In this document: in pieces, positions 1 to 64,000 of the stretch
Position numbering within the stretch: the stretch's first letter is position 1
How the letters are laid out: each line of letters starts with the position of its first letter
Notes under the pieces: model-generated
Told to the model about the DNA's origin: nothing
Database searches by the model: none
Seen by the model: only the letters and a program-made list of their open reading frames with translations
Program-made: the position numbers and the translations under genes
NCBI RefSeq assembly: GCF_000226255.1
Contig: NZ_AGFG01000061.1
Span: 186,001-250,000 of the forward strand
DNA from: Desulfovibrio sp. A2
GTDB lineage: Bacteria; Desulfobacterota; Desulfovibrionia; Desulfovibrionales; Desulfovibrionaceae
DNA: 64,000 nucleotides
Reading direction: 5' to 3'

Positions 1-168
1 GACTACGTGGTCAACGCGTGCAACGGCCCCTCCATGATCGCCGACGGGCTGCTGGGCCGGGCGCGCAGGCGCATCCGCCAACTGGACGATCCCGTTCCGC
101 CGCTGCCGCGCTTTGCGCCGGTGGCCGATTACGAATCCTTCGGCGAACGCGAGATTCCCTATGCATGA
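1..168 (+). CDS. 3' end of an unrecognised gene
   Basis: The frame is open from the first base and stops at TGA 166-168, leaving the last 55 residues of a protein that begins outside the window. The tail starts DYVVNACNGPSMIADGL, continues with an arginine-rich stretch and ends FGEREIPYA. I do not recognise the family. No membrane segment is visible in this part. A strong hairpin terminator lies 55 bases after the stop, so this is the last gene of its transcription unit. The next gene faces the other way. Confidence 0.6.
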   Translation, partial: DYVVNACNGPSMIADGLLGRARRRIRQLDDPVPPLPRFAPVADYESFGEREIPYA

Positions 169-222
169 TGCGGGATGAGCGACGAACGTCCCCCTGCCGT
201 CGGCGGCACGGGGGCGTCATGC

Positions 223-247
223 AACGGCGGCTTCGGCCGCCGTTTTT
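223..247 (+). terminator. Rho-independent terminator
   Basis: A perfect 9-bp stem, AACGGCGGC and GCCGCCGTT, is closed by a UUCG tetraloop and followed by a run of five T. This is a textbook intrinsic terminator for the gene ending at 168. The A/T-rich ends of the stem may let it also work for the diguanylate cyclase gene arriving from the other side. Confidence 0.85.
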
Positions 248-306
248 CATGGGGGCAGGGGGGATGGGGAACGGCGCGGGGAGCGGGGCGCGTGGCCCCG
301 GACCGG

Positions 307-2196
307 CTAGGCGGCGTGCGGTTCGGGCACTGCCTGCACGTAGGGATGGAACTTGGTGTCGTCGTCCAGCATGTGGCGGGCCACCACCTCGTGGGCGATG
401 ACGCCCAGCGCCTCGCTCAGGGGCAACCCTGCGTTTTCGTAGCGCTCGGCCAGGTCGCCCGCCGCTTCCAGCAGGGTGGCGTGCAGTTCCGCGTGGTGCT
501 CCGCGTCGGGGTATCCACGGCTGCGCAGCATGGCCTCTTCGTCGCGGAAATGTTCGCCAAGGGCGGTGAGCAGTTCGTGGATGATGGCCAGACACGCCGC
601 GCGGGGGGCGTTGTCCAGAAAGGCGGCCAGCAGCCGGTTGACCATCTCGAACAGTTGGCGGTGCTGGGCGTCGATGCGCGCGTCGCCGCATTCGTAAGAG
701 CGGCTCCACGCCAGGCGCAGCAGTTCGCCCGGCAGGCGCAGTCCCTCGTGCGGGCAGACCAGCGGGGGCAGGGCGGTGGACACCGTGTTCCGCCCTTCGG
801 CCTTGGCCCGGTACAGGGCGCGGTCGGCCATTTCGATGATCTGGTCCGGCGCGGCGTTGCGGCCTCCGCGCACCGTGGCCACGCCCACGCTGACGGTGAC
901 GCGCCCGGCCGGGCCGTTGCCGGGGTGGGCCAGGCACAGGTCGGCCACGGCCCTGCGTATGCGTTCGGCCACCTGGGCCGCCCCCTGTTCCGGGGTGCCG
1001 GGCAGCACGCAGGCGAATTCTTCGCCGCCGTAGCGGGCCACCATGTCCGGCGCGCGGTGCACCACGGTGCGCAGGGCATGCGCCACCGCCTGCAGGCACG
1101 CATCGCCCGCGAGGTGCCCATGGGCGTCGTTGTAGGCCTTGAAGTGGTCCACATCGACCATGAGCAGCGACAGCACGTCCTCGGAGCGCTGGGCCCGGCG
1201 CAGTTCCGTCTCCAGCATGCTGTCGAGCCTGCTTCTGTTGGACAGTCCGGTCAGCGGGTCGCACAGGGCCTTTTGCCGCCACATCTCGCCAACGTTGCCC
1301 GCCGCCAGCAACTGGCGGTTGTGCAGGGCCACCCCCAGGGTCACCAGCGTGGTGCTGCACAGGAAGGTGGCCAGCAGGAAGGCCGCCTCGCCCATGCTGG
1401 GCATCTGGAACGGGCCGAACCCCGTGGTGCCGGAGTAGGCCAGGGCCGTCATGGAAGGGACTAGGGCCAGCATCAGCCCGTTGAGGCGGGCGTGGTAGGC
1501 CAGCAGCACCAGCAGGGGCATGATGAAATAGACGCACCCGCCATACCCGTTGAAGGACAGGGCGAGGGACAGCAGATTGCCGGTCAGCACGCCCGCCACC
1601 CAGCGGTATTCCTGATGGGTGGGGCGCGGTTGCGACGTCCAGGCCCGGTACAGGGGGTAGACCAGCAGTACGCCCAGGCTCACCGCCATGACCAGTGTGG
1701 CGAACAGGTGCCCGACCTCGCCTGGCGGCACGTAACCGCCCACGGCCTGCTGCGCCACGATGACCCCCGCCCCGGCCGACGCGGCGGGCAGGCACACCGT
1801 GAGCACGGCACGGAACAGGTCGGGCACGCTGTCGGGCGGCGCGGTGAAGACGCGCCGCAGGAGCATGGCGGCCATGCCGCCGGCAAGGGCGTCCGACGCG
1901 GCGGCGGACAGGGCGCAGGCAAGGGGCTGGGCGTGAAGCCCGGCGGGCCCGGCCAGCAGGGACACGGCCAGTGAAAGGACGGCGATGAGCGGCATGGCCT
2001 GCCACCCGGCGCGCAGGCACGCCACCATGGCCACGCCCGCGCCCAGGCGCAGCGCTGTCAGGTTGTGCGCGCCCAGGGCAAAGACGTTGGCGTCCAGCCA
2101 CGTGGCGGCGCAGTAAGCGGCAAGGGCGGCGAAAAGCCATGCGGGGCCTGCGGCGCGCAGGGAGGGCACGGGATTGCCGGGGGCTGGACGATCCAT
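307..2196 (-). CDS. Membrane diguanylate cyclase with C-terminal bacteriohemerythrin domain
   Basis: This 629-residue protein probably makes the second messenger c-di-GMP at the inner membrane. Roughly the first 300 residues hold about eight hydrophobic segments, resembling a MASE-type sensor. A GGDEF domain follows (about 310-480) with the active-site signature RYGGEEF near residue 388. An RxxD inhibitory site (RAPD) sits five residues before GGEEF, so product feedback is expected. The C-terminus (about 490-620) is a bacteriohemerythrin: DAQHRQLFE, HFRDEEAML, HHAELH and HMLDDD supply the usual His/Glu/Asp ligands of a di-iron O2 site. I infer that oxygen or redox state tunes cyclase activity. 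No clear Shine-Dalgarno precedes the ATG, so the exact start is less certain. Confidence 0.9.
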   Translation of the reverse strand: MDRPAPGNPVPSLRAAGPAWLFAALAAYCAATWLDANVFALGAHNLTALRLGAGVAMVACLRAGWQAMPLIAVLSLAVSLLAGPAGLHAQPLACALSAAASDALAGGMAAMLLRRVFTAPPDSVPDLFRAVLTVCLPAASAGAGVIVAQQAVGGYVPPGEVGHLFATLVMAVSLGVLLVYPLYRAWTSQPRPTHQEYRWVAGVLTGNLLSLALSFNGYGGCVYFIMPLLVLLAYHARLNGLMLALVPSMTALAYSGTTGFGPFQMPSMGEAAFLLATFLCSTTLVTLGVALHNRQLLAAGNVGEMWRQKALCDPLTGLSNRSRLDSMLETELRRAQRSEDVLSLLMVDVDHFKAYNDAHGHLAGDACLQAVAHALRTVVHRAPDMVARYGGEEFACVLPGTPEQGAAQVAERIRRAVADLCLAHPGNGPAGRVTVSVGVATVRGGRNAAPDQIIEMADRALYRAKAEGRNTVSTALPPLVCPHEGLRLPGELLRLAWSRSYECGDARIDAQHRQLFEMVNRLLAAFLDNAPRAACLAIIHELLTALGEHFRDEEAMLRSRGYPDAEHHAELHATLLEAAGDLAERYENAGLPLSEALGVIAHEVVARHMLDDDTKFHPYVQAVPEPHAA

Positions 2197-2445
2197 GACG
2201 GAAGGCTATACGCGATTTCCGGCACGCGGCAAGGTGGTGCAATGCCCCACCCCCGGCCCTTTCCGGGCCGCAGCGGTGCGCAAACGCGCTGCCGGGAGCC
2301 CCTTGTGGCCCCCGATGCGCGGGGAAAGGCGGGGGGAAGAGACCGGGCCGTGCGGAAATGGCCTGCGATGATGGTGTGTTGGGTGTGCATTCAAGACGGC
2401 GGGGGCAAGCCCCCATGTGGCATGCCTCCCACCCCCATGCCGCTG

Positions 2446-3138
2446 TCAGGGAACGCCCGATTCGCCGAGGTACACCGACGACACGGCGGGGATGGTCCGC
2501 ACCATCTGCACCAGGGCGTGCCAGTCCAGTTCCTCGTCGGTGGCAATGCGCACCACCAGGCGGCAGCGGTCCGTGGCGGCGTCGCACTCGTAGACGGAAA
2601 CCTGCACGTCCTCGCAGCCGAAGCCGTGCAGGGCGGCCACCACCGCGTCGAAGGGGGCGGACCCGCCCGGCGAGGACACGGTAAGGGTGTAGTAGCGCTG
2701 GGCATGGGCCGCCACCCGGTGCATCTGCGGCGACAGGTAGACGATGCCCGTCACCACCAGCGCCGTGCACAGGGCGGGCACGTACATGCCGACGCCCACG
2801 GAAAGCCCCACCCCGGTCACCACCCACAGCATGGTGGCCGTGGTCAACCCGCGCACCCGGCTCTTGCCCTTGAGAATGGCCCCGCCGCCGATGAAGCCGA
2901 TGCCCGACACGGCATACGAGGCCACGCGCGCGGCGTCTGCCTGGGCGATGGTGGCGATGTACAGCGAAAGCTGGCCCAGCAGGCAGGCGGCCACGGCCAC
3001 CAGCATGTTGGTGCGGAAACCGGCGGCCTGGCCCTTGCGTTCCCGCTCGTAGCCCACCAGCCCGCCGAACGCGGCGGATGCCGTCAGCCGGGCGAGGTCG
3101 GGCAGCAGGTCGTGGAATTGGGCGATGATTTCGTTCAT
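2446..3138 (-). CDS. MgtC/SapB family membrane protein
   Basis: This 230-residue inner-membrane protein fits the MgtC family. It has an N-terminal LARLTASAAFGGLVGYERE segment, the glycine-rich SGIGFIGGGAIL motif near residue 80, four to five hydrophobic helices up to about residue 150, and a soluble C-terminal part (about 160-230) like the ACT-type domain of longer MgtC proteins. Family members support growth at low magnesium and modulate membrane ATPase activity in pathogens. The role in a free-living anaerobe is not known from sequence. It lies upstream of the diguanylate cyclase on the same strand but is separated by 249 bases, so co-transcription is uncertain. Confidence 0.88.
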   Translation of the reverse strand: MNEIIAQFHDLLPDLARLTASAAFGGLVGYERERKGQAAGFRTNMLVAVAACLLGQLSLYIATIAQADAARVASYAVSGIGFIGGGAILKGKSRVRGLTTATMLWVVTGVGLSVGVGMYVPALCTALVVTGIVYLSPQMHRVAAHAQRYYTLTVSSPGGSAPFDAVVAALHGFGCEDVQVSVYECDAATDRCRLVVRIATDEELDWHALVQMVRTIPAVSSVYLGESGVP

Positions 3139-3292
3139 GACGCGCGGCCTTGCGAAAGGTGCCCCCGGAGGGTGATGGCGCGTGCGGCGCGAACCGGCGG
3201 TGGCGCGAAAATGCGTTGCGCTGGCTGGCGGTTGGGGGATGTCCGCCCATGCAACCTACGCCCGGCTGGGGGCGCTGTCCAGCCGGTGGGGG

Positions 3293-4582
3293 CTACCCCC
3301 GCAGTTGCAGGAACACCAGCCGGTCCAGCACGTCCAGCAGTTCCGCGTACAGGCCGCCGCTGGCCATGGGCGGGCCGAACAGGGCGGCGCGCTGTTCCTT
3401 CAGGCTCTGGCGCGAGACGGTTTCCGGAAAGGTCTTGGACAGGGTCATGGCCAGCCGTTCGGCCAGCAGGTAGCCGGTGACGCCCTTGTGGAACAGGGCC
3501 AGCCGTTCGAGAAAGTCTGCCTTGCGGGCGTGCCAGTAGTCCTCTGCGGCGGGCGTGGGCGGGGTGGACACGGCGGTGCATACCGCCGCGTGCAGGTTGT
3601 TCAGGTTGGCGCCGGGTATGCCCGCGCGCCAGCCGATGAGCCACGAATTGCGCCGGAAGAACAGGCAGTGGTTGATGCCGATGGTCACGATGTCGTCGAA
3701 CAGCGCGCGGGCGCGCAGCAGGCCGTCGTCGTGCCAGCGGGCGGGCAGGGCGTCCAGTTCCCACGCGGGCACCAGCGGGTTCGTGGCGCGCAGGCCGCAG
3801 GAGGGGGTAGCGGGGACGCCGGGGACTCCGGGAGAGTGCGGGCCGTCGGTCAGCCGTTCCACCAGGTGCGCCAGCCACAGGTTGGCCTCTGGCGATTCCG
3901 GCGTTTCCAGGTGGGTGTAGCTGAGGGTGTAGCTGCCTGCATCGTACCTGCCATGCAGGATGCACGGCTGCCCGGCCAGAAAGGTGGGCCGCAGGCGGAT
4001 GCCGTACAGGTCTTCCCATTCGGCGAAGGTGCCGGGGGGCAGGGTGTCCAGCGGCAGGTCGGCCACCCAGAAGTCGCCGCCCGGCTCTGTGTAGCGGGCC
4101 AGTATTTCCACGTCGTGGCCGTCTTCCGGCGCGAAGCGGCCGGGCCACCATACCGGCAGGGCGGGGGAGGCCGAAAGGTCGGCGGGGGTCAGCGGGTGCC
4201 CGGCGCTGACGGCTGCATGCACATGGCCGGACACGAAATGCTGCATGCGGTCGGTGAACGACGCGCGCGACCACGGGCACAGCCCCAGGCCGTGCTCGCC
4301 GGTAAGGCCAAGGCCCGCGCCGCCGCAGAAGCCAAGGTAGCGGCCCCCCCCGGCCACGTAGTCGCGCACGGCCTGCATGCCGGTTTCGCCCAGCACGTCG
4401 GCCTTGAGGCGGGCGGTGCCGCCGGGCACCAGCAGCAGGGCGGGGGGATTGCGGGAAAGCAGGCCGTCGGCTATCTCTTGCGCCCGCACCAGCCGGTACG
4501 GCAGGCCCATGCTCTCTACCGCACGCCAGGCCAGCAGCCCCCAGACGTGGGATTCGTCCCAAAGTATGTGAAGGGTTGACAT
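3293..4582 (-). CDS. BPL_N-domain (glutamine-amidotransferase-like) protein
   Basis: The protein is about 429 residues. Its first 240 residues resemble the N-terminal domain of large biotin-protein ligases, a class I glutamine-amidotransferase fold: LLLVPGGTARLKADVL, GGGRYLGFCGGAGLGL with a nucleophile-elbow-like Cys, and a later YDAGSYTLSYTHLETPE segment. The C-terminal 180 residues match nothing I recognise. No biotin-ligase catalytic domain is attached, so this is not BirA. I chose the ATG at 4582 because it follows GGCAGAGAG; an ATG five codons upstream (4597) is in frame but lacks a ribosome site. It diverges from valS. Function unknown. Confidence 0.7.
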   Translation of the reverse strand: MSTLHILWDESHVWGLLAWRAVESMGLPYRLVRAQEIADGLLSRNPPALLLVPGGTARLKADVLGETGMQAVRDYVAGGGRYLGFCGGAGLGLTGEHGLGLCPWSRASFTDRMQHFVSGHVHAAVSAGHPLTPADLSASPALPVWWPGRFAPEDGHDVEILARYTEPGGDFWVADLPLDTLPPGTFAEWEDLYGIRLRPTFLAGQPCILHGRYDAGSYTLSYTHLETPESPEANLWLAHLVERLTDGPHSPGVPGVPATPSCGLRATNPLVPAWELDALPARWHDDGLLRARALFDDIVTIGINHCLFFRRNSWLIGWRAGIPGANLNNLHAAVCTAVSTPPTPAAEDYWHARKADFLERLALFHKGVTGYLLAERLAMTLSKTFPETVSRQSLKEQRAALFGPPMASGGLYAELLDVLDRLVFLQLRG

Positions 4583-4782
4583 CTCTCTGCCGCTCATTAG
4601 GGTGGGGAAGCCGTTTTACCGGGGGCATCGCCGGGCCTTGCCGTCATGACGAAACGTCCGCGCGGCATGCCCGGCGCGGCGTTTAGCCCGTGCCCGTGGC
4701 CGTCGCGGATGGCCGTCGCGGGCCGCCGCGCGCATCGCCCGCCGGTGCGGCACCCTACATCATCTTTTCCGGAGATTACAAC

Positions 4783-7434
4783 ATGTCGGACAATGCGCTG
4801 CCCAAGGGCTACGAGCCTCGGGACGTCGAATCCCGCTGGCGTGCCCACTGGGAGGGGAACAACACCTTCACCCCCGACCTGGACGCCCCCGGCGAACCCT
4901 TCTCCATCGTCATACCGCCGCCCAACGTCACCGGGGCCCTGCACATGGGCCACGCCCTCAACCTGACCATCCAGGACATCCTGTGCCGCCATGCCCGCCA
5001 GAAGGGCAAGAAGGTGCTGTGGGTGCCGGGCACCGACCACGCGGGCATCGCCACCCAGAACGTGGTGGAACGCGGGCTGGCCAAGGAAGGCAAGGGCCGC
5101 CACGACCTGGGCCGCGAGAAGTTCATCGAGCGGGTATGGGAATGGCGCGAGGAGTACGGCACCCGCATCCTGAACCAGATCCGCGCCATGGGCGCATCCG
5201 TGGATTGGACGCGCGAGCGCTTCACCATGGACGAGGGCCTTTCGCGCGCGGTGCGCCAGGTGTTCGTGAAGCTGTACGACGACGGCCTGATCTACAAGGG
5301 CGACTACATCATCAACTGGTGCAACCGCTGCCACACCGCCCTGGCCGATGACGAAGTGGATCACCTGCCGCGCAAGGACCACCTGTGGCAGGTGCGTTAC
5401 CCGCTGGCCGACGGCAGCGGCGAACTGGTCATCGCCACCACCCGGCCGGAAACCATGTTCGGCGACACCGCCGTGTGCGTGCACCCCGAGGACGAGCGCT
5501 ACACCGCCTTCATCGGCAAGAAGGTGAAGCTGCCCCTGACCGACCGCGAGATTCCGGTCATCGCCGACAACTACGTGGACCGCGAATTCGGCACCGGCGC
5601 GCTGAAGGTAACCCCCTCGCACGACCACAACGACTGGGAACTGGGGCACCGCCACAAGCTGGAATTCCTGCAGGTCATCGACGAGGACGGCGTGATGAAC
5701 GAACACGCCGGCATCTACGCGGGCCTGACCAAGGAAGAATGCCGCAAGCGCGCGGTGGCCGACCTGGAAACGCAGGGCTACCTGGTCAAGGTCGAGGAAC
5801 TGGACCACAGCGTGGGCCACTGCTACCGCTGCAAGTCGGTCATCGAGCCGCACGTGTCCACGCAATGGTTCGTGGCGGCCAGCAAGATGGCCCCGCGCGC
5901 CCGCGCCGCCGTGCCCGCCGCCACGCAGATCTTTCCCGACAACTGGGAAAAGACCTACTTCAACTGGCTGGACAACATCCGCGACTGGTGCATCAGCCGC
6001 CAGATATGGTGGGGCCACCGCATTCCCGCGTGGACCTGCGGCGACTGCGGCAAGCTCATCGTGGCCGTGGACGCGCCGGAGCGCTGTTCCTGCGGTTCCG
6101 CCAACCTGACCCAGGACGAGGATGTGCTGGACACGTGGTTCTCGTCCGCGCTGTGGCCGTTCTCGACCATGGGCTGGCCGGATGACACCCGCGAACTGAA
6201 GACCTTCTACCCCACCTCGGTGCTGGTCACCGGCTTCGACATCCTGTTCTTCTGGGTGGCCCGCATGATGATGATGGGGCTGCACTTCATGGACGAGGTG
6301 CCGTTCCGCCACGTGTACATCCACGCCCTGGTGCGCGACGCCGAAGGCCGCAAGATGTCCAAGTCCACGGGCAACGTCATCGACCCGCTGGAAATGATCG
6401 ACAAGTACGGCACCGACTCGCTGCGCTTCACTCTGGCGGCCTTCGCGGCCATGGGGCGCGACATCAAGCTGAGCGAGGAGCGCATCGAGGGCTACCGCCA
6501 CTTCGTCAACAAGCTGTGGAACGCCGCGCGCTTCGCGCTGATGAACCTGCCCGACGACGAAGCGCCCGCCCCGGTGGACCTGGACACCGTGCAGGGGCTG
6601 CACCACCGCTGGATTCTGCACCGGCTGGAAGAGATGAAGGAATCCACCGACGCCGCCATCGTGGGCTACCGCTTCAACGATGCGGCGCAGGGGCTGTACC
6701 GGTTCATCTGGAACGAGTTCTGCGACTGGTACCTGGAACTCATCAAGCCCGACATGCAGGCAGGCGGCGAGCGCAAGGCCGCGGCGCAGCATGTGCTGCT
6801 CACCGTGCTGCGCGAAACGCTGACCCTGCTGCACCCCATCATGCCGTTCATCACGTCCGAGATATGGGCGGCCCTGCCCGGCAACGCGGGCACCGACCTT
6901 GCCGTGCAGCCCTTCCCCGCCGCGCGCCCCGGCTGTGTCAAGGCAGAGGACGCCGCGCGCATGGAACTGGTGCAGGGCGTCATCGGCGCGGTGCGCACCA
7001 TCCGGGCCGAACTGAACATCGCCCCCTCGCTGCGCCTGACCGCGCTGGTGCGCACGGCCAATGAACATGACCGTCAGGTGCTGGAAGAAAACCGCCAGAT
7101 GCTGCTGGTGCTGGCCCGGCTGGAAAACGCCGAGTTCGGCCCGGCCATCGAGGCGCCCAGGGCATCCGCCAGCAACGTGGTGTCCGGCAACGAGGTCATC
7201 GTGCCGCTGACCGGCGCGGTGGACTTCGAGGCGGAGCTTGCCCGCCTGGACAAGGAACTGGGCAAGATCGAGAAGGACCTGGTGCAGGTGAACAAGAAGC
7301 TGGCCAACGAGAGCTTCGTGGACAAGGCCCCCGCAGAGGTGGTGGCCAAGGAGCGCGCCCGCGCCGGTGAACTGGCCGACGCCAAGGCCAAGCTGGAGGC
7401 GTTGCAGCAGCGGTTCCGCGAGGCCATCGCGTAA
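4783..7434 (+). CDS. valS: Valyl-tRNA synthetase
   Basis: This class I aminoacyl-tRNA synthetase charges tRNA-Val. The 883-residue chain has every landmark: PPPNVTGALHMGHAL with the HIGH-type motif at residues 54-57, the CP1 editing insert (TTRPETMFGDTAV, GTGALKVTPSHD), the WWGHRIP segment, KMSKS at 524-528, and a C-terminal coiled coil (about 815-883) rich in Lys/Glu/Leu that contacts the tRNA. Length matches bacterial ValRS. The start is fixed by CCGGAG eight bases before ATG; an in-frame upstream extension has no family counterpart. Two hairpins follow the stop, so it is probably transcribed alone. Confidence 0.98.
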   Translation: MSDNALPKGYEPRDVESRWRAHWEGNNTFTPDLDAPGEPFSIVIPPPNVTGALHMGHALNLTIQDILCRHARQKGKKVLWVPGTDHAGIATQNVVERGLAKEGKGRHDLGREKFIERVWEWREEYGTRILNQIRAMGASVDWTRERFTMDEGLSRAVRQVFVKLYDDGLIYKGDYIINWCNRCHTALADDEVDHLPRKDHLWQVRYPLADGSGELVIATTRPETMFGDTAVCVHPEDERYTAFIGKKVKLPLTDREIPVIADNYVDREFGTGALKVTPSHDHNDWELGHRHKLEFLQVIDEDGVMNEHAGIYAGLTKEECRKRAVADLETQGYLVKVEELDHSVGHCYRCKSVIEPHVSTQWFVAASKMAPRARAAVPAATQIFPDNWEKTYFNWLDNIRDWCISRQIWWGHRIPAWTCGDCGKLIVAVDAPERCSCGSANLTQDEDVLDTWFSSALWPFSTMGWPDDTRELKTFYPTSVLVTGFDILFFWVARMMMMGLHFMDEVPFRHVYIHALVRDAEGRKMSKSTGNVIDPLEMIDKYGTDSLRFTLAAFAAMGRDIKLSEERIEGYRHFVNKLWNAARFALMNLPDDEAPAPVDLDTVQGLHHRWILHRLEEMKESTDAAIVGYRFNDAAQGLYRFIWNEFCDWYLELIKPDMQAGGERKAAAQHVLLTVLRETLTLLHPIMPFITSEIWAALPGNAGTDLAVQPFPAARPGCVKAEDAARMELVQGVIGAVRTIRAELNIAPSLRLTALVRTANEHDRQVLEENRQMLLVLARLENAEFGPAIEAPRASASNVVSGNEVIVPLTGAVDFEAELARLDKELGKIEKDLVQVNKKLANESFVDKAPAEVVAKERARAGELADAKAKLEALQQRFREAIA

Positions 7435-7446
7435 GCACCCCGCGCC

Positions 7447-7476
7447 GCCCGCTCTGCCCGATCTGGCAGAGCGGGC
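7447..7476. terminator. Hairpin directly downstream of valS
   Basis: A 12-bp perfect inverted repeat (GCCCGCTCTGCC / GGCAGAGCGGGC) with a six-base loop begins 13 bases after the valS stop. It has no T-run, so it may act as an RNA-stabilising stem or as a partner to the stronger terminator that follows. Confidence 0.5.
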
Positions 7477-7493
7477 GATTGATGGATATGCAG

Positions 7494-7525
7494 ACGCCGC
7501 GCCGGGCAACCGGCGCGGCGTTTTT
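7494..7525 (+). terminator. Rho-independent terminator of valS
   Basis: A 12-bp stem (ACGCCGCGCCGG / CCGGCGCGGCGT) closed by a GCAA tetraloop runs into TTTTT. This is the main terminator for valS. It stands before the end of the converging 65-residue gene. Confidence 0.9.
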
Positions 7526-7562
7526 GCGTGGGGGGGGCAAGGCGCGCGGGTGCGGTGGGCAG

Positions 7563-7760
7563 CTAGTTTTCGGCGAGGGATCCCGGAATTTCCGCGCAGG
7601 GGCAACCTTCACCGTACAGGAATTCCATCAGCAGACGGCCGTTGCGGTTCACGATGCGGATGCAGGCGAGGTCGGCGTCGGTGCCGCGGATATGCACCAG
7701 CTTGCCGATCTGCTCGTTGGAAAGATCCGTGATGTCGCGGTACTTGCAGGTGCAGGGCAT
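7563..7760 (-). CDS. Small conserved-looking protein with CxC motifs
   Basis: This 65-residue cytoplasmic protein begins MPCTCKYRDITDLS and carries a second Cys pair near the end (GCPCAEIP). The two CxC pairs could bind a metal or form disulfides, but I do not recognise a family. The ATG follows GGAGGGAAC at good spacing, which supports real translation. It starts 13 bases after the stop of the large lipoprotein gene upstream, so the two are very likely one operon. Its stop converges on the valS terminators. Confidence 0.65.
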   Translation of the reverse strand: MPCTCKYRDITDLSNEQIGKLVHIRGTDADLACIRIVNRNGRLLMEFLYGEGCPCAEIPGSLAEN

Positions 7761-7773
7761 GTTCCCTCCGGGG

Positions 7774-9237
7774 CTATCTCGCCGTTGCCGTATTCATGGT
7801 GTACCGGCAGGCAGTGTCGAGAATCGCCATATTCGTGTTGTCCGGGTCGTTGAGGAAAAAGTCGGTTTCCACGGAAACGTAGCGGTCAAGGAACGCGCCC
7901 AGATGCCCCTGTGTGCGGGCCTGTTCGTACTGGGCCGGAGAGAACTGGCCGAACAGCGCTTCGGGCAGGTGCTCGGCCATGCGCGAGATGAAGTGCGCCC
8001 GGACATCCGGCGTCAGCTTCATGTACCGATCGCGGCAGGCGGTGTAATTGCGCTGCGCTGGCGGAACCGCTTCCTGGGCATCGACGGGCTTGGCGACGCC
8101 GTTGGCCAGCGCCTCGCGGGTCAGGCTGGGGGGGCCGATCCGCCCATCGGACAGCACGGGCACATCGAAGGCGATGTACCCGATGACCAGGGGCCGCTCG
8201 AAGGTTTCGCGCAGGGCCACGCTGCGCGATGTCGCCAACTGGAACGCCACCGCGCCGCGCGGCATTGCGGCGGTCTTGGCCAGGGTGGCGTTGACCTTGT
8301 CCGTCAGGGTGGTGAGTTGCCCGTCCCCGGTGCTGCCCGCAGTTTGGGGAGCCGCACCGGCATCAACATCCTGTGCCTTTCCTGCCGCCAGCGCGCCGCC
8401 GAAGCTGCCATCGCTCTGGATGCCCACATCCACGGCGCCGGTCAGGTAGACCCGGTTCACCACGCGCAAATAGATGGGAGTGGGGAAATGGGCCTGCACG
8501 AGGTAGCGGAGGCTCGCCTGCACGTCACGACGGTTCGCCCAGTTGCGCAGGATGTCGTCCATGGATTGCAGTTGCAGGCCGTAGGTGAAGGCGTCCTTGA
8601 TGATGACCTGGCCGCTGGCCTTGCTGCCCGCGAGAAGGCCGAGCGCCATCGGCAGCCCGCTGATGGGCACGGCAAGGTCCAACTTGCCGCCCGCATCCAC
8701 CGAAAAACTGTAAGCGGGAAAGAAGGCCAACGGCAGGGTGGCGTTGGCGAACCCTTCGGTCAGCGCATCGGCCCGCGCGGATAGCGTGTCGGGCGGCATT
8801 GCGCCGCTGCCGCCGGAATCTGCGGGTTGCGTCGTGTTGGAGGCAGGCTTGCCGATGGACATGGCTTCCGCGCTGTCCCTGCGGGGCACGGGGTGGGGCA
8901 CCCTGGCAAAGGGATGGGCGAGGAATGTGGGCACGTACCCCATGGAGTAGTGCAGGCGGATGAGGTAAGGATCAAGGCGCTGGTACGACTGATCCAACGG
9001 CAGGTAGCCCTTGGCTTTGTACTCCTTGGCCTGTTCGGGCAGGGGTTGGGTTACCAGGAACACGTCTCCCGGTTCCAGGTCCTCGCGCGGCGGGTAGACG
9101 GGGATGACTTGGCTTGCGCGGATGGTCATGCACCAATCGCTGGCCACCGACTCCACCTGCCTGTACCGTGCGTGGCCGCATCCTGCCGCCAGCAGGGCCA
9201 GCCCGAGCAACACCCCGTACCGTAGTCTGTGCCGCAT
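7774..9237 (-). CDS. Large outer-membrane-type lipoprotein, unknown function
   Basis: The 487-residue product starts MRHRLRYGVLLGLALL and has a lipobox LAAGC, so it should be lipidated on the Cys near residue 20 and anchored to a membrane facing the periplasm. The mature part has no recognised domain. A Ser/Gly/Ala-rich linker lies near the middle, followed by a mixed region that includes TDKVNATLAKTAAM. The start is set by AAGGAGG just upstream and by the signal peptide; a longer frame reaches back to 9417 but would bury the signal sequence. It is co-directional with the following 65-residue gene, 13 bases apart. The upstream spacer is shared with the divergent DUF3795 gene. Confidence 0.75.
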   Translation of the reverse strand: MRHRLRYGVLLGLALLAAGCGHARYRQVESVASDWCMTIRASQVIPVYPPREDLEPGDVFLVTQPLPEQAKEYKAKGYLPLDQSYQRLDPYLIRLHYSMGYVPTFLAHPFARVPHPVPRRDSAEAMSIGKPASNTTQPADSGGSGAMPPDTLSARADALTEGFANATLPLAFFPAYSFSVDAGGKLDLAVPISGLPMALGLLAGSKASGQVIIKDAFTYGLQLQSMDDILRNWANRRDVQASLRYLVQAHFPTPIYLRVVNRVYLTGAVDVGIQSDGSFGGALAAGKAQDVDAGAAPQTAGSTGDGQLTTLTDKVNATLAKTAAMPRGAVAFQLATSRSVALRETFERPLVIGYIAFDVPVLSDGRIGPPSLTREALANGVAKPVDAQEAVPPAQRNYTACRDRYMKLTPDVRAHFISRMAEHLPEALFGQFSPAQYEQARTQGHLGAFLDRYVSVETDFFLNDPDNTNMAILDTACRYTMNTATAR

Positions 9238-9419
9238 GGAGTCCTCCTTGGTGAGAAAGGGGGACGCCGGCCTTTTCCGGCATCTATGCGCCGATTCGCA
9301 TGGCGAATATCGTTTTGCAATTAGAATGTGGGCGTGGGCAAGATATCTCCGGCCGTCTGTCGACGCACATGGTTTTTCTGTAATATTTCGCACTACATGA
9401 TGGACTTCGAGGAACACCC

Positions 9420-9872
9420 ATGACCGAACCCGCCCCCCTGCACCTCGTGGCCCCCTGCGGGCTGGACTGTTCGCGCTGCGTCAACTGCGGCGAAGGCCAG
9501 GTGGCCGCACACGCAAAGGCCATCCGCGATATCCTCGGCCCCAGCTTCGGCCCGTTCGCTGAACGGCTTGCGGCCATGAACCCGGCCCTGGCCGAGTACC
9601 CGGCCTTTGCCCGCGTGCTGGATGCGCTGGCGGAGGGTACGTGCCCCGGCTGCAAGACCGAGCGCCGCACCTGCCTGCCCACCTGCAAGGTGGCTGGGTG
9701 CGCCGCCGCGCGCGGACTGGACTTTTGCGCCGACTGCGCGGACTACCCCTGCGCCGACACCGGTCTGCCGCCCCGGCTGGAGCAGAAGTGGCGCGCCTGC
9801 AACGACCACATCCGCGCGGCGGGGCGCGACGCCTTCCTGCGCGCCCTTGCCGAAACGCCCCGCTACCTGTAG
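9420..9872 (+). CDS. DUF3795 family cysteine-rich protein
   Basis: A 150-residue protein rich in cysteine: CGLDCSRCVNCGEG at the N-terminus, then CPGCKTERRTCLPTCKVAGC and DFCADCADYPC. This spacing is typical of DUF3795 proteins, thought to bind zinc or an iron-sulfur centre; no activity is established. It has no signal peptide and is probably cytoplasmic. It lies 93 bases upstream of cobA/hemD on the same strand and diverges from the lipoprotein gene. The spacer to cobA/hemD contains its own palindrome, so separate regulation is possible. Confidence 0.8.
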   Translation: MTEPAPLHLVAPCGLDCSRCVNCGEGQVAAHAKAIRDILGPSFGPFAERLAAMNPALAEYPAFARVLDALAEGTCPGCKTERRTCLPTCKVAGCAAARGLDFCADCADYPCADTGLPPRLEQKWRACNDHIRAAGRDAFLRALAETPRYL

Positions 9873-9906
9873 GCTGCGGCGCGCAAGAGTTTGGATTTTT
9901 TTAGGT

Positions 9907-9929
9907 GAAATAACGCAAAAGTTTATTTC
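9907..9929. promoter_or_regulatory. A/T-rich palindrome upstream of cobA/hemD
   Basis: The arms GAAATAA and TTATTTC, nine bases apart, sit in an A/T-rich patch 37 bases before the cobA/hemD start. The composition contrasts with the GC-rich surroundings and suggests a promoter with an operator. I cannot assign a regulator. Confidence 0.35.
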
Positions 9930-9965
9930 GCGTCCGTACTCGGCGCGCCATATACCGGAGGAAGG

Positions 9966-11477
9966 ATGAAGGTCTATCTCATCGGCGCGGGGCCCGGCGA
10001 CCCCGGCCTGCTCACGCTCAAGGGCAAGCGCATCCTCGAATCGGCGGACGTCATCGTTTACGACTACCTCGCCAACGACGCGTTCCTCGCCTATGCCAAG
10101 CCCGGCGCGGAAATCATCTACGTGGGCAAGAAGGGCGGCGACCACACCCTGTCGCAGGACGGCATCAACCGCCTGATCGTGGACAAGGCCAAGGAAGGCA
10201 AGACCGTGGCTCGCCTGAAGGGCGGCGACCCGTACATGTTCGGGCGCGGCGGCGAAGAGGCCGAAGAACTTCTGGATGCCGGGGTGCCCTTCGAGGAAGT
10301 GCCCGGCGTCACCAGCGCCGTGGCCGGTCCCGCTTACGCGGGCATACCGCTGACGCACCGCTCCTACTCCTCGTCCGTGTCATTCATCACCGGGCACGAA
10401 GACCCCACCAAACCCGGCTCGGTGCACAACTGGAAGGCCCTGGCCGACAGCGCGAGCACCCTGGTCTTCTTCATGGGCATGAAGAACCTGCCCGAAATCT
10501 CGCGCAAGCTCATCGAGGCGGGCATGCCTGCGGAAACCCCGGCCGCGCTGGTGCACTGGGGCACCACCGCCCGCCACCGCAGCCTTGTGGCCACCATCGC
10601 CACCCTGCCGCAAGAAGGACCCAAGCACGGCTTCACCAATCCCTCGCTCATCGTGGTGGGCGGGGTGGTCAACCTGCACGATCGGTTGAACTGGTTCGAG
10701 CAGAAGCCCCTGCTGGGTCAGGGCGTGGTGGTCACCCGCGCGCGCGAGCAGGCCAGCGGCCTGGCCGAGGCCCTGCGCGAACTGGGCGCCGACGTGGTGC
10801 AGTTTCCCACCATCGAGATCATTCCCCTTGCCGACTACGCCCCGGTGGACGCGGCCATCCGCGATCTGCCCGGCTATGACTGGGTGGTGTTCACCTCGGT
10901 CAACGGCGTGAAGCACTTCTGGAACCGCCTTGCCGCGTGCGGGCAGGATTCGCGCGCGCTGGCCGGGCGCAAGGTGGCCGCCATCGGCCCCGCCACCGCC
11001 GACGTGCTGCGGACAAAGGGCATCGAGCCGGACTTCATCCCCGAAAAGTACGTGGCTGAAGGCGTGGTGGAAGGCATGCTGGCGCGCGGCATGGGCGGCA
11101 AGCGCGTGCTGCTGCCCCGCGCCCGCGAGGCGCGCGAGGTGCTGCCCGACGAACTACGCAAGGCCGGGGCCGTGGTGGACGTGCTGCCGGTGTATGAAAC
11201 CGTGCCCAGCACCGCCCGCAAGGACGACGTGCTGGCCCGCATGCAGGAAGGGCGCATCCATTGCGTGACCTTCGGCTCCTCGTCCACGGTGGACAACTTC
11301 TTCTCGCTGGTGCCCGTGGACATGGTGAAGGCCCACCCCGAGGTGAAGCTGGCCTGCATCGGTCCCGTCACCCGCAAGACGCTGGAAGGCTACGGCCTGA
11401 CCTGCCACATCCAGCCCGAGGACTTCACCATCCCCGCGCTGGTGGATGAGCTGGTCAAGCGGTTGCCTGATCTGTAG
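9966..11477 (+). CDS. cobA/hemD: Uroporphyrinogen-III C-methyltransferase / uroporphyrinogen-III synthase fusion
   Basis: A bifunctional 503-residue enzyme of tetrapyrrole synthesis. Residues 1 to about 245 are the SAM-dependent methyltransferase (GAGPGDPGLLTLKG at 7-20, LKGGDPYMFGRGGEE near 85-99, VPGVTSA). Residues about 250-503 are uroporphyrinogen-III synthase (VVTRAREQASGLAEAL, DWVVFTSVNGVKHF, AAIGPATADVL, VTFGSSSTVDNF). HemD makes uroporphyrinogen III and CobA methylates it twice to precorrin-2, feeding siroheme, cobalamin and the alternative heme route of sulfate reducers. GGAGGAAGG precedes the ATG. Fusions of this pair are known in clostridia and Desulfovibrio. Confidence 0.95.
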   Translation: MKVYLIGAGPGDPGLLTLKGKRILESADVIVYDYLANDAFLAYAKPGAEIIYVGKKGGDHTLSQDGINRLIVDKAKEGKTVARLKGGDPYMFGRGGEEAEELLDAGVPFEEVPGVTSAVAGPAYAGIPLTHRSYSSSVSFITGHEDPTKPGSVHNWKALADSASTLVFFMGMKNLPEISRKLIEAGMPAETPAALVHWGTTARHRSLVATIATLPQEGPKHGFTNPSLIVVGGVVNLHDRLNWFEQKPLLGQGVVVTRAREQASGLAEALRELGADVVQFPTIEIIPLADYAPVDAAIRDLPGYDWVVFTSVNGVKHFWNRLAACGQDSRALAGRKVAAIGPATADVLRTKGIEPDFIPEKYVAEGVVEGMLARGMGGKRVLLPRAREAREVLPDELRKAGAVVDVLPVYETVPSTARKDDVLARMQEGRIHCVTFGSSSTVDNFFSLVPVDMVKAHPEVKLACIGPVTRKTLEGYGLTCHIQPEDFTIPALVDELVKRLPDL

Positions 11478-11702
11478 GCGGGTTTGAATGGGGGCGGCGC
11501 GGTGCGCGCTGCCCGGCGATCGCCCTGTTCCGCCTGTTCGTTTGCCCCGCCGGTGCAGGACCATGCGCCAGTGCGACACCATTTGACAGGCGGAACGTCC
11601 CGTGTTGTGAGGAATGCGTGACCGGAGTGATCCAGTCCGCAATCCCGCCCGGCCCCGCGCCGGGCGCGGCATCCTTACGGACACACAAGGGAGGGACCCC
11701 GC

Positions 11703-12146
11703 ATGGGCATCGTACGCGCCGTCTGCATCAGCGACAGAAAGGGTGAACGCAAGCGGGTGGTGGATTCCATCACCCTGCTCGAGGATTACGGCGTGGCGGA
11801 CGACGTGCACGCGGGCAGCGGCAGGCAGGTCAGCCTGCTGGCCGTGGAGAGCGTGGACGTGATGCGCCCGCGCATGCCGGAACTGGCGGCGGGCGACTTC
11901 GCGGAAAACATCCTGGTGGAAGGGCTGCCCCTGACCCTGTGCAAGGTGGGCGACCGGCTCACCGCCGGGCCGGACATCCTTCTGGAAATCACCCAGATCG
12001 GCAAGACCTGTCATTCCAAGTGCAACATCCACAAGACCGTGGGCTTCTGCATCATGCCCACGGAAGGGGTGTTCGCGCGGGTGCTGCGCGGCGGCGTGCT
12101 GCGCCCCGGCGACGCCGTGGACATGGCGAAAGAGGCGAAAGGCTAG
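11703..12146 (+). CDS. MOSC domain protein
   Basis: This 147-residue protein is a stand-alone MOSC domain, a fold related to the molybdenum-cofactor sulfurase C-terminus. Visible features are VADDVHAGSGRQVSLL, LAAGDFAENILVEG and the conserved cysteine region ITQIGKTCHSKCNIHK, where a Cys could carry sulfur. Such short MOSC proteins are linked to molybdenum/tungsten cofactor handling, but the exact substrate is unknown. It lies 225 bases after cobA/hemD and 86 bases before purN on the same strand. In this genome it fits a theme of Mo/W metabolism together with tupABC and tunR. GGGAGG precedes the ATG. Confidence 0.88.
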   Translation: MGIVRAVCISDRKGERKRVVDSITLLEDYGVADDVHAGSGRQVSLLAVESVDVMRPRMPELAAGDFAENILVEGLPLTLCKVGDRLTAGPDILLEITQIGKTCHSKCNIHKTVGFCIMPTEGVFARVLRGGVLRPGDAVDMAKEAKG

Positions 12147-12232
12147 CCCCGCAAGGGGCGCGCCCCCGCCTGCCTGTCCGCTGGTCCGCTGGTCTGGGCA
12201 ACCGCTCGTCCGCCCTTTCGGCAAGGAGCCTC

Positions 12233-12916
12233 ATGACGCTGCAACTGGCCGTGCTGGCCTCCGGCAACGGGTCGAACCTGCAAGCCATCCTCGACCGCAT
12301 CGCCGATGGCGCACTGGACGCGAAGGTGCGCCTTGTGCTGTGCAACAAGCCCGATGCCCGCGCCCTTGCGCGCGCCCGCGCTGCGGGCGTGGCGCATCTG
12401 GCCCTTGCCCCGGCGGACCATCCGGACCGCGAATCCTTCGACGCCGCCATGGTGGCGGCCATCCGGGAACATGGCGCGGACACCGTGGTGCTGGCAGGGT
12501 ACATGCGCCTGCTCACGCCGGGCTTTCTGGCGGCGTTTTCCGGCCGGGTGGTGAACATCCATCCGGCGCTGCTGCCCAGCTTTCCGGGGTTGCGCGGCGC
12601 GGCGGACGCCCAGGACTATGGCGTGACCCTGGCCGGGTGCACCGTGCATTTCGTGGACGAGCAGGTGGACCACGGCGCGGTCATCGTGCAGGCGGCCGTG
12701 CCGGTGCATGCGGGCGAGCCGCTGGATGATCTGAAGGCGCGGATTCACGCCATGGAGCACCGCATTTATCCGCAGGCCTTGCAGTGGCTGGCCGAGGGGC
12801 GGGTGCGGCAGGAGGGCCGGGTGGTGCGGGTGTTGCCGCGCCTTGACGGCAAGGCCGTCGCGGGCATCCCCGACGGACCGTGGTTGGTGTGGCCGCCGCT
12901 GGAGTCGGGCTTTTAG
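12233..12916 (+). CDS. purN: Phosphoribosylglycinamide formyltransferase
   Basis: PurN transfers a formyl group from 10-formyl-tetrahydrofolate to GAR in purine synthesis. The 227-residue protein shows LAVLASGNGSNLQAIL at the start (phosphate-binding loop), VVLAGYMRLLTPGFL, the catalytic NIHPALLPSFPG (Asn108, His110) and FVDEQVDHGAVI with the catalytic Asp. Length is slightly above the usual 190-212 because of a C-terminal tail. AAGGAG precedes the ATG. It follows the MOSC gene on the same strand with an 86-base gap. Confidence 0.96.
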   Translation: MTLQLAVLASGNGSNLQAILDRIADGALDAKVRLVLCNKPDARALARARAAGVAHLALAPADHPDRESFDAAMVAAIREHGADTVVLAGYMRLLTPGFLAAFSGRVVNIHPALLPSFPGLRGAADAQDYGVTLAGCTVHFVDEQVDHGAVIVQAAVPVHAGEPLDDLKARIHAMEHRIYPQALQWLAEGRVRQEGRVVRVLPRLDGKAVAGIPDGPWLVWPPLESGF

Positions 12917-12959
12917 ACGTCCACACTCCGTCTTTTGCCCTCCGGCTGCGTCAGATTTC

Positions 12960-13010
12960 GTCTTTTACTCCGGTCACGTACGGCAAAAGTACGCTCCCTT
13001 CGTAAAAGAC
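12960..13010. repeat. Intergenic inverted repeat with nested hairpin
   Basis: The ends are GTCTTTTAC and GTAAAAGAC, a perfect 9-bp inverted repeat enclosing about 33 bases. Inside it lies a second small palindrome built on CGTAC and GTACG, with CTCCGGTCACGTAC on one side. The layout resembles the mobile hairpin repeats found between genes in many proteobacteria. It lies between purN and the LysE gene and could also act as the purN terminator. Confidence 0.5.
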
Positions 13011-13124
13011 TCATCTTCCTTGCCGGAGAACGAAAATCCTGTCGTGTGACCGGCGCGTAACCGCGCGGGTTTCGTTTCTCACCATCTATTCAAGATAGTG
13101 GGCAAATCACCAGCCCTTCCCGTC

Positions 13125-13736
13125 ATGCTATACAATCTCTTCGCCCTGTTCGGCCTGTGCATGGTGGGCCGCATGAGTCCCGGCCCGGACATGATGCTGC
13201 TGGTGCGCCACGGCGCGGGCGGCCCCACGCGCGCGGCCTATGCCTGCGTTCTGGGCATCTGTCTTGGGCTTACCTTTCACGTGACCTGGGCGGTGCTGGG
13301 CACCGGCCTGTTGCAGGGCAGCCCCCGCACGTTTCAGGCGGTGCAGTTGGCCGGGGCCGGGTATCTGGCCTGGGTGGGGTGGAAGGCCTTGCGGGCGCGG
13401 GCCGACGAAGAGGGCGAGGACGCCGCGCCGCCCACCCTGCGCGAGGGCTTTCGCGACGGGCTGTTCTGCAACTTGCTGAACCCCAAGGTGACGCTGTTCA
13501 TCCTCTCGGTGTTCACGCAGTTCGTGGCCCCCGGCACGCCCACGGGCGAGCGGGTGGCCTACGGCGCGGTCATCGTGCTGGAGGCGCTGGTGGGCTGGAC
13601 CATCTTCGTGCGCTTTCTGGACACCGCGCCCATGCGCCGCTTCTACGAGCGGCACGGCCTGCATCTGGTGCGGCTTACCGGCGCGCTGCTGCTGTTGCTG
13701 GCGGGGTGGAGCGTGGTGTCCTTCCTGCGCGGGTAG
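13125..13736 (+). CDS. LysE/RhtB family exporter
   Basis: This 203-residue inner-membrane protein has the LysE family opening, FALFGLCMVGRMSPGPDMMLLVRHG, a segment GFRDGLFCNLLNPKVTLFILSVF typical of RhtB-type amino-acid exporters, and about six hydrophobic helices. Such carriers export amino acids or their analogues; the substrate cannot be read from sequence. I chose the ATG at 13125 because the product then begins like its relatives. A GTG at 13098 is in frame, but neither start has a strong ribosome site. It converges with the histidine kinase gene, with no obvious terminator between them. Confidence 0.85.
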   Translation: MLYNLFALFGLCMVGRMSPGPDMMLLVRHGAGGPTRAAYACVLGICLGLTFHVTWAVLGTGLLQGSPRTFQAVQLAGAGYLAWVGWKALRARADEEGEDAAPPTLREGFRDGLFCNLLNPKVTLFILSVFTQFVAPGTPTGERVAYGAVIVLEALVGWTIFVRFLDTAPMRRFYERHGLHLVRLTGALLLLLAGWSVVSFLRG

Positions 13737-13886
13737 GGCTGCCGCCGGATGGCCCGCCCGTCCGTGAGCCTCTCGTCCTTGGATGTCTCGCCTTTTGCCC
13801 TCTCGCTCCCGGTGCTCTCGTCGGTGGACAGGCCGCGCCGCAGGTTGCGGGGGCGCATCTGCCGGCTGCGCACCGGGCCTCGTCCG

Positions 13887-16202
13887 CTACATCTGGCAAC
13901 CGGGAAATTCCGGCGGCGGGGGCGGCGCAGCGCATTCGCCGGTGGGCAGCGGCAGGCGGACGATGAAGGTGGTGCCCCGGCCCGCCTCCGACGTCACGTC
14001 GAAGGTGCCCCCGTGGTTGCGGGTGACGATGAAGTAGGACACCGACAGGCCAAGCCCGGTGCCCACGCCCACCTCCTTGGTGGTGAAGAACGGCTCGAAC
14101 ACCCGCCGCCGCACCTCTTCCGGCATGCCGGTGCCGTTGTCCTGCACTTCTAACCGTACGCAGGCCCCGTCCACCCTGGTGCGCAGCACGATGCGCGGCT
14201 CTTCGCGCGTGGCCCCGCCCTGCGCGGCGATGGCCTGCGCGGCGTTGCGCAGCAGGTTCAGCATCACCTGGGATATCTCCTGTTCCGAGCAGACCACCGG
14301 CGGCAGGTCGGGCGCATAGTCGCGCACGATGGTGATGTTGCGGAAGTCGTAGCGCTTCTTCAGGTCGTAGTCGCTGGCGGCGATGTCCACCGTGCGGTCC
14401 AGCAGGGGGTGCAGGTCCACCGTGGTGCGGCGGTCGCCGCTGGCGCGGCTGAATTCCAGCATGTTGGTGATGATGTGGGCGGCCCGGCACCCCGCCTCGC
14501 GGATGCTTTCCAGGAATTCCATGATCCGCCGTTCGGTGAGGTACGCGCGGATCACCGGCAGCGAACAGCCCAGCCGCTGCGCCGCCTCTTCGTTGGCGGG
14601 CAAGCCGTCGGCCAGCCTGCGCTGGATGTTCTGGGCCCCCTGCAGGATGGCCCCCAGCGGGTTGTTGATCTCGTGCGCCATGCCCGCCGCCAGCCCGCCC
14701 ACGGAAAGCATCTTTTCCGACTGCACCAGCACTTCTTCCATGCGCACCCGCTCGGTCACGTCGTCGATGCGCAGCACGCCGCCGTCCGTGGCGCCGTCGC
14801 CGGTCACGTTGCCGGTCACCTCGCTGTTCATGGGGTACAGGGAAACGTCTTCGTACCGGTAGTGTCCCTCGTGCAGGGTGACCACCCGTTCGCGGTCCAC
14901 CGGAATGCGGCGGGCCAGCGCGGTGGCCAGCCGGATGGCCACGTCCGCGTAGCCGGGCAGCAGTTCGGCCAGGGGCATGCCCGCGGGCGTCACGGCGTGC
15001 CCGGTGCGGCGCAGCGCCGCCGGGTTCATGCGCACCGTGCGGCAGTGCCCGTCCAGGGCGATGATGGCCGAGGGCATGGCGTCCATCATCTGCTGCACGT
15101 AGGTGCGGGTGCGGCGCAGGGCGGCCTCGCGCTGGCGCACCGTGGCGGCCATGTCGCGGAATTCGCGGTCCACCTCGGCCAGTTCCGCAAGCCGGTTGCC
15201 GTCCGGGGGCGGCAGGTCGTAGCTGCCGCCCGAAACCAGCCGGATGGACTGGCAGAACGCCGTCAGCGGCCGGGCCAGGGTCCATTCCAGCTCGGCCAGC
15301 AGCGACACGGCGAACACCGTCAGCAACACCGTGAGCAACAGCAGGAAGATGGCCATCTCGCGGGCCACCTCGGCCAGCACGGCCGCTTGCCGCTTCAGGG
15401 TGATGATGGTCCAGCCCGGCCCGTCAACCTCGGCCGTGCAGGCGAACCACGCTTCCCCGTCCAGCCGTATCCGGTGCACGGACCCGTCGTCGCGGCGGGG
15501 GGCGTCCCCCCTCGCGGCAAGGCCGAAGAAGGGCAGATGGCCGATGTTTTCCTGGCGCTGCACGCGGGTCAGGTCGGGGTGGGCGATGAGGTTGCCGTAG
15601 GCGTCGGCCAGCAGCACCGCGCCATCCTCGCCGGGCAGCAGGTGCTGCACGTGGTCCTGCAACTGGTTCAGACGCAGCGCGCCCACCAGTTGGCCGCCGC
15701 CCTCAAGAGTCTCGCTGATGTACACCACCACTTCGCCGGTGTCGGGCAGGGGGGCCGGGCTGCCGAGCATGTAGCCGTGCCCGCCCGGATTCTGCCCCGC
15801 ATGGTCCCGCAGGACCGGAAAGTCCACCATGACCGGCCCGTCGGGCAGCGAGAAGACCACCCGCCGCGAGGCGTCGAGCAGCATGACCCGCGCGAAGTAC
15901 TGGCGCGTGGCGCGCCTGCGCCCCAGTTCCTCGGCCACGCGGGCGGGCGAGGGCGAGGCGGGCAGCGCCGACGCCAGCCGGCTCAGGGACAGGGCGGCGT
16001 TGTCCACGTGTTCTTCGATGTAGTGGGCCAGCGTGGCCGTGAGCAGGGCGCTTTGCCGCTCGAAGTCGGCCGTGCGGCCGAGAAAGGCGAAGGTCCCCGC
16101 GAAGGCCAGGACGCACAGGGCAAGCAGCGCCAGCCACACCAGCAGCCGGGTATGCAGCAGGCGGCGCAGCGTGCGTGACGTGGCGGCGGGTGCGGCGTTC
16201 AT
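13887..16202 (-). CDS. Membrane sensor histidine kinase (Cache-HAMP-PAS-HisKA-HATPase)
   Basis: The 771-residue kinase has a membrane segment near residues 18-40, a periplasmic Cache-like domain to about 285, a second membrane segment rich in Leu/Val (about 288-310), HAMP, a PAS domain (about 370-480), a HisKA dimerisation helix with AAGMAHEINNPLGAI (His near 508) and an ATPase domain with DNGTGMPEE and GTGLGLSVSY. It is intact and should autophosphorylate. Its ATG overlaps the stop of the upstream binding-protein gene (ATGA), so the two are made together and the binding protein may present ligand to the Cache domain. No response regulator gene is adjacent. Confidence 0.92.
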   Translation of the reverse strand: MNAAPAATSRTLRRLLHTRLLVWLALLALCVLAFAGTFAFLGRTADFERQSALLTATLAHYIEEHVDNAALSLSRLASALPASPSPARVAEELGRRRATRQYFARVMLLDASRRVVFSLPDGPVMVDFPVLRDHAGQNPGGHGYMLGSPAPLPDTGEVVVYISETLEGGGQLVGALRLNQLQDHVQHLLPGEDGAVLLADAYGNLIAHPDLTRVQRQENIGHLPFFGLAARGDAPRRDDGSVHRIRLDGEAWFACTAEVDGPGWTIITLKRQAAVLAEVAREMAIFLLLLTVLLTVFAVSLLAELEWTLARPLTAFCQSIRLVSGGSYDLPPPDGNRLAELAEVDREFRDMAATVRQREAALRRTRTYVQQMMDAMPSAIIALDGHCRTVRMNPAALRRTGHAVTPAGMPLAELLPGYADVAIRLATALARRIPVDRERVVTLHEGHYRYEDVSLYPMNSEVTGNVTGDGATDGGVLRIDDVTERVRMEEVLVQSEKMLSVGGLAAGMAHEINNPLGAILQGAQNIQRRLADGLPANEEAAQRLGCSLPVIRAYLTERRIMEFLESIREAGCRAAHIITNMLEFSRASGDRRTTVDLHPLLDRTVDIAASDYDLKKRYDFRNITIVRDYAPDLPPVVCSEQEISQVMLNLLRNAAQAIAAQGGATREEPRIVLRTRVDGACVRLEVQDNGTGMPEEVRRRVFEPFFTTKEVGVGTGLGLSVSYFIVTRNHGGTFDVTSEAGRGTTFIVRLPLPTGECAAPPPPPEFPGCQM

Positions 16203-17347
16203 TGCAGGGTCGCGAACTCACCGTCGCGGATGGTCAGGATGAATGAGCGGCGGTGCACGTCGCCGTACTGGTCGAGGCTGATGGGGCCGAGCACGCCGAC
16301 AAGGCCGCGCACCTCGGTCAGGGTTCGGGGCAGCATGGCCGGGTCGCCACCGGCGCGGTCCAGGGCGTCGCCCAGCACCATCACCGCCTCGTAGGCGAAG
16401 GCGGCGGCGAAATTGGGCTCCCAGCCGAAACGGGCGGCATAGGCGGCGTGAAAGTTGCGGAAGGTCTCGCCGTCAAGGTCGGCGGCGTAGGCGTGGGCGC
16501 AGACAAGGCCCTCCACGTCGCGCCCGCCCGCCAGCAGCAGTTCGCGCGTGTAGCCCCACGAGGAACTGTACAGGGCGGGAAAGAACCCGTCCCGGTGGAA
16601 CGCCTGCGCGGCCATGGCCACGTCGCGCGCCGGGCACACCAGCAGCACGCCGGATGCGGCCGACTGTCGGGCATGGCGCAATGCCTCGGTGAACTCCGTG
16701 CGGTCGGACGTGACGTAGGGCAGGTCTGCGGCCACGGTGCCGCCCAGTTCGCGGAACCGGGCCGCGAAGGCATCGGCGAAGGGGGTGGAGAAGGGGGCGT
16801 TGGCGGTTTCGCGGACGATGGCCACCTCGCGCAGCCCGTGCGCGCGGGCATACGAGGCCAGGTCCTTCGCCCACGAGGTGTTGGCGGGAATGACCCGGAA
16901 GAAGCCGTCCGCCTTGCCCTCCAACTCGGGGGCGCTGGTGGTGGGTGAAATCAGCGGCACCCCGGCGGTTTCCCACAGGGGCAGGGCGGCCACGGTCTGG
17001 CCGCTGGTCATGTGCCCCACGGTCACCTGCACGTTGCGGCCAAGCAGGCGGGTGACGGCGGCGCGGGCGTCATCGCCCGAGGTGCCGTCGTGCTCCGCCA
17101 CCAGTTCCAGCCGTCGTCCGGCCACGCCCCCCGCCGCGTTCAGGTGCTCCACGGCCAGTTGCGCGCCGTTGCGCCCCTGTACCCCAAGGTCGGACATCAG
17201 CCCTTCGAGCTGCCCGGCAAAGCCGATGCGCACGGTGCGCGGTTCGCGCGGCAGGGACAGCAGCGCCACGGCGGCGAGCACGGCCACGGCCGGAAGGGCG
17301 TACCGCGGGCGGCGGCCCGGTGCGTTGCCTTGGGGTGGATGCGGCAT
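16199..17347 (-). CDS. Periplasmic branched-chain-amino-acid-type binding protein coupled to a kinase
   Basis: A 382-residue type I periplasmic binding protein of the Leu/Ile/Val family. After a signal anchor (about residues 15-33) come VRIGFAGQLEGLMSDLG, NGAQLAVEHLNAAGGVAGRRLELV, VGHMTSGQTVAALPL and a second lobe with GFFPALYSSSWGYTRELLL. No ABC permease or ATPase gene is nearby. Instead its last four bases overlap the start of the histidine kinase gene, suggesting a sensing rather than transport role. The ATG at 17347 follows GAGAGGT and gives a proper signal peptide. A far longer upstream frame is a shadow. The ligand is unknown. Confidence 0.88.
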   Translation of the reverse strand: MPHPPQGNAPGRRPRYALPAVAVLAAVALLSLPREPRTVRIGFAGQLEGLMSDLGVQGRNGAQLAVEHLNAAGGVAGRRLELVAEHDGTSGDDARAAVTRLLGRNVQVTVGHMTSGQTVAALPLWETAGVPLISPTTSAPELEGKADGFFRVIPANTSWAKDLASYARAHGLREVAIVRETANAPFSTPFADAFAARFRELGGTVAADLPYVTSDRTEFTEALRHARQSAASGVLLVCPARDVAMAAQAFHRDGFFPALYSSSWGYTRELLLAGGRDVEGLVCAHAYAADLDGETFRNFHAAYAARFGWEPNFAAAFAYEAVMVLGDALDRAGGDPAMLPRTLTEVRGLVGVLGPISLDQYGDVHRRSFILTIRDGEFATLQ

Positions 17348-17566
17348 GTGACCTCTCGCGGGGAGATATGCCCGAAATCTTATAGCGGGCATGCGGGAAA
17401 GTCCATCCGGGGACACTCCGTGGCGACTCCGGGGATATCCCCGGCAGAGGGCGGCGGACCCCGGCCGCGCATGGGTGGACGCGCCTGACCGGCTCTGGCA
17501 CCATGAGCATGCGCGGTCCCCGCCGGGCGGCATGACGTCGCCGCCGGGCCGCGCAAGGGAGCCACC

Positions 17567-18268
17567 ATGTCCGCGCCCCATGATTCCACGGAAGCCGCCA
17601 GTGCCGGGGACGGCGCGTTCCGGCTGGAACTGTCCGCCGACGAGCGGGCCTGGCTGCTCGACCTGGCCCGTTGGGCCGTGCTGCGCCAACTGGCCGGCGA
17701 TGCAGGAGAACCCGGCGCGCCTGGCGCTTCGGCCGGTCTGGCCGGACCGGCCGGTCCGGCCGGTTCCGATGTCACGGACGCACCCGACGGGGCCGACGTT
17801 CCCGCACCGCCCCCCGGCGTGCTGCACCGTTCCCTCGGGGCGTTCGTCACCTTCAAGAAGGACGGGCACCTGCGCGGGTGCATCGGCTCCATGGTGGGCG
17901 ACGGCCCGCTGTACCGTACCGTGGCCCGCATGGCCCATGCGGCGGCCTTCGAGGACCCGCGCTTTCCGCCCGTGACCGCCGCCGAGGTTCCCGCGCTGGA
18001 ACTGGACATCTCGGTGCTTGGACCCATCACCCGCTGCGCGGACCCCGCCGCCGTGCGCATCGGCCGGCACGGACTGCTGGTGCGCCAGGGTTTCCGTTCC
18101 GGCGTGCTGCTGCCGCAGGTGCCCGTGGAATGGGGATGGGACCGCGAGACCTTTCTGGCCCAGACCTGCCGCAAAGCGGGCCTGCCCCCCGATGCGTGGC
18201 GGAATGCCTGGCGGGACGGCCACACCGAACTGTACTGGTTCGAGGCCGAGGTGTTCGGCGACGCATAG
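17567..18268 (+). CDS. AMMECR1 domain protein (AmmeMemoRadiSam protein A type)
   Basis: This 233-residue protein has the AMMECR1 fold: LGAFVTFKKDGHLRGCIGSM with the invariant LRGCIGS, AAAFEDPRFPPVT, ELDISVLGPI, and LLPQVPVEWGWDRETFLAQTC. The family is probably enzymatic but its reaction is not established. Between residues about 45 and 82 there is an Ala/Gly/Pro-rich low-complexity insertion, unusual for the family. The Memo and radical-SAM partners often found beside it are absent here. GGGAG precedes the ATG. It diverges from the binding-protein gene. Confidence 0.9.
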   Translation: MSAPHDSTEAASAGDGAFRLELSADERAWLLDLARWAVLRQLAGDAGEPGAPGASAGLAGPAGPAGSDVTDAPDGADVPAPPPGVLHRSLGAFVTFKKDGHLRGCIGSMVGDGPLYRTVARMAHAAAFEDPRFPPVTAAEVPALELDISVLGPITRCADPAAVRIGRHGLLVRQGFRSGVLLPQVPVEWGWDRETFLAQTCRKAGLPPDAWRNAWRDGHTELYWFEAEVFGDA

Positions 18269-18431
18269 CTCCCCGTCGCAGCCAGTCGCGGCATGACGGC
18301 CGGCGTGGCGTGCGGACGGCCCCCTTCGCCCGCCGCCCCGCGCTCCGCGAGGCCCCGTCCGCAACGCCCAGCCCTTCGGTGCGGCTTGATGCATCGTGTG
18401 CCCTCGCCGCCGCGCGTGCGCCCTTGCCGCG

Positions 18432-18460
18432 TTGACAGTGCCCACACGCGGGAGTAGGGC
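18432..18460 (+). promoter_or_regulatory. Putative sigma-70 promoter for the MFS gene
   Basis: A perfect TTGACA at 18432-18437 is followed, after exactly 17 bases, by TAGGGC at 18455-18460. It lies 84 bases before the GTG start of the MFS gene. The -35 is strong and the -10 weak. Confidence 0.45.
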
Positions 18461-18543
18461 ACACCTTCCGACACCGGCCCCCTCCCTTCGCATTTCCCCC
18501 CACCCGGCGCGGCCTTTCCGGTCCCGCCCCGCAGGAGCCCTGC

Positions 18544-19710
18544 GTGCAGCGCATCCCCGATCTGCCCACCATTCCCAACCGGCCCATGTACGTCTTTCTG
18601 CTGGTGCTCACCCTGGCCAACGCCATCGGCTACCAGGGCTGGAGCACGCTCTACACCAACTTCGCCGTGCACGAGGCGGGCCTTACCGGCGCGCAGAACG
18701 GCCTCGTCCAGTCGCTGCGCGAGGTGCCGGGCCTGTTGTCCATCGGGGTCATCCTGCTGCTGCTCGTGCTGCGCGAGCATCGCCTGGCCGCGCTTTCGGT
18801 GGTCATGCTGGGCGTGGGGGTGCTGGTCGCCGGGTTCTTTCCGTCGTTCGGGGGCATCGTGTTCACCACCATGCTCATGTCCTTCGGGTTCCATTACTTC
18901 GAAACCACCAACCAGTCGCTGATCCTGCAATACTTCGACGTGCGCACCGCGCCGCTGGTCATCGGGCGGCTGCGCGGGCTCAACGCCGGGGGCAACCTGG
19001 CCATCGGCGCGGTGATCTTCGTGGCCGCGGGGGTGCTGCCCTTTTCCGGGCTGTTCGCCATTTCGGGCGGGCTGGCCGTGCTGGCCGGGCTGTGGGCGCT
19101 GACGCAAGACCCCCGCGCCCAGGGCCTGCCGGTGCAGCGCCGGGGCATGGTCATGCGCAAGCGCTACTGGCTGTTCTACCTGCTCACCCTGCTGGGCGGG
19201 GCGCGGCGGCAGATATTCATCGTGTTCTCGGCCTTTCTGCTGGTGGAGCGTTTTGAATTCGGCGTGCGCGAGATGACCCTGTTCTTCATGCTCAACAACG
19301 CGGTGAACTGGTTCCTCAACCCGCTCATCGGCAGGGCCATCAACGCCGTGGGCGAACGCAGGCTGCTGGTGCTGGAATGCCTGTCGCTGGGGGGCATCTG
19401 TCTTGCCTACACCGTGGTGGAAGACCGCTGGCTGGTGGGGCTGCTGTACGTGCTGGACCAGATATTCTTCAATTTCATCGTGGCGGTGCGCACCTACTTC
19501 CAGAAGATCGCCGACCCGGCCGACATCGCCCCCAGCATGGCCGTGGGGGTCGCGGTGAACCACGTGGCGGCGGTGGTGGTGCCCGCGGTGGGCGGCATGT
19601 TGTGGATGATGGACTTCCGCATTCCGTTTTATCTGGGCGCAGCGCTGGCTGGCTGTTCGCTGGTGGCCACACTGTTCATGCGGCTGCCCGCGCGGGGCGC
19701 GTCTTGCTAA
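18544..19710 (+). CDS. MFS transporter
   Basis: This 388-residue inner-membrane carrier has about twelve hydrophobic helices, beginning PMYVFLLVLTLANAIGYQGW. A loop after helix two carries LTGAQNGLVQSLREVPG. The pattern fits the major facilitator superfamily; the substrate is unknown. Translation starts at GTG, six bases after CAGGAG. It heads a co-directional run with the secreted protein, the universal stress protein, the PAS kinase and the sigma-54 activator, though a 58-base gap separates it from the next gene. Confidence 0.85.
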   Translation: MQRIPDLPTIPNRPMYVFLLVLTLANAIGYQGWSTLYTNFAVHEAGLTGAQNGLVQSLREVPGLLSIGVILLLLVLREHRLAALSVVMLGVGVLVAGFFPSFGGIVFTTMLMSFGFHYFETTNQSLILQYFDVRTAPLVIGRLRGLNAGGNLAIGAVIFVAAGVLPFSGLFAISGGLAVLAGLWALTQDPRAQGLPVQRRGMVMRKRYWLFYLLTLLGGARRQIFIVFSAFLLVERFEFGVREMTLFFMLNNAVNWFLNPLIGRAINAVGERRLLVLECLSLGGICLAYTVVEDRWLVGLLYVLDQIFFNFIVAVRTYFQKIADPADIAPSMAVGVAVNHVAAVVVPAVGGMLWMMDFRIPFYLGAALAGCSLVATLFMRLPARGASC

Positions 19711-19768
19711 ATGGTCCGGCAGCGACTACCCTTGTGGGACGATCCGTGAACCGCAAGGAGGTTGTGTC

Positions 19769-20308
19769 ATGTCGCGCCCGTCCCCGCTCCGCTTCCCCGC
19801 ATCGAGACCGCGCCCATGGGCGCGCCTGCTGCTGTCCGTTTCGCTGTTCCTGATCGCCGCCGCACTGTTTTCCCCCCTGGCGGGCTCCCCCGCTCTGGCC
19901 GCGCAGGCGGCCGACGCCGCGCCCAAGGCCGTTGCCGACAAGCCCTCGCCGGGCGTGGACCGTGCCGTGCAGGTCGCCGTGGAGCACGAGGGCACCGACA
20001 GCCTGGGGGCGCGCCTGGCCTTTCGCCTGAAGGACACCTTCAACTCCAGTTCGCTGTTCGTGCTGTCGGAAAAAGACGCGCCCAAGATCCGCGTGCTGCT
20101 TTCCACAACGCCGGAATTCCCTTCGCGTCCCTCGGTAGGGTCGGCCTATTCCGTGGTCTGGGTGTTCTCGCAGAGCGAGGGTACCTTGCGCCACTACCTG
20201 GCCCGCGAGGTCGGCGTGGTGACGGCCGAAGGCGTGGAAGACCTGGTGGCGCACATCGCGGAGCGCACCGACGGCATTTCTGTGCGCTACGGCTACTTGT
20301 TCCAGTAG
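19769..20308 (+). CDS. Secreted hypothetical protein
   Basis: A 179-residue protein with an N-terminal export signal: positive residues, then LLLSVSLFLIAAALFSPLAG and a likely cleavage after ALA near residue 45. The mature part (about 135 residues) has no family I recognise; it includes DTFNSSSLFVLSEKDAPKIRVLLST. AAGGAGG precedes the ATG. It ends seven bases before the universal stress protein gene, so it is probably in the same operon. Confidence 0.7.
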   Translation: MSRPSPLRFPASRPRPWARLLLSVSLFLIAAALFSPLAGSPALAAQAADAAPKAVADKPSPGVDRAVQVAVEHEGTDSLGARLAFRLKDTFNSSSLFVLSEKDAPKIRVLLSTTPEFPSRPSVGSAYSVVWVFSQSEGTLRHYLAREVGVVTAEGVEDLVAHIAERTDGISVRYGYLFQ

Positions 20309-20315
20309 GCTCGCC

Positions 20316-21257
20316 ATGGAGCGCCACCTGCTGCTGACCATGGGTGGAGACGGCGGTGAATCGTGGAACCTGCGCTTCGTGGCCGGGTTCTTCCGCAACA
20401 AGTCGTCCCTGCGGCTGACGCTGTTCTACGTGGTGCCCGATGCGTACAGTTCCGGGCTTGGCGAGGTGATCCTGTCCGATGCGCAGATGCGCCAGGGCAT
20501 GGAGCAACTGGCACGCGCGCGCAAGTGGGCCGTGGAGCACGGCTTTGCATCCGAAAACGTGGAGACGCGCGCCGTGCCCCGCCAGTTCGGCGTGGTGCGC
20601 GACATCGTCGAGGAAGCCCACCGGGGCATGTACGACGCCGTGGTTTCGGGCCGCCGCTATCTGGGCTGGCTGGAGCAGACCTATACCACCAGCGTCTCGC
20701 GCGGGCTGCTGGGCGAGGAGATCGCCTTTCCCCTGTGGGTGTGCCACCAGCCGGAACCGGACCTGTCCAACGTGCTGCTGTGCGTGGACGGATCGGGCGA
20801 GAACCTGCGCATGGCCGACCACGTGGGCTTCATGCTGGCCACCCCTGGCGCGGAGAACCACACCGTGACCCTGCTGCACTGCCGTGAGCCGGAAAACGGC
20901 GCGGGGCGCGGCGCGACCGGTGCGCACGGCCCTGTCGGCCCGCACGGCCTGGCTGACGGGCCCCTGCCGGGCGAGGAGGCCATCGCCGCCGCGCGCGAGG
21001 CCGTGCTGGCCAACGGCGTGGACGAGTCGCGGGTGCGGGTGCTGATGGTGCGCGCCAGCGACAGAACGGGCAGGACGGACAGGTCGGACAAGGCGGAAAC
21101 CATCCTGCGCGTGGCCGAGCAGGACAGGTTTGCCGTGGTGGCCGTGGGGCGCCGCACAGCCCTGCCGGATACCCTGATGCGCCGCATGTTCGGTCGCAGC
21201 GTCAGCGAACGGCTGCACGACCGGGTGAACCGTTTTTCCCTTTGGGTGAGCAAGTAG
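20316..21257 (+). CDS. Tandem universal-stress-protein-like protein
   Basis: The 313-residue protein looks like two UspA-type domains in tandem. The first (1 to about 145) runs from HLLLTMGGDGG to PLWVCHQPE. The second (about 150-310) starts NVLLCVDGSGENLRMADHVGF and ends with FAVVAVGRRTALPD, close to the Usp nucleotide-binding signature. A Gly/Pro/His-rich insertion of about 25 residues splits the second domain. It is cytoplasmic. The stop is three bases before the PAS kinase start, implying a single operon and possibly a functional tie to that two-component system. Confidence 0.8.
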   Translation: MERHLLLTMGGDGGESWNLRFVAGFFRNKSSLRLTLFYVVPDAYSSGLGEVILSDAQMRQGMEQLARARKWAVEHGFASENVETRAVPRQFGVVRDIVEEAHRGMYDAVVSGRRYLGWLEQTYTTSVSRGLLGEEIAFPLWVCHQPEPDLSNVLLCVDGSGENLRMADHVGFMLATPGAENHTVTLLHCREPENGAGRGATGAHGPVGPHGLADGPLPGEEAIAAAREAVLANGVDESRVRVLMVRASDRTGRTDRSDKAETILRVAEQDRFAVVAVGRRTALPDTLMRRMFGRSVSERLHDRVNRFSLWVSK

Positions 21258-21260
21258 ACC

Positions 21261-23780
21261 ATGCCCAAGCGCGCCGCCCACCGCCCCGGCACGCCGCCCC
21301 GCGCCGGGGGCTCGACCCCTTCCACCCCGGAGGCTCCGTCCGGATCGGGCATGTCTGATTGCCCCGCGCGTGCCGCCGCAGCGCCTTCCGCATCTTCCAT
21401 GCCCCCCTCGCCCCTCTCGTCCCCCTTGCCCGGAACGGGCGCGGCCGTGCCGCCCGACACGCCCTCCGCCGCCCCAGCCGAGATGTTTCCGCCGCCCCCC
21501 CCGCAAACCCCGGAGCAGGAACTGCAACGCCTGCGGGCCGAGGCGGCCGTGCTGCGCCACCGGCTGCGCAAGGCAGAGGCGCGCCTGCTGCCCCTGGACG
21601 CCGACCCCGAAACCCCGGACATGCTCCTGGACGCCGTGCCCCTGCTGGCCCTGTGCGTGGATGCGGACGGCCGGGTGCGCATGGTCAACCGGGGGTTCGA
21701 ATCGCTGTTCGGCGTCTGGCGCATGCAGGCGCGCGGTCGTCGGCTGGAGCAACTCGTCACGCCCGGCGTGGCCGCCCAGCTTGCGCCCCTGCTGGCCCGC
21801 GCCTTCGCGGGCGAGCAGCGGGTGACGGGCGAACTGGCCGTCACCGGCCGCGCGGGCGAGCGGCATTTCAACGTGACCCTGGCGGGGCGGGGGATGCCGG
21901 GCAACGGCATCATGTGCCGGGTTTTGCTGGTGGGGGTGGAGATCACCGACGCCGTCATCGCCCGCCGCGCCCTGCGCGAGGTGGGCGAAACACGCCGCGC
22001 CCTGCTGGACGCCGCGCCGGGGGCCGCCTTTCTGATGGAGACGGACGGCACCATCGTGGCGCACAACAGCGCCGCGTCGCGCCATGCCTGGCGCGACGGG
22101 CAGGACATGACCGGTGAAAGCGTGTTCGCCCATATGCCCCCGGAAATGGCCGCGCGCCGCCGGGCGGAGCTTGGCCAGTGCATCGCCACCGGGCACGGCG
22201 GCTCCTTCGAGGACCGGGACGGGGGACGCGTCCTGCGCCACAACTTGGTGCCCGTGCGCGACGCGGAAGGCCGCGTGGCCCAGGTCGCCGTGTACGTGCA
22301 CGACGTGACCGTCCAGCGCCGGGCCGAAGAAGAGCTGCAGGCCACCCTGGAGCGCAAGGACCGCATGGTCCACGCCCACGAGGCCGCGCTGGGCCGCCAC
22401 GAGCGGCTGCTGCGCCGCATTTACGACGACGTGCCCGTGGGCCTGCTGCACACCAGCGCGGCGGGTAACGTCATCGAGGCCAACCGCGCGCTGTGCGCCA
22501 TCACCGGGCTGACCTTGGGCGAGATGCGCGGCATGCACGTGCTGGACCTGGTGTTGCCCGAATACCGCGAGGCGCTGGCCTTCGAGATGCAGCGCAACCG
22601 GGCCGAGCGCGACCGCGTGGCCCGCTTCGAGGTGCGGGTGCGCCGCTCGGACGGCCAGATCCGACTGTGCCGGGTCACCTCCACGGTGGTCTGGGGCACC
22701 GACGATCTGCCCCTGTTCGGTCTGGGCGTGGTAGAGGACCAGACGGAACTGCACCGCCTGCGGGCCGAGGCCGTGCGGGCCGGGCAGCTGGCCGCGCTGG
22801 GCGAACTGGCCGCCGGGGTGGCGCACGAGATCAACAACCCCATCAACGGCATCATCAACTGCGCCCAGCTCATGCTGGACGACGCGGACGCCTCGGCCCA
22901 GGGGGGCATGCGCCACGAGCCGCAGCCGGAACTGGCCGGGCGCATCCTGCGCGAGGGGCAGCGCATCGCGGGCATCGTGCGCAACCTGCTGTTCTTCGGG
23001 CGCGACCGGCGCGACACCGATGCCCGGGTGGACCTGCGCGAGGTGCTGCACGATGCCCTGGCGCTCAGCCGCGCCCACATGGAGGGCGACGGGGTGGCCA
23101 TCGAACTGGATCTGCCCGACGTGCCGCTGATGGTCGTCGGCCGTCCCGGCGAGTTGCAGCAGGTGTTCATGAACCTGCTGGCCAACGCCCACCAGGCCAT
23201 GAATGCGATCCCGCCCGGCGAATCCGGCAGCCCGGCCGCGCGCCCCAAGCGCCTGACCCTTACGGCCGCCCGGTCTTCCAAGGGGCCGCACAGGACGGGT
23301 GCGCGGCGGGGCGCATCGCTGGCGGATGGCGGCGACCGCTGCCGGGGCACGTGCATCACCGAGCGCCGCGGTACGCGGCGGCCCGGCGGGCGGCTTGCGG
23401 TAAGCGGACCCTGCGTATGCGTGACCGTGGCCGATACCGGCACGGGCGTCGACCCGGCGGTGCTGGACAGGGTGTTCGAGCCGTTCTTCACCACCAAGCC
23501 GGAGGGCAAGGGCACCGGGCTCGGCCTGTCCATCAGCTACGGCATCATCAAGAGTCATGGCGGCTCGCTGGTGCTGGACAGCGACGGACGTTCGGGCGCC
23601 CGCGCCGTGGTGGTCCTGCCGGAGGCGGCGGTTGCCGTCTCGCCCGACCAGCCGGACGAGCCGGGCCAGCCGGACGCGCCGGACTCAGGGGGCACGAAGG
23701 GCGCGGAGGGCGCGGCGGAAGGATCAAGGACTCCGATTCCGGGGGGGGAGGTCGCCCATGGCGAAAATACTGCTCGTTGA
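21261..23780 (+). CDS. Cytoplasmic PAS sensor histidine kinase
   Basis: This 839-residue kinase has no membrane segments. A Pro/Ala-rich N-terminus of about 80 residues and a short coiled coil (LQRLRAEAAVLRHRLRKAEA) lead to three PAS domains (about 115-240, 245-360, 385-500), a HisKA helix with AAGVAHEINNPINGI (His near 522), and an ATPase domain with TGTGVDPAVLDRVFEPFF and GTGLGLSISYG. Between the N and G1 boxes lies an unusual basic, Gly/Arg-rich insertion (about residues 650-705). The gene overlaps the response-regulator gene by 23 bases. PAS inputs suggest a redox or small-molecule cue inside the cell. Confidence 0.9.
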   Translation: MPKRAAHRPGTPPRAGGSTPSTPEAPSGSGMSDCPARAAAAPSASSMPPSPLSSPLPGTGAAVPPDTPSAAPAEMFPPPPPQTPEQELQRLRAEAAVLRHRLRKAEARLLPLDADPETPDMLLDAVPLLALCVDADGRVRMVNRGFESLFGVWRMQARGRRLEQLVTPGVAAQLAPLLARAFAGEQRVTGELAVTGRAGERHFNVTLAGRGMPGNGIMCRVLLVGVEITDAVIARRALREVGETRRALLDAAPGAAFLMETDGTIVAHNSAASRHAWRDGQDMTGESVFAHMPPEMAARRRAELGQCIATGHGGSFEDRDGGRVLRHNLVPVRDAEGRVAQVAVYVHDVTVQRRAEEELQATLERKDRMVHAHEAALGRHERLLRRIYDDVPVGLLHTSAAGNVIEANRALCAITGLTLGEMRGMHVLDLVLPEYREALAFEMQRNRAERDRVARFEVRVRRSDGQIRLCRVTSTVVWGTDDLPLFGLGVVEDQTELHRLRAEAVRAGQLAALGELAAGVAHEINNPINGIINCAQLMLDDADASAQGGMRHEPQPELAGRILREGQRIAGIVRNLLFFGRDRRDTDARVDLREVLHDALALSRAHMEGDGVAIELDLPDVPLMVVGRPGELQQVFMNLLANAHQAMNAIPPGESGSPAARPKRLTLTAARSSKGPHRTGARRGASLADGGDRCRGTCITERRGTRRPGGRLAVSGPCVCVTVADTGTGVDPAVLDRVFEPFFTTKPEGKGTGLGLSISYGIIKSHGGSLVLDSDGRSGARAVVVLPEAAVAVSPDQPDEPGQPDAPDSGGTKGAEGAAEGSRTPIPGGEVAHGENTAR

Positions 23781-25752
23781 CGACGAGGAGAGCATCCGCT
23801 TCACCCTTTCGGCCTTTCTGCGGCGCGACGGCCACGTGGTGGTCACGGCCGCGTCCCTGGACGAGGCGGCGCGCGCGCTGGAACCGGCCAACGGCGGCCC
23901 GCCGGACCTGGTGGTCACCGACATCGTGCTGCGCGGCGAGAACGGGCTGGATTTCACGCGCCTGGTGCGCGAACGCTGCCCCTTCGTGCCGGTCATCCTG
24001 CTCACGGGCCGCCCCAGCTTGGAATCGGCCGTGCGGGCCGTGTCGGAAGGCGCGGAGCAGTACCTGATCAAGCCCGTGGACAAGGAGCAGATGCTTCAGG
24101 CGGCGCGCAGCGCCTTGCGCCACAAGGCCCTGGATGACGAGCGCCGTTCCCTGGTGGCGGAACGCGAAAATTTGCGGGTGCATCTGGAGGCGGTGTTCCA
24201 GGCAGTGCCCGACGTGCTGGTGACCGTGACCCCCGACCTGCGGGTGCAGCGCATGAACCTTGCCGCGCGCGAACTGCCTGGCGGCGCGCGCGACGCGCGC
24301 CAGACCGTGGGCCGCCGTTTCGACGAGGCGTTGGGGTTGTTCGCGCCGCTGTTCCGCCCGGTGCTGGACGAGACGCTGGGCACGCGCCGGGCATCGCGGC
24401 GGCGCAGGGTTTCGGCCCAACTGGCCGACGGCCGGGAGCAGGTGTTCGAGATCGAGGCCGCTCCGCTGGCCGGCACCGGGGGCGAATTCCTGGGCGCGCT
24501 GCTGGTGGCGCGCGACGTCACCCGGCTGGCCGGGCTGGAGGAAGCCCTGGGCCAGCGGGCGGGCATGAACCAGATCATCGGGCGCAGCACGCCCATGTGC
24601 GAGCTGTTCCGCCTGCTGGACGAACTGGCCCAGACCGACACCACCGTGCTCATCACCGGCGAATCGGGCACCGGCAAGGAACTGGTGGCCGAGGCCCTGC
24701 ACCGGGGCGGGCCGCGCGCGCTGGGGCCGCTGGTCAAGGTGAACTGCTCGGCGCTTTCCGAACACCTGCTGGAAAGCGAACTGTTCGGCCATGTGCGCGG
24801 GGCCTTCACCGGGGCCGTGCGCGACAGGGTGGGGCGCTTCCAACTGGCGCACGGGGGCACCATCTTCCTGGACGAGATCGGCGACGTTTCGTCCGCCGTG
24901 CAGCTCAAGCTGTTGCGGGTGTTGCAGGAACGCGAGTTCGAGCGGGTGGGCGACACGCGCACCGTGAAGGTGGACGTGCGGGTCATCGCCGCCACCAACC
25001 GGCCGCTGCTCGATCTGGTGCGTTCCGGCAGGCTGCGCGAGGACCTCTACTACCGGCTGCGGGTGGTGGAACTGCACCTGCCCGCCCTGCGCGACCGGCG
25101 GTCGGACATTCCGCTGCTGGTGGATCATTTCGTGGAGCAGTTCAACATTCATTTTCACCGCCGCGTGGCAGGGGTGACCCCGGCGGCGCTGAACGCGCTC
25201 ATGGCGCACGCCTGGCCGGGCAACGTGCGCGAACTGCGCCATGCGCTGGAGCACGGCTTCATCCTCTCGCGGGGCGACGTCATCGATGTGGACGCCCTGC
25301 CGCCCGAAGTGCGCATTGCCGCCGGGCTGGCTGTTCCCGCACCGTCCGCCCCCCGGATTATTCCCTGCGAGGATGTTCCGGCGCATCCCGGAAAGGGCGA
25401 GGTGGAGGCCCCGGCCGCGCCCCCACGCATTCCGCCCCACGGAGCAGGGCATGCGGGCATTTTTCCTGACGGCATTCCCGTGGACCTGGCCTTGGCCGGG
25501 CGTGGGTCGCCACAGGAACCTTCCGGCGGCCAGGTGGACGAGGACGGCGGGCCCTACGGCCCCGAGGCGGCCCGCCGCCTGCGGCTGACCAGGGAACTGC
25601 TGGCGGGGGCGCTGCGCCGGGCGGGCGGCAACAAGGCGCGCGCCGCACGGTTGCTGGGCGTGTCGCGCCAGACGGTGTACCGCAAGCTGGCGGAATTCGG
25701 CATGGCCGATGCCGATGTCGATGGCGAAGATGAGGGGGGCGGCGGCGACTGA
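23758..25752 (+). CDS. Sigma-54-dependent response regulator
   Basis: The 664-residue NtrC-type activator has a receiver domain (1-120; LLVDDEES, phospho-acceptor Asp55 in VVTDIV, KP near 103), a PAS-like region (about 140-250), an AAA+ domain with Walker A GESGTGKE near 301 and the sigma-54 contact loop GAFTGA at 348-353, and a Fis-type helix-turn-helix (about 615-655; [21 protein letters not shown]). A proline-rich linker separates AAA+ from the DNA-binding domain. The start overlaps the kinase gene and is preceded by GGGGAGGTC. It is the cognate partner of the PAS kinase and should drive sigma-54 promoters. Confidence 0.95.
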
Positions 25753-25812
25753 TCGCCACGTTTAAACCGCTCCGGCGGGCAATACGCCCCGCCAGGGCCG
25801 CATGCGCACAAC

Positions 25813-25846
25813 GCCCCGCCCCGGAATCCGGAGCGGGGCTTTTTTC
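25813..25846 (+). terminator. Rho-independent terminator
   Basis: The stem GCCCCGCCCCGG / CCGGAGCGGGGC has one interior mismatch and a short AAT loop, and is followed by six T. It ends the kinase/regulator operon and isolates tupA from it. Confidence 0.85.
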
Positions 25847-26002
25847 GCCAACGCACCATCCGCAGGGGAGGCCACCGGTGCGCCGGAATTTCATTCGTTT
25901 TTTCTGGCATGTTTATCTTGGTTTTTTATGGTTCATGATTGTGCGTAGTGGTTGTCATTGGTTTTTGAAGGTTTGTTTGCGGAACGAGAAGTGTCAATCC
26001 TT

Positions 26003-26030
26003 GTGCACGTTTTCCTCTTGTTTCGTGACT
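26003..26030. promoter_or_regulatory. Candidate TunR operator upstream of tupA
   Basis: CACG at 26006-26009 and CGTG at 26024-26027 are separated by exactly 14 A/T-rich bases. Extended by three bases each side, this is the same 28-bp geometry as the perfect palindrome in the tsup/tunR spacer. It begins about 100 bases before the tupA ATG, in an A/T-rich region (25880-26060) that must hold the promoter. A possible -10 (TAGGAT, 26042-26047) lies just downstream, so a protein here would cover the -35 position, as expected for an activator. Half-site GTGTCA also occurs at 25991-25996. Confidence 0.6.
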
Positions 26031-26106
26031 GTTATGGCTGCTAGGATTGACGACGATTGGAGAAAAGCCGGACCCTCACCGACAAACAACAACCTCGGAG
26101 GATGCC

Positions 26107-26928
26107 ATGCGTCGTCTGCTTCTCGTGTTGTGCCTGTTCACCGTGTTGCTGCCCGCGCAGTCCATGGCAGCGGACAAGGTGCTGATGATGGCCACCACCA
26201 CCAGCACCGCCGATACCGGCCTGCTCGACGACCTCGCCCCCGCCTTCCAGAAGGAGACGGGCATCGAGCTCAAGTTCACGGCCACCGGAACCGGCAAGGC
26301 GCTGGAAATGGGCCGCAGCTGCAACGTGGACGTGCTGCTGGTGCACGACCCCGAGGCCGAGGCCAGGTTCGTGGGTGACGGCTTCGGCATCAACCGCGTC
26401 CAGCTGATGTACAACGATTTCGTCATGGTGGGTCCCAAGGCCGATCCGGCGAGCATCAAGGGCAAGACCGTGGCCGAGGCCATGAAGGCCCTGTCCGGCG
26501 GCAAGGCCCCGTTCATCAGCCGCGGCGACAAGTCCGGCACCCATGCCCTGGAACTGCGCCTGTGGAAGGACACCGGCGTGGGCGTGCCCGAAGGCAAGGA
26601 ATGGTACGTCGAAGCCGGGCAGGGCATGATGCGCACCATCGCCATGTGCGCGGAAAAGGGCGGCTACACCCTTACCGACCGGGGCACCTGGATCAAGTAC
26701 GAGGCTGGCCTGAAGGAACCCGGCCCGCTGGCCATCGTGGTGGAAAAGGACCAGAAGCTGTTCAACCAGTACAGCTCCATCACCGTGAACCCGGCCAAGT
26801 GCCCCTCGGCCAAGGCCGACCTGGCCGACGCCTTCACCAAGTGGATGGCCAGCCCTTCCACCCAGAAGCGCATCGCCGACTTCAAGCTGATGGAAAAGCC
26901 GCTGTTCACGCCCAACGCGGGCAAGTAG
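26107..26928 (+). CDS. tupA: Tungstate ABC transporter, substrate-binding protein
   Basis: TupA captures tungstate in the periplasm. The 273-residue precursor has a signal peptide (MRRLLLVLCLFTVLL, cleavage after SMAA) and the TupA signature ATTTSTADTGLLDDLAP, with further landmarks FTATGTGKALEMGRSC, DVLLVHDPEAE, and SRGDKSGTHALELRLWK. The TTTST and SGTH motifs form the oxyanion pocket in this family and favour tungstate over molybdate. CGGAGGATGCC precedes the ATG; a longer frame starting at 26047 would spoil the signal peptide. It is the first gene of tupABC, with a candidate TunR site upstream. Confidence 0.95.
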   Translation: MRRLLLVLCLFTVLLPAQSMAADKVLMMATTTSTADTGLLDDLAPAFQKETGIELKFTATGTGKALEMGRSCNVDVLLVHDPEAEARFVGDGFGINRVQLMYNDFVMVGPKADPASIKGKTVAEAMKALSGGKAPFISRGDKSGTHALELRLWKDTGVGVPEGKEWYVEAGQGMMRTIAMCAEKGGYTLTDRGTWIKYEAGLKEPGPLAIVVEKDQKLFNQYSSITVNPAKCPSAKADLADAFTKWMASPSTQKRIADFKLMEKPLFTPNAGK

Positions 26929-26952
26929 CGGCGCAGAACGTTCGCAATCCGG

Positions 26953-26979
26953 CGGCGGGGCGGCGATGTCGTCCCGCCG
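26953..26979. other. Hairpin between tupA and tupB
   Basis: CGGCGGGG and TCCCGCCG can form an 8-bp stem (one G-U pair) 24 bases after the tupA stop, with no T-run. A stem at this place could stabilise tupA RNA or reduce read-through, giving more binding protein than permease. Confidence 0.35.
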
Positions 26980-27103
26980 TCCTCGCATGGGCTTCCTGTT
27001 TGCCTGATGTTTTCGATACGCATGTTCCGCCCGACAGTTCCGCGCAGCCCGCCTGTCCGGCTGGATGGCGTTTAAAGTCCCCCCTAAGGAGACGGCCCCT
27101 TCC

Positions 27104-27799
27104 ATGGACTACCTGCTCGACGGCCTCGTCACCGCCCTGCGCCTGCTGGCCATGGGCGACGCCGAAACCTTCTCCGCCGTTTGGATAACCCTCGCGGCGT
27201 CGGGAATGTCCATCGCCGCGTGCTTGGCCATCGGCGCGCCGCTGGGATTCCTGATCGGCTACCACGACTTTCCCGGCCGCAAGGCGGTGCGCATCGCCGT
27301 GGATACGGCTCTGTGCTTCCCCACCGTGGTCATCGGCCTGCTGGTGTACCTGTTGCTGTCGCGGCAGGGGCCGATGGGCGAACTGGGGTTGCTGTTCACC
27401 ATTCCCGGCATGGCCATCGGCCTGACGTTGCTGGGGGTGCCCATCGTCATGGCCATGACCGCGCTGGCCGTGGAGCAGGCCGACGCGCGCCTGCGCCTGA
27501 CCCTGCTCACCCTGGGGGCCGACGGGCGGCAGATGCTTACGGCCACGTTGTGGGAAACCCGCTACCACCTGATGCTGGCGGGGGTGGCGGCCTTCGGGCG
27601 CATCGTCTCAGAGGTGGGTATTTCCATGATGGTGGGGGGCAACATCAAGTGGCACACCCGCACCATCACCACGGCCATCGCGCTGGAAACGGGCAAGGGC
27701 GACTATGCCCTCGGCATCGCCCTGGGGCTGGTGCTGCTGGCCATGGCCCTGCTGCTGAACCTGATGCTGGCGGCGCTGCGCAGGAGGGCCGGACGATGA
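27104..27799 (+). CDS. tupB: Tungstate ABC transporter, permease
   Basis: This 231-residue inner-membrane permease starts MDYLLDGLVTALRLLAMGDAE and has five to six hydrophobic helices. The cytoplasmic coupling loop reads LLTLGADGRQMLTATLWETRY, followed by GRIVSEVGISMMVGGNIK, both typical of TupB/CysW-like permeases. I chose the ATG at 27104, which follows AAGGAG although at long spacing; an in-frame ATG at 27065 lacks a ribosome site. Its stop overlaps the tupC start (ATGA), so permease and ATPase are translationally coupled. Confidence 0.92.
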   Translation: MDYLLDGLVTALRLLAMGDAETFSAVWITLAASGMSIAACLAIGAPLGFLIGYHDFPGRKAVRIAVDTALCFPTVVIGLLVYLLLSRQGPMGELGLLFTIPGMAIGLTLLGVPIVMAMTALAVEQADARLRLTLLTLGADGRQMLTATLWETRYHLMLAGVAAFGRIVSEVGISMMVGGNIKWHTRTITTAIALETGKGDYALGIALGLVLLAMALLLNLMLAALRRRAGR

Positions 27800-28524
27800 C
27801 CGGCCGCGACTCCGGCGCTTCCCCGGCGCTGCCCCTGGACTCCGCCGACGCGCCGTGCGCCCGCTGCGCCGTTCCCCTGTATTCGCTGGAAGGCGTGGTG
27901 CGTCGCCATGGCGAACGCGCCGTGCTCGAGGTGCCCCGGCTGGACATTGCCGCCGGGGGCATCACCGGCGTGGTGGGCCCCAACGGCGGCGGCAAGTCCA
28001 CCCTGCTGCGCCTGCTGGCCCTGCTGGACGCGCCCAGCCAGGGCGTGCTGCGCTTTGCGGGCGAGGCGGTGGGACCTCTGTCCGCCGCGCGGACGGCCGA
28101 GTTGCGCCGTTCGGTCACCCTGCTGCTGCAGGAACCCTACCTGCTGCGCCGCAGCGTGTACGAAAACGTGGCCTTCGGCCTGTCCGTGCGCGGCATGCGC
28201 CATGCGCAGGACGCCGTGCGCGGGGCGCTGGAACTGGTGGCCCTGGATCCGGACGTGTTCCAGCGCCGCCGCTGGTTCGAACTTTCCGGCGGCGAGGCCC
28301 AGCGCGTGGCCCTGGCCGCACGGCTGGCCTTTTCGCCGCGCGTGCTGCTGATGGACGAACCCACGGCCAGCCTGGACGAAGACAGCGCGGCCCGCATCGC
28401 CGACGCGGCCCGCGCCGTGGCCGGGCGCGGCACCACGGTCATCGTGGTCTCGCATGACCGCGACTGGCTGGAACCTTTGGCGGGCCGCATCCTGAAGGTG
28501 CGGCGGGGGCAGGTGGAAGGATAG
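27796..28524 (+). CDS. tupC: Tungstate ABC transporter, ATP-binding protein
   Basis: The 242-residue ATPase powers tungstate import. After an N-terminal extension of about 25 residues it shows Walker A GPNGGGKSTLLRLL, a Q-loop (LLQEPYLL), the ABC signature LSGGEAQRVALAARL, Walker B VLLMDEPTASLDE and the switch His in IVVSHDRDW. No C-terminal regulatory domain such as TOBE is attached, so control by the metal oxyanion must act elsewhere, consistent with TunR. The start overlaps the tupB stop. A strong hairpin lies 86 bases downstream. Confidence 0.93.
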   Translation: MTGRDSGASPALPLDSADAPCARCAVPLYSLEGVVRRHGERAVLEVPRLDIAAGGITGVVGPNGGGKSTLLRLLALLDAPSQGVLRFAGEAVGPLSAARTAELRRSVTLLLQEPYLLRRSVYENVAFGLSVRGMRHAQDAVRGALELVALDPDVFQRRRWFELSGGEAQRVALAARLAFSPRVLLMDEPTASLDEDSAARIADAARAVAGRGTTVIVVSHDRDWLEPLAGRILKVRRGQVEG

Positions 28525-28610
28525 CCCCGTCGCGGTCATGTACCCGCCTGCCGCGCTGCCCGTGCCGCTGCCGCTTCGGCGCTGTCGCGCGGCATCCATG
28601 CAATGACGCC

Positions 28611-28645
28611 AACGCCGCCCCCACCATGCGAGTGGGGGCGGCGTT
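28611..28645. terminator. Bidirectional hairpin terminator between tupC and acs
   Basis: A perfect 14-bp stem (AACGCCGCCCCCAC / GTGGGGGCGGCGTT) with a seven-base loop lies between the converging tupC and acs genes. The A/T ends give short U-runs on both strands, so it can serve either direction. Confidence 0.7.
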
Positions 28646-28891
28646 CGTCGTTCAGGGCTTTCGGATGCCCGATGTCCAAAAAGTGTAGATCGATTTTTTG
28701 GGGTGGGAAAGTCTGTTCGAAAAAATTTAGAGTTTGGCGTGATTTTTCTAGAGATGGCGGTTGATGCGGACTTGGCCCATTGCGCGATTTTGCCGCCCCT
28801 CGGCGGCGGCAACCGCCGGGTATAGGCTGGGGGATTGCATCGAAAGGGCTGGCGTGAGGGCGCGGGGGGCTGATGTGGACGGCAACAGGCT
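28646..28891. other. Gene-free spacer with an A/T-rich islet
   Basis: Between the terminator and the acs stop, bases about 28676-28755 are strikingly A/T-rich, with several T and A runs (for example GATTTTTCTAG). I find no convincing open frame. It may hold a promoter for a small RNA or a protein-binding site; nothing decides this. Confidence 0.3.
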
Positions 28892-31027
28892 CTACACGTA
28901 GCCGTCTTCCAGCGTGGAAAGATCCCCGGTATCCCGCCCCAGTTCCTCGCTGCGCAGCACCCGGCGCATGATCTTGCCGCTGCGGTTGCGGGGCAGTCCC
29001 TCGCGGAAGGATATCTCGCGGATCACTGCCACCGGGCCCAGTTCGCGGCGCACGTGCTCCACAAGTTCCGTGGCCAGATCATCGGACGAGGGCATGGTGC
29101 CCAGCGGCGGGTGGTCGTCCACCAGCACCACGAAGGCCTTGGCCACCTCGCCGCGCAGGGCGTCGGGCACGCCGATGACCGCGCATTCCGCCACCGAGGG
29201 GTGCGAGGCCAGGGCCGCTTCCATCTCCGCCGTGCCGATGCGGTGTCCGGCGATGAGCAGCACGTCGTCGGCCCGTCCCTGGATCCAGAAGTAGCCGTCC
29301 TCGTCGCGGCGAGCCACGTCGCCGGTGCAGTACCAGCCGGGAAAGCGCTCCCAGTACAGGCGGCGGTAACTTTCCTCGTCGTTGTACACCCCGCACGACA
29401 TGGCGGGCCACGGGCGCTTGAGCACCAGCAGGCCGCCGCGCCCCGGGGGCACGGGCTGGCCGTGCTCGTCCACCACCTCGGCCTCTATGCCGGGCAGCGG
29501 GCGGGTGACCGAGCCCGGCTTCAACAGCGAGACGGGCAGGGGGCTGAGCATGATCATGCCCGTTTCCGTCTGCCACCAGGTGTCCAGCACCGGGCAGCGC
29601 CCGCGCCCCACGTGGCGGTGGAACCACAACCACGCCTCCGGGCTGATGGGTTCGCCCACCGTGGCCAGCAGGCGCAGGGTGGTCAGGTCGTGCCGGGCCA
29701 CGTGCTGCGCGCCGTGGCGCATCAGCATGCGCACCAGGGTGGGCGCGGTGTACAGGATGGTCACGCCCAGGCGTTCCACCATGGACCACACCCGCCCCGG
29801 CTCGGGGTACAGGGGGTGGCCTTCGTAGAGCACGGTGGTGGTGCCCGCCATGAGCGGCCCGTACACCACGTAGCTGTGCCCGGTGATCCAGCCCGGCTCC
29901 GCCGTGCACCAGAAGATGTCCGTGGGCTTCACGTCGAACACCCAGCGCATGGTGCGGTGCACACCCACCATGTAGCCGCCGTGGGCGTGCACGTGCCCCT
30001 TGGGCTTGCCCGTGGTGCCGGACGTGTACAGCAGGAACAGCGGGTCGGTGCTGTCCATGATCTCGGTGAGCGCCTCGTGGTGCTGGCCGCGCACCGCGTC
30101 GTGGTACCAGATGTCGCGCCCTTCGGTCATGGGAGTTTCCACGAGGGCGCGGTGCACCACGATCATGTGGCGCACTCCGGCGGCCAGGTCGGGCGGCAGG
30201 GCGGCCACGGCCTCGTCGGCGATGGGTTTCAGCGGGATGACCCGGCCGTTGCGGTAGAAGCCGTCAACGGTGACGACGACGGCGGGGCGGGCGTCCTCCA
30301 TGCGGTCGCGCAGCGAGCGGGCGGAAAAGCCGCCAAACACCGTGGAATGCACCGCCCCTATCTTGGCGGCGGCCAGCATGGCGAATACCGTTTCCGGCAG
30401 GGGCGGCATGTAGATGATCACCCGGTCGCCCTTGCCCACGCCAAGACCCCGCAGCGCGTTGGCCAGGCGGTTCACCTCGCGGTACAGCTGGTAGTAGGTG
30501 AAGCTGCGCGTGTCGCCCGATTCGCCTTCCCAGATCAGGGCCAGGCGGTTCTTGGTGCCGGTTTCTATGTGCCGGTCCAGCGCGTTGTGCACGATGTTGC
30601 AGCGCGCGCCGGTAAACCAGCGGTGGAAGGGGGCGTTGCTGCCGTCGTGCACCGCGTCCCAGCGGCGGAACCATTCCAGCTCTTCGGCGGCCTCCTCCCA
30701 GTAACCGTCCGGGTCGGCGGCGGCGCGGGCGCGGGCCCGGGAAACATCCTGCGGGTTCACCTCTGCCCCGGCCACCACCTGCGGCAGGGGGCGGAACACG
30801 CGTTCCTCGCGCAGCAGCGCATCAATGGTGCCGCCGGTAAAGGGCAGGTCACGGACGGGCGGCACGGCGACCGAGGGCGGGGTGCCGTCGTCGTGCGCGG
30901 GATGCCGCGCGTTCATGTCCGTACCGGGTGACATGGCGGGAGAAATGTCGGGGCGGACGCCGGGGGCGGCGTCGGCCGGAGCGCCCGGCGCTGCGGGATG
31001 CTGTGCGGGATGTTTGCGGCGCGGCAT
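28892..31027 (-). CDS. acs: Acetyl-CoA synthetase (AMP-forming)
   Basis: Acs activates acetate to acetyl-CoA through an acetyl-adenylate. The 711-residue chain carries AIYMPPLPETVFAML-type core segments, the A3 loop LYTSGTTGKPKG, TWWQTETGMIML, the hinge region YCTGDVARRDEDGYFWIQGRADD and the C-terminal NRSGKIMRR with the catalytic, acetylatable Lys. An Ala/Pro-rich N-terminal tail of about 60 residues is longer than usual, so translation might instead start at an internal Met (30934 or 30916). I keep 31027 because it sits two bases after the LytTR gene stop, implying coupling. The acetate link fits sulfate reducers, which release or reuse acetate. Confidence 0.95.
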   Translation of the reverse strand: MPRRKHPAQHPAAPGAPADAAPGVRPDISPAMSPGTDMNARHPAHDDGTPPSVAVPPVRDLPFTGGTIDALLREERVFRPLPQVVAGAEVNPQDVSRARARAAADPDGYWEEAAEELEWFRRWDAVHDGSNAPFHRWFTGARCNIVHNALDRHIETGTKNRLALIWEGESGDTRSFTYYQLYREVNRLANALRGLGVGKGDRVIIYMPPLPETVFAMLAAAKIGAVHSTVFGGFSARSLRDRMEDARPAVVVTVDGFYRNGRVIPLKPIADEAVAALPPDLAAGVRHMIVVHRALVETPMTEGRDIWYHDAVRGQHHEALTEIMDSTDPLFLLYTSGTTGKPKGHVHAHGGYMVGVHRTMRWVFDVKPTDIFWCTAEPGWITGHSYVVYGPLMAGTTTVLYEGHPLYPEPGRVWSMVERLGVTILYTAPTLVRMLMRHGAQHVARHDLTTLRLLATVGEPISPEAWLWFHRHVGRGRCPVLDTWWQTETGMIMLSPLPVSLLKPGSVTRPLPGIEAEVVDEHGQPVPPGRGGLLVLKRPWPAMSCGVYNDEESYRRLYWERFPGWYCTGDVARRDEDGYFWIQGRADDVLLIAGHRIGTAEMEAALASHPSVAECAVIGVPDALRGEVAKAFVVLVDDHPPLGTMPSSDDLATELVEHVRRELGPVAVIREISFREGLPRNRSGKIMRRVLRSEELGRDTGDLSTLEDGYV

Positions 31028-31029
31028 GG

Positions 31030-32112
31030 CTAGAGCCCCAGTATCTCTTTCAGTTCGCCCAGCCGCCTGCGGCTGATGGGCAGTTCGATGCGGGTGCGGC
31101 CCATGGTGCGCAGCATGCAGTTGCCGCCCGGCACCGAGGCTATTTCCGTCACCATATCCAGGTTCACCAGGTACTTGCGATGCACGCGAAAGAAGCGGTG
31201 CGGCCGCAGCCTGCCTTCCAGCACCTTCAGCCGGTACGAGGTCAGGTACTTGTCGGTGGCGGTGTGCACGTAGCTGTAGTCCTCGTAGGCCTCCACGAAG
31301 ACGATCTCGTTGTATGGCACGAGGATGGTGGTGCCGTCCTGGGTGATGGCCAGTTTGCCGATCTCCACCGGGCGGAAGCGGCTGGTGTAGTCCCACGCGG
31401 TGCCCAGGGCGGACAGGAAGCTGTCCTGCTCCTCGTCGCCCAGGGCCAGTTGCAGGGTCTGCACGGGCGGGCCGTCGTCGCCTGCATCGCGCGGGTCGTC
31501 GCGCCACTCCTCGTGCCAGCTCGCAAGGGGCTCGATGTCGCCAGAGGCGATGGCCGCCTGCACGGCGGATGGCGCGCGGGAGTGCGCCAGCGGCGCGGCC
31601 GGTTCCGGGCGCGGGCTGTCCGATCCGCCCGACTGGTCAGTCTGTAGGGGTTGCCCTTCGCGCATCGGCTGGCCGGAGGCCCCGGCGGGCTGGTGCGGTT
31701 CGCGCCAGCGGGCCGCCGGTTCCGGGGCCAGCCGGAAGTGGGCGCGGAACTGGTCCAGTCGGCCCACGGTGCGCTGGAAGCGTTCTTCGGGACAGGGAAA
31801 GATGAGGTAGTCGGTGGCGTCCAGGTCGAAGGCGTCGAAGGCCAGCCGCTCGTCCTCGGCGATGAACACCAGCGCGGGGCGGTCGCGGCGGCCCAGCAGG
31901 CGGCGGGCCAGTTCCAGCCCGGAGGTCTCGCCGCCAAGGTCCACGCCGGTGATGAAGACCCCGTAGGGCAGGGCGTCGAGCAGGGCCCACGCCTCGTCGC
32001 CGTCCACGGCCTCGCCCAGCACGCGCAGGAAGGGCACGGGCGCCAGCAGTCGGCGCAGGCGCTGGCGCACTTCCGGGTCGGGGTGGGCGAGAAGGGTGTT
32101 CAGGCGCGTCAT
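31030..32112 (-). CDS. LytTR DNA-binding protein with degenerate receiver domain
   Basis: The 360-residue protein has an N-terminal receiver-like domain (1-115), a low-complexity linker with many Pro/Gly/Glu (about 120-225) and a LytTR DNA-binding domain (about 250-355; FVEAYEDYSYVHTATDKYLT, FFRVHRKYLVNLDMV). The receiver looks inactive. The strand that normally carries the phospho-acceptor Asp reads YGVFITGVDLGG, with Gly or Thr where Asp is expected, and the usual KP is replaced in YLIFPCPEE. Regulation may therefore not be by phosphorylation. It lies immediately upstream of acs on the same strand (two-base gap), so it may control or be co-expressed with acetate activation. Confidence 0.85.
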   Translation of the reverse strand: MTRLNTLLAHPDPEVRQRLRRLLAPVPFLRVLGEAVDGDEAWALLDALPYGVFITGVDLGGETSGLELARRLLGRRDRPALVFIAEDERLAFDAFDLDATDYLIFPCPEERFQRTVGRLDQFRAHFRLAPEPAARWREPHQPAGASGQPMREGQPLQTDQSGGSDSPRPEPAAPLAHSRAPSAVQAAIASGDIEPLASWHEEWRDDPRDAGDDGPPVQTLQLALGDEEQDSFLSALGTAWDYTSRFRPVEIGKLAITQDGTTILVPYNEIVFVEAYEDYSYVHTATDKYLTSYRLKVLEGRLRPHRFFRVHRKYLVNLDMVTEIASVPGGNCMLRTMGRTRIELPISRRRLGELKEILGL

Positions 32113-32550
32113 ATGTGACCGTCGTGACCGTGGGGGGTGGACCGTGGGCGCACGGGGCGCTGGGGTTGCGGTGGCCCGGTGGACCGGGACCGGAACGTGC
32201 GGCGTACGGCCCGGCGGAACCCGTCGGCATTGGCCGCGCCCGTGCGCCCGGAACAATGTCATTCACCCTGCACTGTACATGCGCCATGGGAATCTGAAAA
32301 GGGGCGGCAGGTTGCATGCTGCAAGATTGTGCGAACAACCATGCCCCGGACGCGACGTGCGCCTCTTGCGGGGTAGCCGCAAACGGAAGCGGGGGCCCCG
32401 TGTCGCACGGGGCCCCCGCAGGGGGCGGGCATGGGGCGCACGGACCGCGCGCACGGAGCGGGGGCTCCGCACCCGGTGGGGTGGACCGTTGACGCACGGT
32501 CCGCCATGCCCGTCGGCAGTGTCGGACTCTTCGCGGAGCCGGTGTTGTCG
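32113..32550. other. Spacer between chemoreceptor and LytTR genes
   Basis: Both flanking genes run leftward. The spacer should contain the terminator of the chemoreceptor gene and the promoter of the LytTR-acs unit. Apart from the hairpin at 32389-32419 and a small palindrome TTGCA-TGC-TGCAA at 32312-32324, I see nothing with strong support. Confidence 0.4.
32389..32419. terminator. Strong hairpin downstream of chemoreceptor gene
   Basis: A perfect 14-bp GC-rich stem (GCGGGGGCCCCGTG / CACGGGGCCCCCGC) with a TCG loop lies 130 bases past the chemoreceptor stop. There is no T-run, so termination efficiency is uncertain. Confidence 0.5.
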
Positions 32551-34575
32551 TCAATCCTGCATGGCCGCCACGATGGCCGCCAGGTCCGCGCTCATGCGGC
32601 GCACGTCGTCCATGGCGGACCCGATGGCGCGCAGGGCGGCCCCGGTTTCGTCAGCCGCGCCACGAATTTCGGTGGTGGACCGGGCTATCTGCTCGCTGGC
32701 GGCGGACTGCTGCTCGCTGGCCGTGGCGATGGCGCGCACGCGGTCGGCCGTGTCGGTGGCGATGTGGTGGATGGCCGCCAGTGCCTCGCCCGCGCCAGAG
32801 GCCAGTTGCGTGGCCCGGCCCACGATGGCCGTGGTTTCCTCTGTGGCCTGCAGGCTACGGCCGGAACTTTCCCGGATGGCGCGCACGAATTCCTCCACCT
32901 CGCGGGTGGCGGTCATGGTCTTTTCCGCCAGCTTGCGCACTTCGTCGGCCACCACCGCAAAACCGCGCCCGGCATCGCCCGCGCGGGCCGCCTCGATGGC
33001 GGCGTTGAGCGCCAGCAGGTTTGTCTGGTCGGCGATGTCGCTGATGACCCCGGCAATGCGCCCGATACCCTCGGCCTTGCCCGCCAGGTCGCCCATCTCG
33101 GCCCGCAGGTTGCGGGCCGTCTCGTCCACCTCGGCGATGGCGGCCACGGCGCGTTGCACCACCTCGCGCCCTTCGGCAGCGCGGCGCAGGGCCTCGTCGG
33201 CGGAACCGGCGGCATCGGTGGCTCCGCGCGCCACCTCGGCCACGGTGGCGTTCATCTCTTCCACGGCAACGGAAACCTCGGCGGTGCGGGCCTGCTGCAT
33301 GTCCGACCGGCGCAGCGATTCGCGCACCCTCTCGTCCACCCGTTGTGCGGCGTCCACCACGTCGCCGCCCACCCGGCCCGCATTGTCGGCCGCCTCGGCC
33401 AGGGCCTCGTTGCGCGCCATGACCATGCGCTGCTGGCGGCGCAGTTCCGAAACATCCACCAGGCAGGCCATGACCCCCAAGGGGTTGCCGTCCATGTCGT
33501 GCACGGGACAGGCGGTCATGTCCGCGCCGCGTTCGCCCTCGTCGTCCAGGGGCAGGTCGGCCCGGCGCAGCCGGTTGCGGCGCAGGGCGTCTTCACAGAT
33601 GGCGGCCGCGTGGGGGGTGGGCAAGGCGCGTGCGCCGGGCTGGCCCGCCAGCGCGGCTCCGGAATTACCCCGGCCGGACAGCGCGGCCAGGGCGTCGTTG
33701 GCCCATTGCACCGTGCCGTCGGTGTTCAGGATGGCGCAGGGCACCGGCAGGCTGTGCAGCACCCCCTGGGCAAAGCCGATGCGCTGGCGAATCTGGCGGA
33801 CCATGGCGCGCATGGCCCCCACCAGTGTGGCCACCTCGCCGGTGAAGGCGTCCGCCTCGGCATCGGACAGGTCGTCATACCGGCCGCCTTCCACGGCGCG
33901 GGCAAAGTCCGTGGCCCGGTCCAGCGGGCGCACGATGGCCCGCACGATGCACCAGCCAAGCAGCAGCAGCGCGGCCACCACCCCGCCGGACAGCAGCAGC
34001 ACCCGCGTGCGCCCGGTGGACAGGTCGTGCTCGAAGCGGGACAGGCTTTCGGTGTACGAGGCGTCGGCGTCGGCCACCAATGCGTCGAAATGCTTGCGCG
34101 AGGCTTCGGCCAGCGGGGTGGCCGAGGCGTGATACTGCGGGTAGCGCAGGTGCCTGTCCGCAGGGGGCAGGGAGGCAAGGGCTCGCACGAAGGCCATGCC
34201 GTCCTCCACGAACTGCATGGTGGAATCCTCGGCCTGCGCCACCTTGCGGCGGGTTTCCTCGCTGACGGCGGCGCGGTTCAGGGCGCGGAACCCATCGCGG
34301 ATGGAGGCCGTGGTGCGCTCCAGCGCGGCCAGGTCCTTTTCCAGGTTGCTGCCCAGCATGATGTTGCGGGTAAGGCGGCTGACGTAGTTCAGGTCTTTGC
34401 CTATGGACAGCGTGGCGATCTTGCCCGCCAGACTGTGCTGGGTCACGTGGGCGAAGTCCGCCCGGATGGCGTTCATGGCGTGCAGGGCGATGCCGGCCAC
34501 CAGACCGGCGGCCACGATGCCGCAGGCGGCAAGCAGCAGAATGCGGGCGCGGACGCTGGACAATCTATGCAACAT
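32551..34575 (-). CDS. Methyl-accepting chemotaxis protein
   Basis: This 674-residue chemoreceptor starts [19 protein letters not shown], with a first membrane helix (about 10-33), a four-helix-bundle-like periplasmic domain (about 35-190), a second helix ([17 protein letters not shown]), HAMP, a PAS domain (about 290-400; [20 protein letters not shown]) and a signalling domain whose tip reads [34 protein letters not shown] residues near 560. It relays attractant or redox cues to CheA/CheW. AAGGAG precedes the chosen ATG; a longer frame to 34686 is not supported. No che genes are adjacent. No CheR-binding pentapeptide is seen at the C-terminus (ends IVAAMQD). Confidence 0.94.
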
Positions 34576-34901
34576 CTGATGGCTCCTTGGGAAAAGCGCG
34601 GTTGAAGTGCGCTCACAGGCAAGGAGCGTGCCATGCAGTGGGGGGCAATCACGGCAGAGTGTTGCGACAGGTGCCGGGCTGATCACCCCCCGTTGGTTAT
34701 CCGCAAAACTGCCATCTCGAGGTTGCAGGTGTTGCCTCGGGTTTGCAGTGGGCGCGTGCAGATATCGGTGTGGATATACTTCCTGTCGGGAGCGAATGGA
34801 CCATGCCGTTCGTCAGGGGCCGGGCCAAAGACAGGAAGAGGGACCGGACTAAAGGCGGGAAGACGGGGCGGGCGCGCGGTGCGGCATCTCTCCGCAAGAA
34901 A

Positions 34902-34937
34902 GCCCCCGCGTCGCTTCCGGGGAAGGACGGCGGGGGC
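34902..34937 (-). terminator. Terminator of the amino-acid ABC operon
   Basis: On the minus strand GCCCCCGC and GCGGGGGC pair around an inner stem, and the hairpin is followed by TTTCTT. It lies 36 bases past the permease stop, ending the leftward binding-protein/permease unit. Confidence 0.7.
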
Positions 34938-34972
34938 CTTGTCGTCGTGGCGATGGCGGTGCGCCGGGCGCG

Positions 34973-36763
34973 CTACATGCGCAGACTGACCTTTTCCGGC
35001 GACAGCCTGCGTTCCAGCCGCGCGGCGAACACCGACATGGAGTAGCAGCAGATGAAGTAGAAGAAGGCCACCGTGCCGTAGATTTCCATGGGGTGGATCA
35101 TCAGGCGGTTGTTGATGCCCTGGGCCACGAAGGTCAGTTCCAGCACGCCCAGCACGAAGGCCAGCGAGGTATCCTTGAAGATGGCGATGAACTGGCCCAC
35201 GATGGCGGGTATCATCTGCTTCAGCGCCTGCGGCAGCACGATCCTGCGCATGGCCTGCAGGTAGGTGAGGCCGGTGGAATAGGCGGCCTCCACCTGCCCG
35301 GCCGGGACGTTCTGGATGCCGGTGCGCACGATTTCGGCGATGTAGGCCCCGGTAAAGGCCGTCAGCGCCCAGGTGGCCGACCAGAACACGTTCAGCGTGG
35401 TGCCGAACATGACCGGGATGAAGAAGTATACCCAGAAGATGACGATGATCAGCGGGTTGCCGCGAATCAACTCGATGTACAGCAGGCAGGGGATGCGGAA
35501 CACCCTGTTGGAGCACGAGCGCCCCACGCCCACGGCAAGGCCGATGAAGAAGCTGACCGAAATGGCGATGACCGCCATGAGCAGCGAATAGGAAAGGCCG
35601 CCAAGGCCCAGGAACATCTCGTCCGGCCGCCCGTTGGGAAAGTGCCAGATGAGCAGGGCGCGCAGGTTGTCGAACACCACCTGCCACTTGAAGCCCAGCA
35701 GCCCCTTGCCCACCGAGTAGAACAGCCCGGCCAGCACGGCCAGGAACAGCCCCTTGCCCGCCAGGATGGCGGCGCGGGCGGCGTGCCCGCCCAACTGGTG
35801 CAGCATGGCGGCCAGCGGGGTGTAGGTGGTCTGGGCGGCGGCGCGGCGGCGGGCCCGCAGGGCGCGCGTGACCGGGCGCACGAACATGCGGCGGATGAGC
35901 CCGAACGGGGCCAGCAGCGCGCCCACCACCAGCACCGGCACGGAGCGGGCGGGCGTGGTGTCCAGCCGCATGCGGCCGTTCACCCCGTTGAGGATGAACG
36001 AGATAATCAGCGACAGCGAAAGGTACAGCACCGTGGCGGCGCTGGTGGCCTCGAAGCCCTTGAAGGTCAGCGATTCCACCTGCTGGGCCTGCCAGGTAAG
36101 TTCCGCCACGCCCACCACCATGGCCAGCGACGAGTTCTTCATGTTGTTCAGGAACTCGCTGCCCAGCGGCGGAATGATGGCCCGGAACGCCAGCGGCAGG
36201 ATGATGGTGCGCAGCACCTGGAAATAGGAGAGGCCCGAGGAGTAGGCCGCTTCCAGCAGCCCCTTGGGGATGGACTGCAGCCCGGCGCGGATGACCTCTG
36301 CCATGAACGAGGCGGTGTAGATGGACAGCCCCATGGTGGCGCACCAGAACTCGAACTGGCCGGAAAACAGCACGTCGCGCACGTTTTCTGGCAGGATGGC
36401 CGGAAAGGCGAAATACCAGAAGAACAGTTGGATGAGCAGCGGCGTGTTGCGGAAGAATTCGATGATGCTGGTGGCCGTGGCCCGCAGCGGGCGGAACAGC
36501 GACAGCCGCGCGAGGCCCAGCACGGTGCCCAGAAACAGCGCCAGCACGGAACTTATCAGCGAGATGCGCACCGTATTGGCGAGGCCCTTCAGGATTTCCG
36601 CGCCCATGACCACGCCGTAGGTCTCGTTGCGCGTGAAGAGCATGCTCCACTTGAATTCGTAGCCGAAGTCGAAGACCCAGCCGCAGTAGTAGATGGCGAA
36701 CGCCGCCAGCGAGATGAGAATGGCGTTCTGGACCCAGGTCTTTTCCAGCCAGTATCGGATCAT
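34973..36763 (-). CDS. Fused double permease of a polar amino-acid ABC transporter
   Basis: One 596-residue chain contains two HisM/GltJK-type permease units that are normally separate proteins of about 220-250 residues. Unit one (about 1-280) carries the coupling loop SGLSYFQVLRTIILPLAFRA. Unit two (about 335-596) carries TGLTYLQAMRRIVLPQALKQ. Each has its own EAA-type loop and membrane helices, joined by a basic linker (RALRARRRAAAQ). The frame is continuous, with no sign of a sequencing join. With the binding protein and ATPase upstream it should import glutamate, glutamine or a similar amino acid. The ATG at 36763 gives a natural N-terminus; a longer frame would add a Pro/His-rich tail. 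Confidence 0.92.
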   Translation of the reverse strand: MIRYWLEKTWVQNAILISLAAFAIYYCGWVFDFGYEFKWSMLFTRNETYGVVMGAEILKGLANTVRISLISSVLALFLGTVLGLARLSLFRPLRATATSIIEFFRNTPLLIQLFFWYFAFPAILPENVRDVLFSGQFEFWCATMGLSIYTASFMAEVIRAGLQSIPKGLLEAAYSSGLSYFQVLRTIILPLAFRAIIPPLGSEFLNNMKNSSLAMVVGVAELTWQAQQVESLTFKGFEATSAATVLYLSLSLIISFILNGVNGRMRLDTTPARSVPVLVVGALLAPFGLIRRMFVRPVTRALRARRRAAAQTTYTPLAAMLHQLGGHAARAAILAGKGLFLAVLAGLFYSVGKGLLGFKWQVVFDNLRALLIWHFPNGRPDEMFLGLGGLSYSLLMAVIAISVSFFIGLAVGVGRSCSNRVFRIPCLLYIELIRGNPLIIVIFWVYFFIPVMFGTTLNVFWSATWALTAFTGAYIAEIVRTGIQNVPAGQVEAAYSTGLTYLQAMRRIVLPQALKQMIPAIVGQFIAIFKDTSLAFVLGVLELTFVAQGINNRLMIHPMEIYGTVAFFYFICCYSMSVFAARLERRLSPEKVSLRM

Positions 36764-36900
36764 GTGCCGTTCCGGAGAGGGGCGCGCCAAGCCATGCCCC
36801 GGCGGGGCAGGCGGCGGCGCGTGCGTGGTCGTATGCGGTGCGGGCGTGCGGCCGCAGGGTTGCCGCCCGTCCGCGCGCTGGTGCGCGGGTCTGTAACAAT

Positions 36901-36929
36901 GCGCAAGCCCGGACGGGCCGGGCTTGCGC
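36901..36929 (-). other. Intra-operon hairpin between binding-protein and permease genes
   Basis: A perfect 12-bp stem (GCGCAAGCCCGG / CCGGGCTTGCGC) lies 25 bases after the binding-protein stop and before the permease start. There is no T-run. Such stems after binding-protein genes commonly protect upstream RNA or attenuate read-through, giving more binding protein than permease. Confidence 0.6.
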
Positions 36930-36953
36930 GCAATGTTCAACTATGGTTGGCCG

Positions 36954-37781
36954 TTAGGGCCATATTTCGATCTGGCCGGCCAGCGGCATTTCAAACGGGG
37001 TGCCCGGGCCGTACCACTTGTTGTAGATCTTCTTGTAGGTGCCGTCCTTCCACATGTCCTGGATGGCGGCGTTCACGGCGTCACGCAGGGCGGAATCGTC
37101 CTGGGGCATGGCCATGCCGTAGGGTTCGTCGGACAGGAAGTCGCCCACCAGTTCGAACTGGCCGGGGGTCTTGGCGGCGTAGCCGACCAGGATGGAGGCG
37201 TCGGTGGACCAGCCGGCCACGCGGCCGTTCTGCAGCGCCTGGAAGCATTCGGATTCCTTCTGGAAGGAGATCACGTTGGCTTCGGCGTTGGGGTCGCCAG
37301 CTTCCTTCAGGGCGCGGCGCACGTTCACTTCGGAAGTGGTGCCCTGCATGGTGGCGATCTTCTTGCCCACCATGTCCTTGACGGACTTGAACTGGCCCTT
37401 CTTGGCCAGGATCTTCTGGCCGTCGAAGAAGTAGGTCAGCGAGAAATCGACGGACTTGTCGCGCTCGCGGGTGTGGGTCATGTTGGAGACGGAAAGGTCG
37501 ATCTGGCCCGACTGCACCAGGGCGATGCGGGTCTTGTTGTTCACCTGGACGCGTTCGATCTCGACGCCCATGCGCTTGGCCACTTCGGTGGCCATGTCGT
37601 AGTCGAAGCCGCCCCATTCGCCCTTTTCATTGTAGAAGGCGCCGGGAATGGAGTCGGTCATGATGCCGACGCGGATCTTCTTATCCTTCTGGATGCGGTC
37701 GAAGACCGGGCCGGCCACGGCCACGGAGGCCATGAGCGCGGTGAGGGCCGTAGCCAGTGCAAGCAGTTTGACCAAGCGCAT
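36954..37781 (-). CDS. Polar amino-acid ABC transporter, substrate-binding protein
   Basis: A 275-residue periplasmic protein of the family 3 solute-binding type. It has a signal peptide (MRLVKLLALATALTAL, cleavage after AVAG), then KIRVGIMTDSIPGAFYNEKGEWGGFDYDMATEVAKRM, an arginine-containing ligand loop NNKTRIALVQSGQIDLSVSNMTHT, and TYKKIYNKWYG near the end. These motifs match glutamate/glutamine/cystine binders; the exact ligand is uncertain. GAGAAGGAT precedes the ATG. It lies between the ATPase gene and the fused permease gene, all leftward. Confidence 0.93.
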   Translation of the reverse strand: MRLVKLLALATALTALMASVAVAGPVFDRIQKDKKIRVGIMTDSIPGAFYNEKGEWGGFDYDMATEVAKRMGVEIERVQVNNKTRIALVQSGQIDLSVSNMTHTRERDKSVDFSLTYFFDGQKILAKKGQFKSVKDMVGKKIATMQGTTSEVNVRRALKEAGDPNAEANVISFQKESECFQALQNGRVAGWSTDASILVGYAAKTPGQFELVGDFLSDEPYGMAMPQDDSALRDAVNAAIQDMWKDGTYKKIYNKWYGPGTPFEMPLAGQIEIWP

Positions 37782-37931
37782 ATCCTTCTCCCTGTTTTGG
37801 GTTGCCCACGGCCCCCGCACATGCGGGCAGGCCCCTTGCGGGGTGCGGTCCCCTCGGCAAAAGGGACGTCGGGCCGACAGCTGCAAGAAAGGCGACAGTC
37901 AAGGCGTGTGCCCCGCAAGCGGGGCGAATGG

Positions 37932-38663
<732 letters not shown>

Positions 38664-39111
38664 GCGGTGCTCCACGGTTCGGTCTGGGGCGGCCTGACCC
38701 GATCCGGCCAGCCGGGCGGATGACGCCACGGCGGCGGCCTGCGCGCCCCGCGCCTGCGAAGTAGCAGAATACAGGGGTACGGGCAACCCGTGGGCTGACG
38801 CTTTTGACATTAATGTTTCAATTCGCGGCGTTGCGTCACGGTCCAACGTCGTTGCCGGGTCGGATATCACCCTTTATGGCGGGTGCTTGGCGCAACCCGT
38901 GGGGCGCTGATGCCACGCGGATGAGGGCGGATTTGCGAAATTGTCAGCCCGTGGCAGGTGTGACGCTGCCGTTTTCGCATCCACCGCATCACTGCTGGCC
39001 GACATGCGGGCAGACCGCCCGACGGGGCGGACAGCGCGAACGGGGCGGAAGGCCGAACGCGGCGGATCGTCGAACGGGGTGGACGCCGGGCTGGCCCGCG
39101 CGGCACTCTGG
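38664..39111. other. Spacer upstream of the amino-acid ABC operon
   Basis: This 448-base stretch lies between the kinase stop and the chosen ATPase start, both leftward. The half nearest the ATPase gene (38664-38870) is also an open in-frame extension of it. The rest should hold the operon promoter, but I see no clear -35/-10 pair, operator or terminator. Confidence 0.4.
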
Positions 39112-40500
39112 TCAGCTCAGTGGCGGCGCGTCGCACGGCAGCAGGAAGTAGAAGGCGTTGCCTCCTTCTTGCGCCTCGTAGCCCACGCGGCCTCCGTGCA
39201 GGTCCACGATTTCGCGCACGAAGTGCAGGCCGTGCCCGGTGCCGTATTCGCCATGGGTGTTGGAACCCCGAAAGTCCGGCTCGAACAGGTGCGGGGCGTC
39301 CTCTGCCGAAACGCCCGGCCCGGTGGTGAACACCTCCACCCGCGCCCCGTGGCGGCCCGTGCCGAAGGCATCGGGCACGCGGCAGATGCGGCAGTGCACG
39401 GCCATGCGCCGGGAGCCCGGCGTGGGGCGGGTGTACTTCACCGCGTTGGACAGCAGGTTGGCCAGCACCTGGCTGATCAGCCCCACGTCGGCGGAAACGC
39501 GCACGTGTTCGCATTCCGGGCGCATGTCCATGCGCACGTCGATGCCCTTTTCCTCCAGCCGCGAGCGAAAGCGTTCAAGCTGCGGCACCACGACGCGCTG
39601 GGCGATGTCGATTTCCGACTTCTGCAGCACGTAGTGGCCCTGCTCGAAGTGGCTCTGGCGCAGCAGCGTTTCCAGAAACAGGCTGGATTGCAGGAAGTGG
39701 CGGTAAATTTCGCGGTACTGTTCGTCCAGCCGCTCGTGCAGGTAGCCCAACTGGCGGATGGCCTCGGCCTCCGGCCCGCTGGGCATGCGGCCTCCGGTGG
39801 CCAGGGTTTCGCGCAACTCGCCCATAGCCTGTATCTTGCCCTCCAACTGCCGGAACAGCAGCTTGAAGTACATGTTGGGCACGATGACGTTGTGGCCGAT
39901 GTCGTGCACCAGGCTGCGGATGAACCGGATGTGCTCGCGGTTCTTCATCTGCAGCAGGCGGTTATGCAACTGGAAGCCCACGCGGTTGGCGTATTTCTCG
40001 TAGTAGAAGCGGTCGTGGTCGGTGAGCGGGGCGGCGGGGTGCAGCACCATCATGCCCAGCACGTCGCCCACGGGGATGAAGGGCAGGCTTTCGCGGTCGG
40101 CATGGCGGCCGCGCACGGGTATGCGGTACTGCCCGTCCTGCGTGTGCGGCCCCTCGGCCAGGTGGTCGCGCTGGGGCGGGCTGGCCGCGAAGGGCGGCAT
40201 GTCCGGGTTGCGCCGCACCAGGTTGCCCGAGGCGTCCAGTACGTAGAGTTCGGCCTGCATGTCGAACAGGATGCGCGGCACCAGCACGGACAGGGCGTAG
40301 AGGTCTGGCAGGGCGTCGAATTCCTGGGCCAGGTCGAAGAACACGTTGAAGGCGCAGATCTGACGCGCGCTGAAATTGTAGCTGGCGTAATCCTCTAGCT
40401 TGGCGTGGATGCGCGCGGCGACATGGTCCGCGCCCAGCGCCGTCGGCGGTGCGGGGGGAGAACTGTTGGACGGCGGTGCGGGGGGCTGCTCGGACGTCAT
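39112..40500 (-). CDS. Atypical soluble histidine kinase
   Basis: The 462-residue protein has no membrane helix. Residues about 30-215 look like a GAF-type sensor (ILFDMQAELYVLDASGNLVRR, VGDVLGMMVLHPAAPLTDHDRFYYEKYANRVG). The dimerisation helix reads FIRSLVHDIGHNVIVPNMY, with His in an unusual HDIGHN context rather than the common HEL/HEI-N/P box. The ATPase domain keeps the N box (VLANLLSNAVKYTRP) and G2 (YGTGHGLHFVREIVDLHGG), but the G1 box reads FTTGPGV, with Thr where the nucleotide-binding Asp is normal. AGAAGG precedes the ATG. No response regulator is adjacent. It may be a divergent kinase or a degenerate one. Confidence 0.82.
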   Translation of the reverse strand: MTSEQPPAPPSNSSPPAPPTALGADHVAARIHAKLEDYASYNFSARQICAFNVFFDLAQEFDALPDLYALSVLVPRILFDMQAELYVLDASGNLVRRNPDMPPFAASPPQRDHLAEGPHTQDGQYRIPVRGRHADRESLPFIPVGDVLGMMVLHPAAPLTDHDRFYYEKYANRVGFQLHNRLLQMKNREHIRFIRSLVHDIGHNVIVPNMYFKLLFRQLEGKIQAMGELRETLATGGRMPSGPEAEAIRQLGYLHERLDEQYREIYRHFLQSSLFLETLLRQSHFEQGHYVLQKSEIDIAQRVVVPQLERFRSRLEEKGIDVRMDMRPECEHVRVSADVGLISQVLANLLSNAVKYTRPTPGSRRMAVHCRICRVPDAFGTGRHGARVEVFTTGPGVSAEDAPHLFEPDFRGSNTHGEYGTGHGLHFVREIVDLHGGRVGYEAQEGGNAFYFLLPCDAPPLS

Positions 40501-40936
40501 GACAACCTTCTGGGCCACCCGGCGGCCTGCGGCGTTCGGGGGTGCCGTGCGGGGCGTCCCTGCGTGGGGCGACCCGGTTGTGGCGTCCGCTCGTGACAGA
40601 TGACAGGGGACGGTCCATGCCGAGCGTTGGCCGGTGGGGGGCGGGGCATCCGATGGTTGCTGGTCCGATGCCATCATGCACCATTTCGTGCTCCGCGCCA
40701 AGGGTTTGCCCGGTGATCTCGCGTTGTTTCGGCTGGCGCGGGCGGGGGGGAGGCAGACGCCGCGACGGCGCGCCGCGGCGCATCGCGCAAGTCTCATTGA
40801 CGCGGGGGACGCACCATGCCATCACCCCGTGAAGAAACAGGATAGCGCGGCCGCATGCACCAATTGCCGGGCACGGCCGGGCGGCGGCGTCCGGAAGACA
40901 GGCGGGCAGGGCAGACCCGCGCGGAAAGGGGGATGC
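40501..40936. other. Divergent promoter region
   Basis: This 436-base spacer lies between the leftward kinase and the rightward TPR gene. An open frame runs through most of it on the plus strand, but its composition and lack of a ribosome site suggest it is non-coding. I see no palindrome or repeat here that I would trust. Confidence 0.35.
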
Positions 40937-41818
40937 ATGGTGCCGCAGGTGTTGGGGGTGTACGTCTCGATGCGCACCGAGCGCACGGGCATGGGCGCCA
41001 CGAGCAGGGACGTGGCGCAGAAGATTTACTGGCTGGCCGCCCACTGCGCCGAAGGCGCGCCTGACGGGGGGAGCGCGCCAGGTGCGCCAGGTGTGGAGGT
41101 CGCGAGCGGCGGACGCTACGTGCTGCAACCGCTGACCGACGTCCATCTGCCGTCGGGACTGGTGAAGGACCTGCCCGAGGCCGATTTCATCGAGCATTTC
41201 CTGCCGGACGCGGAGTGCTACGACAAGTTCATCCGCCCGGCGGCCGAGGCGCTGGCCGCCTACATCGACGAACTGCCGCCGGACGCGCCTTTTTCGGTGG
41301 AGCAGTTCAGCCCGCTGGCGTTGCCGTTCGACCAGTTGCGCGTGCTGGACGGGCTGCTGGCCGTGCTGCGGGGCAGGCCCGGCCTTGTGCCGCGCGCGCA
41401 GGACGTGCCCGACCTGCGCGCCATGCTGGACGGCATGTCCCGCCTGCGCATGGTGCCCGACTTCCAGAGCCGCGTGGCCGGGGTGGCCATCAACCTGCGC
41501 AAGCGCGGCGACTACGCGGCGGCGGAATACTACTACGAACGCGCCCTGGCCGTGAGCGGGCAGGAAGACCGCATCCTGTTCAACCTGGCGCGGGTGTACT
41601 ACGAGACGGGGCGGGCCGAGCAGGCCGTCGACTCACTGCGGCGGGCGCTGGCGGTCAATCCCGGGCTGGAGGTGGCCGAGAAGTTCCTGCGCTTCGTCCT
41701 GACGGGGACGCGCTTAGGGGGGACGGAAGGCGCGGCCGCGCAGGCGGCCGGAACGCCGGATGCCGACGCCGCCGAAGCCCCCGACGCCCCCGACAGAGGC
41801 ACGGGCGAGTCGGCCTGA
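40937..41818 (+). CDS. TPR-repeat protein
   Basis: A 293-residue cytoplasmic protein starting MVPQVLGVYVSMRTERTGMG. The N-terminal two-thirds match no family I know; residues about 175-245 form at least two tetratricopeptide repeats (AINLRKRGDYAAAEYYYERALAV, ILFNLARVYYETGRAEQAVDSLRRALAVNP). The C-terminal 45 residues are Ala/Gly/Pro-rich. TPRs mediate protein contacts, so a scaffold role is likely. AAGGGGG lies just before the ATG. A PilZ gene follows 157 bases later on the same strand. Confidence 0.75.
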   Translation: MVPQVLGVYVSMRTERTGMGATSRDVAQKIYWLAAHCAEGAPDGGSAPGAPGVEVASGGRYVLQPLTDVHLPSGLVKDLPEADFIEHFLPDAECYDKFIRPAAEALAAYIDELPPDAPFSVEQFSPLALPFDQLRVLDGLLAVLRGRPGLVPRAQDVPDLRAMLDGMSRLRMVPDFQSRVAGVAINLRKRGDYAAAEYYYERALAVSGQEDRILFNLARVYYETGRAEQAVDSLRRALAVNPGLEVAEKFLRFVLTGTRLGGTEGAAAQAAGTPDADAAEAPDAPDRGTGESA

Positions 41819-41975
41819 CGGACAGGCTGCCTGACGCACGGGCGCGCCGGGTATCGGGCGGCGCTCGGTTTTCGCGGCAATGCGCCGCACCCCCGGCGTC
41901 CATCCGGGCATCGGACACCGCACACCTCATCCCGGCGGCATGGCCCGGCGGCACACCATCCGGCAAGGAGCCCCC

Positions 41976-42308
41976 ATGAGCGACGAGCGCCGTACCTACC
42001 CGCGACTGCAACTGGACTGCCCGTGTTTCGTCACGCTGCGCCGCGACCAGGGCGACATGCCGTGCATGCTCGGCAACATCAGCGCGGGCGGGGTGATGCT
42101 GCAACTGCCCCCCCACTGCGAAGCCGAAGGGTTGCCCTTCGGCGAGGTGGTGAGCCTGGTGGAAATGCCGCGCGCGCTGGCGGGCGCGCTGGAAGGCGTG
42201 CAGGGCCGCGTGGCCTGGTGCAGCGGCCTGCAGGCGGGCATCTGCTTCGACGACGTGCTGCCCATCAGCGTGGACGACATCATGGACATGCTGGACGACG
42301 TCTGCTGA
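41976..42308 (+). CDS. PilZ domain protein
   Basis: This 110-residue protein is a single PilZ domain, the common c-di-GMP receptor. It opens with MSDERRTYPRLQLDC (an RxxxR-like c-di-GMP-binding motif) and continues with NISAGGVMLQL, which matches the D/NxSxxG motif, though with Asn in place of the usual Asp. The end is acidic (DDIMDMLDDVC). AAGGAG precedes the ATG. Together with the TPR gene upstream it may form an output module for signals made by cyclases such as the hemerythrin-linked one at the start of the window. Confidence 0.85.
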   Translation: MSDERRTYPRLQLDCPCFVTLRRDQGDMPCMLGNISAGGVMLQLPPHCEAEGLPFGEVVSLVEMPRALAGALEGVQGRVAWCSGLQAGICFDDVLPISVDDIMDMLDDVC

Positions 42309-42415
42309 ACCTGCCGGGCGCACCACCGTGCCCGCTGCCGCGTCCTGTCGCCGTACCTCTTCGGCCAGGCAGGGCGCGTTGTCCTTCCCCCCGTTTTCCC
42401 AGCCATGAATGCGCG

Positions 42416-42442
42416 CGGCCGGGCGGTTGTTCCGCCCGGCCG
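42416..42442. terminator. Hairpin between PilZ and rhodanese-YceI genes
   Basis: A perfect 11-bp stem (CGGCCGGGCGG / CCGCCCGGCCG) with a TTGTT loop lies between the two converging genes. There is only a weak T-run on either side, but it is well placed to terminate both. Confidence 0.55.
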
Positions 42443-42480
42443 TTCGTGTCTCGTGGTGCGGTCAGGCCGCTGCCGCCCCG

Positions 42481-43434
42481 TCATCCGCCGGTGGCCGGGG
42501 CGTACACCAGCCGGAAATCCAGGGAGATGGCGTCGTCCACCCGGTGGTAGCCCAGATGCCGGAAAAACCGGGCCGAGCCGTACAGCACGCCCCAGCGGGT
42601 GCGGTCCAGGTCCATGTGCCCGGCCAGCGCCAGGCCGCCGGGGCCGTCCGCATCGCCGATGCGCCGCACCGCCACGTTCAGGCCCAGCTTTCTGCGCACG
42701 CCGCGCAGGGAGAAGAGCCCCGTCAGGTGGTAGTTGGGGGTGGTGGCCGTGGCCCCCGGCAGGGGCGTGAGGACCATGCCCTCCAGCGCGGCCTCCGGAA
42801 ACAGGGAGACGAAGAAGAAGTCGTCCGAGGCCAGATGGGCTTCCAGCACGGGGCGCAGCGCGTCGTCGGACAGGTCTTCGTCCCTGATGGTGCGCATGTC
42901 GATGCGCAGGCCGCCCTGCGCGCGGCCATCCGAGAAGTTCAGCGCGCCTGCCGCGCAGTTCACGACGCCGGTGTGCGCGCCGTTGTCGTTGCGGCCGGTC
43001 CAGCGGATGCGCGAGGCCGCCGTGTCCAGCACGTACCGGCCGTCGGGCATGAGCACGGGCGGGTGCGCGTCCGGCCGGACATGGGGCGCGCTGCCTTCCA
43101 GCGGCAGCCCGGCGATGCACCACGCCTCCAGCCCGCCCGCGAACCAGCGCACGTCGGCGTGCCCCAGCCTCAGCAGCTTTTCCGCCGCCATGCGCCCGTC
43201 CAGCGAACCCGCGCCCGCGCCGTAGACCAGCACCGGCACTGAGCGGTCCGGGGCCAGCGCGGCCACCGCGTCGCAGAACACCACCTCGTGCACGCAGGCC
43301 TGTACCGCGCCGGGAATGTGCCGCTGTTCGAAATGTTCGGGCACCATCACGTCCAGCACAATGCCCTTGCGCCCCTGCACGAAGGCCTGCGCCGCCGCGA
43401 GGCCGACCCTGCGAACCTTGTGAAGCGTGGTCAT
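42481..43434 (-). CDS. Rhodanese-like / YceI fusion protein
   Basis: Residues 1 to about 115 form a rhodanese-like domain: LDVMVPEHFEQRHIPGAV, then VPVLVYGAGAGSLDGRMAAEKLLRLG and GGLEAWCIAGLP. The active-site loop, normally beginning with Cys, reads YGAGAGS, so the sulfur-carrying Cys is absent. Residues about 130-317 form a YceI domain (YVLDTAASRIRWTG, FSDGRAQGGLRIDMRTI, LTGLFSLRGVRRKL), a lipocalin-like fold that binds isoprenoid-type lipids. There is no signal peptide, although many YceI proteins are periplasmic. I do not know this combination; the rhodanese half may be a binding or partner-contact domain. Confidence 0.85.
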   Translation of the reverse strand: MTTLHKVRRVGLAAAQAFVQGRKGIVLDVMVPEHFEQRHIPGAVQACVHEVVFCDAVAALAPDRSVPVLVYGAGAGSLDGRMAAEKLLRLGHADVRWFAGGLEAWCIAGLPLEGSAPHVRPDAHPPVLMPDGRYVLDTAASRIRWTGRNDNGAHTGVVNCAAGALNFSDGRAQGGLRIDMRTIRDEDLSDDALRPVLEAHLASDDFFFVSLFPEAALEGMVLTPLPGATATTPNYHLTGLFSLRGVRRKLGLNVAVRRIGDADGPGGLALAGHMDLDRTRWGVLYGSARFFRHLGYHRVDDAISLDFRLVYAPATGG

Positions 43435-43483
43435 GCCGCCTCCTTGCGTGTGCCCTTCGGCGCGATGGACCCGCCGTGATTCC

Positions 43484-44407
43484 CTACCTGCCCAGCCCGG
43501 CGGGAACGGGATGGCGGATGAACGTGCCCGCGCGCACCTCGCGGAACGCGGTTTCCAGTTCCTCGTCGGTGTTCATGACGATGGGGCCGCGCCAGGCCAC
43601 GGGCTCGCCCAGCGGGCGGCCGGTGAACAGCAGCAGGCGCAGGCCGTCAGCGCCCGCGCGGAAGGCCACGGTGTCTTCGGCCGCCGTGCCCGCGCCGTCC
43701 GGCCGCCGGAACAGCGCCAGGGTGCGGTTGGCCACGGCGGTTTCGCCGGCGCTGCCCCCAGCCGTCCCGATAATCGTTCCCGTTCCGTCGATGACGTAGG
43801 CGATGGCGGTATGCCCGTGCGGCACGGGGTGCTCGTGCGTCACCCCCGCCGGGATGGTCAGGTCCAGGTAGCCGGGGTCGGTGACGATGTCCGCCGCAGG
43901 TCCTGTGACCGGGCCTGCCGCGCCGTGCGCCGTCCCGGCGATGACACTGGCCGTCACCCCTTGCGGCAGGTGCGCCACGGGGATTTCCGCCGCCGTGATG
44001 CTGCGGTAGCGCGGCTCCATCATCTTGTGGCTGGCGGGCAGGTTGGCCCACAACTGGAAGCCGTGCATGGAGCCGTGCGCGTCGCCCTTGGGCATTTCCT
44101 GGTGGATGATGCCGCTGCCCGCCGTCATCCACTGCACGTCGCCGGAGGAGATGACCCCCTTGTTGCCCATGCTGTCGCCGTGCTCCACGTCGCCGCGCAG
44201 GATGTAGGTGATGGTTTCGATGCCCCGGTGCGGGTGCCACGGAAAGCCCTTGATGAAGTCTTCCGGCCGGTCGGAGCGAAAATCGTCCAGCAGCAGGAAC
44301 GGGTCGAACATGGGGGCCTCGTAGTAGCCGAACATGCGGCGCAGCCGCACGCCCGCGCCTTCGGTTACCGGTTCCCCGTGCAGGACGAGTTCGACGTCTC
44401 TCGGCAT
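43484..44407 (-). CDS. Pirin family protein
   Basis: The 307-residue protein is a bicupin of the pirin family: PFLLLDDFRSDRPEDFIKGFPWHPHRGIETITYIL with metal ligands HPHRG, then GSGIIHQEMP and MHGFQLWANLP. The second cupin (about 170-290) includes HTAIAYVIDGTG. Bacterial pirins bind iron and some oxidise quercetin or regulate pyruvate metabolism; the role here is unknown. GGGAGG precedes the ATG; longer upstream frames are shadows. It follows, on the same strand, the small unknown gene at 44680-45003 and precedes the rhodanese-YceI gene. Confidence 0.92.
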   Translation of the reverse strand: MPRDVELVLHGEPVTEGAGVRLRRMFGYYEAPMFDPFLLLDDFRSDRPEDFIKGFPWHPHRGIETITYILRGDVEHGDSMGNKGVISSGDVQWMTAGSGIIHQEMPKGDAHGSMHGFQLWANLPASHKMMEPRYRSITAAEIPVAHLPQGVTASVIAGTAHGAAGPVTGPAADIVTDPGYLDLTIPAGVTHEHPVPHGHTAIAYVIDGTGTIIGTAGGSAGETAVANRTLALFRRPDGAGTAAEDTVAFRAGADGLRLLLFTGRPLGEPVAWRGPIVMNTDEELETAFREVRAGTFIRHPVPAGLGR

Positions 44408-44679
44408 GGCGTGCCTCCCTTCTTGCGGTATTGGCGGGTGTGTCGCGGGCCGGGCCGCCGCCAGACGGCGGCGCGCGCCACGGACCCTGCGCCACCTTGG
44501 CACACCGGGCACGCCGGGGCAAGGCGAAGGGTGGAATACTGGCGAATGGTGGAAACGGACGGCTTGCGCGGGGAGCGTGAGAAGCGACGGGAGGAACTGG
44601 GCGATCAGCCGTGAGAACGGCGGGTGAGAGCAGCACGGCGGGAGGCGGGACGGGCCGGGCAAGCGCCCCGGCCATTCCG

Positions 44680-45003
44680 CTAATGGCCGGAATACGCCAG
44701 CACGTGGTTCAGCCCCGCGCTGGACTTCTTCACCTGCGTACCCGTGATGAGGTAGCGGGTCAGCCGCCAGGCATCCATGTCGATGTGGTCGATGCGGCCC
44801 TGACAATCTGGGGTAAGGTGCGGGGCGATGGCGTCGGCCAGTTCCTGCGCGTCGCAGTACGGGCCTTCGTAGGCGATGCGCAAAAGGTCGCCCTCCAGTT
44901 CCACCCACTCCTCGCCGATGGCCCCGGCCGCCGCCCGCAGCATGTCCTGCCCGGCGGGCCACACCGAGCCGTAGACCTTTTCCTGAATCATGTCGCGGGC
45001 CAT
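44680..45003 (-). CDS. Small hypothetical protein
   Basis: A 107-residue cytoplasmic protein starting MARDMIQEKVYGSVWPAGQD. The sequence is balanced and not low-complexity (for example WVELEGDLLRIAYEGPYCDAQELADAI), and AAAGGA precedes the ATG, so it is likely real. I recognise no family. It sits between the pirin gene and an intergenic repeat pair. Confidence 0.6.
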   Translation of the reverse strand: MARDMIQEKVYGSVWPAGQDMLRAAAGAIGEEWVELEGDLLRIAYEGPYCDAQELADAIAPHLTPDCQGRIDHIDMDAWRLTRYLITGTQVKKSSAGLNHVLAYSGH

Positions 45004-45083
45004 GCGGGTTTCCTTTGCGTGCATCCGGTACTTGCCGACAGGCGGTTTTGCGTGCCTGGCGAGCCGGACGTACGTGTTTTTTT

Positions 45084-45125
45084 ACGCCTCCGGCGGGCAG
45101 GGGGTGCCCCCCCCCTGCACCCCCA
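45084..45125 (+). repeat. Intergenic repeat, copy A
   Basis: The element starts ACGCCTCCGGCGGGCAGGGG, preceded by a run of seven T, and continues through a hairpin core (AGGGGG...CCCCCT) to a CCCC end. The same 16-base head occurs inverted at 45206-45245 and directly at 59693-59733. All three lie in spacers. Confidence 0.7.
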
Positions 45126-45205
45126 TCGGGAGTATGTCAGAAATCCAATCGCGCCGTTATTATTGCGTTTGTTCTTTGTGAATTCGCCAGAGATGGTCCC
45201 GGAAT

Positions 45206-45245
45206 GGGGTGCAGGGGACAACGTCCCCTGCCCGCCGGAGGCGTA
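45206..45245 (-). repeat. Intergenic repeat, copy B (inverted)
   Basis: Read on the minus strand this copy starts TACGCCTCCGGCGGGCAGGG, then the hairpin core GGGGACGTTGTCCCC and GCACCCC. With copy A it makes an inverted pair enclosing about 80 bases, downstream of the M29 aminopeptidase gene. Confidence 0.7.
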
Positions 45246-45271
45246 TGGAAAAGAACGCGCCCAAGAACGGC

Positions 45272-46471
45272 CTACAACCGGAACTCCCCGTCCTCGTAGA
45301 CCACGATGCGTTTTCCCCCCGACGTGGCGGCGGTGACCTTGCGCGGGGTGGTGGCCACCAGGTCCCAGTGCAGGCTGGAACTGTTGAACCCCAGGTCGCG
45401 CCGGGCATCGGACGTGAGTTCGTCGGACGGGCCGGAAAAGGTGTTGGCGTACGACTGGCCCAGTGCCACGTGCATGGAGCCGTGCGGGCCGCCGTGGTTC
45501 TCGTCGTACAGGGTGTTGGCCATGAACCGGGTGATGCGCGAGAAGCGCCGGTCCACCAGGGCGAATTCGCCCAGCATGGCCGCGCCGGGGTCGCTGTTCA
45601 GCTGCCCGGTGGCAAAGCCTTCGCCCTGTTCGGCGTCCAGCCGCACCACCCGGCCCTGCCGGAATTCCAGGCGCACCCCCCGCACGATGTTGCCGGAGCG
45701 GAACGACGGCAGGTCGGCGGTGTACACCCCTTCCACGCTGCGCCAGTCGGGCGAGACGTACAGCTCGAAGCTGGGAATGTTGCGGCCGGTCACCCCGGCC
45801 CAGCGGCGCTGGCGGCCCACGCGCAGGCGCAGGTCGGTGCCTTCGGCCTCCACGTGCAGGTCGGCGTCGCCCAGTTCGTCCAGCTTCGCGCGGATTTCCT
45901 CGGCCTGCCGGGCCACGCGGGCCCAGGTGGCGGCGGGGTCGGCCTCGCCCAGCAGGCAGGCGCGGCGCACCTCGTCGGCGTAGTCGGCCAGCGAAAGCCC
46001 GGCCTGCCCGGCCAACGCCGCCGTGGGCCAGATGCACAGGGTCCAGCCGTAGGCCCCCATGTCCTCGCGCAGGTGGGCGATGTCCTGCAACGGACGGCGG
46101 GCGGCCTGGGCCATGGCGATGCGCTCCGGCTCTATGGAGGCGAGATGGGTGAGCGATTCCGGCGCGATGATGGTGATGCACCCGCCAAGGTGGCTGTACA
46201 GGTCGCGCTCGCCGGGGACGAGGGTGGTCAGGCGCTTGTTGTTGGCCTTGGCGTAGAAGTCGTGCTCCATGCGCGGGGTGGGCTGCATGCGCGGCACGGG
46301 AATCATGCCCATGTCGTGCAGCCTGCCGCACAGTTCTTCGGCCAGGGGCAGGCCCGGAAGGTCGAAGCGCACCAGCACGAAATCGCTCTTGCGCAGGGGG
46401 GCGCGGCGGCCGCGCGCAAGGCCCCACAGCATGACGTCGGCGTATTTACCAAGGGTTTCGGCATCGTACAT
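45272..46471 (-). CDS. M29 family aminopeptidase
   Basis: A 399-residue cytoplasmic metallopeptidase of family M29 (AmpS/aminopeptidase T type), which removes N-terminal residues using two divalent metals. Seen are VRFDLPGLPLAEELC, the glutamate-containing RGVRLEFRQGRVV, EFALVDRRF, and the metal-ligand block YDENHGGPHGSMHVALG with a later LHWDLVATT. Length and motif order match the family. CAGGAGCACGCC precedes the ATG. A palindrome lies about 160-190 bases upstream, and the repeat pair A/B lies just after the stop. Confidence 0.88.
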   Translation of the reverse strand: MYDAETLGKYADVMLWGLARGRRAPLRKSDFVLVRFDLPGLPLAEELCGRLHDMGMIPVPRMQPTPRMEHDFYAKANNKRLTTLVPGERDLYSHLGGCITIIAPESLTHLASIEPERIAMAQAARRPLQDIAHLREDMGAYGWTLCIWPTAALAGQAGLSLADYADEVRRACLLGEADPAATWARVARQAEEIRAKLDELGDADLHVEAEGTDLRLRVGRQRRWAGVTGRNIPSFELYVSPDWRSVEGVYTADLPSFRSGNIVRGVRLEFRQGRVVRLDAEQGEGFATGQLNSDPGAAMLGEFALVDRRFSRITRFMANTLYDENHGGPHGSMHVALGQSYANTFSGPSDELTSDARRDLGFNSSSLHWDLVATTPRKVTAATSGGKRIVVYEDGEFRL

Positions 46472-46631
46472 GGCGTGCTCCTGTGGGGCGAACCGCGTGG
46501 AGATATCGTTGTCGCGGCGAAGTTATCATTGCCGGGTCGGCGAAGCATGCTACCGTGGTCGCGTGGTGCCCCGGAAACCCGTTTACGGTTTCCACGCCGC
46601 GCCCGGTCCGCACCCCCCTGTGTTGGACCCG

Positions 46632-46659
46632 GCGATACGTACGGCAGCAAACGTATCGC
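46632..46659. promoter_or_regulatory. Perfect inverted repeat upstream of the aminopeptidase gene
   Basis: GCGATACGT and ACGTATCGC are exact reverse complements separated by ten bases. The site lies 161-188 bases before the aminopeptidase start in an otherwise gene-free spacer (46472-46782). It may be a regulator-binding site or an RNA stem. Confidence 0.45.
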
Positions 46660-46709
46660 GAAGGGACGCGGCAACGGGCAACCCGGCCACTCATCCTCCC
46701 CCTTGCAGC

Positions 46710-46745
46710 GTCGGCCGCGTTCCAGCCCCTCGGAGCGCGGCCGAC
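46710..46745. terminator. Hairpin downstream of the TPR gene
   Basis: GTCGGCCGCGTTCC and GGAGCGCGGCCGAC form a 14-bp stem with one G-T pair, 38 bases past the stop of the leftward TPR gene. The run CTCTTTT follows it only on the plus strand, so its role as terminator for the leftward gene is uncertain. Confidence 0.4.
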
Positions 46746-46782
46746 CTCTTTTGCGCGGCCGCGAATGGCGGGCCGGACGGGG

Positions 46783-48402
46783 TCAGGGCAGCGCGCGCGG
46801 GGCCGGGCTGTCGTCCGGCAGTTCGTACAGGCTGGCTTTCCGTCCGGGGTCGTCCTCCGGCTGCCGTCCGGGGCCGGACGCCGTCCCCGCGTCACTGGCC
46901 GTGTCCTTGGCCGCGTCGCCGCCGTCCCGTGCCGGAGTCTGCATGGTAGCAGGTTTTTCGCCGGGCGGAACGTGTTCGTTGTACGTGGGGGATTGCAGCG
47001 GGTCGTCGTTCCCGGCAACGCCTGCGGTGCCTTGCGCGGGTGCGTTGCCGTTGGGGGCAGGGGCGGCATTGTCCGTTGCGGCGGGCAAGGCGGCCTTTTC
47101 AGGCGGGGACAGGGGCGCGGCGGTCCCGTTGCCGCCAGCGGAGGGGCGGCACTGCCCGCGTCCGCGCGCAAGGCGCAATCCCTCGCAGTCGCCCAGGGCG
47201 CAGGCCCGGTAGAAATCGTCGCACATGGGGCCGGGCTCGCCACGCACCTGCCACGCCGCGCCGCGCACCCGCCAGTGGGCGGCCACGTCGGGGCGCAGGC
47301 GGATGGCGGCGGAGGCGTCCTCCACGGCCAGCGCGGGCATTTGCAAGCGCAGGTGGCACACGGCCCGGGCGTGCAGGGCGCGCGCGAAGCCGGGGGACAG
47401 CTTCAGGGCGCGATCCTGTGCCTCCATGGCGTCCTGCGGCCGGTCGAGCAGCAGCAACGCCTCGCCCAGCGCGTTCCACAGCAGCGGGTTGCGCGCGTCC
47501 AGCGCCACGGCGCGGCGCATGTGGCGCAGCATGGCCTCCGGCGGCGCGCCCCATCCGCCCCATCCGCTCCCGATGCCATTTTCGGCGGCGGTGTGCTGCG
47601 GAGGGGTATCCCCTTTGTCCGCCGTATCGCCGCCAGCCGGGAGGCCGGACAGGCAGGCGCGGTACAACTCCAGTGCCTCCAGCGAGCGGGCCAGCGCGCC
47701 CAGCCGCTGGGCGAAGGGGCTTTCGTCCTCGCCGCCGTGGCGGGCCACGTGGCGGGCGGTGGCCTGGGCCGCGTCGAGCGCCTCTTCGGTCAGGGCCGCT
47801 TCTCGCCGCAGCACGTCCTCGTGCAGTTCCAGCAGGGCTTCGTCGCGCAGCACGGCGCGGACGCGCTCCGCTCCGGCGGGCGACGGGTGGGGGATTTCGG
47901 CGGGCGGCGTGACGTTTGAAATTTCGGGTGAACTCTCGGAGGAAAGCCCGGGCGAAGGCGCGGGGGCGGGCGCATCCGGCAACGCATCCGGCAACGCGGC
48001 CTGCACGGTCACGGCCACGCGCACCTCGGGCGGGTAGCCGTGCACGCGGGTGTCCGTCACCCGGGTGATCAGCACGGCGGAGGCCACGGCCAGGCGGCGC
48101 TGCGGATCGTGCGCGGCCAGGGTGGCGAAGGACGCGGCGGCGGAAGCTTCCAACAGGGGGGCCACCCCTTCGCGCAGCGCGGCAAGGCGCGCGGCGGCGC
48201 GGGCGATGACGATGGCGGATTCCTTGCGCAGGCCGCCGCCGAAGGGCGCCGTGACGGTGCTGGCGGCGTGCGCGGTGGCGGCCGTCGCCAGCAGAAGGGC
48301 GATGCCGCAGAGCAGCGCGGGCAATCCCGCGCGCAGGCGGGCGGAAGGGGGCGTCGCCGGGCCGGATGCGCGGCCCGGCAACGCCCGTCCTGAATCATGC
48401 AT
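46783..48402 (-). CDS. Exported TPR-repeat protein
   Basis: This 539-residue protein has an N-terminal export signal (ALLCGIALLLATAATAHA, cleavage near residue 46). A region of about 110 residues follows, including VASAVLITRVTDTRVHGYPPEVRVAV. TPR repeats lie at about 290-390 (AVALDARNPLLWNALGEALLLLDRPQDAMEAQDRALKLSPG), then a long Pro/Ala/Gly-rich tail. The ATG directly abuts the stop codon of the preceding lipoprotein gene (TAG then ATG on the minus strand), so the two are co-translated and probably act together in the cell envelope. Function unknown. Confidence 0.75.
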   Translation of the reverse strand: MHDSGRALPGRASGPATPPSARLRAGLPALLCGIALLLATAATAHAASTVTAPFGGGLRKESAIVIARAAARLAALREGVAPLLEASAAASFATLAAHDPQRRLAVASAVLITRVTDTRVHGYPPEVRVAVTVQAALPDALPDAPAPAPSPGLSSESSPEISNVTPPAEIPHPSPAGAERVRAVLRDEALLELHEDVLRREAALTEEALDAAQATARHVARHGGEDESPFAQRLGALARSLEALELYRACLSGLPAGGDTADKGDTPPQHTAAENGIGSGWGGWGAPPEAMLRHMRRAVALDARNPLLWNALGEALLLLDRPQDAMEAQDRALKLSPGFARALHARAVCHLRLQMPALAVEDASAAIRLRPDVAAHWRVRGAAWQVRGEPGPMCDDFYRACALGDCEGLRLARGRGQCRPSAGGNGTAAPLSPPEKAALPAATDNAAPAPNGNAPAQGTAGVAGNDDPLQSPTYNEHVPPGEKPATMQTPARDGGDAAKDTASDAGTASGPGRQPEDDPGRKASLYELPDDSPAPRALP

Positions 48403-48993
48403 CTATTTCTTCACGGTGGCCTGTACCTTGCGGGCCGCGGGTTGCAGCACGTCGCGCAGGGTTTCGGCCAGCAGCTTTTCGGCCACGTCGGAGGCGGGAA
48501 TGACCTGCTTGGACTGCCCGCCGGACAGGTGCTCGGTGTACAGCACCTTGGTGTAGTCCGAAACGGTGACGGCCAGCTTCATGGAGGTGCTGAACTCGGT
48601 GGTCTTCAGTTCCTTCAGCCACACCTCGTTGACCACGCCGGTGACGATGTAGTCGGGGCCGCCCGCGCGGGCCTGTTCCTGGGTCAGGGCAAAGGACACC
48701 TGCAGCCCCTGGCGGGCCAGTTCGTCGGCCAGCGAGCGGCTGATCCAGTCGGACACGGTGGACGAGGCCACGAACGAGGTGCCGTCCTTGCGTTCGCCCA
48801 CCTGCACCACCGGGCGCTTGTCCTCGAACATGACCACGGTCACGCGGGGGGCGGAAGGATCGGGCAGCACGGAAGCGTCGGGCGGCGAGTAGAGCAGGCG
48901 GACGGAATTGCCGGGGGCGCAGGCCGAAAGGGCCAGCGCGGCAAGAACCAGCAGCAGCGCGGTGAGCGTGCGCGAAACGTTGTGATGCAGCAT
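48403..48993 (-). CDS. Lipoprotein of unknown function
   Basis: A 196-residue lipoprotein: MLHHNVSRTLTALLLVLAALALSACAPG gives a clear signal and lipobox LSAC. The mature part, with VTVVMFEDKRPVVQVGERKDGTSFV and SDWISRSLADELARQGLQVSFAL, resembles YajG-type or related envelope lipoproteins. I cannot assign a process. AGGAGG precedes the ATG. It is the first gene of a two-gene unit with the exported TPR protein. Confidence 0.8.
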   Translation of the reverse strand: MLHHNVSRTLTALLLVLAALALSACAPGNSVRLLYSPPDASVLPDPSAPRVTVVMFEDKRPVVQVGERKDGTSFVASSTVSDWISRSLADELARQGLQVSFALTQEQARAGGPDYIVTGVVNEVWLKELKTTEFSTSMKLAVTVSDYTKVLYTEHLSGGQSKQVIPASDVAEKLLAETLRDVLQPAARKVQATVKK

Positions 48994-49057
48994 TGTTCCT
49001 CCTGTGCGCGATGCGCGGTGCGCGGCGCATGAATGTTCGCCGCCGGGGCGGCGGATG

Positions 49058-49528
49058 TTACAGCGGGGCCAGCGGCAGGTAGAGGCGGGTGAGCAGGTCG
49101 TCCTCGGGCGTGGCGCCCGGATCGTTGAGATAGATCTCCATGCGCGGCGCGGGCAGCGGGGTGCGCCCGCTGTCGGGCAGCCATTCCCAGTACAGCGCCG
49201 ACCACGACCACGGCAGGGTGGCGTAAGGCCCCTTGTGCTCCACCACGGCATATTCCCGCGACCGGATGACCCGCACGATGACGTAGTCGTCCGGCTCGAA
49301 GCCGTCCGGCACCGTGACCATGGCGTCGTAGCGGATGCGCTCCGGCGGGGTGGTTTCCGGATCGTCGTGGCACAGGCCGAGGAACATGGTGGAGGCGGAC
49401 GCCACCTGCCGCCGCGCGATCCACGGCGAAAGCAGCTTCCACGCCTGCGGCCCCGATTCGGCATAGGGGCCGTGCACGCGGATGCCGGCCACGCGAAGTT
49501 CCGGCAGGCGTTCGATGCGCACTTCCAT
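49058..49528 (-). CDS. GyrI-like small-molecule-binding protein
   Basis: The 156-residue protein matches the GyrI-like/AraC effector-binding domain: MEVRIERLPELRVAGIRVHGPY at the start, RYDAMVTVPDGFEPDD in the middle and EYAVVEHKGPYATLPWSWSALYWEWLPDSG towards the end. Such domains bind hydrophobic small molecules; stand-alone versions include gyrase inhibitor SbmC. No DNA-binding domain is attached. GGGAG lies upstream of the chosen ATG, and an earlier in-frame ATG would add a tail foreign to the family. It diverges from the HU gene. Confidence 0.88.
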   Translation of the reverse strand: MEVRIERLPELRVAGIRVHGPYAESGPQAWKLLSPWIARRQVASASTMFLGLCHDDPETTPPERIRYDAMVTVPDGFEPDDYVIVRVIRSREYAVVEHKGPYATLPWSWSALYWEWLPDSGRTPLPAPRMEIYLNDPGATPEDDLLTRLYLPLAPL

Positions 49529-49736
49529 GGGGGTTGCGTCTCCCTGGTTCCCGTCTCTCTGTGGGGCCTCTATAGCGCAAGCGGGGCCGAAATCAAAGGG
49601 TTGCGCGGCGCGTTTTCCCGTCATGCCGCCGCGTTCCGGCGCCGGGGGTGGGCAGCGGACACGCCGAAGGCATGCCCGAAACGGGGGCGTTTGCGTGACG
49701 AATCAAGCAACGACGCGCCTTCGTGGGCAGAAACGG

Positions 49737-49764
49737 TTGACAAGGGGGCCAACCTCTGTAAAAG
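49737..49764 (+). promoter_or_regulatory. Putative sigma-70 promoter of the HU gene
   Basis: TTGACA at 49737-49742 is followed after 16 bases by TAAAAG at 49759-49764, about 80 bases before the HU start. The perfect -35 fits a highly expressed gene. I see no other candidate in this spacer (49529-49843). Confidence 0.5.
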
Positions 49765-49843
49765 CTGCGCCCTTGCACCACGTGCATGCAATACCGCGCC
49801 GCCGGAGCGCGCGCGGACCGAAACCCCCCATATGGAGATACCG

Positions 49844-50119
49844 ATGACCAAAGCTGAACTGGTTGAAAAGATCCGCGCCAAGGCCGGTCTTGCCTCCAAG
49901 GTCCAGGCCGAAGGCGCGCTTGACGCCACCATCGCCGTGCTTGCCGACGCCCTGGCCGCCGGCGAATCCGTGACCTTCACCGGCTTCGGCAGCTTCAAGG
50001 TGACCGAACGTGCCGCGCGCAAGGGCCGCAACCCCCGCACCGGCGAAGAAATCACCATTCCTTCCGGCAAGGTGGTGAAGTTCACCCCCGGCAAGCTGCT
50101 GAAGGATTCCGTGAAGTAG
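49844..50119 (+). CDS. HU family DNA-binding protein
   Basis: This 91-residue histone-like protein bends and compacts DNA as a dimer. It shows the family pattern MTKAELVEKIRAKAGL, FTGFGSFKVTERAARKGRNPRTGEEITIPSGKVVKFTPGKLL-type residues, including the RNPRTG tip of the DNA-binding arm with its conserved proline. Length is standard. GGAGATACCG precedes the ATG. A promoter lies upstream and a strong terminator follows, so it is a single-gene unit. Confidence 0.97.
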   Translation: MTKAELVEKIRAKAGLASKVQAEGALDATIAVLADALAAGESVTFTGFGSFKVTERAARKGRNPRTGEEITIPSGKVVKFTPGKLLKDSVK

Positions 50120-50144
50120 GCAGCCCACGGGCCGCAGATTTCCG

Positions 50145-50180
50145 CGCCCCGCGTCTCCGGCAAGGAGACGCGGGGCGTTT
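50145..50180 (+). terminator. Terminator of the HU gene
   Basis: A perfect 14-bp stem (CGCCCCGCGTCTCC / GGAGACGCGGGGCG) with a GGCAA loop is followed by TTT. It begins 26 bases after the HU stop. Confidence 0.85.
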
Positions 50181-50268
50181 CGCGTTTCTGGGGGACGAAA
50201 AGCGGGGGGCGCTGGCCGGGGATGCCGGGGCTGGCGGCGTGCACTGCGCGGGCAGCGTGCCCGGCGCG

Positions 50269-50649
50269 TCACTTTCCGGAATCGCCGCCGGGGGGCGGCG
50301 GCAGCGCGTCGCGCAGGGCGCAGGCCTTGCGGTGGGGTGTCCAGTTGTACCAGTCGCGCAGGGGGGCGGGCAGGCGCGGGTCGCGGGCCTGGGCCACGGC
50401 GCAGGCGAACACGTCGAGCACGCACGGGTCGTGACGTTGCCCGGTGCGCGCGCACAGCCGGTCGTACAGTTCCTGCGGGTCCGACGCCGCGAGGTCGGCC
50501 AGGGTGCGCACGCCCAGCAGATCAAGGTCGCGCCGGGTTGCCGGTCCCACCGAACGCAACCCGGCCAGGGGGTGCGCGGGGCGTGGGGCGGGCCGGTCAC
50601 CGGCCTTGCCGTTTTTTTTCGGCCTGATGGTTTCGCGGGCGTCCTTCAC
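50269..50649 (-). CDS. Helix-hairpin-helix protein (Cdd1/pathogenicity-locus type)
   Basis: A 126-residue protein with a helix-hairpin-helix core, PLAGLRSVGPATRRDLDLLGVRTLADLAASDPQELYDRLC, and a Cys/His pattern downstream (HDPCVLDVFACAV, LRDWYNWTPHRKACALRD). This layout matches the small Cdd1 family named after a pathogenicity locus; no activity is established, but HhH motifs usually bind DNA. Translation starts at GTG 50649, preceded by GGGAGAAATC. It follows the glycerate kinase gene by 32 bases on the same strand, so co-transcription is likely. Confidence 0.75.
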   Translation of the reverse strand: MKDARETIRPKKNGKAGDRPAPRPAHPLAGLRSVGPATRRDLDLLGVRTLADLAASDPQELYDRLCARTGQRHDPCVLDVFACAVAQARDPRLPAPLRDWYNWTPHRKACALRDALPPPPGGDSGK

Positions 50650-50681
50650 GATTTCTCCCTTTCTTCTCCGGCCGGGCGGCC

Positions 50682-52040
50682 TTACGCGGCGGGCTTGCCC
50701 TTGGGCGCATCCACCAGCAGCACGGCCAGGTCCATGACGTTGGTCAGGGTGGGGCCGGTGCGCAGGATGTGCCCGGTGCGGTCCAGGAAGTGGTAGGCGT
50801 CGTTGTCGGCAAGGTGGCCGTGGGCGTCCACGCCGCACTCGCGGGCCACGCACAGGGTGCTGCCGGATGCGTAGCCCCCGGCGGCGTCGGTCGGCCCATC
50901 GGTGCCGTCGGTGCCCGCGCAGAGCATGGCGATGTGCTCGCAGTCGGCCAGTTCGTCCATGTGGATGGCGGCGGCCAGGGCCATTTCCTGGTTGCGTCCG
51001 CCAAGCCCGCCGCCGCTGATGGTGACGGTGGTTTCGCCGCCCGCCAGCAGGCAGAACGGGCCTTCGGGGTGGGGCAGCCCAACGGCTGCGCGGGTGGCTT
51101 CCTCCACCAGTTCGCGGGCGCGCACGCGGGCCTCGCCGGTCATGGTGTCGGTGAGGATGCGCGGCCGGTAGCCGCGCGCGGCGGCCGCTTCCGCCGCCGC
51201 CTCCAGGGCCAGCCGATTGCTGGCCACGATGCAGTTCTGCACCGCGCCGAACACCGGGTCGCCGGGCTTGGGCGTTTCCGCCGCAAGGCCGCGCAGGCCC
51301 GCCGTTAGCCGTTCCACCACCGGCTCGGGCAGCCTGTGGAGGATGCCGAACCTGTCGGCGATGGATGTGCAGTCGGCATAGGTGGATGCATCGGGCGAGG
51401 TGGGGCCGGAGGCGATGACGTCCAGATCGTCGCCCACCACGTCGGAGATGATCAGCGACACCACCTGCGCCGGGGCCGCCGCGCGGGCCAGGTTGCCGCC
51501 GCCGAAGGCGGACAGGTGTTTGCGCAGGGCGTTGATCTCGTGGATGGTGGCCCCGCATTCCAGCAGCAGGGTGGTGGCGGCGCGCATGTCGTCCAGGGTG
51601 ATGCCCGGCTGCAACGCCGGGGTGAGCGCGCTGGCCCCGCCGGTAAGGGCGCACAGCACGAGGTCGCGCGGGCCCGCCGCGCGCACCAGGTCCAGTATCT
51701 CGTTGGCGGCGCGTTCCCCGGCGGCGTCGGGCACGGGGTGGGCGGCCTCGCGCAGGGCGATGCGCTTCAGGGGGGCGGTATGCCCGTACTTCACCACCAC
51801 CACGCCGTCGTGCACCCGGTCGCCCAAGATGTCTTCCAGCGCGGCGGCCATGGGGGCCGCGCCCTTGCCCGCGCCCACCACGTACACCCGGTCGTGGGCG
51901 GAAAGGTCGTAGGCGCGCCCCGCGATGTGCAGGATGTCGCCCTCGCGGCGCACGTGGCGGTGCACGGCGCGGTCGGGGGCCACGGCGTCGAGGGCGCGGG
52001 ACAGGATATGGTCGAGGACGGCGCGTTGTTCGGGGGTCAT
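50682..52040 (-). CDS. Glycerate 2-kinase (MOFRL family)
   Basis: The 452-residue enzyme matches the DUF4147/MOFRL class of glycerate kinases, which make 2-phosphoglycerate from glycerate and ATP. Visible are VYVVGAGKGAAPMAAALEDIL, CALTGGASALTPAL, NALRKHLSAFGGGNLARAA, SLIISDVVGDDLDVIASGPTSPD, and in the MOFRL half AGGETTVTISGGGLGGRNQEMAL and AGTDGTDGPTDAAGG. It could link serine/glyoxylate metabolism to glycolysis, and an alanine-glyoxylate-type aminotransferase is encoded near 59 kb. CAAGGAG precedes the ATG. Confidence 0.95.
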   Translation of the reverse strand: MTPEQRAVLDHILSRALDAVAPDRAVHRHVRREGDILHIAGRAYDLSAHDRVYVVGAGKGAAPMAAALEDILGDRVHDGVVVVKYGHTAPLKRIALREAAHPVPDAAGERAANEILDLVRAAGPRDLVLCALTGGASALTPALQPGITLDDMRAATTLLLECGATIHEINALRKHLSAFGGGNLARAAAPAQVVSLIISDVVGDDLDVIASGPTSPDASTYADCTSIADRFGILHRLPEPVVERLTAGLRGLAAETPKPGDPVFGAVQNCIVASNRLALEAAAEAAAARGYRPRILTDTMTGEARVRARELVEEATRAAVGLPHPEGPFCLLAGGETTVTISGGGLGGRNQEMALAAAIHMDELADCEHIAMLCAGTDGTDGPTDAAGGYASGSTLCVARECGVDAHGHLADNDAYHFLDRTGHILRTGPTLTNVMDLAVLLVDAPKGKPAA

Positions 52041-52259
52041 GCGGCGATCTCCTTGGCGTCGTTAGGGGGCGTCGTTGCGGGGAACGTGGTGGGGAGTGGG
52101 GCGGCGGCGGGGGCTGCCTTCCGGCCCGCGTGGCGATCCTGCACGAAGAAGGCGGGGCGGGGGCGCTGCCGCGTGCCGCATGGTAGGTGCCCCGTGCGCC
52201 ACCGGTCAAGAGGCGCGACGGCGGGTAAGGCGGATGGCCGACCATGCCGCCCCGGCCCG

Positions 52260-52288
52260 GTGACAGCGCGCCCGGCGCGTGCTATATT
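52260..52288 (+). promoter_or_regulatory. Putative sigma-70 promoter of the BON lipoprotein gene
   Basis: GTGACA (52260-52265), 17 bases, then TATATT (52283-52288): five of six matches at each box. It lies about 95 bases before the BON gene start, in the spacer 52041-52383 between divergent genes. Confidence 0.6.
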
Positions 52289-52383
52289 TCATCATGAATC
52301 CCCGCGCCCGCGCCGCCCCCCTGGCAGTGGGACGGCGCGGGACGCGGGGCAACCAACCGAAGAACACAATGCAGGAGACTGCC

Positions 52384-52938
52384 ATGAAACGCCGCATCCT
52401 TACCGCCGTCATGCCGGCGCTGCTGCTGGCTGCCTCGGTGCTCGCGCTTTCCGCCCTTGGCGGCTGCGCCGCCTATTCCGTGCCGCGCGACGAGCGCACC
52501 GTGGGCACCATCGTGGACGACAGCACCATCCGCACCACCATCAAGAGCGACCTCTTGCAGCGCGATGCCTCGGACGGGTATGCCGTGAAGGTGTACAGCT
52601 ACGACGGGCGCGTCTTTCTGGTGGGCGAGGTGCAGTCGTCGTTCCGCGACCCCGCCGTGATGATCGCGCGCAAGGTCAAGGGTGTGCGTTCGGTGACCAC
52701 CCACTGGTTCGATCCGGGCACCGGGCATACCGCTGACGACCTGGCCGTGGCCACCAAGGTGCGCACCAACCTCATCGCCGAAAAGGCCCTCAGTTCCACG
52801 CAGATCGACCTTGAAGTATACGGTGGCCACGTGGTGCTGCTGGGCATGGTGCGCGCGCAGGCCGACGTGGACCGCGCCGTGATGGTGGCGCGCAGCGTGG
52901 GCGGCGTGCGCTCGGTGAAGTCGTACCTGATTCCGTAG
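52384..52938 (+). CDS. Double BON-domain lipoprotein (OsmY/YraP-like)
   Basis: A 184-residue lipoprotein with signal MKRRILTAVMPALLLAAS and lipobox LGGC near residue 24. The mature chain has two BON domains: DDSTIRTTIKSDLLQRDASDGYAVKVYSYDGRVFLVGEV (about 45-110) and VATKVRTNLIAEKALSSTQIDLEVYGGHVVLLGMV (about 118-184). BON proteins such as YraP bind phospholipid and help keep the outer membrane intact. CAGGAGACTGCC precedes the ATG. An upstream in-frame ATG would bury the signal sequence. Rubredoxin follows on the same strand. Confidence 0.92.
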   Translation: MKRRILTAVMPALLLAASVLALSALGGCAAYSVPRDERTVGTIVDDSTIRTTIKSDLLQRDASDGYAVKVYSYDGRVFLVGEVQSSFRDPAVMIARKVKGVRSVTTHWFDPGTGHTADDLAVATKVRTNLIAEKALSSTQIDLEVYGGHVVLLGMVRAQADVDRAVMVARSVGGVRSVKSYLIP

Positions 52939-53021
52939 CGATTTCGCCGCGCCCCCGCATGCGTGCGCGGGCCGCGCGCGGATGACCGAAACAGCGCCCG
53001 ACATGGCGCAAGGAGACACCG

Positions 53022-53180
53022 ATGCAGAAGTACAAGTGCCCCTGCGGCTATGTGTACGACCCCTCCGAGGGCGACCCCGAGCACGGCGTGGGCCCCGACA
53101 CCCCCTTCGCGGACCTGCCCGAGGACTGGGTGTGCCCGTGGTGCGACGCGGAGAAGGAATACTTCGAACCCGTGCAGTAG
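53022..53180 (+). CDS. Rubredoxin with a CxC first knuckle
   Basis: This 52-residue iron protein transfers single electrons in the cytoplasm. It reads [20 protein letters not shown] and continues through [18 protein letters not shown]. The second knuckle is the normal CPWC. The first is CPC, one residue shorter than the usual CxxC, so Cys6 and Cys8 would bind the iron in place of Cys6 and Cys9. The rest of the fold is typical. AAGGAGACACCG precedes the ATG. It lies 83 bases after the BON gene and ahead of a strong terminator. In sulfate reducers rubredoxin commonly serves oxygen-defence enzymes. Confidence 0.93.
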
Positions 53181-53212
53181 TCGCGCGGACCGTTTCCGCA
53201 ACGCAGAATGAC

Positions 53213-53248
53213 AACGCCTCCGTCGCATGATGCTGCGACGGGGGCGTT
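53213..53248. terminator. Bidirectional terminator between rubredoxin and chrA
   Basis: A 15-bp stem (AACGCCTCCGTCGCA / TGCGACGGGGGCGTT, one G-T pair) with a six-base loop lies 32 bases after the rubredoxin stop and 54 bases past the chrA stop coming from the other side. Confidence 0.75.
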
Positions 53249-53302
53249 CGTCGTTTCGGGCCGGGAAAGTGGGAGGAAGGGGGCGGCGTCCGGTCCGTCC
53301 GC

Positions 53303-54727
53303 CTACAGAATCAGGCGGATCATCGCGCCCAGCCCGGCGCAGGCCGCCAACACGGGCAGCATGGGGGCCTTGAAGCGCAGCAGGGCCACGCCCGCGCCCA
53401 CGGCCAGCAGGGCGGCCACCGGATCCAGGCTTGCCGGGGCGGGCAGGGGCAGGCGCAGCCCGATGGGACCATCCCATGCGCTGACGGTGCCGAACAGCAC
53501 GTGCAGTCCGAACCACACCGAAAGGTTGGCGATGACCCCGGCCACGGCGGCGGTGACGCCCGCCAGCGCGGCGGCAAGGGCAGGTCTGCCGCGCACCGCC
53601 TCGATGTACGGCGCGCCCAGGAATATCCACAGAAAACACGGGGTGAAGGTGACCCACACCGTCAGCGTGGCCCCCAGCAGCCCGGCCAGGGCCGGGTGCA
53701 GCGCGCCGGGGCTGTTCCACGCGGCAAGGTAGCCCACGAACTGCAACACCAGTATCAGCGGGCCGGGCGTGGTTTCCGCCAGGGCCAGGCCGCCCAGCAT
53801 GTCGGCTGCGGTGAGCCAGCCGTGCGCCTCCACGGCCTGCTGGGCCACGTAGGCCAGCACCGCGTAGGCCCCGCCGAAGGTGACCACAGCCATCTTGCTG
53901 AAGAACACGCCCATCCTGGCGTAAACGTTGTCCCATCCCTGCAGCAGGCCCAGGGCAAGCACCGGACCCAGCCACAGCGGCAGCCATACGGCCAGCACCC
54001 CCAGGGCGCGGGCAGTGGAGGGCCGGGCGTGTTCGGGCATGTCGCGGATGGCCGCAGGGGGGGCGCTTGCGGAGTCCGCCCCCTTTCCCGCCGGAGCGTG
54101 CGAGGGCCCGCCGCCGTTGCCGCCGCCCGCTGCCGGTGCGTACCGCGCGCGCAGCCAGCCCAGCAGCCCAGCGCCAAAGACCACCGCCGGAAAGGGCACC
54201 CCGAAGGCGAACAGCGCCGCGAACGCCCCGCCCGCCAGCGCCAGCGAGAACCCGTCGCGCAGCGACCTGCGGCCCACGCGCAGCAGCGCTTCCAGCACCA
54301 CGGCCAGCACGGCGGGCTTCAGCCCCCAGAACAGCGCATCGATGGCGGGAATCTGCCGGTATGCCGCATAGATGAACGACAGCGCCATCACCACGCAGAA
54401 GCCGGGCAGCACGAACAGCGTGCCCGCCGCGATGCCCCCGGCGGTGCGGTGCAGCAGCCAGCCCACGTAGGTGGCAAGCTGCTGCGCCTCCGGCCCCGGC
54501 AGCAGGGTGCAGTAGTTCAGGGCGTGCAGGAAGCGCGCGTCGTCCACCCAGCGCTTTTCGTCCACCACGATGCGGTGCATCAGGGCGATCTGCCCGGCGG
54601 GACCGCCGAAGCCCAGGCAACCCACGCGCAGCCAGGTGCGTAGCGCCTCGCCGAAGCTGGGGTGAGGCGTGGACGGGACGGAGGACGTGGACGTGGCCGG
54701 GGCGGCAGGGGGCTGGGCGGCGTCCAT
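53303..54727 (-). CDS. chrA: Chromate transporter (long form)
   Basis: The 474-residue inner-membrane protein is a full-length two-domain ChrA. Each half has the CHR motif set: half one WLRVGCLGFGGPAGQIALM, LLPGPEAQQLATYVGW; half two FFSKMAVVTFGGAYAVLAYV, ETTPGPLILVLQFVGYLAAW. About ten to twelve helices are predicted by eye. A Gly/Ala/Pro-rich cytoplasmic linker lies near residues 200-235. ChrA exports chromate and can relate to sulfate analogues, which matters for a sulfate reducer. It lies nine bases after the chrB stop and is co-transcribed with it. Confidence 0.94.
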   Translation of the reverse strand: MDAAQPPAAPATSTSSVPSTPHPSFGEALRTWLRVGCLGFGGPAGQIALMHRIVVDEKRWVDDARFLHALNYCTLLPGPEAQQLATYVGWLLHRTAGGIAAGTLFVLPGFCVVMALSFIYAAYRQIPAIDALFWGLKPAVLAVVLEALLRVGRRSLRDGFSLALAGGAFAALFAFGVPFPAVVFGAGLLGWLRARYAPAAGGGNGGGPSHAPAGKGADSASAPPAAIRDMPEHARPSTARALGVLAVWLPLWLGPVLALGLLQGWDNVYARMGVFFSKMAVVTFGGAYAVLAYVAQQAVEAHGWLTAADMLGGLALAETTPGPLILVLQFVGYLAAWNSPGALHPALAGLLGATLTVWVTFTPCFLWIFLGAPYIEAVRGRPALAAALAGVTAAVAGVIANLSVWFGLHVLFGTVSAWDGPIGLRLPLPAPASLDPVAALLAVGAGVALLRFKAPMLPVLAACAGLGAMIRLIL

Positions 54728-54736
54728 GGTTGCCTC

Positions 54737-55780
54737 CTATGCGGGTCGCGCGGGCGCGCTGCGGCGGAAGTATTCCAGCAGGTCGTCCAGCACGCGGAAG
54801 CCGCGTTCCAGGCGTTCGTCGTCATCGTCGGTACGCAGGGTTATGCCCGCGATGAGCGCGCCCACTCCCGGCGATTCCGGCCGGGCGGGGTGGCGCTCGT
54901 CCAGGTCGATGTCGTGGATCACCGCGCCCACGGCGGCCAGGGCCGGGTCCGCGTCCAGCCCGAAGCGGCGCGACAGCACCTCGAAGGTGCACAGTTCGCC
55001 CTCGTGGGTGAATTCCGCCTCGGCCATGTCGAAGCGGATGCAACGCCCGGAGCCCGGCCCGCCCGGCCCGCCCCGCCCGTCCGTACGGCATTCCGGCGGG
55101 CCGAAGCGGAAGGCCGCCTCCGCATCGATGAACCTGCGCACCAGCCATGCGCTGGCGATGCGGTCTACATGCACGCCGGGCCGGGTTACCCACACGAGGC
55201 CCTTGTAGTCGTCCACGCGCAGGTACGTCTCGGTCTGCACGGGGCGGGCGGTACCGGGCGCGCCCAGGCGCAGCCAGCGTTCGGCCCCGGCCAGCAATCC
55301 TTCCACCATCTCGCGCGCGGGCGCGCCGAAAAAGTCCACGGCGGCGACGGCCTCGAACCGGGCGCGCAACTGCGCCGCCCATGCGGCCACGGCATCGCGC
55401 CGGGGGGCGTCGGCCTCGCGCGGGTCGCCCAGGGCCTCGAATTCCGGCTGCGCCTCGGCGGCAAGTTCCCGGTACTGGGCGTCGCGCGCCTCCACGAACA
55501 GCGCCTTGACCTGGGCGTCGGTCAGGCCGCCCGCCTCCACGTCAAAGCATGCGCCGCACACGAAAGCCCGGCCGCCGCCTTCCTCTATTTCGCGGGCCAG
55601 CCACAGCAGGCCGTCGCGCTGCCGCTCGCCGTCGGGCAGCACGTACACGGCGTTCTTCAGGGCCACGGCCCCCAGCGCGGCAAGCCGGCGAGCGGCCTTG
55701 GCCCGCAGGTAGGGCGGCTTGGGGGGGATGTTGTGGATGCACAGCAGCCACGGCAGGGCGCGGGTCTGGTCGGCGGGCAT
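54737..55780 (-). CDS. chrB: Chromate resistance protein ChrB
   Basis: This 347-residue protein matches ChrB. The N-terminal half has PWLLCIHNIPPKPPYLRAKAARRLAALGAVALKNAVYVLP. The C-terminal half has the chromate-resistance domain GLVWVTRPGVHVDRIASAWLVRRFIDAEAAF, FDMAEAEFTHEGELCTFEVL and HDIDLDERH. In other bacteria ChrB is a chromate-responsive regulator of chrBA. AAGGAG precedes the ATG at 55780; a longer frame through the promoter region is not supported. Two palindromes with TGTCAACTGC cores lie just upstream, suited to autoregulation and to control of the divergent operon. Confidence 0.9.
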   Translation of the reverse strand: MPADQTRALPWLLCIHNIPPKPPYLRAKAARRLAALGAVALKNAVYVLPDGERQRDGLLWLAREIEEGGGRAFVCGACFDVEAGGLTDAQVKALFVEARDAQYRELAAEAQPEFEALGDPREADAPRRDAVAAWAAQLRARFEAVAAVDFFGAPAREMVEGLLAGAERWLRLGAPGTARPVQTETYLRVDDYKGLVWVTRPGVHVDRIASAWLVRRFIDAEAAFRFGPPECRTDGRGGPGGPGSGRCIRFDMAEAEFTHEGELCTFEVLSRRFGLDADPALAAVGAVIHDIDLDERHPARPESPGVGALIAGITLRTDDDDERLERGFRVLDDLLEYFRRSAPARPA

Positions 55781-55793
55781 GGCAGTCTCCTTG

Positions 55794-55842
55794 TGTGTCA
55801 ACTGCCAGATAATGCTTTTTTTAAAAAGTGGCAATTGACACA
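55794..55842. promoter_or_regulatory. Palindromic operator 1 between chrB and the DUF2148 gene
   Basis: TGTGTCAACTGCCA (55794-55807) and TGGCAATTGACACA (55829-55842) are reverse complements with a single mismatch, 21 A/T-rich bases apart. It lies 14 bases before the chrB start and so must overlap its promoter or leader. Confidence 0.7.
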
Positions 55843-55863
55843 TTGAAGCGTGGCTCATATATG

Positions 55864-55891
55864 TCAACTGCGCTAGGCAATAAGGCAGTTG
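55864..55891. promoter_or_regulatory. Palindromic operator 2 between chrB and the DUF2148 gene
   Basis: CAACTGC (55865-55871) and GCAGTTG (55885-55891) form a second inverted repeat. The left half with its flank, TGTCAACTGC, is identical to the core of operator 1. It lies about 65 bases before the DUF2148 start. Confidence 0.6.
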
Positions 55892-55957
55892 CGCTCTTGG
55901 GGCTCGTGCGAAAAGCATCCGCTCAACATCATGGAATAAAAGGAAGTGGAGTCAGCC

Positions 55958-56515
55958 ATGAAAGACGTTTCCATTCTGGCCGCCGGTTTGATGGCCGCCG
56001 CCATGCGTACCGCCCCCAAGGCGGGCGGCAAGGACTTTCTGGAAATCGCCGTGGTTTCCGACGAGGCGGATCTGGCCCGCATCGCCGAGGCCATGCGCGA
56101 CTTCGCGCCGCGCAGCACCAACGAGGCCTACTGGCTGCGCGACGCGGACAACATCGCCCAGTGCCACGCCGTGGTGCTGGTGGGCCTGCGTTCCTCCCCC
56201 GCCGCCGGGTACGACTGCGGGGCCTGCGGCCACGAATCGTGCAAGGCCTTTCTGGCGGCGCGCGGGCAGCAGCCCGCCTTCGCCAAGGAGATGGGCTACG
56301 GCGGGCCGCACTGCGTCATGCGCATCATCGACATCGGCTGCGCGCTGTCTTCCGCCGCCAAGGCGGCCAGCCTGCTCAGCATCGACAACCGCGTGCAGCA
56401 GCGCGTGGGCGCCGCGGCGCGGGCGCTGGGCATCATCGAGGCCGACGTGGTCATGGGCGTGCCCGTGGGCGTGTACGGCAAGTCCATCTTCCACGACCGG
56501 CCCAGCAAGAAGTAG
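55958..56515 (+). CDS. DUF2148 ferredoxin-domain protein
   Basis: The 185-residue cytoplasmic protein has the DUF2148 pattern: LAAGLMAAAMRTAPKAGGKDFLEIAVV, LRDADNIAQCHAVVLVGLRS, then YDCGACGHESCKAF with three closely spaced cysteines, and GPHCVMRIIDIGCALSSAAK. These Cys probably hold an iron-sulfur centre. The family is common in anaerobes and has no assigned reaction. GGAG lies six bases before the chosen ATG; a GTG four codons earlier is less likely. It heads an operon with an MFS carrier and an HD-domain protein, divergent from chrB. Confidence 0.88.
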   Translation: MKDVSILAAGLMAAAMRTAPKAGGKDFLEIAVVSDEADLARIAEAMRDFAPRSTNEAYWLRDADNIAQCHAVVLVGLRSSPAAGYDCGACGHESCKAFLAARGQQPAFAKEMGYGGPHCVMRIIDIGCALSSAAKAASLLSIDNRVQQRVGAAARALGIIEADVVMGVPVGVYGKSIFHDRPSKK

Positions 56516-56554
56516 CGTCGGAGCGCCGCGCGCGCCCGGTGAAAGGAAACAATC

Positions 56555-57799
56555 ATGAACGCATCGGCCATGTTCCGGGCCTTGTGCTCGGTGGGCTTTC
56601 TGGCCCGGTTCTCGTACGCGCTGGCGCGCAACCCGGTGCTGCCGCTGTTCGCGGTGTTCCTGGGGGCGGGACCGGAGGCCGTGGGCCTTGCCGTGGGCAT
56701 TTCCACGGTGACGGGCATCTTCTTCAAGCTGCCCGCCGGGGCGCTGTCCGACGTCATCGGGCGGCGGCGCACCATGCTGGCGGGGCTGTGCTTTTTCGCG
56801 CTGGCCCCCTTCGCCTACTTTCTGGTGAACGACTATGCGCAGCTGGTGGCCGTGCGCTTCGTGCATGGGTTCGCCACGGCGGTGTACGGCCCGGTGGTCA
56901 TGGCCGTGGTGGCCGACATGGCCGGGGCGCGCAAGGGCGAGATGCTGGGGTGGTTCTCGTCCGTGGGCATCATCGGCACGCTGGCGGGCGCGCCCGTGGG
57001 GGGGCTTGCCTTGTCGCTGCTGGGGGCAGAGGCGGGCGGTTCGCCCGTGGCCTTCCGGGTGGTGTACGGGGTGGTGGCGGTGACCGGCCTTGCCGCGCTG
57101 GCGCTGGGCTGGCGGGTGCTGCGCGACGGTGGGGAGAACACCCCCCCGGCAGCGTCCGGCGGCTTCCGCGCCCGGCTCGGGCAGTTCGCCTCCGGCATCC
57201 GCGAGGTGGCGTCCGACCGGCGGGTGGTGGCCGTCTCCGTCATGGAGGGCGTGCAGAACATGAGCATGGGCGCGCTGGAGGCGTTTCTGCCGGTGTACGC
57301 CGTGACCGTGGCCGGGCTGGCCCCGTTCCAGGCCGGGCTGTTGTGGGCCGTGCAGGTGGTGACCACCCTGCTGGCCAAGCCCCTGCTGGGCCGCGCATCC
57401 GACGCGCGCGGCATGCTTGGGCGGCGCGGGCTGATCGTGGCGGGCGTGGTGGCTTGCGCCGCGCCCTTCGCTGCCGTGCCGCACCTGGCCGGTTTCTGGC
57501 CGCTGGCCGGGGCCTGCCTGGTGTTCGGCTTTGGCGAGGCGCTGGTCACTTCGTCGTCCGCCGCGCTGGTGGCCGACCTGTGCCGCGCCCGCCACTACGG
57601 TACGGCCATGGGCGTGTTCGGCACCATCTTCGACGTGGGTCACGCCTCCGGTCCGCTGCTGGGCGGCGTGCTGGTGGGCGCGCTGGGGTACGGCCCGGCG
57701 TTCGCGATCATCGCGGGGGTGCTGCTGTGTTCGGTGCCGTGGTTTCTGGCGGTGATGCGCGGCGGTGAGCCTGCCGGGGCCGCCTGCGGGCAGGAGTAG
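56555..57799 (+). CDS. MFS transporter
   Basis: A 414-residue inner-membrane carrier with twelve likely helices. The first loops read LARNPVLPLFAVFLGAGPEAVGLAVGI and LPAGALSDVIGRRRTMLAGL, the classic MFS motif A (GxLSDxxGRRR). A matching motif recurs in the second half (LLGRASDARGMLGRRGLIV). Motif content suggests a drug- or metabolite-efflux type. GAAAGGAAAC precedes the ATG. It lies 39 bases after the DUF2148 gene and four bases before the HD gene. Confidence 0.92.
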   Translation: MNASAMFRALCSVGFLARFSYALARNPVLPLFAVFLGAGPEAVGLAVGISTVTGIFFKLPAGALSDVIGRRRTMLAGLCFFALAPFAYFLVNDYAQLVAVRFVHGFATAVYGPVVMAVVADMAGARKGEMLGWFSSVGIIGTLAGAPVGGLALSLLGAEAGGSPVAFRVVYGVVAVTGLAALALGWRVLRDGGENTPPAASGGFRARLGQFASGIREVASDRRVVAVSVMEGVQNMSMGALEAFLPVYAVTVAGLAPFQAGLLWAVQVVTTLLAKPLLGRASDARGMLGRRGLIVAGVVACAAPFAAVPHLAGFWPLAGACLVFGFGEALVTSSSAALVADLCRARHYGTAMGVFGTIFDVGHASGPLLGGVLVGALGYGPAFAIIAGVLLCSVPWFLAVMRGGEPAGAACGQE

Positions 57800-57803
57800 G
57801 AAC

Positions 57804-58346
57804 ATGAACGCATGGCATGACAACGCACAGGTGGACCTGCTGCGCGAGGCAGGCATGACGGAAGCGGACATCGCCCATTCGCGCCAGGTGGCGGGCATTG
57901 CCGTGGGGCTGGGCAGCCTGGCCCGCGTGGCGGTGGACCTTTCGCTGGTGGCGCTGGGCGCGCTGTTCCACGACCTTGGCAAGGTGCGCACCGACGGCAT
58001 CCTGCATGGCGTGGAAGGGGCGCGGTTGGGCAGACATCTGGGGCTGCCCGCCGCGGTGCTGGACATCATGGAAAAGCACGTGCGCGCGGGCGTGCCGCTG
58101 GAGCAGACCGGCGATTACGGTCTGCCCGCGCGTGACTTCAGCCTGACCTCGCTGGAAGAGAAACTGGTGATCTACGCCGACAAGTTGGCGGACATGGTGG
58201 AGGAGCCGGGGCTGGTGGCGTCCGTGGGCGAGGCGCGGCTGCGTTTCGCGCGCATTCTGGACGAGCGGCCTGACCTTGCCAAGGACGAGGCCACCAAGGC
58301 GCGCTACCTGGCCTGCGCGGCGGAGGTGGAGGAACTGGTGCGGTAA
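57804..58346 (+). CDS. HD-domain phosphohydrolase-like protein
   Basis: This 180-residue protein is a single HD domain with metal-binding residues HSRQVAGIAVGL, LFHDLGKVRT (the HD pair) and LVIYADKLADMVEEPG with the distal Asp. HD proteins cleave phosphate esters of nucleotides or related compounds; the substrate is unknown. It is cytoplasmic. CAGGAGTAGGAAC, overlapping the MFS stop, provides the ribosome site, so the last two genes are tightly coupled. A bidirectional terminator follows. Confidence 0.9.
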   Translation: MNAWHDNAQVDLLREAGMTEADIAHSRQVAGIAVGLGSLARVAVDLSLVALGALFHDLGKVRTDGILHGVEGARLGRHLGLPAAVLDIMEKHVRAGVPLEQTGDYGLPARDFSLTSLEEKLVIYADKLADMVEEPGLVASVGEARLRFARILDERPDLAKDEATKARYLACAAEVEELVR

Positions 58347-58409
58347 GCGAAGGAAAGGGGCAGGGCCGCTCGGTCCCTTTCTTTCTCCTGTTCCACGGCG
58401 TGAACGGAA

Positions 58410-58444
58410 AACGCCCCCGGCACGTGCTGCGCGCCGGGGGCGTT
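58410..58444. terminator. Bidirectional terminator between HD and aminotransferase genes
   Basis: AACGCCCCCGGC and GCCGGGGGCGTT form a perfect 12-bp stem with an 11-base loop, flanked by A-rich and T-containing sequence. It separates the converging genes ending at 58346 and 58516. Confidence 0.75.
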
Positions 58445-58515
58445 CATGTTGTCTTGCAGCGGGTCGCGGACCGGCAAGCTACCGGTCGCCGCCTGCCGCC
58501 GCTTCGCGGGCCGGG

Positions 58516-59619
58516 CTAGTCCTGCATTACGCTTTCGATCACATCCAGCGCCGCGTCCACCAAGGCTTCCGTGGCCTGGGTGCCCATGTGGCCAAGGCGG
58601 AACACCTTGCCCGCCATGGGGCCGAAGCTGCCGGACACGATCAACCCGCGTTCGCGCAGGCGCTGCCGCCATTCCGGCCACTCGAAGCCTTCCGGGACCA
58701 GGGCCGCCGTCACCGTGGGCGAGTTCACCGCGCCCTGCGCCGTCCACAGTTCCACGCCCAGTTTGGCGAGGCCCGCGCGGCAGCGTTCGGCAACTTCTCG
58801 ATGCCGGTCAAAGCAGCCCTGCATGCCGCCCTTTTCGTTCAGGATGGCCAGCGCGCCCGCGTTGAGCGCGGCGGTGCCGTGCCAGTACGGGGTGTATGGG
58901 CAGCGGCCATCCTGCTGCACGGTGCGGAAGGGGGCGATGGCGTCGTAGCCCTGGTAGCCCACGGCCTCTATGATTTCCCACGCCGCCGGGCTGACGGACA
59001 GAAAGCTCATGGACGGCGGGGCGGAAAGGCACTTCTGCGAGCCGCCCAGCACCAGGTCCGCGTGCCAGGCGTCGGCCTGCACGGGCGCGCCGCCCACGCT
59101 GGCCACCGCGTCCACGTAGAACAGCGGCACGCCGCAGGCCTGCTTCAGTGCGCCAAGGCCATCCAGCGGGTTCAGCGTGCCGGACGGGGTTTCGCAGTGC
59201 ACGGCGGTGAGCATTTTGGGCTTGAAGCTGCGGATGGCGTCTTCGATGCCGGTCAGATCGTCGATGGTTTCGTCGTAGGGCAGCGAGACCTTCAGCACCT
59301 CGCAGCCGATGGACGCGGCCATGTCGCCGATGCCGTCGCCGAACACGCCGGTGCCCACGGACAGCACCTTGTCGCCGGGCACGAGGCAGCTTTTCAGCGC
59401 GGCCCACAGGGCCAGCATGCCCTCGCCCGTCATCAGCACCACGTCGTGCTGCGTGCCCATGAGCTGCGCAAGGTTGCGGCCCGTTTCCGCGTACAGCTTC
59501 AGGTAGTCCGGCTCGATCTGGCCGGAGCCGTAGTCGCGGGTCATGGCCGCCAGCACGTCGGGGTGCAGGGTGACCGGGCCGGGCACCATGGGGATGGGGG
59601 CGTAGGGCTTGTGCGCCAT
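58516..59619 (-). CDS. Class V aminotransferase (alanine/serine-glyoxylate type)
   Basis: The 367-residue PLP enzyme probably moves an amino group from alanine or serine to glyoxylate or pyruvate. It opens YAPIPMVPGPVTLHPDVL, has LLMTGEGMLALWAAL-type residues (VVLMTGEGMLALWAAL), the PLP Asp in FYVDAVASVGGAP, the Schiff-base Lys in LVLGGSQKCLSAPP, and GLIVSGSFGPMAGKVFRLGHMG near the end. Family members also include phosphonate and small-subunit hydrogenase-like relatives, so the substrate is inferred. GGAGGT precedes the ATG. It follows murI by 289 bases that hold a repeat. Confidence 0.93.
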   Translation of the reverse strand: MAHKPYAPIPMVPGPVTLHPDVLAAMTRDYGSGQIEPDYLKLYAETGRNLAQLMGTQHDVVLMTGEGMLALWAALKSCLVPGDKVLSVGTGVFGDGIGDMAASIGCEVLKVSLPYDETIDDLTGIEDAIRSFKPKMLTAVHCETPSGTLNPLDGLGALKQACGVPLFYVDAVASVGGAPVQADAWHADLVLGGSQKCLSAPPSMSFLSVSPAAWEIIEAVGYQGYDAIAPFRTVQQDGRCPYTPYWHGTAALNAGALAILNEKGGMQGCFDRHREVAERCRAGLAKLGVELWTAQGAVNSPTVTAALVPEGFEWPEWRQRLRERGLIVSGSFGPMAGKVFRLGHMGTQATEALVDAALDVIESVMQD

Positions 59620-59692
59620 GGGGGTGACCTCCGGTGGTTGCAGGGCGGTGGGGTTTGCGCGCGTTGGAAACAAGAGTGAGAGTTTTTTTTAT

Positions 59693-59733
59693 ACGCCTCC
59701 GGCGGGCAAGGGGCGGCGGCCCCTTGGAACCCC
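59693..59733 (+). repeat. Intergenic repeat, copy C
   Basis: This copy starts ACGCCTCCGGCGGGCAAGGG after TTTTTTTTAT, and its hairpin core is AAGGGGCGGCGGCCCCTT, followed by CCCC. It matches copies A and B near 45 kb in head, core layout and the preceding T-run. Confidence 0.7.
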
Positions 59734-59795
59734 GTATTCAATGCTGTCGTAATATATTGGGAAACACAAATGGAAGTTTTGGGGGGAGGGGGTAC

Positions 59796-59832
59796 GGGGG
59801 AGGAGCCCCTTTTTCAAAAGGGTCCCTCCCCC
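59796..59832. terminator. Long hairpin downstream of murI
   Basis: GGGGGAGG-AGCCCCTTTT and AAAAGGG-TCCCTCCCCC pair through about 16 bp with a small internal bulge. Read on the minus strand, the stem lies 77 bases after the murI stop. It is distinct from copy C, which lies about 60 bases further on. Confidence 0.65.
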
Positions 59833-59908
59833 GCAAGGACTCGGATTTATCAGCAGTCTGTCCTTCGCTCTCATGCCACACCCAAGCGGCAACAGCGTGT
59901 CGCGTGGG

Positions 59909-60835
59909 CTACAGATCGACCAACTCCACCTCGTCAGGCGCGATGGCCGTGCCCAGAAACAGCCCGCCGGTGCGTGCGAAGCGGGGCACGTCGTCGGTGG
60001 TCAGAAAGCGGGCCTCGCCGCATTCGTTGCCGCCCGGCCCCGTGCGCAGGGGGCGCACCAGCCCGGCGGCCTGCAATTCCGCCTGCACGGCAAGGGCGGT
60101 GGTGGCGGCGGAATCGACGATGACCGGCTCCGGCCCGATGACGTTGCGGATGGCCCGCGCCAGCAGCGGAAAGTGGGTGCACCCCAGCACCAGGCAGTCG
60201 GGCGTTTCCGGCGTGTCGCTGCCGGACGCGGGGCGAAAGATGGGGTCCAGGTAGCGCGCGGCGATATCTTCCACGATCTTGCCGTCCACCCAGCCTTCTT
60301 CGGCCAGCGGCACGAACAGCGGGCAGGGCTGCCCGATGATCTGCGCGTCGGGCCGCAGGCTGTGGATGGCCTTGTGGTAGGCGCGGCCCCGGATGGTGGA
60401 TTCCGTGGCGATGACGGCGATGTTGCCCCGGCGCGAGGCCCGGCAGGCCGCCTGCGCGCCCGGCTGCACCACGCCCACCACCGGCAGGCCGGGGTTGGCG
60501 GCGCGCAGGGCGTCCAGCGCCACGGAGGTGGCCGTGTTGCAGGCCACCACCAGCAGCTTGATGCGCCGCTGCACCAGCTTGGACGCGGCCTGCACGGCGT
60601 AGCGGGTGATGGTTTCCGCGCTCTTGGTGCCGTAGGGCAGCCGGGCGGTGTCGCCCAAGTATAATATGTCCTCGCAGGGCATGCGGGTGCGCAGTGCCTT
60701 CAGCACGGTAAGGCCGCCCACGCCCGAATCGAACATGCCGATGGGCAGGTTGGCGATGTCGGGGGCGAATCCCCCGGCGTTGTCCTGGTCAGAGCCCGTG
60801 GCGGCGGTGCCGCACGTGGGGCCGTCTACTTGCAT
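59909..60835 (-). CDS. murI: Glutamate racemase
   Basis: MurI makes D-glutamate for peptidoglycan. The 308-residue enzyme has an N-terminal tail of about 28 residues, then IGMFDSGVGGLTVLKAL, LGDTARLPYGTKS, the first catalytic Cys in LVVACNTATSVAL, and the second in VLGCTHFPLLARAI. GGAGGACGAGG precedes the ATG. Its start overlaps the end of pdxY by ten bases, so the two genes are one transcript. Confidence 0.95.
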   Translation of the reverse strand: MQVDGPTCGTAATGSDQDNAGGFAPDIANLPIGMFDSGVGGLTVLKALRTRMPCEDILYLGDTARLPYGTKSAETITRYAVQAASKLVQRRIKLLVVACNTATSVALDALRAANPGLPVVGVVQPGAQAACRASRRGNIAVIATESTIRGRAYHKAIHSLRPDAQIIGQPCPLFVPLAEEGWVDGKIVEDIAARYLDPIFRPASGSDTPETPDCLVLGCTHFPLLARAIRNVIGPEPVIVDSAATTALAVQAELQAAGLVRPLRTGPGGNECGEARFLTTDDVPRFARTGGLFLGTAIAPDEVELVDL

Positions 60836-61719
60836 CGGTCCTCGTCCTCCAGAAGTTCGTAGCTGCTCACGGTAACCGGGGCGCGCAGGGTGTCCAGCAC
60901 CCGTTCCAGCAGGATGCCCTCGCGGCTGGGCGAATTGTGCCCGAAGGTGGCGCGGATGCCCAGCGTGACGAAGTGCACGGCGCGGTCCATGGCGATGGGC
61001 AGGCTGTCGCCCTGCAACAGGCTGCCGGTCAGCACGCTGGCAAAGGTGTCGCCCGTGCCGGGGTAGTGGGCGGGTATGTACTGGCAGTCCACCTTCCAGA
61101 ACCTGTCGTGGGTGCTGTGGTAGGCCGCAACGGAGCTGACGCCCGCATGCCCAGCCACCGGCACGCTGGTTATCACCGCCACGCGCGGGCCCATGCCGGT
61201 CAGGCGGCGCAGCCAGTCCTTCAGCTCCGGCTGGCTGATGGATTCGCGGTAGGGCTCGTCCAGCAGCAGGGCGGCCTCGGTGAAATTGGGGGTGATGATG
61301 TCCGCCTTGCGCACCAGCCAGCGCATGCGCTGCACCATCTCCATGTCCATGGTGGGTTCCAGCTGGCCGTTGTCGCCCAGCACCGGGTCCACCACGGCAA
61401 GGCCGCCCTCCACCCGGCACATGTCGATGCACCGGGCCACTATGTCCACCTGCGCCGGGGAGCCCAGAAAGCCGCTGTACACCGCGTCGAACTTCAGGTT
61501 CAGGGCCTGCCAGTGGTCCAGGAACAGGCGCATCTGGTCCGTAAGATCCAGAAAGCTGTAGCCGGTGAAGCCCGCCGTGTGGGTGGACAGCACGGCGGTG
61601 GGCATGGGGCACACCTGCGCGCCCATGGCGGACAAGACGGGGATGGCCACGGTGAGCGAGGTGCGGCCGAAGCCGGAAAGATCGTGGATGGCCGCCACGC
61701 GCGGCACGGCATTGCGCAT
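60826..61719 (-). CDS. pdxY: Pyridoxal/pyridoxamine kinase
   Basis: A 297-residue ribokinase-fold enzyme that phosphorylates B6 vitamers. Seen are RVAAIHDLSGFGRTSLTVAIPVLSAMG, CPMPTAVLSTHTAGF, VVDPVLGDNG, ITPNFTEAALLL and the ATP/anion-hole motif YPGTGDTFASVLTG. The start follows AAGGAG and gives the normal length; an in-frame extension to 61929 is not supported. PLP supply suits its neighbours, the downstream PLP aminotransferase. The last ten bases overlap murI. Confidence 0.92.
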   Translation of the reverse strand: MRNAVPRVAAIHDLSGFGRTSLTVAIPVLSAMGAQVCPMPTAVLSTHTAGFTGYSFLDLTDQMRLFLDHWQALNLKFDAVYSGFLGSPAQVDIVARCIDMCRVEGGLAVVDPVLGDNGQLEPTMDMEMVQRMRWLVRKADIITPNFTEAALLLDEPYRESISQPELKDWLRRLTGMGPRVAVITSVPVAGHAGVSSVAAYHSTHDRFWKVDCQYIPAHYPGTGDTFASVLTGSLLQGDSLPIAMDRAVHFVTLGIRATFGHNSPSREGILLERVLDTLRAPVTVSSYELLEDEDRCK

Positions 61720-61953
61720 TGCAGGGCTCCTTGCGCGGGGTTCCGGACTGGCCGGGGCATGTCGGGCGGCGTCAGGTAATGTCGGGCGGGTGGTGGGCAG
61801 GAAGATGGACGCCCGGATGTGCATGGTGCGCCCGGCGGGCACACCATCACCACGGAGCGGGGCAAAAGGCAAGGGGGGCTGCGTCGGCTGCAAGGAAAAG
61901 GGGCACCCGTCGGTACCCCTCTTCGCCAATGACGTGATGCTGCGGCTTGCGTT

Positions 61954-62907
61954 CTACCTGAAAAACTCCACCACGTACTTCCCCGCCGTGAACAGCAGGA
62001 TGCAGCACAGCATCCACTTGATCAGGTTTGCGGGCACATGCTTCTGGCAGCGCGCGCCCAGGTACATGCCCGCCATGCCGCCAATGCCCAGCAGCAGGCC
62101 CAACATCCAGTCCGGGGCCACGGACATGTGCGGGTACAGCGGCGCGATGGCCATGTAAAAGGTGACGCCCGCCACAGAGGTGACGAAGGTGCCCATAAGG
62201 GCCGCGCCCGCCACGGTGTATACCGGCAGCCCGAAGAACGAGACGAAGAACGGCGCGATTATGGCCCCGCCGCCAATGCCGTACACCCCGCCCACGATCC
62301 CCACGATGAAGCTCAGGGTAAAGATGCCCACGGTGCGGAAGCTGTAGGTTTCGCCGTAGAAGCTGTACGAGATGCGCGACAGGCAGCATTCGTTCATGCA
62401 CACGGCGGGCAGATCGTCGGGGTTCTTGCCTTCCGCCGCCGCCTTTTCGCGGTGGGTGCGCACCAGCGAGCGGAACTTTTCCTCCGCCGTGGCCTTTCCG
62501 TTGCCCGCCTTCTTCTTGGTGAGGTCGCGCACCATGCGCAGGGCGATGTAGGCCAGCACGCACGCGGCGAACAGCTTGAAGTCGCGCGCGTCCGGCAGGT
62601 ACGTCACCCGCACGAAGGCCCCTATCAGCACCCCCGGCAGCGTGCCGATGATCACCACCCACGTCAGCGGCCAGACCATGCGCCCTTCGCGGATGTAGCG
62701 GTACACCCCGCTGGGAATGGCCACCACGTTGTAGAACTGGTTGGTGGCGCTGACGGAAGGGTTCACGTAGCCCAGGAAGGACATCTGGAAGGGCAGCAGC
62801 AGGAACGCGCCCGACACGCCCCCCATGGACATGAAGAATGACACCACGAACGCCACCAGCGGCGGTATCCACGGTTCCGTGTGTATGCCTGCGACGGGGA
62901 AGTACAT
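61954..62907 (-). CDS. TSUP (TauE/SafE) family permease
   Basis: The 317-residue membrane protein matches the TSUP/DUF81 family: VSFFMSMGGVSGAFLLLPFQMSFLG, then FIVGIVGGVYGIGGGAIIAPFFVSFFG in the second repeat, with seven to eight helices. A cytoplasmic insertion near residues 120-160 contains charged residues and DLPAVCMNECCLSRISYSF. In sulfate reducers TSUP genes repressed by TunR are proposed to move molybdate or tungstate, or related oxyanions. AGGAGGTCGCC precedes the ATG. A C10 tract (62926-62935) and the 28-bp palindrome lie in the leader/promoter region shared with tunR. Confidence 0.92.
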   Translation of the reverse strand: MYFPVAGIHTEPWIPPLVAFVVSFFMSMGGVSGAFLLLPFQMSFLGYVNPSVSATNQFYNVVAIPSGVYRYIREGRMVWPLTWVVIIGTLPGVLIGAFVRVTYLPDARDFKLFAACVLAYIALRMVRDLTKKKAGNGKATAEEKFRSLVRTHREKAAAEGKNPDDLPAVCMNECCLSRISYSFYGETYSFRTVGIFTLSFIVGIVGGVYGIGGGAIIAPFFVSFFGLPVYTVAGAALMGTFVTSVAGVTFYMAIAPLYPHMSVAPDWMLGLLLGIGGMAGMYLGARCQKHVPANLIKWMLCCILLFTAGKYVVEFFR

Positions 62908-62989
62908 GGCGACCTCCTGATGTGAGGGGGGGGGGCCGGACGGGGCTGACTCGGCAAGGGCGTCGCCTGTTTTTTGTCTGGCCGGCTGC

Positions 62990-63017
62990 TGACACGTTTT
63001 TTATAATCTTCGTGTCA
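62990..63017. promoter_or_regulatory. TunR operator between tsup and tunR
   Basis: A perfect inverted repeat with arms TGACACG (62990-62996) and CGTGTCA (63011-63017) and a 14-base A/T centre, total 28 bp. This size matches XerC/D-type core sites, as expected for a regulator derived from a recombinase. TATAAA on the minus strand lies inside the centre and could be the -10 of tsup; TATAAT lies there on the plus strand. Binding would block tsup transcription. Confidence 0.75.
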
Positions 63018-63095
63018 ATGAAAAGATAGCGCATCGGAAAACCGTTGTCACGGATTATTTCATTTTCATGTCCGTGCGCGGCCTGAAACACGGCT

Positions 63096-63125
63096 TTGAT
63101 TTTCGCGCGTCTGCGCCTATATGAT
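63096..63125 (+). promoter_or_regulatory. Putative sigma-70 promoter of tunR
   Basis: TTGATT (63096-63101), 18 bases, then TATGAT (63120-63125). It lies about 160 bases before the tunR ATG and 80 bases beyond the palindrome, so tunR may escape direct repression by its own product. Confidence 0.4.
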
Positions 63126-63285
63126 AGGAATTCGGGCAATGGCCGGGGACAATGGCCGGGAACAAGGGCGGCTCGGCCGCGCGGATTCCGGCCCCGCCTT
63201 CCTGCATGGCGGGCCGCGAACAGGCACGCCGCCGGGCGCGCATGCCGCCCCCGGCCCCCACGCGCACGCAACCAACGGGACACCC

Positions 63286-64000
63286 ATGCGACAGGACGAC
63301 AGCCTCGAACGAATCTGGGAAGCGCTGGCCGAAAACGTGTCGGAACGCCGTCACAACCCGGCGGGCATGCTCTCCATTCCCGACGACGTGAAGTATCTGG
63401 ACACGGTGGAACTGGCCCGGCTGGAAGAAGCCTTCCGCCTGTGGGCCGCCCGTCCGGCGCGGGGCGACGTGCGCCGTTCGCGCCTGCGCATGCTGCTGGT
63501 GTTCCTGCTCATCCGCCACACCGGGGCGCGCCTGGGCGAGGTGCTGGCCCTGGCCCCCGCCCGCGACATCGACGCGGCGCGCGGCGTGGCGTACCTTGGC
63601 GAACCGCCCCGCGAGGTGCAGTTGCCGCCCGATCTCGCCGCCCAGCTTTCAGACCTGCTGGACGAGGCCGTGGCGGGCGAGGGCGAACACCCCTTTGCCG
63701 TGGATCAGGCCCACGTGCGCCGCAAGTTCTACGAGCGCGCCCACGAATGCGACCTGGCCCCGGACCTGGCCAACCCCAGCGCCCTGCGCCGTTCGCGGGC
63801 CATCGAACTGTTGCGATCCGGCCTGCCGCTGCCGGTGGTGCAGCGTCTGCTGGGCCATTCCACGGCCAGCCTGACGGCGGCCTACATCGACGTTTCAAAC
63901 GAGGACATGCAGCGCATGGTGGGCCACGCGCTGGACCGCGAGCAGCGCCGCCGCACCAGCGCGCGCAACGCCTTCTACGGGCGTATCGCGGCGGTGGTGC
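63286..64000 (+). CDS. tunR: TunR-type tungstate-responsive regulator (partial, XerC/D-like domain)
   Basis: The gene starts at ATG 63286 and runs off the window after 238 codons. The visible part is a tyrosine-recombinase-like domain: FLLIRHTGARLGEVLALAPA (first Arg retained), ALRRSRAIELLRSGLPLPVVQRLLGHSTASLTAAYIDV (Arg, Gly-His and Tyr retained). The His of the usual HxLR box is Ser, and the residue after the Arg is Arg rather than His. In the TunR family such a domain binds DNA and is followed by molybdate/tungstate-sensing Mop domains, which would lie beyond base 64000. The adjacent TSUP gene and 28-bp palindrome support this call. A true integrase is the alternative. Confidence 0.82.
   Translation, partial: MRQDDSLERIWEALAENVSERRHNPAGMLSIPDDVKYLDTVELARLEEAFRLWAARPARGDVRRSRLRMLLVFLLIRHTGARLGEVLALAPARDIDAARGVAYLGEPPREVQLPPDLAAQLSDLLDEAVAGEGEHPFAVDQAHVRRKFYERAHECDLAPDLANPSALRRSRAIELLRSGLPLPVVQRLLGHSTASLTAAYIDVSNEDMQRMVGHALDREQRRRTSARNAFYGRIAAVV

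Follow-up and report, generated by a model that had tools for sequence, protein, structure and literature searches.

A conserved TunR-type palindrome upstream of tupABC, a predicted target of the TunR regulator family

The palindrome CACG-N14-CGTG found upstream of tupA in the 64,000 nucleotides of Desulfovibrio sp. A2 DNA analysed here (the window) is probably an operator of TunR, a regulator with an integrase-type domain and TOBE domains. We base this reading on three observations: the palindrome is kept at this place throughout the genus, a matrix built from other sites ranks it third in the window, and 12 of the 70 tupA upstream regions read contain such a site. The tup importer itself probably answers to the TunR family. 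An earlier note had gone further and put tungstate uptake and oxyanion efflux by the TSUP transporter under one regulator, with opposite signs. This does not follow, since the genome encodes two TunR paralogs, one linked to TSUP and the other to mod, and the tup site mixes the features of both site types.

Table 1. Positions, in the window, of the features discussed in the text
Feature	Position	Strand	Remarks
GGT repeats, 10-bp phase, candidate second operator	25920..25972	+	repeats start at 25920, 25930, 25950, 25960, 25970
TunR-like palindrome CACG-N14-CGTG	26006..26027	.	CACGTTTTCCTCTTGTTTCGTG as read on the (+) strand; upstream of tupA, 3' end 79 bp before the ATG at 26107
Candidate tupA promoter	26018..26047	+	TTGTTT (26018-26023), 18 bp, TAGGAT (26042-26047); weak, predicted
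tupA, tungstate-binding protein	26107..26928	+	NF041772 325 bits, below cut-off 400; PDB 5my5 chain A 352 bits
tupB, permease	27104..27799	+	NF041773 261 bits, below cut-off 320
tupC, ABC ATPase	27796..28524	+	operon tupA-tupC 26107 to 28524
TSUP family transporter	61957..62907	-	Pfam TauE
First TunR-like site of the TSUP/tunR region, used for training	62993..63014	.	N14 spacing, 35.9 bits
Second TunR-like site of the TSUP/tunR region	63049..63070	.	23.4 bits; one mismatch in an arm; 56 bp away from the preceding site
tunR, TSUP-linked paralog	63286..64000	+	ATG at 63286, continues past the window; integrase domain, two TOBE stretches

The best NCBIfam models for the first two proteins of the operon are those of TupA and TupB, but both proteins miss the equivalog cut-offs (Table 1). 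The first also matches 5my5, presumably the solved TupA of the D. alaskensis type, and the operon is treated here as functionally TupABC-like. Directly before tupA lie the genes of a sensor kinase (PAS, HisKA) and of a sigma-54-type response regulator (21261-25752). No Rfam element upstream of tupA was matched in the window at gathering scores.

The tup palindrome has the N14 spacing of the training site between TSUP and tunR, which lies 36,987 bp away, and A or T at 10 of its 14 central positions; on both points the earlier note had described it correctly. Its arms fit the form CAC(G/C)-N14-CGTG of the TSUP and mod sites. The right flank, ACTG, is like that of the modA site while the left one, TGTG, differs from the training sites; the site scores 13.8 bits against 35.9 for the TSUP site. 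A 9-bp inverted repeat which flanks the site (GTCAATCCT at 25993-26001, AGGATTGAC at 26043-26051) was set aside, being intact only in the strain itself among eight genomes.

The bare pattern CACG-N14-CGTG is weak evidence when taken alone because it is common: the window contains nine copies where 4.1 are expected (nine is reached in 2 of 100 shuffles) and the genome of 4.15 Mb contains 287. Our matrix, symmetric and 30 bp long, was built from 13 sites of the TSUP/tunR and mod regions and the tup sites were left out of it. It places the tup site third in the window, behind the two sites between TSUP and tunR (one of which is a training site) and ahead of a fourth place at 9.7 bits, which supports a site of TunR type at tupA. 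A score of 13.8 bits was reached by 11 of 5000 dinucleotide shuffles of the 260-bp upstream region of the site. Among 14 TunR loci outside the training set, some of which share a genome with a training locus, ten have a place of at least 17 bits between the expected genes (L125, L126, L127, L129, L130, L131, L133, L134, L136, L140) and four have no place at that level (L128, L132, L135, L137). The 339 kb around the TupA genes of other organisms contain seven places of at least 12 bits, only one of which is a counted tup site. Among the stretches of the own genome which were scanned, a place on contig 5 (20.1 bits) and one upstream of adh (15.9 bits) score with or above the tup site, and contig 20 has one place at 12.2 bits. 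The score of the tup site is thus not unique in the genome and by itself no proof.

We then consider the conservation of the site. The exact core is found upstream of tupA in all eight genomes of the genus, starting 100 to 114 bp before the ATG, but these genomes are close relatives and their agreement counts as one lineage, not as eight independent tests. In an ungapped alignment anchored on the core, 20 of its 22 columns are invariant, compared with 17 of 70 between -90 and -21 (Fisher 3e-8, columns treated as independent). Over the wider region from -130 to -21, which includes a one-base shift in one genome (G136) beyond -90, 25 of 110 columns are invariant. The site of the own genome is the weakest of the eight.

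Beyond the genus, TupA is matched in 115 of 149 genomes of the family, and we read the upstream DNA of 70 of them, mostly top-ranked and hence a non-random choice. Sites of at least 12 bits are present in 12 of these 70 genomes (300 rounds of shuffling give 0.41 on average and 4 at most), all within three genera: the own genus (8/8), a genus labelled g29 (2/3) and another labelled g41 (2/2, these being the genomes with an orthologous tupA). The third g29 genome has a site of 9.5 bits at the same place before tupA; the third g41 genome, which is outside the 70, has only a diverged tupA paralog, with no comparable site upstream. The tup sites of g29 and g41 are weaker than those of the own genus. 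Upstream of tupA in the other 57 genomes, no site attains 12 bits. The conservation among relatives on which the earlier note had made its proposal depend thus holds within these three genera and fails, at the 12-bit cut-off, in the other 57 of the 70 genomes.

As to the regulator, the TunR encoded beside TSUP has an integrase domain (PF00589, 42 bits against a cut-off of 27.1) and, in two stretches, the Mop/TOBE oxyanion domain (PF03459; TIGR00638 also matches). A second TunR, 42% identical to the first, is encoded on contig 27 between modA and modBC, where sites of the form CACC-N14-CGTG are kept before modA and before modBC in the genus. The complete lists of CACS-N11-YTTCGTG matches in three genomes of the genus (G000, which is the own genome, G066 and G100) include tup, TSUP, modA and modBC. 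As the tup site joins the CACG left arm of the TSUP type to the right flank CGTGACTG of the modA type, its sequence does not tell which of the two TunR proteins binds. Both TunR types are also present in g41. Each of the three g29 genomes has a single full-length TunR, linked to TSUP (one of these genomes, G082, is 87% complete), and N14 sites are found there before TSUP, where two lie 55-56 bp from each other, before tupA and, with scores of 21.0, 14.4 and 16.4 bits, in the mod region. In the mod region of G082 (L306), a small TOBE-only, Mop-like protein adjoins mod and there are two TunR-like places near it. Close relatives of TunR1 occur in a further genus, g26 (L056-L064), where flanks of 1.5 kb were read and are without TSUP.

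The sign of the regulation may be approached through the position of the site relative to promoters, all of which (tupA, TSUP, mod) are predictions made with sigma-70 frequencies. The earlier note had placed the site where an activator would sit. This agrees with the weak promoter predicted in the own genus, TTGTTT-18-TA(A/G)(C/G)A(n), from which the centre of the site is at about -37.5, but not with g29, where TTGCCA-17-TAAAnn ranks first in all three genomes, the site centre is at about +13.5 and 27 to 31 bp separate the end of the core from the ATG. Seven of the eight genomes have the candidate of the own genus among their top six, three of them in first place; G100 has similar letters there, outranked by other candidates, and a stricter scan of the own tupA region found no promoter. 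The layout of the tup site thus looks activator-like in the own genus and repressor-like in g29. For TSUP, GTGACA-17-TAT(C/T)TT ranks first in the four genomes of the genus examined, with the site centre at +12.5; in other genera the centre lies at about +11.5 with weak candidates (G060, G028), at -12.5 (G082), at -13.5 (G024) or at -43.5 (G065). For modBC it lies at -52.5 in the five genomes listed, the candidate, of weak score, being first in four and second in one. The promoter scan of modA, which we take to be a known activation target of TunR, gave no consistent candidate or geometry.

In the mechanism that we propose, TunR, probably as a dimer, would bind the palindrome at 26006-26027 through the integrase-type domain, while the TOBE domains would sense cytoplasmic tungstate or molybdate and thereby set the transcription of tupABC. 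In the own genus we lean slightly towards an activator, which would aid the polymerase at the weak tupA promoter when the oxyanion is scarce, against a repressor. In g29 TunR would repress tupA, since the site there is downstream of the predicted start.

The TunR regulons of sulfate-reducing Deltaproteobacteria, with mod genes and TSUP as targets, were reportedly described by Kazakov et al. in 2013 (J Bacteriol 195:4466). The present system resembles them in the regulator, which joins an integrase-type domain to TOBE, in the palindromes before TSUP and mod genes and in the division of the regulators into a mod-linked and a TSUP-linked group; it differs in the tup target, as the abstract reportedly has mod and TSUP only. 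In D. vulgaris, tupABC is said (Rajeev et al. 2019, Environ Microbiol 21:784) to be under the tungsten-responsive control of TaoR; the controlled operon is the same, whereas TaoR, with an excisionase-type HTH and PBP-like domains, is another protein than TunR. In Campylobacter jejuni, a ModE-like protein reportedly controls separate molybdenum and tungsten transporters (Taveirne et al. 2009). There too a single regulator is set over molybdate and tungstate transporters, but it is a ModE-like protein with a winged helix, whereas the regulator here is derived from an integrase. In the literature compared, TunR is linked to neither tup nor adh. We present tup as a predicted new TunR target within a known kind of system, unless the tables of Kazakov 2013 list it. 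If the prediction is true, the import of molybdate and tungstate and the TSUP transporter would share a regulator family, and probably a single protein in g29. A repressor-like layout common to tup and TSUP in g29 would fit badly with a TSUP which solely exports the metal imported by Tup. The own genus and g29 would also provide natural promoters for the study of how operator position decides whether a recombinase-derived regulator activates or represses.

Another factor, acting for instance at adh or on contig 5, might have a site of the same CACG-N14-CGTG shape and bind at tupA without any involvement of TunR; this we consider unlikely. We looked at the region upstream of adh, a gene named from its translation as that of an iron-type alcohol dehydrogenase, in four of the eight genomes of the genus (L313 of G066, L315 of G100, L158 of G038, L314 of G000). 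Three of them (G066, G100, G038) have three exact cores upstream of the ATG (at about -414, -357 and -217), while the own genome has an exact core at -217 and one arm mismatch in each of the other two. The spacing is fixed (57 and 140 bp), the arms are kept and the centres vary between genomes; three exact cores appeared in none of 20,000 Markov resamples made from one such region. The 57 bp resemble the 56 bp between the two sites of the TSUP/tunR pair. On contig 5 (10803-10824; position 1803 of L312), the place of 20.1 bits overlaps another palindrome, GTGTTCGAACAC, and lies, according to translations, after a gene of a sigma-54-type activator and before an open reading frame with a 4Fe-4S motif. 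The contig 5 place and the adh sites both lower our confidence in a TunR operator at tup. According to the available part of PMC3333781, the adh operon is regulated by DVU2394, which would favour a factor other than TunR, but this protein is said there to act through a direct repeat and not a palindrome, so that DVU2394 does not explain the adh palindromes. These may be further targets of TunR or sites of another factor, and in the former case they would no longer speak against TunR. Moreover, the ten non-training loci in which the N14 shape stands beside tunR tie this shape to TunR.

A TunR operator is also much to be preferred to an operator of TaoR (tupR/DVU3193), whose control of tupABC in D. 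vulgaris has been published; the TaoR operator we regard as quite improbable. The aor loci, which we take to be targets of TaoR, were scanned in the genus and have no N14 site comparable to those of tunR, TSUP and mod. An array of phased GGT repeats upstream of the palindrome would, moreover, better fit a protein of the excisionase type. On the other side, the available part of PMC10102598 assigns the regulation of tupABC to tupR/DVU3193, and a protein encoded on contig 31 of the own genome carries HTH_17 and PBP_like, which are the domains of TaoR in the available part of PMC11980592.

The GGT repeats are found at -86, -76, -56, -46 and -36 from the start of the core, in 6 to 8 of the eight genomes of the genus per column. 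In a test specific to this array, 2000 shuffles equalled it 0 times in G000 and G136, once in G066 and twice in G038; when the test is widened to all triplets and to periods of 7 to 15, only G000 and G136 of these four exceed all of 60 shuffles. Six genomes from outside the genus were also tested and lack the array; it is conserved in neither g29 nor g41. This phasing suggests a second operator at tupA, and we propose that it is the site of the HTH_17/PBP_like (TaoR-type) protein. A TaoR motif common to tupA and aor was sought by local alignment and dropped, the score being 23 while shuffles reach 29 (mean 17.4).

The remaining two explanations are both very improbable. The two-component sigma-54 activator encoded upstream (23557-25752) could control tupA through the palindrome, as its adjacency and its Response_reg, Sigma54_activat and HTH_8 domains would allow, but a simple spacing test finds no sigma-54-type promoter at tupA in the eight genomes of the genus, the targets given for DVU0744 (its ortholog by gene number only) in the available parts of PMC4641369 and PMC3333781 are DVU0682 and DVU0736, and DVU0745 is absent from the available text of PMC3333781. 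A functionless chance occurrence, which the abundance of the bare pattern in window and genome would permit, is largely disfavoured by the conservation of the core in 8 of 8 genomes beside diverged upstream DNA, and by the tupA sites of g29 and g41.

Returning to TunR, a wider and rather doubtful reading would make tup, mod, TSUP and adh together the TunR regulon of Nitratidesulfovibrio, which we take to be the own genus, and would tie the supply of tungsten and molybdenum to alcohol oxidation, the next step being that of a tungsten aldehyde oxidoreductase. At tup, the recombinase-derived TunR on the promoter and the excisionase-derived TaoR on the GGT array would then act jointly, and the shift of the operator between genera would turn activation into repression. 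The adh sites offer a testable link between metal supply and energy metabolism. As a separate observation, weak PBP_like matches occur about 1.8 kb from tupA in two genomes of g41 (G069:C1:1273160, G088:C1:1464932), possibly a TaoR-like gene beside tup.
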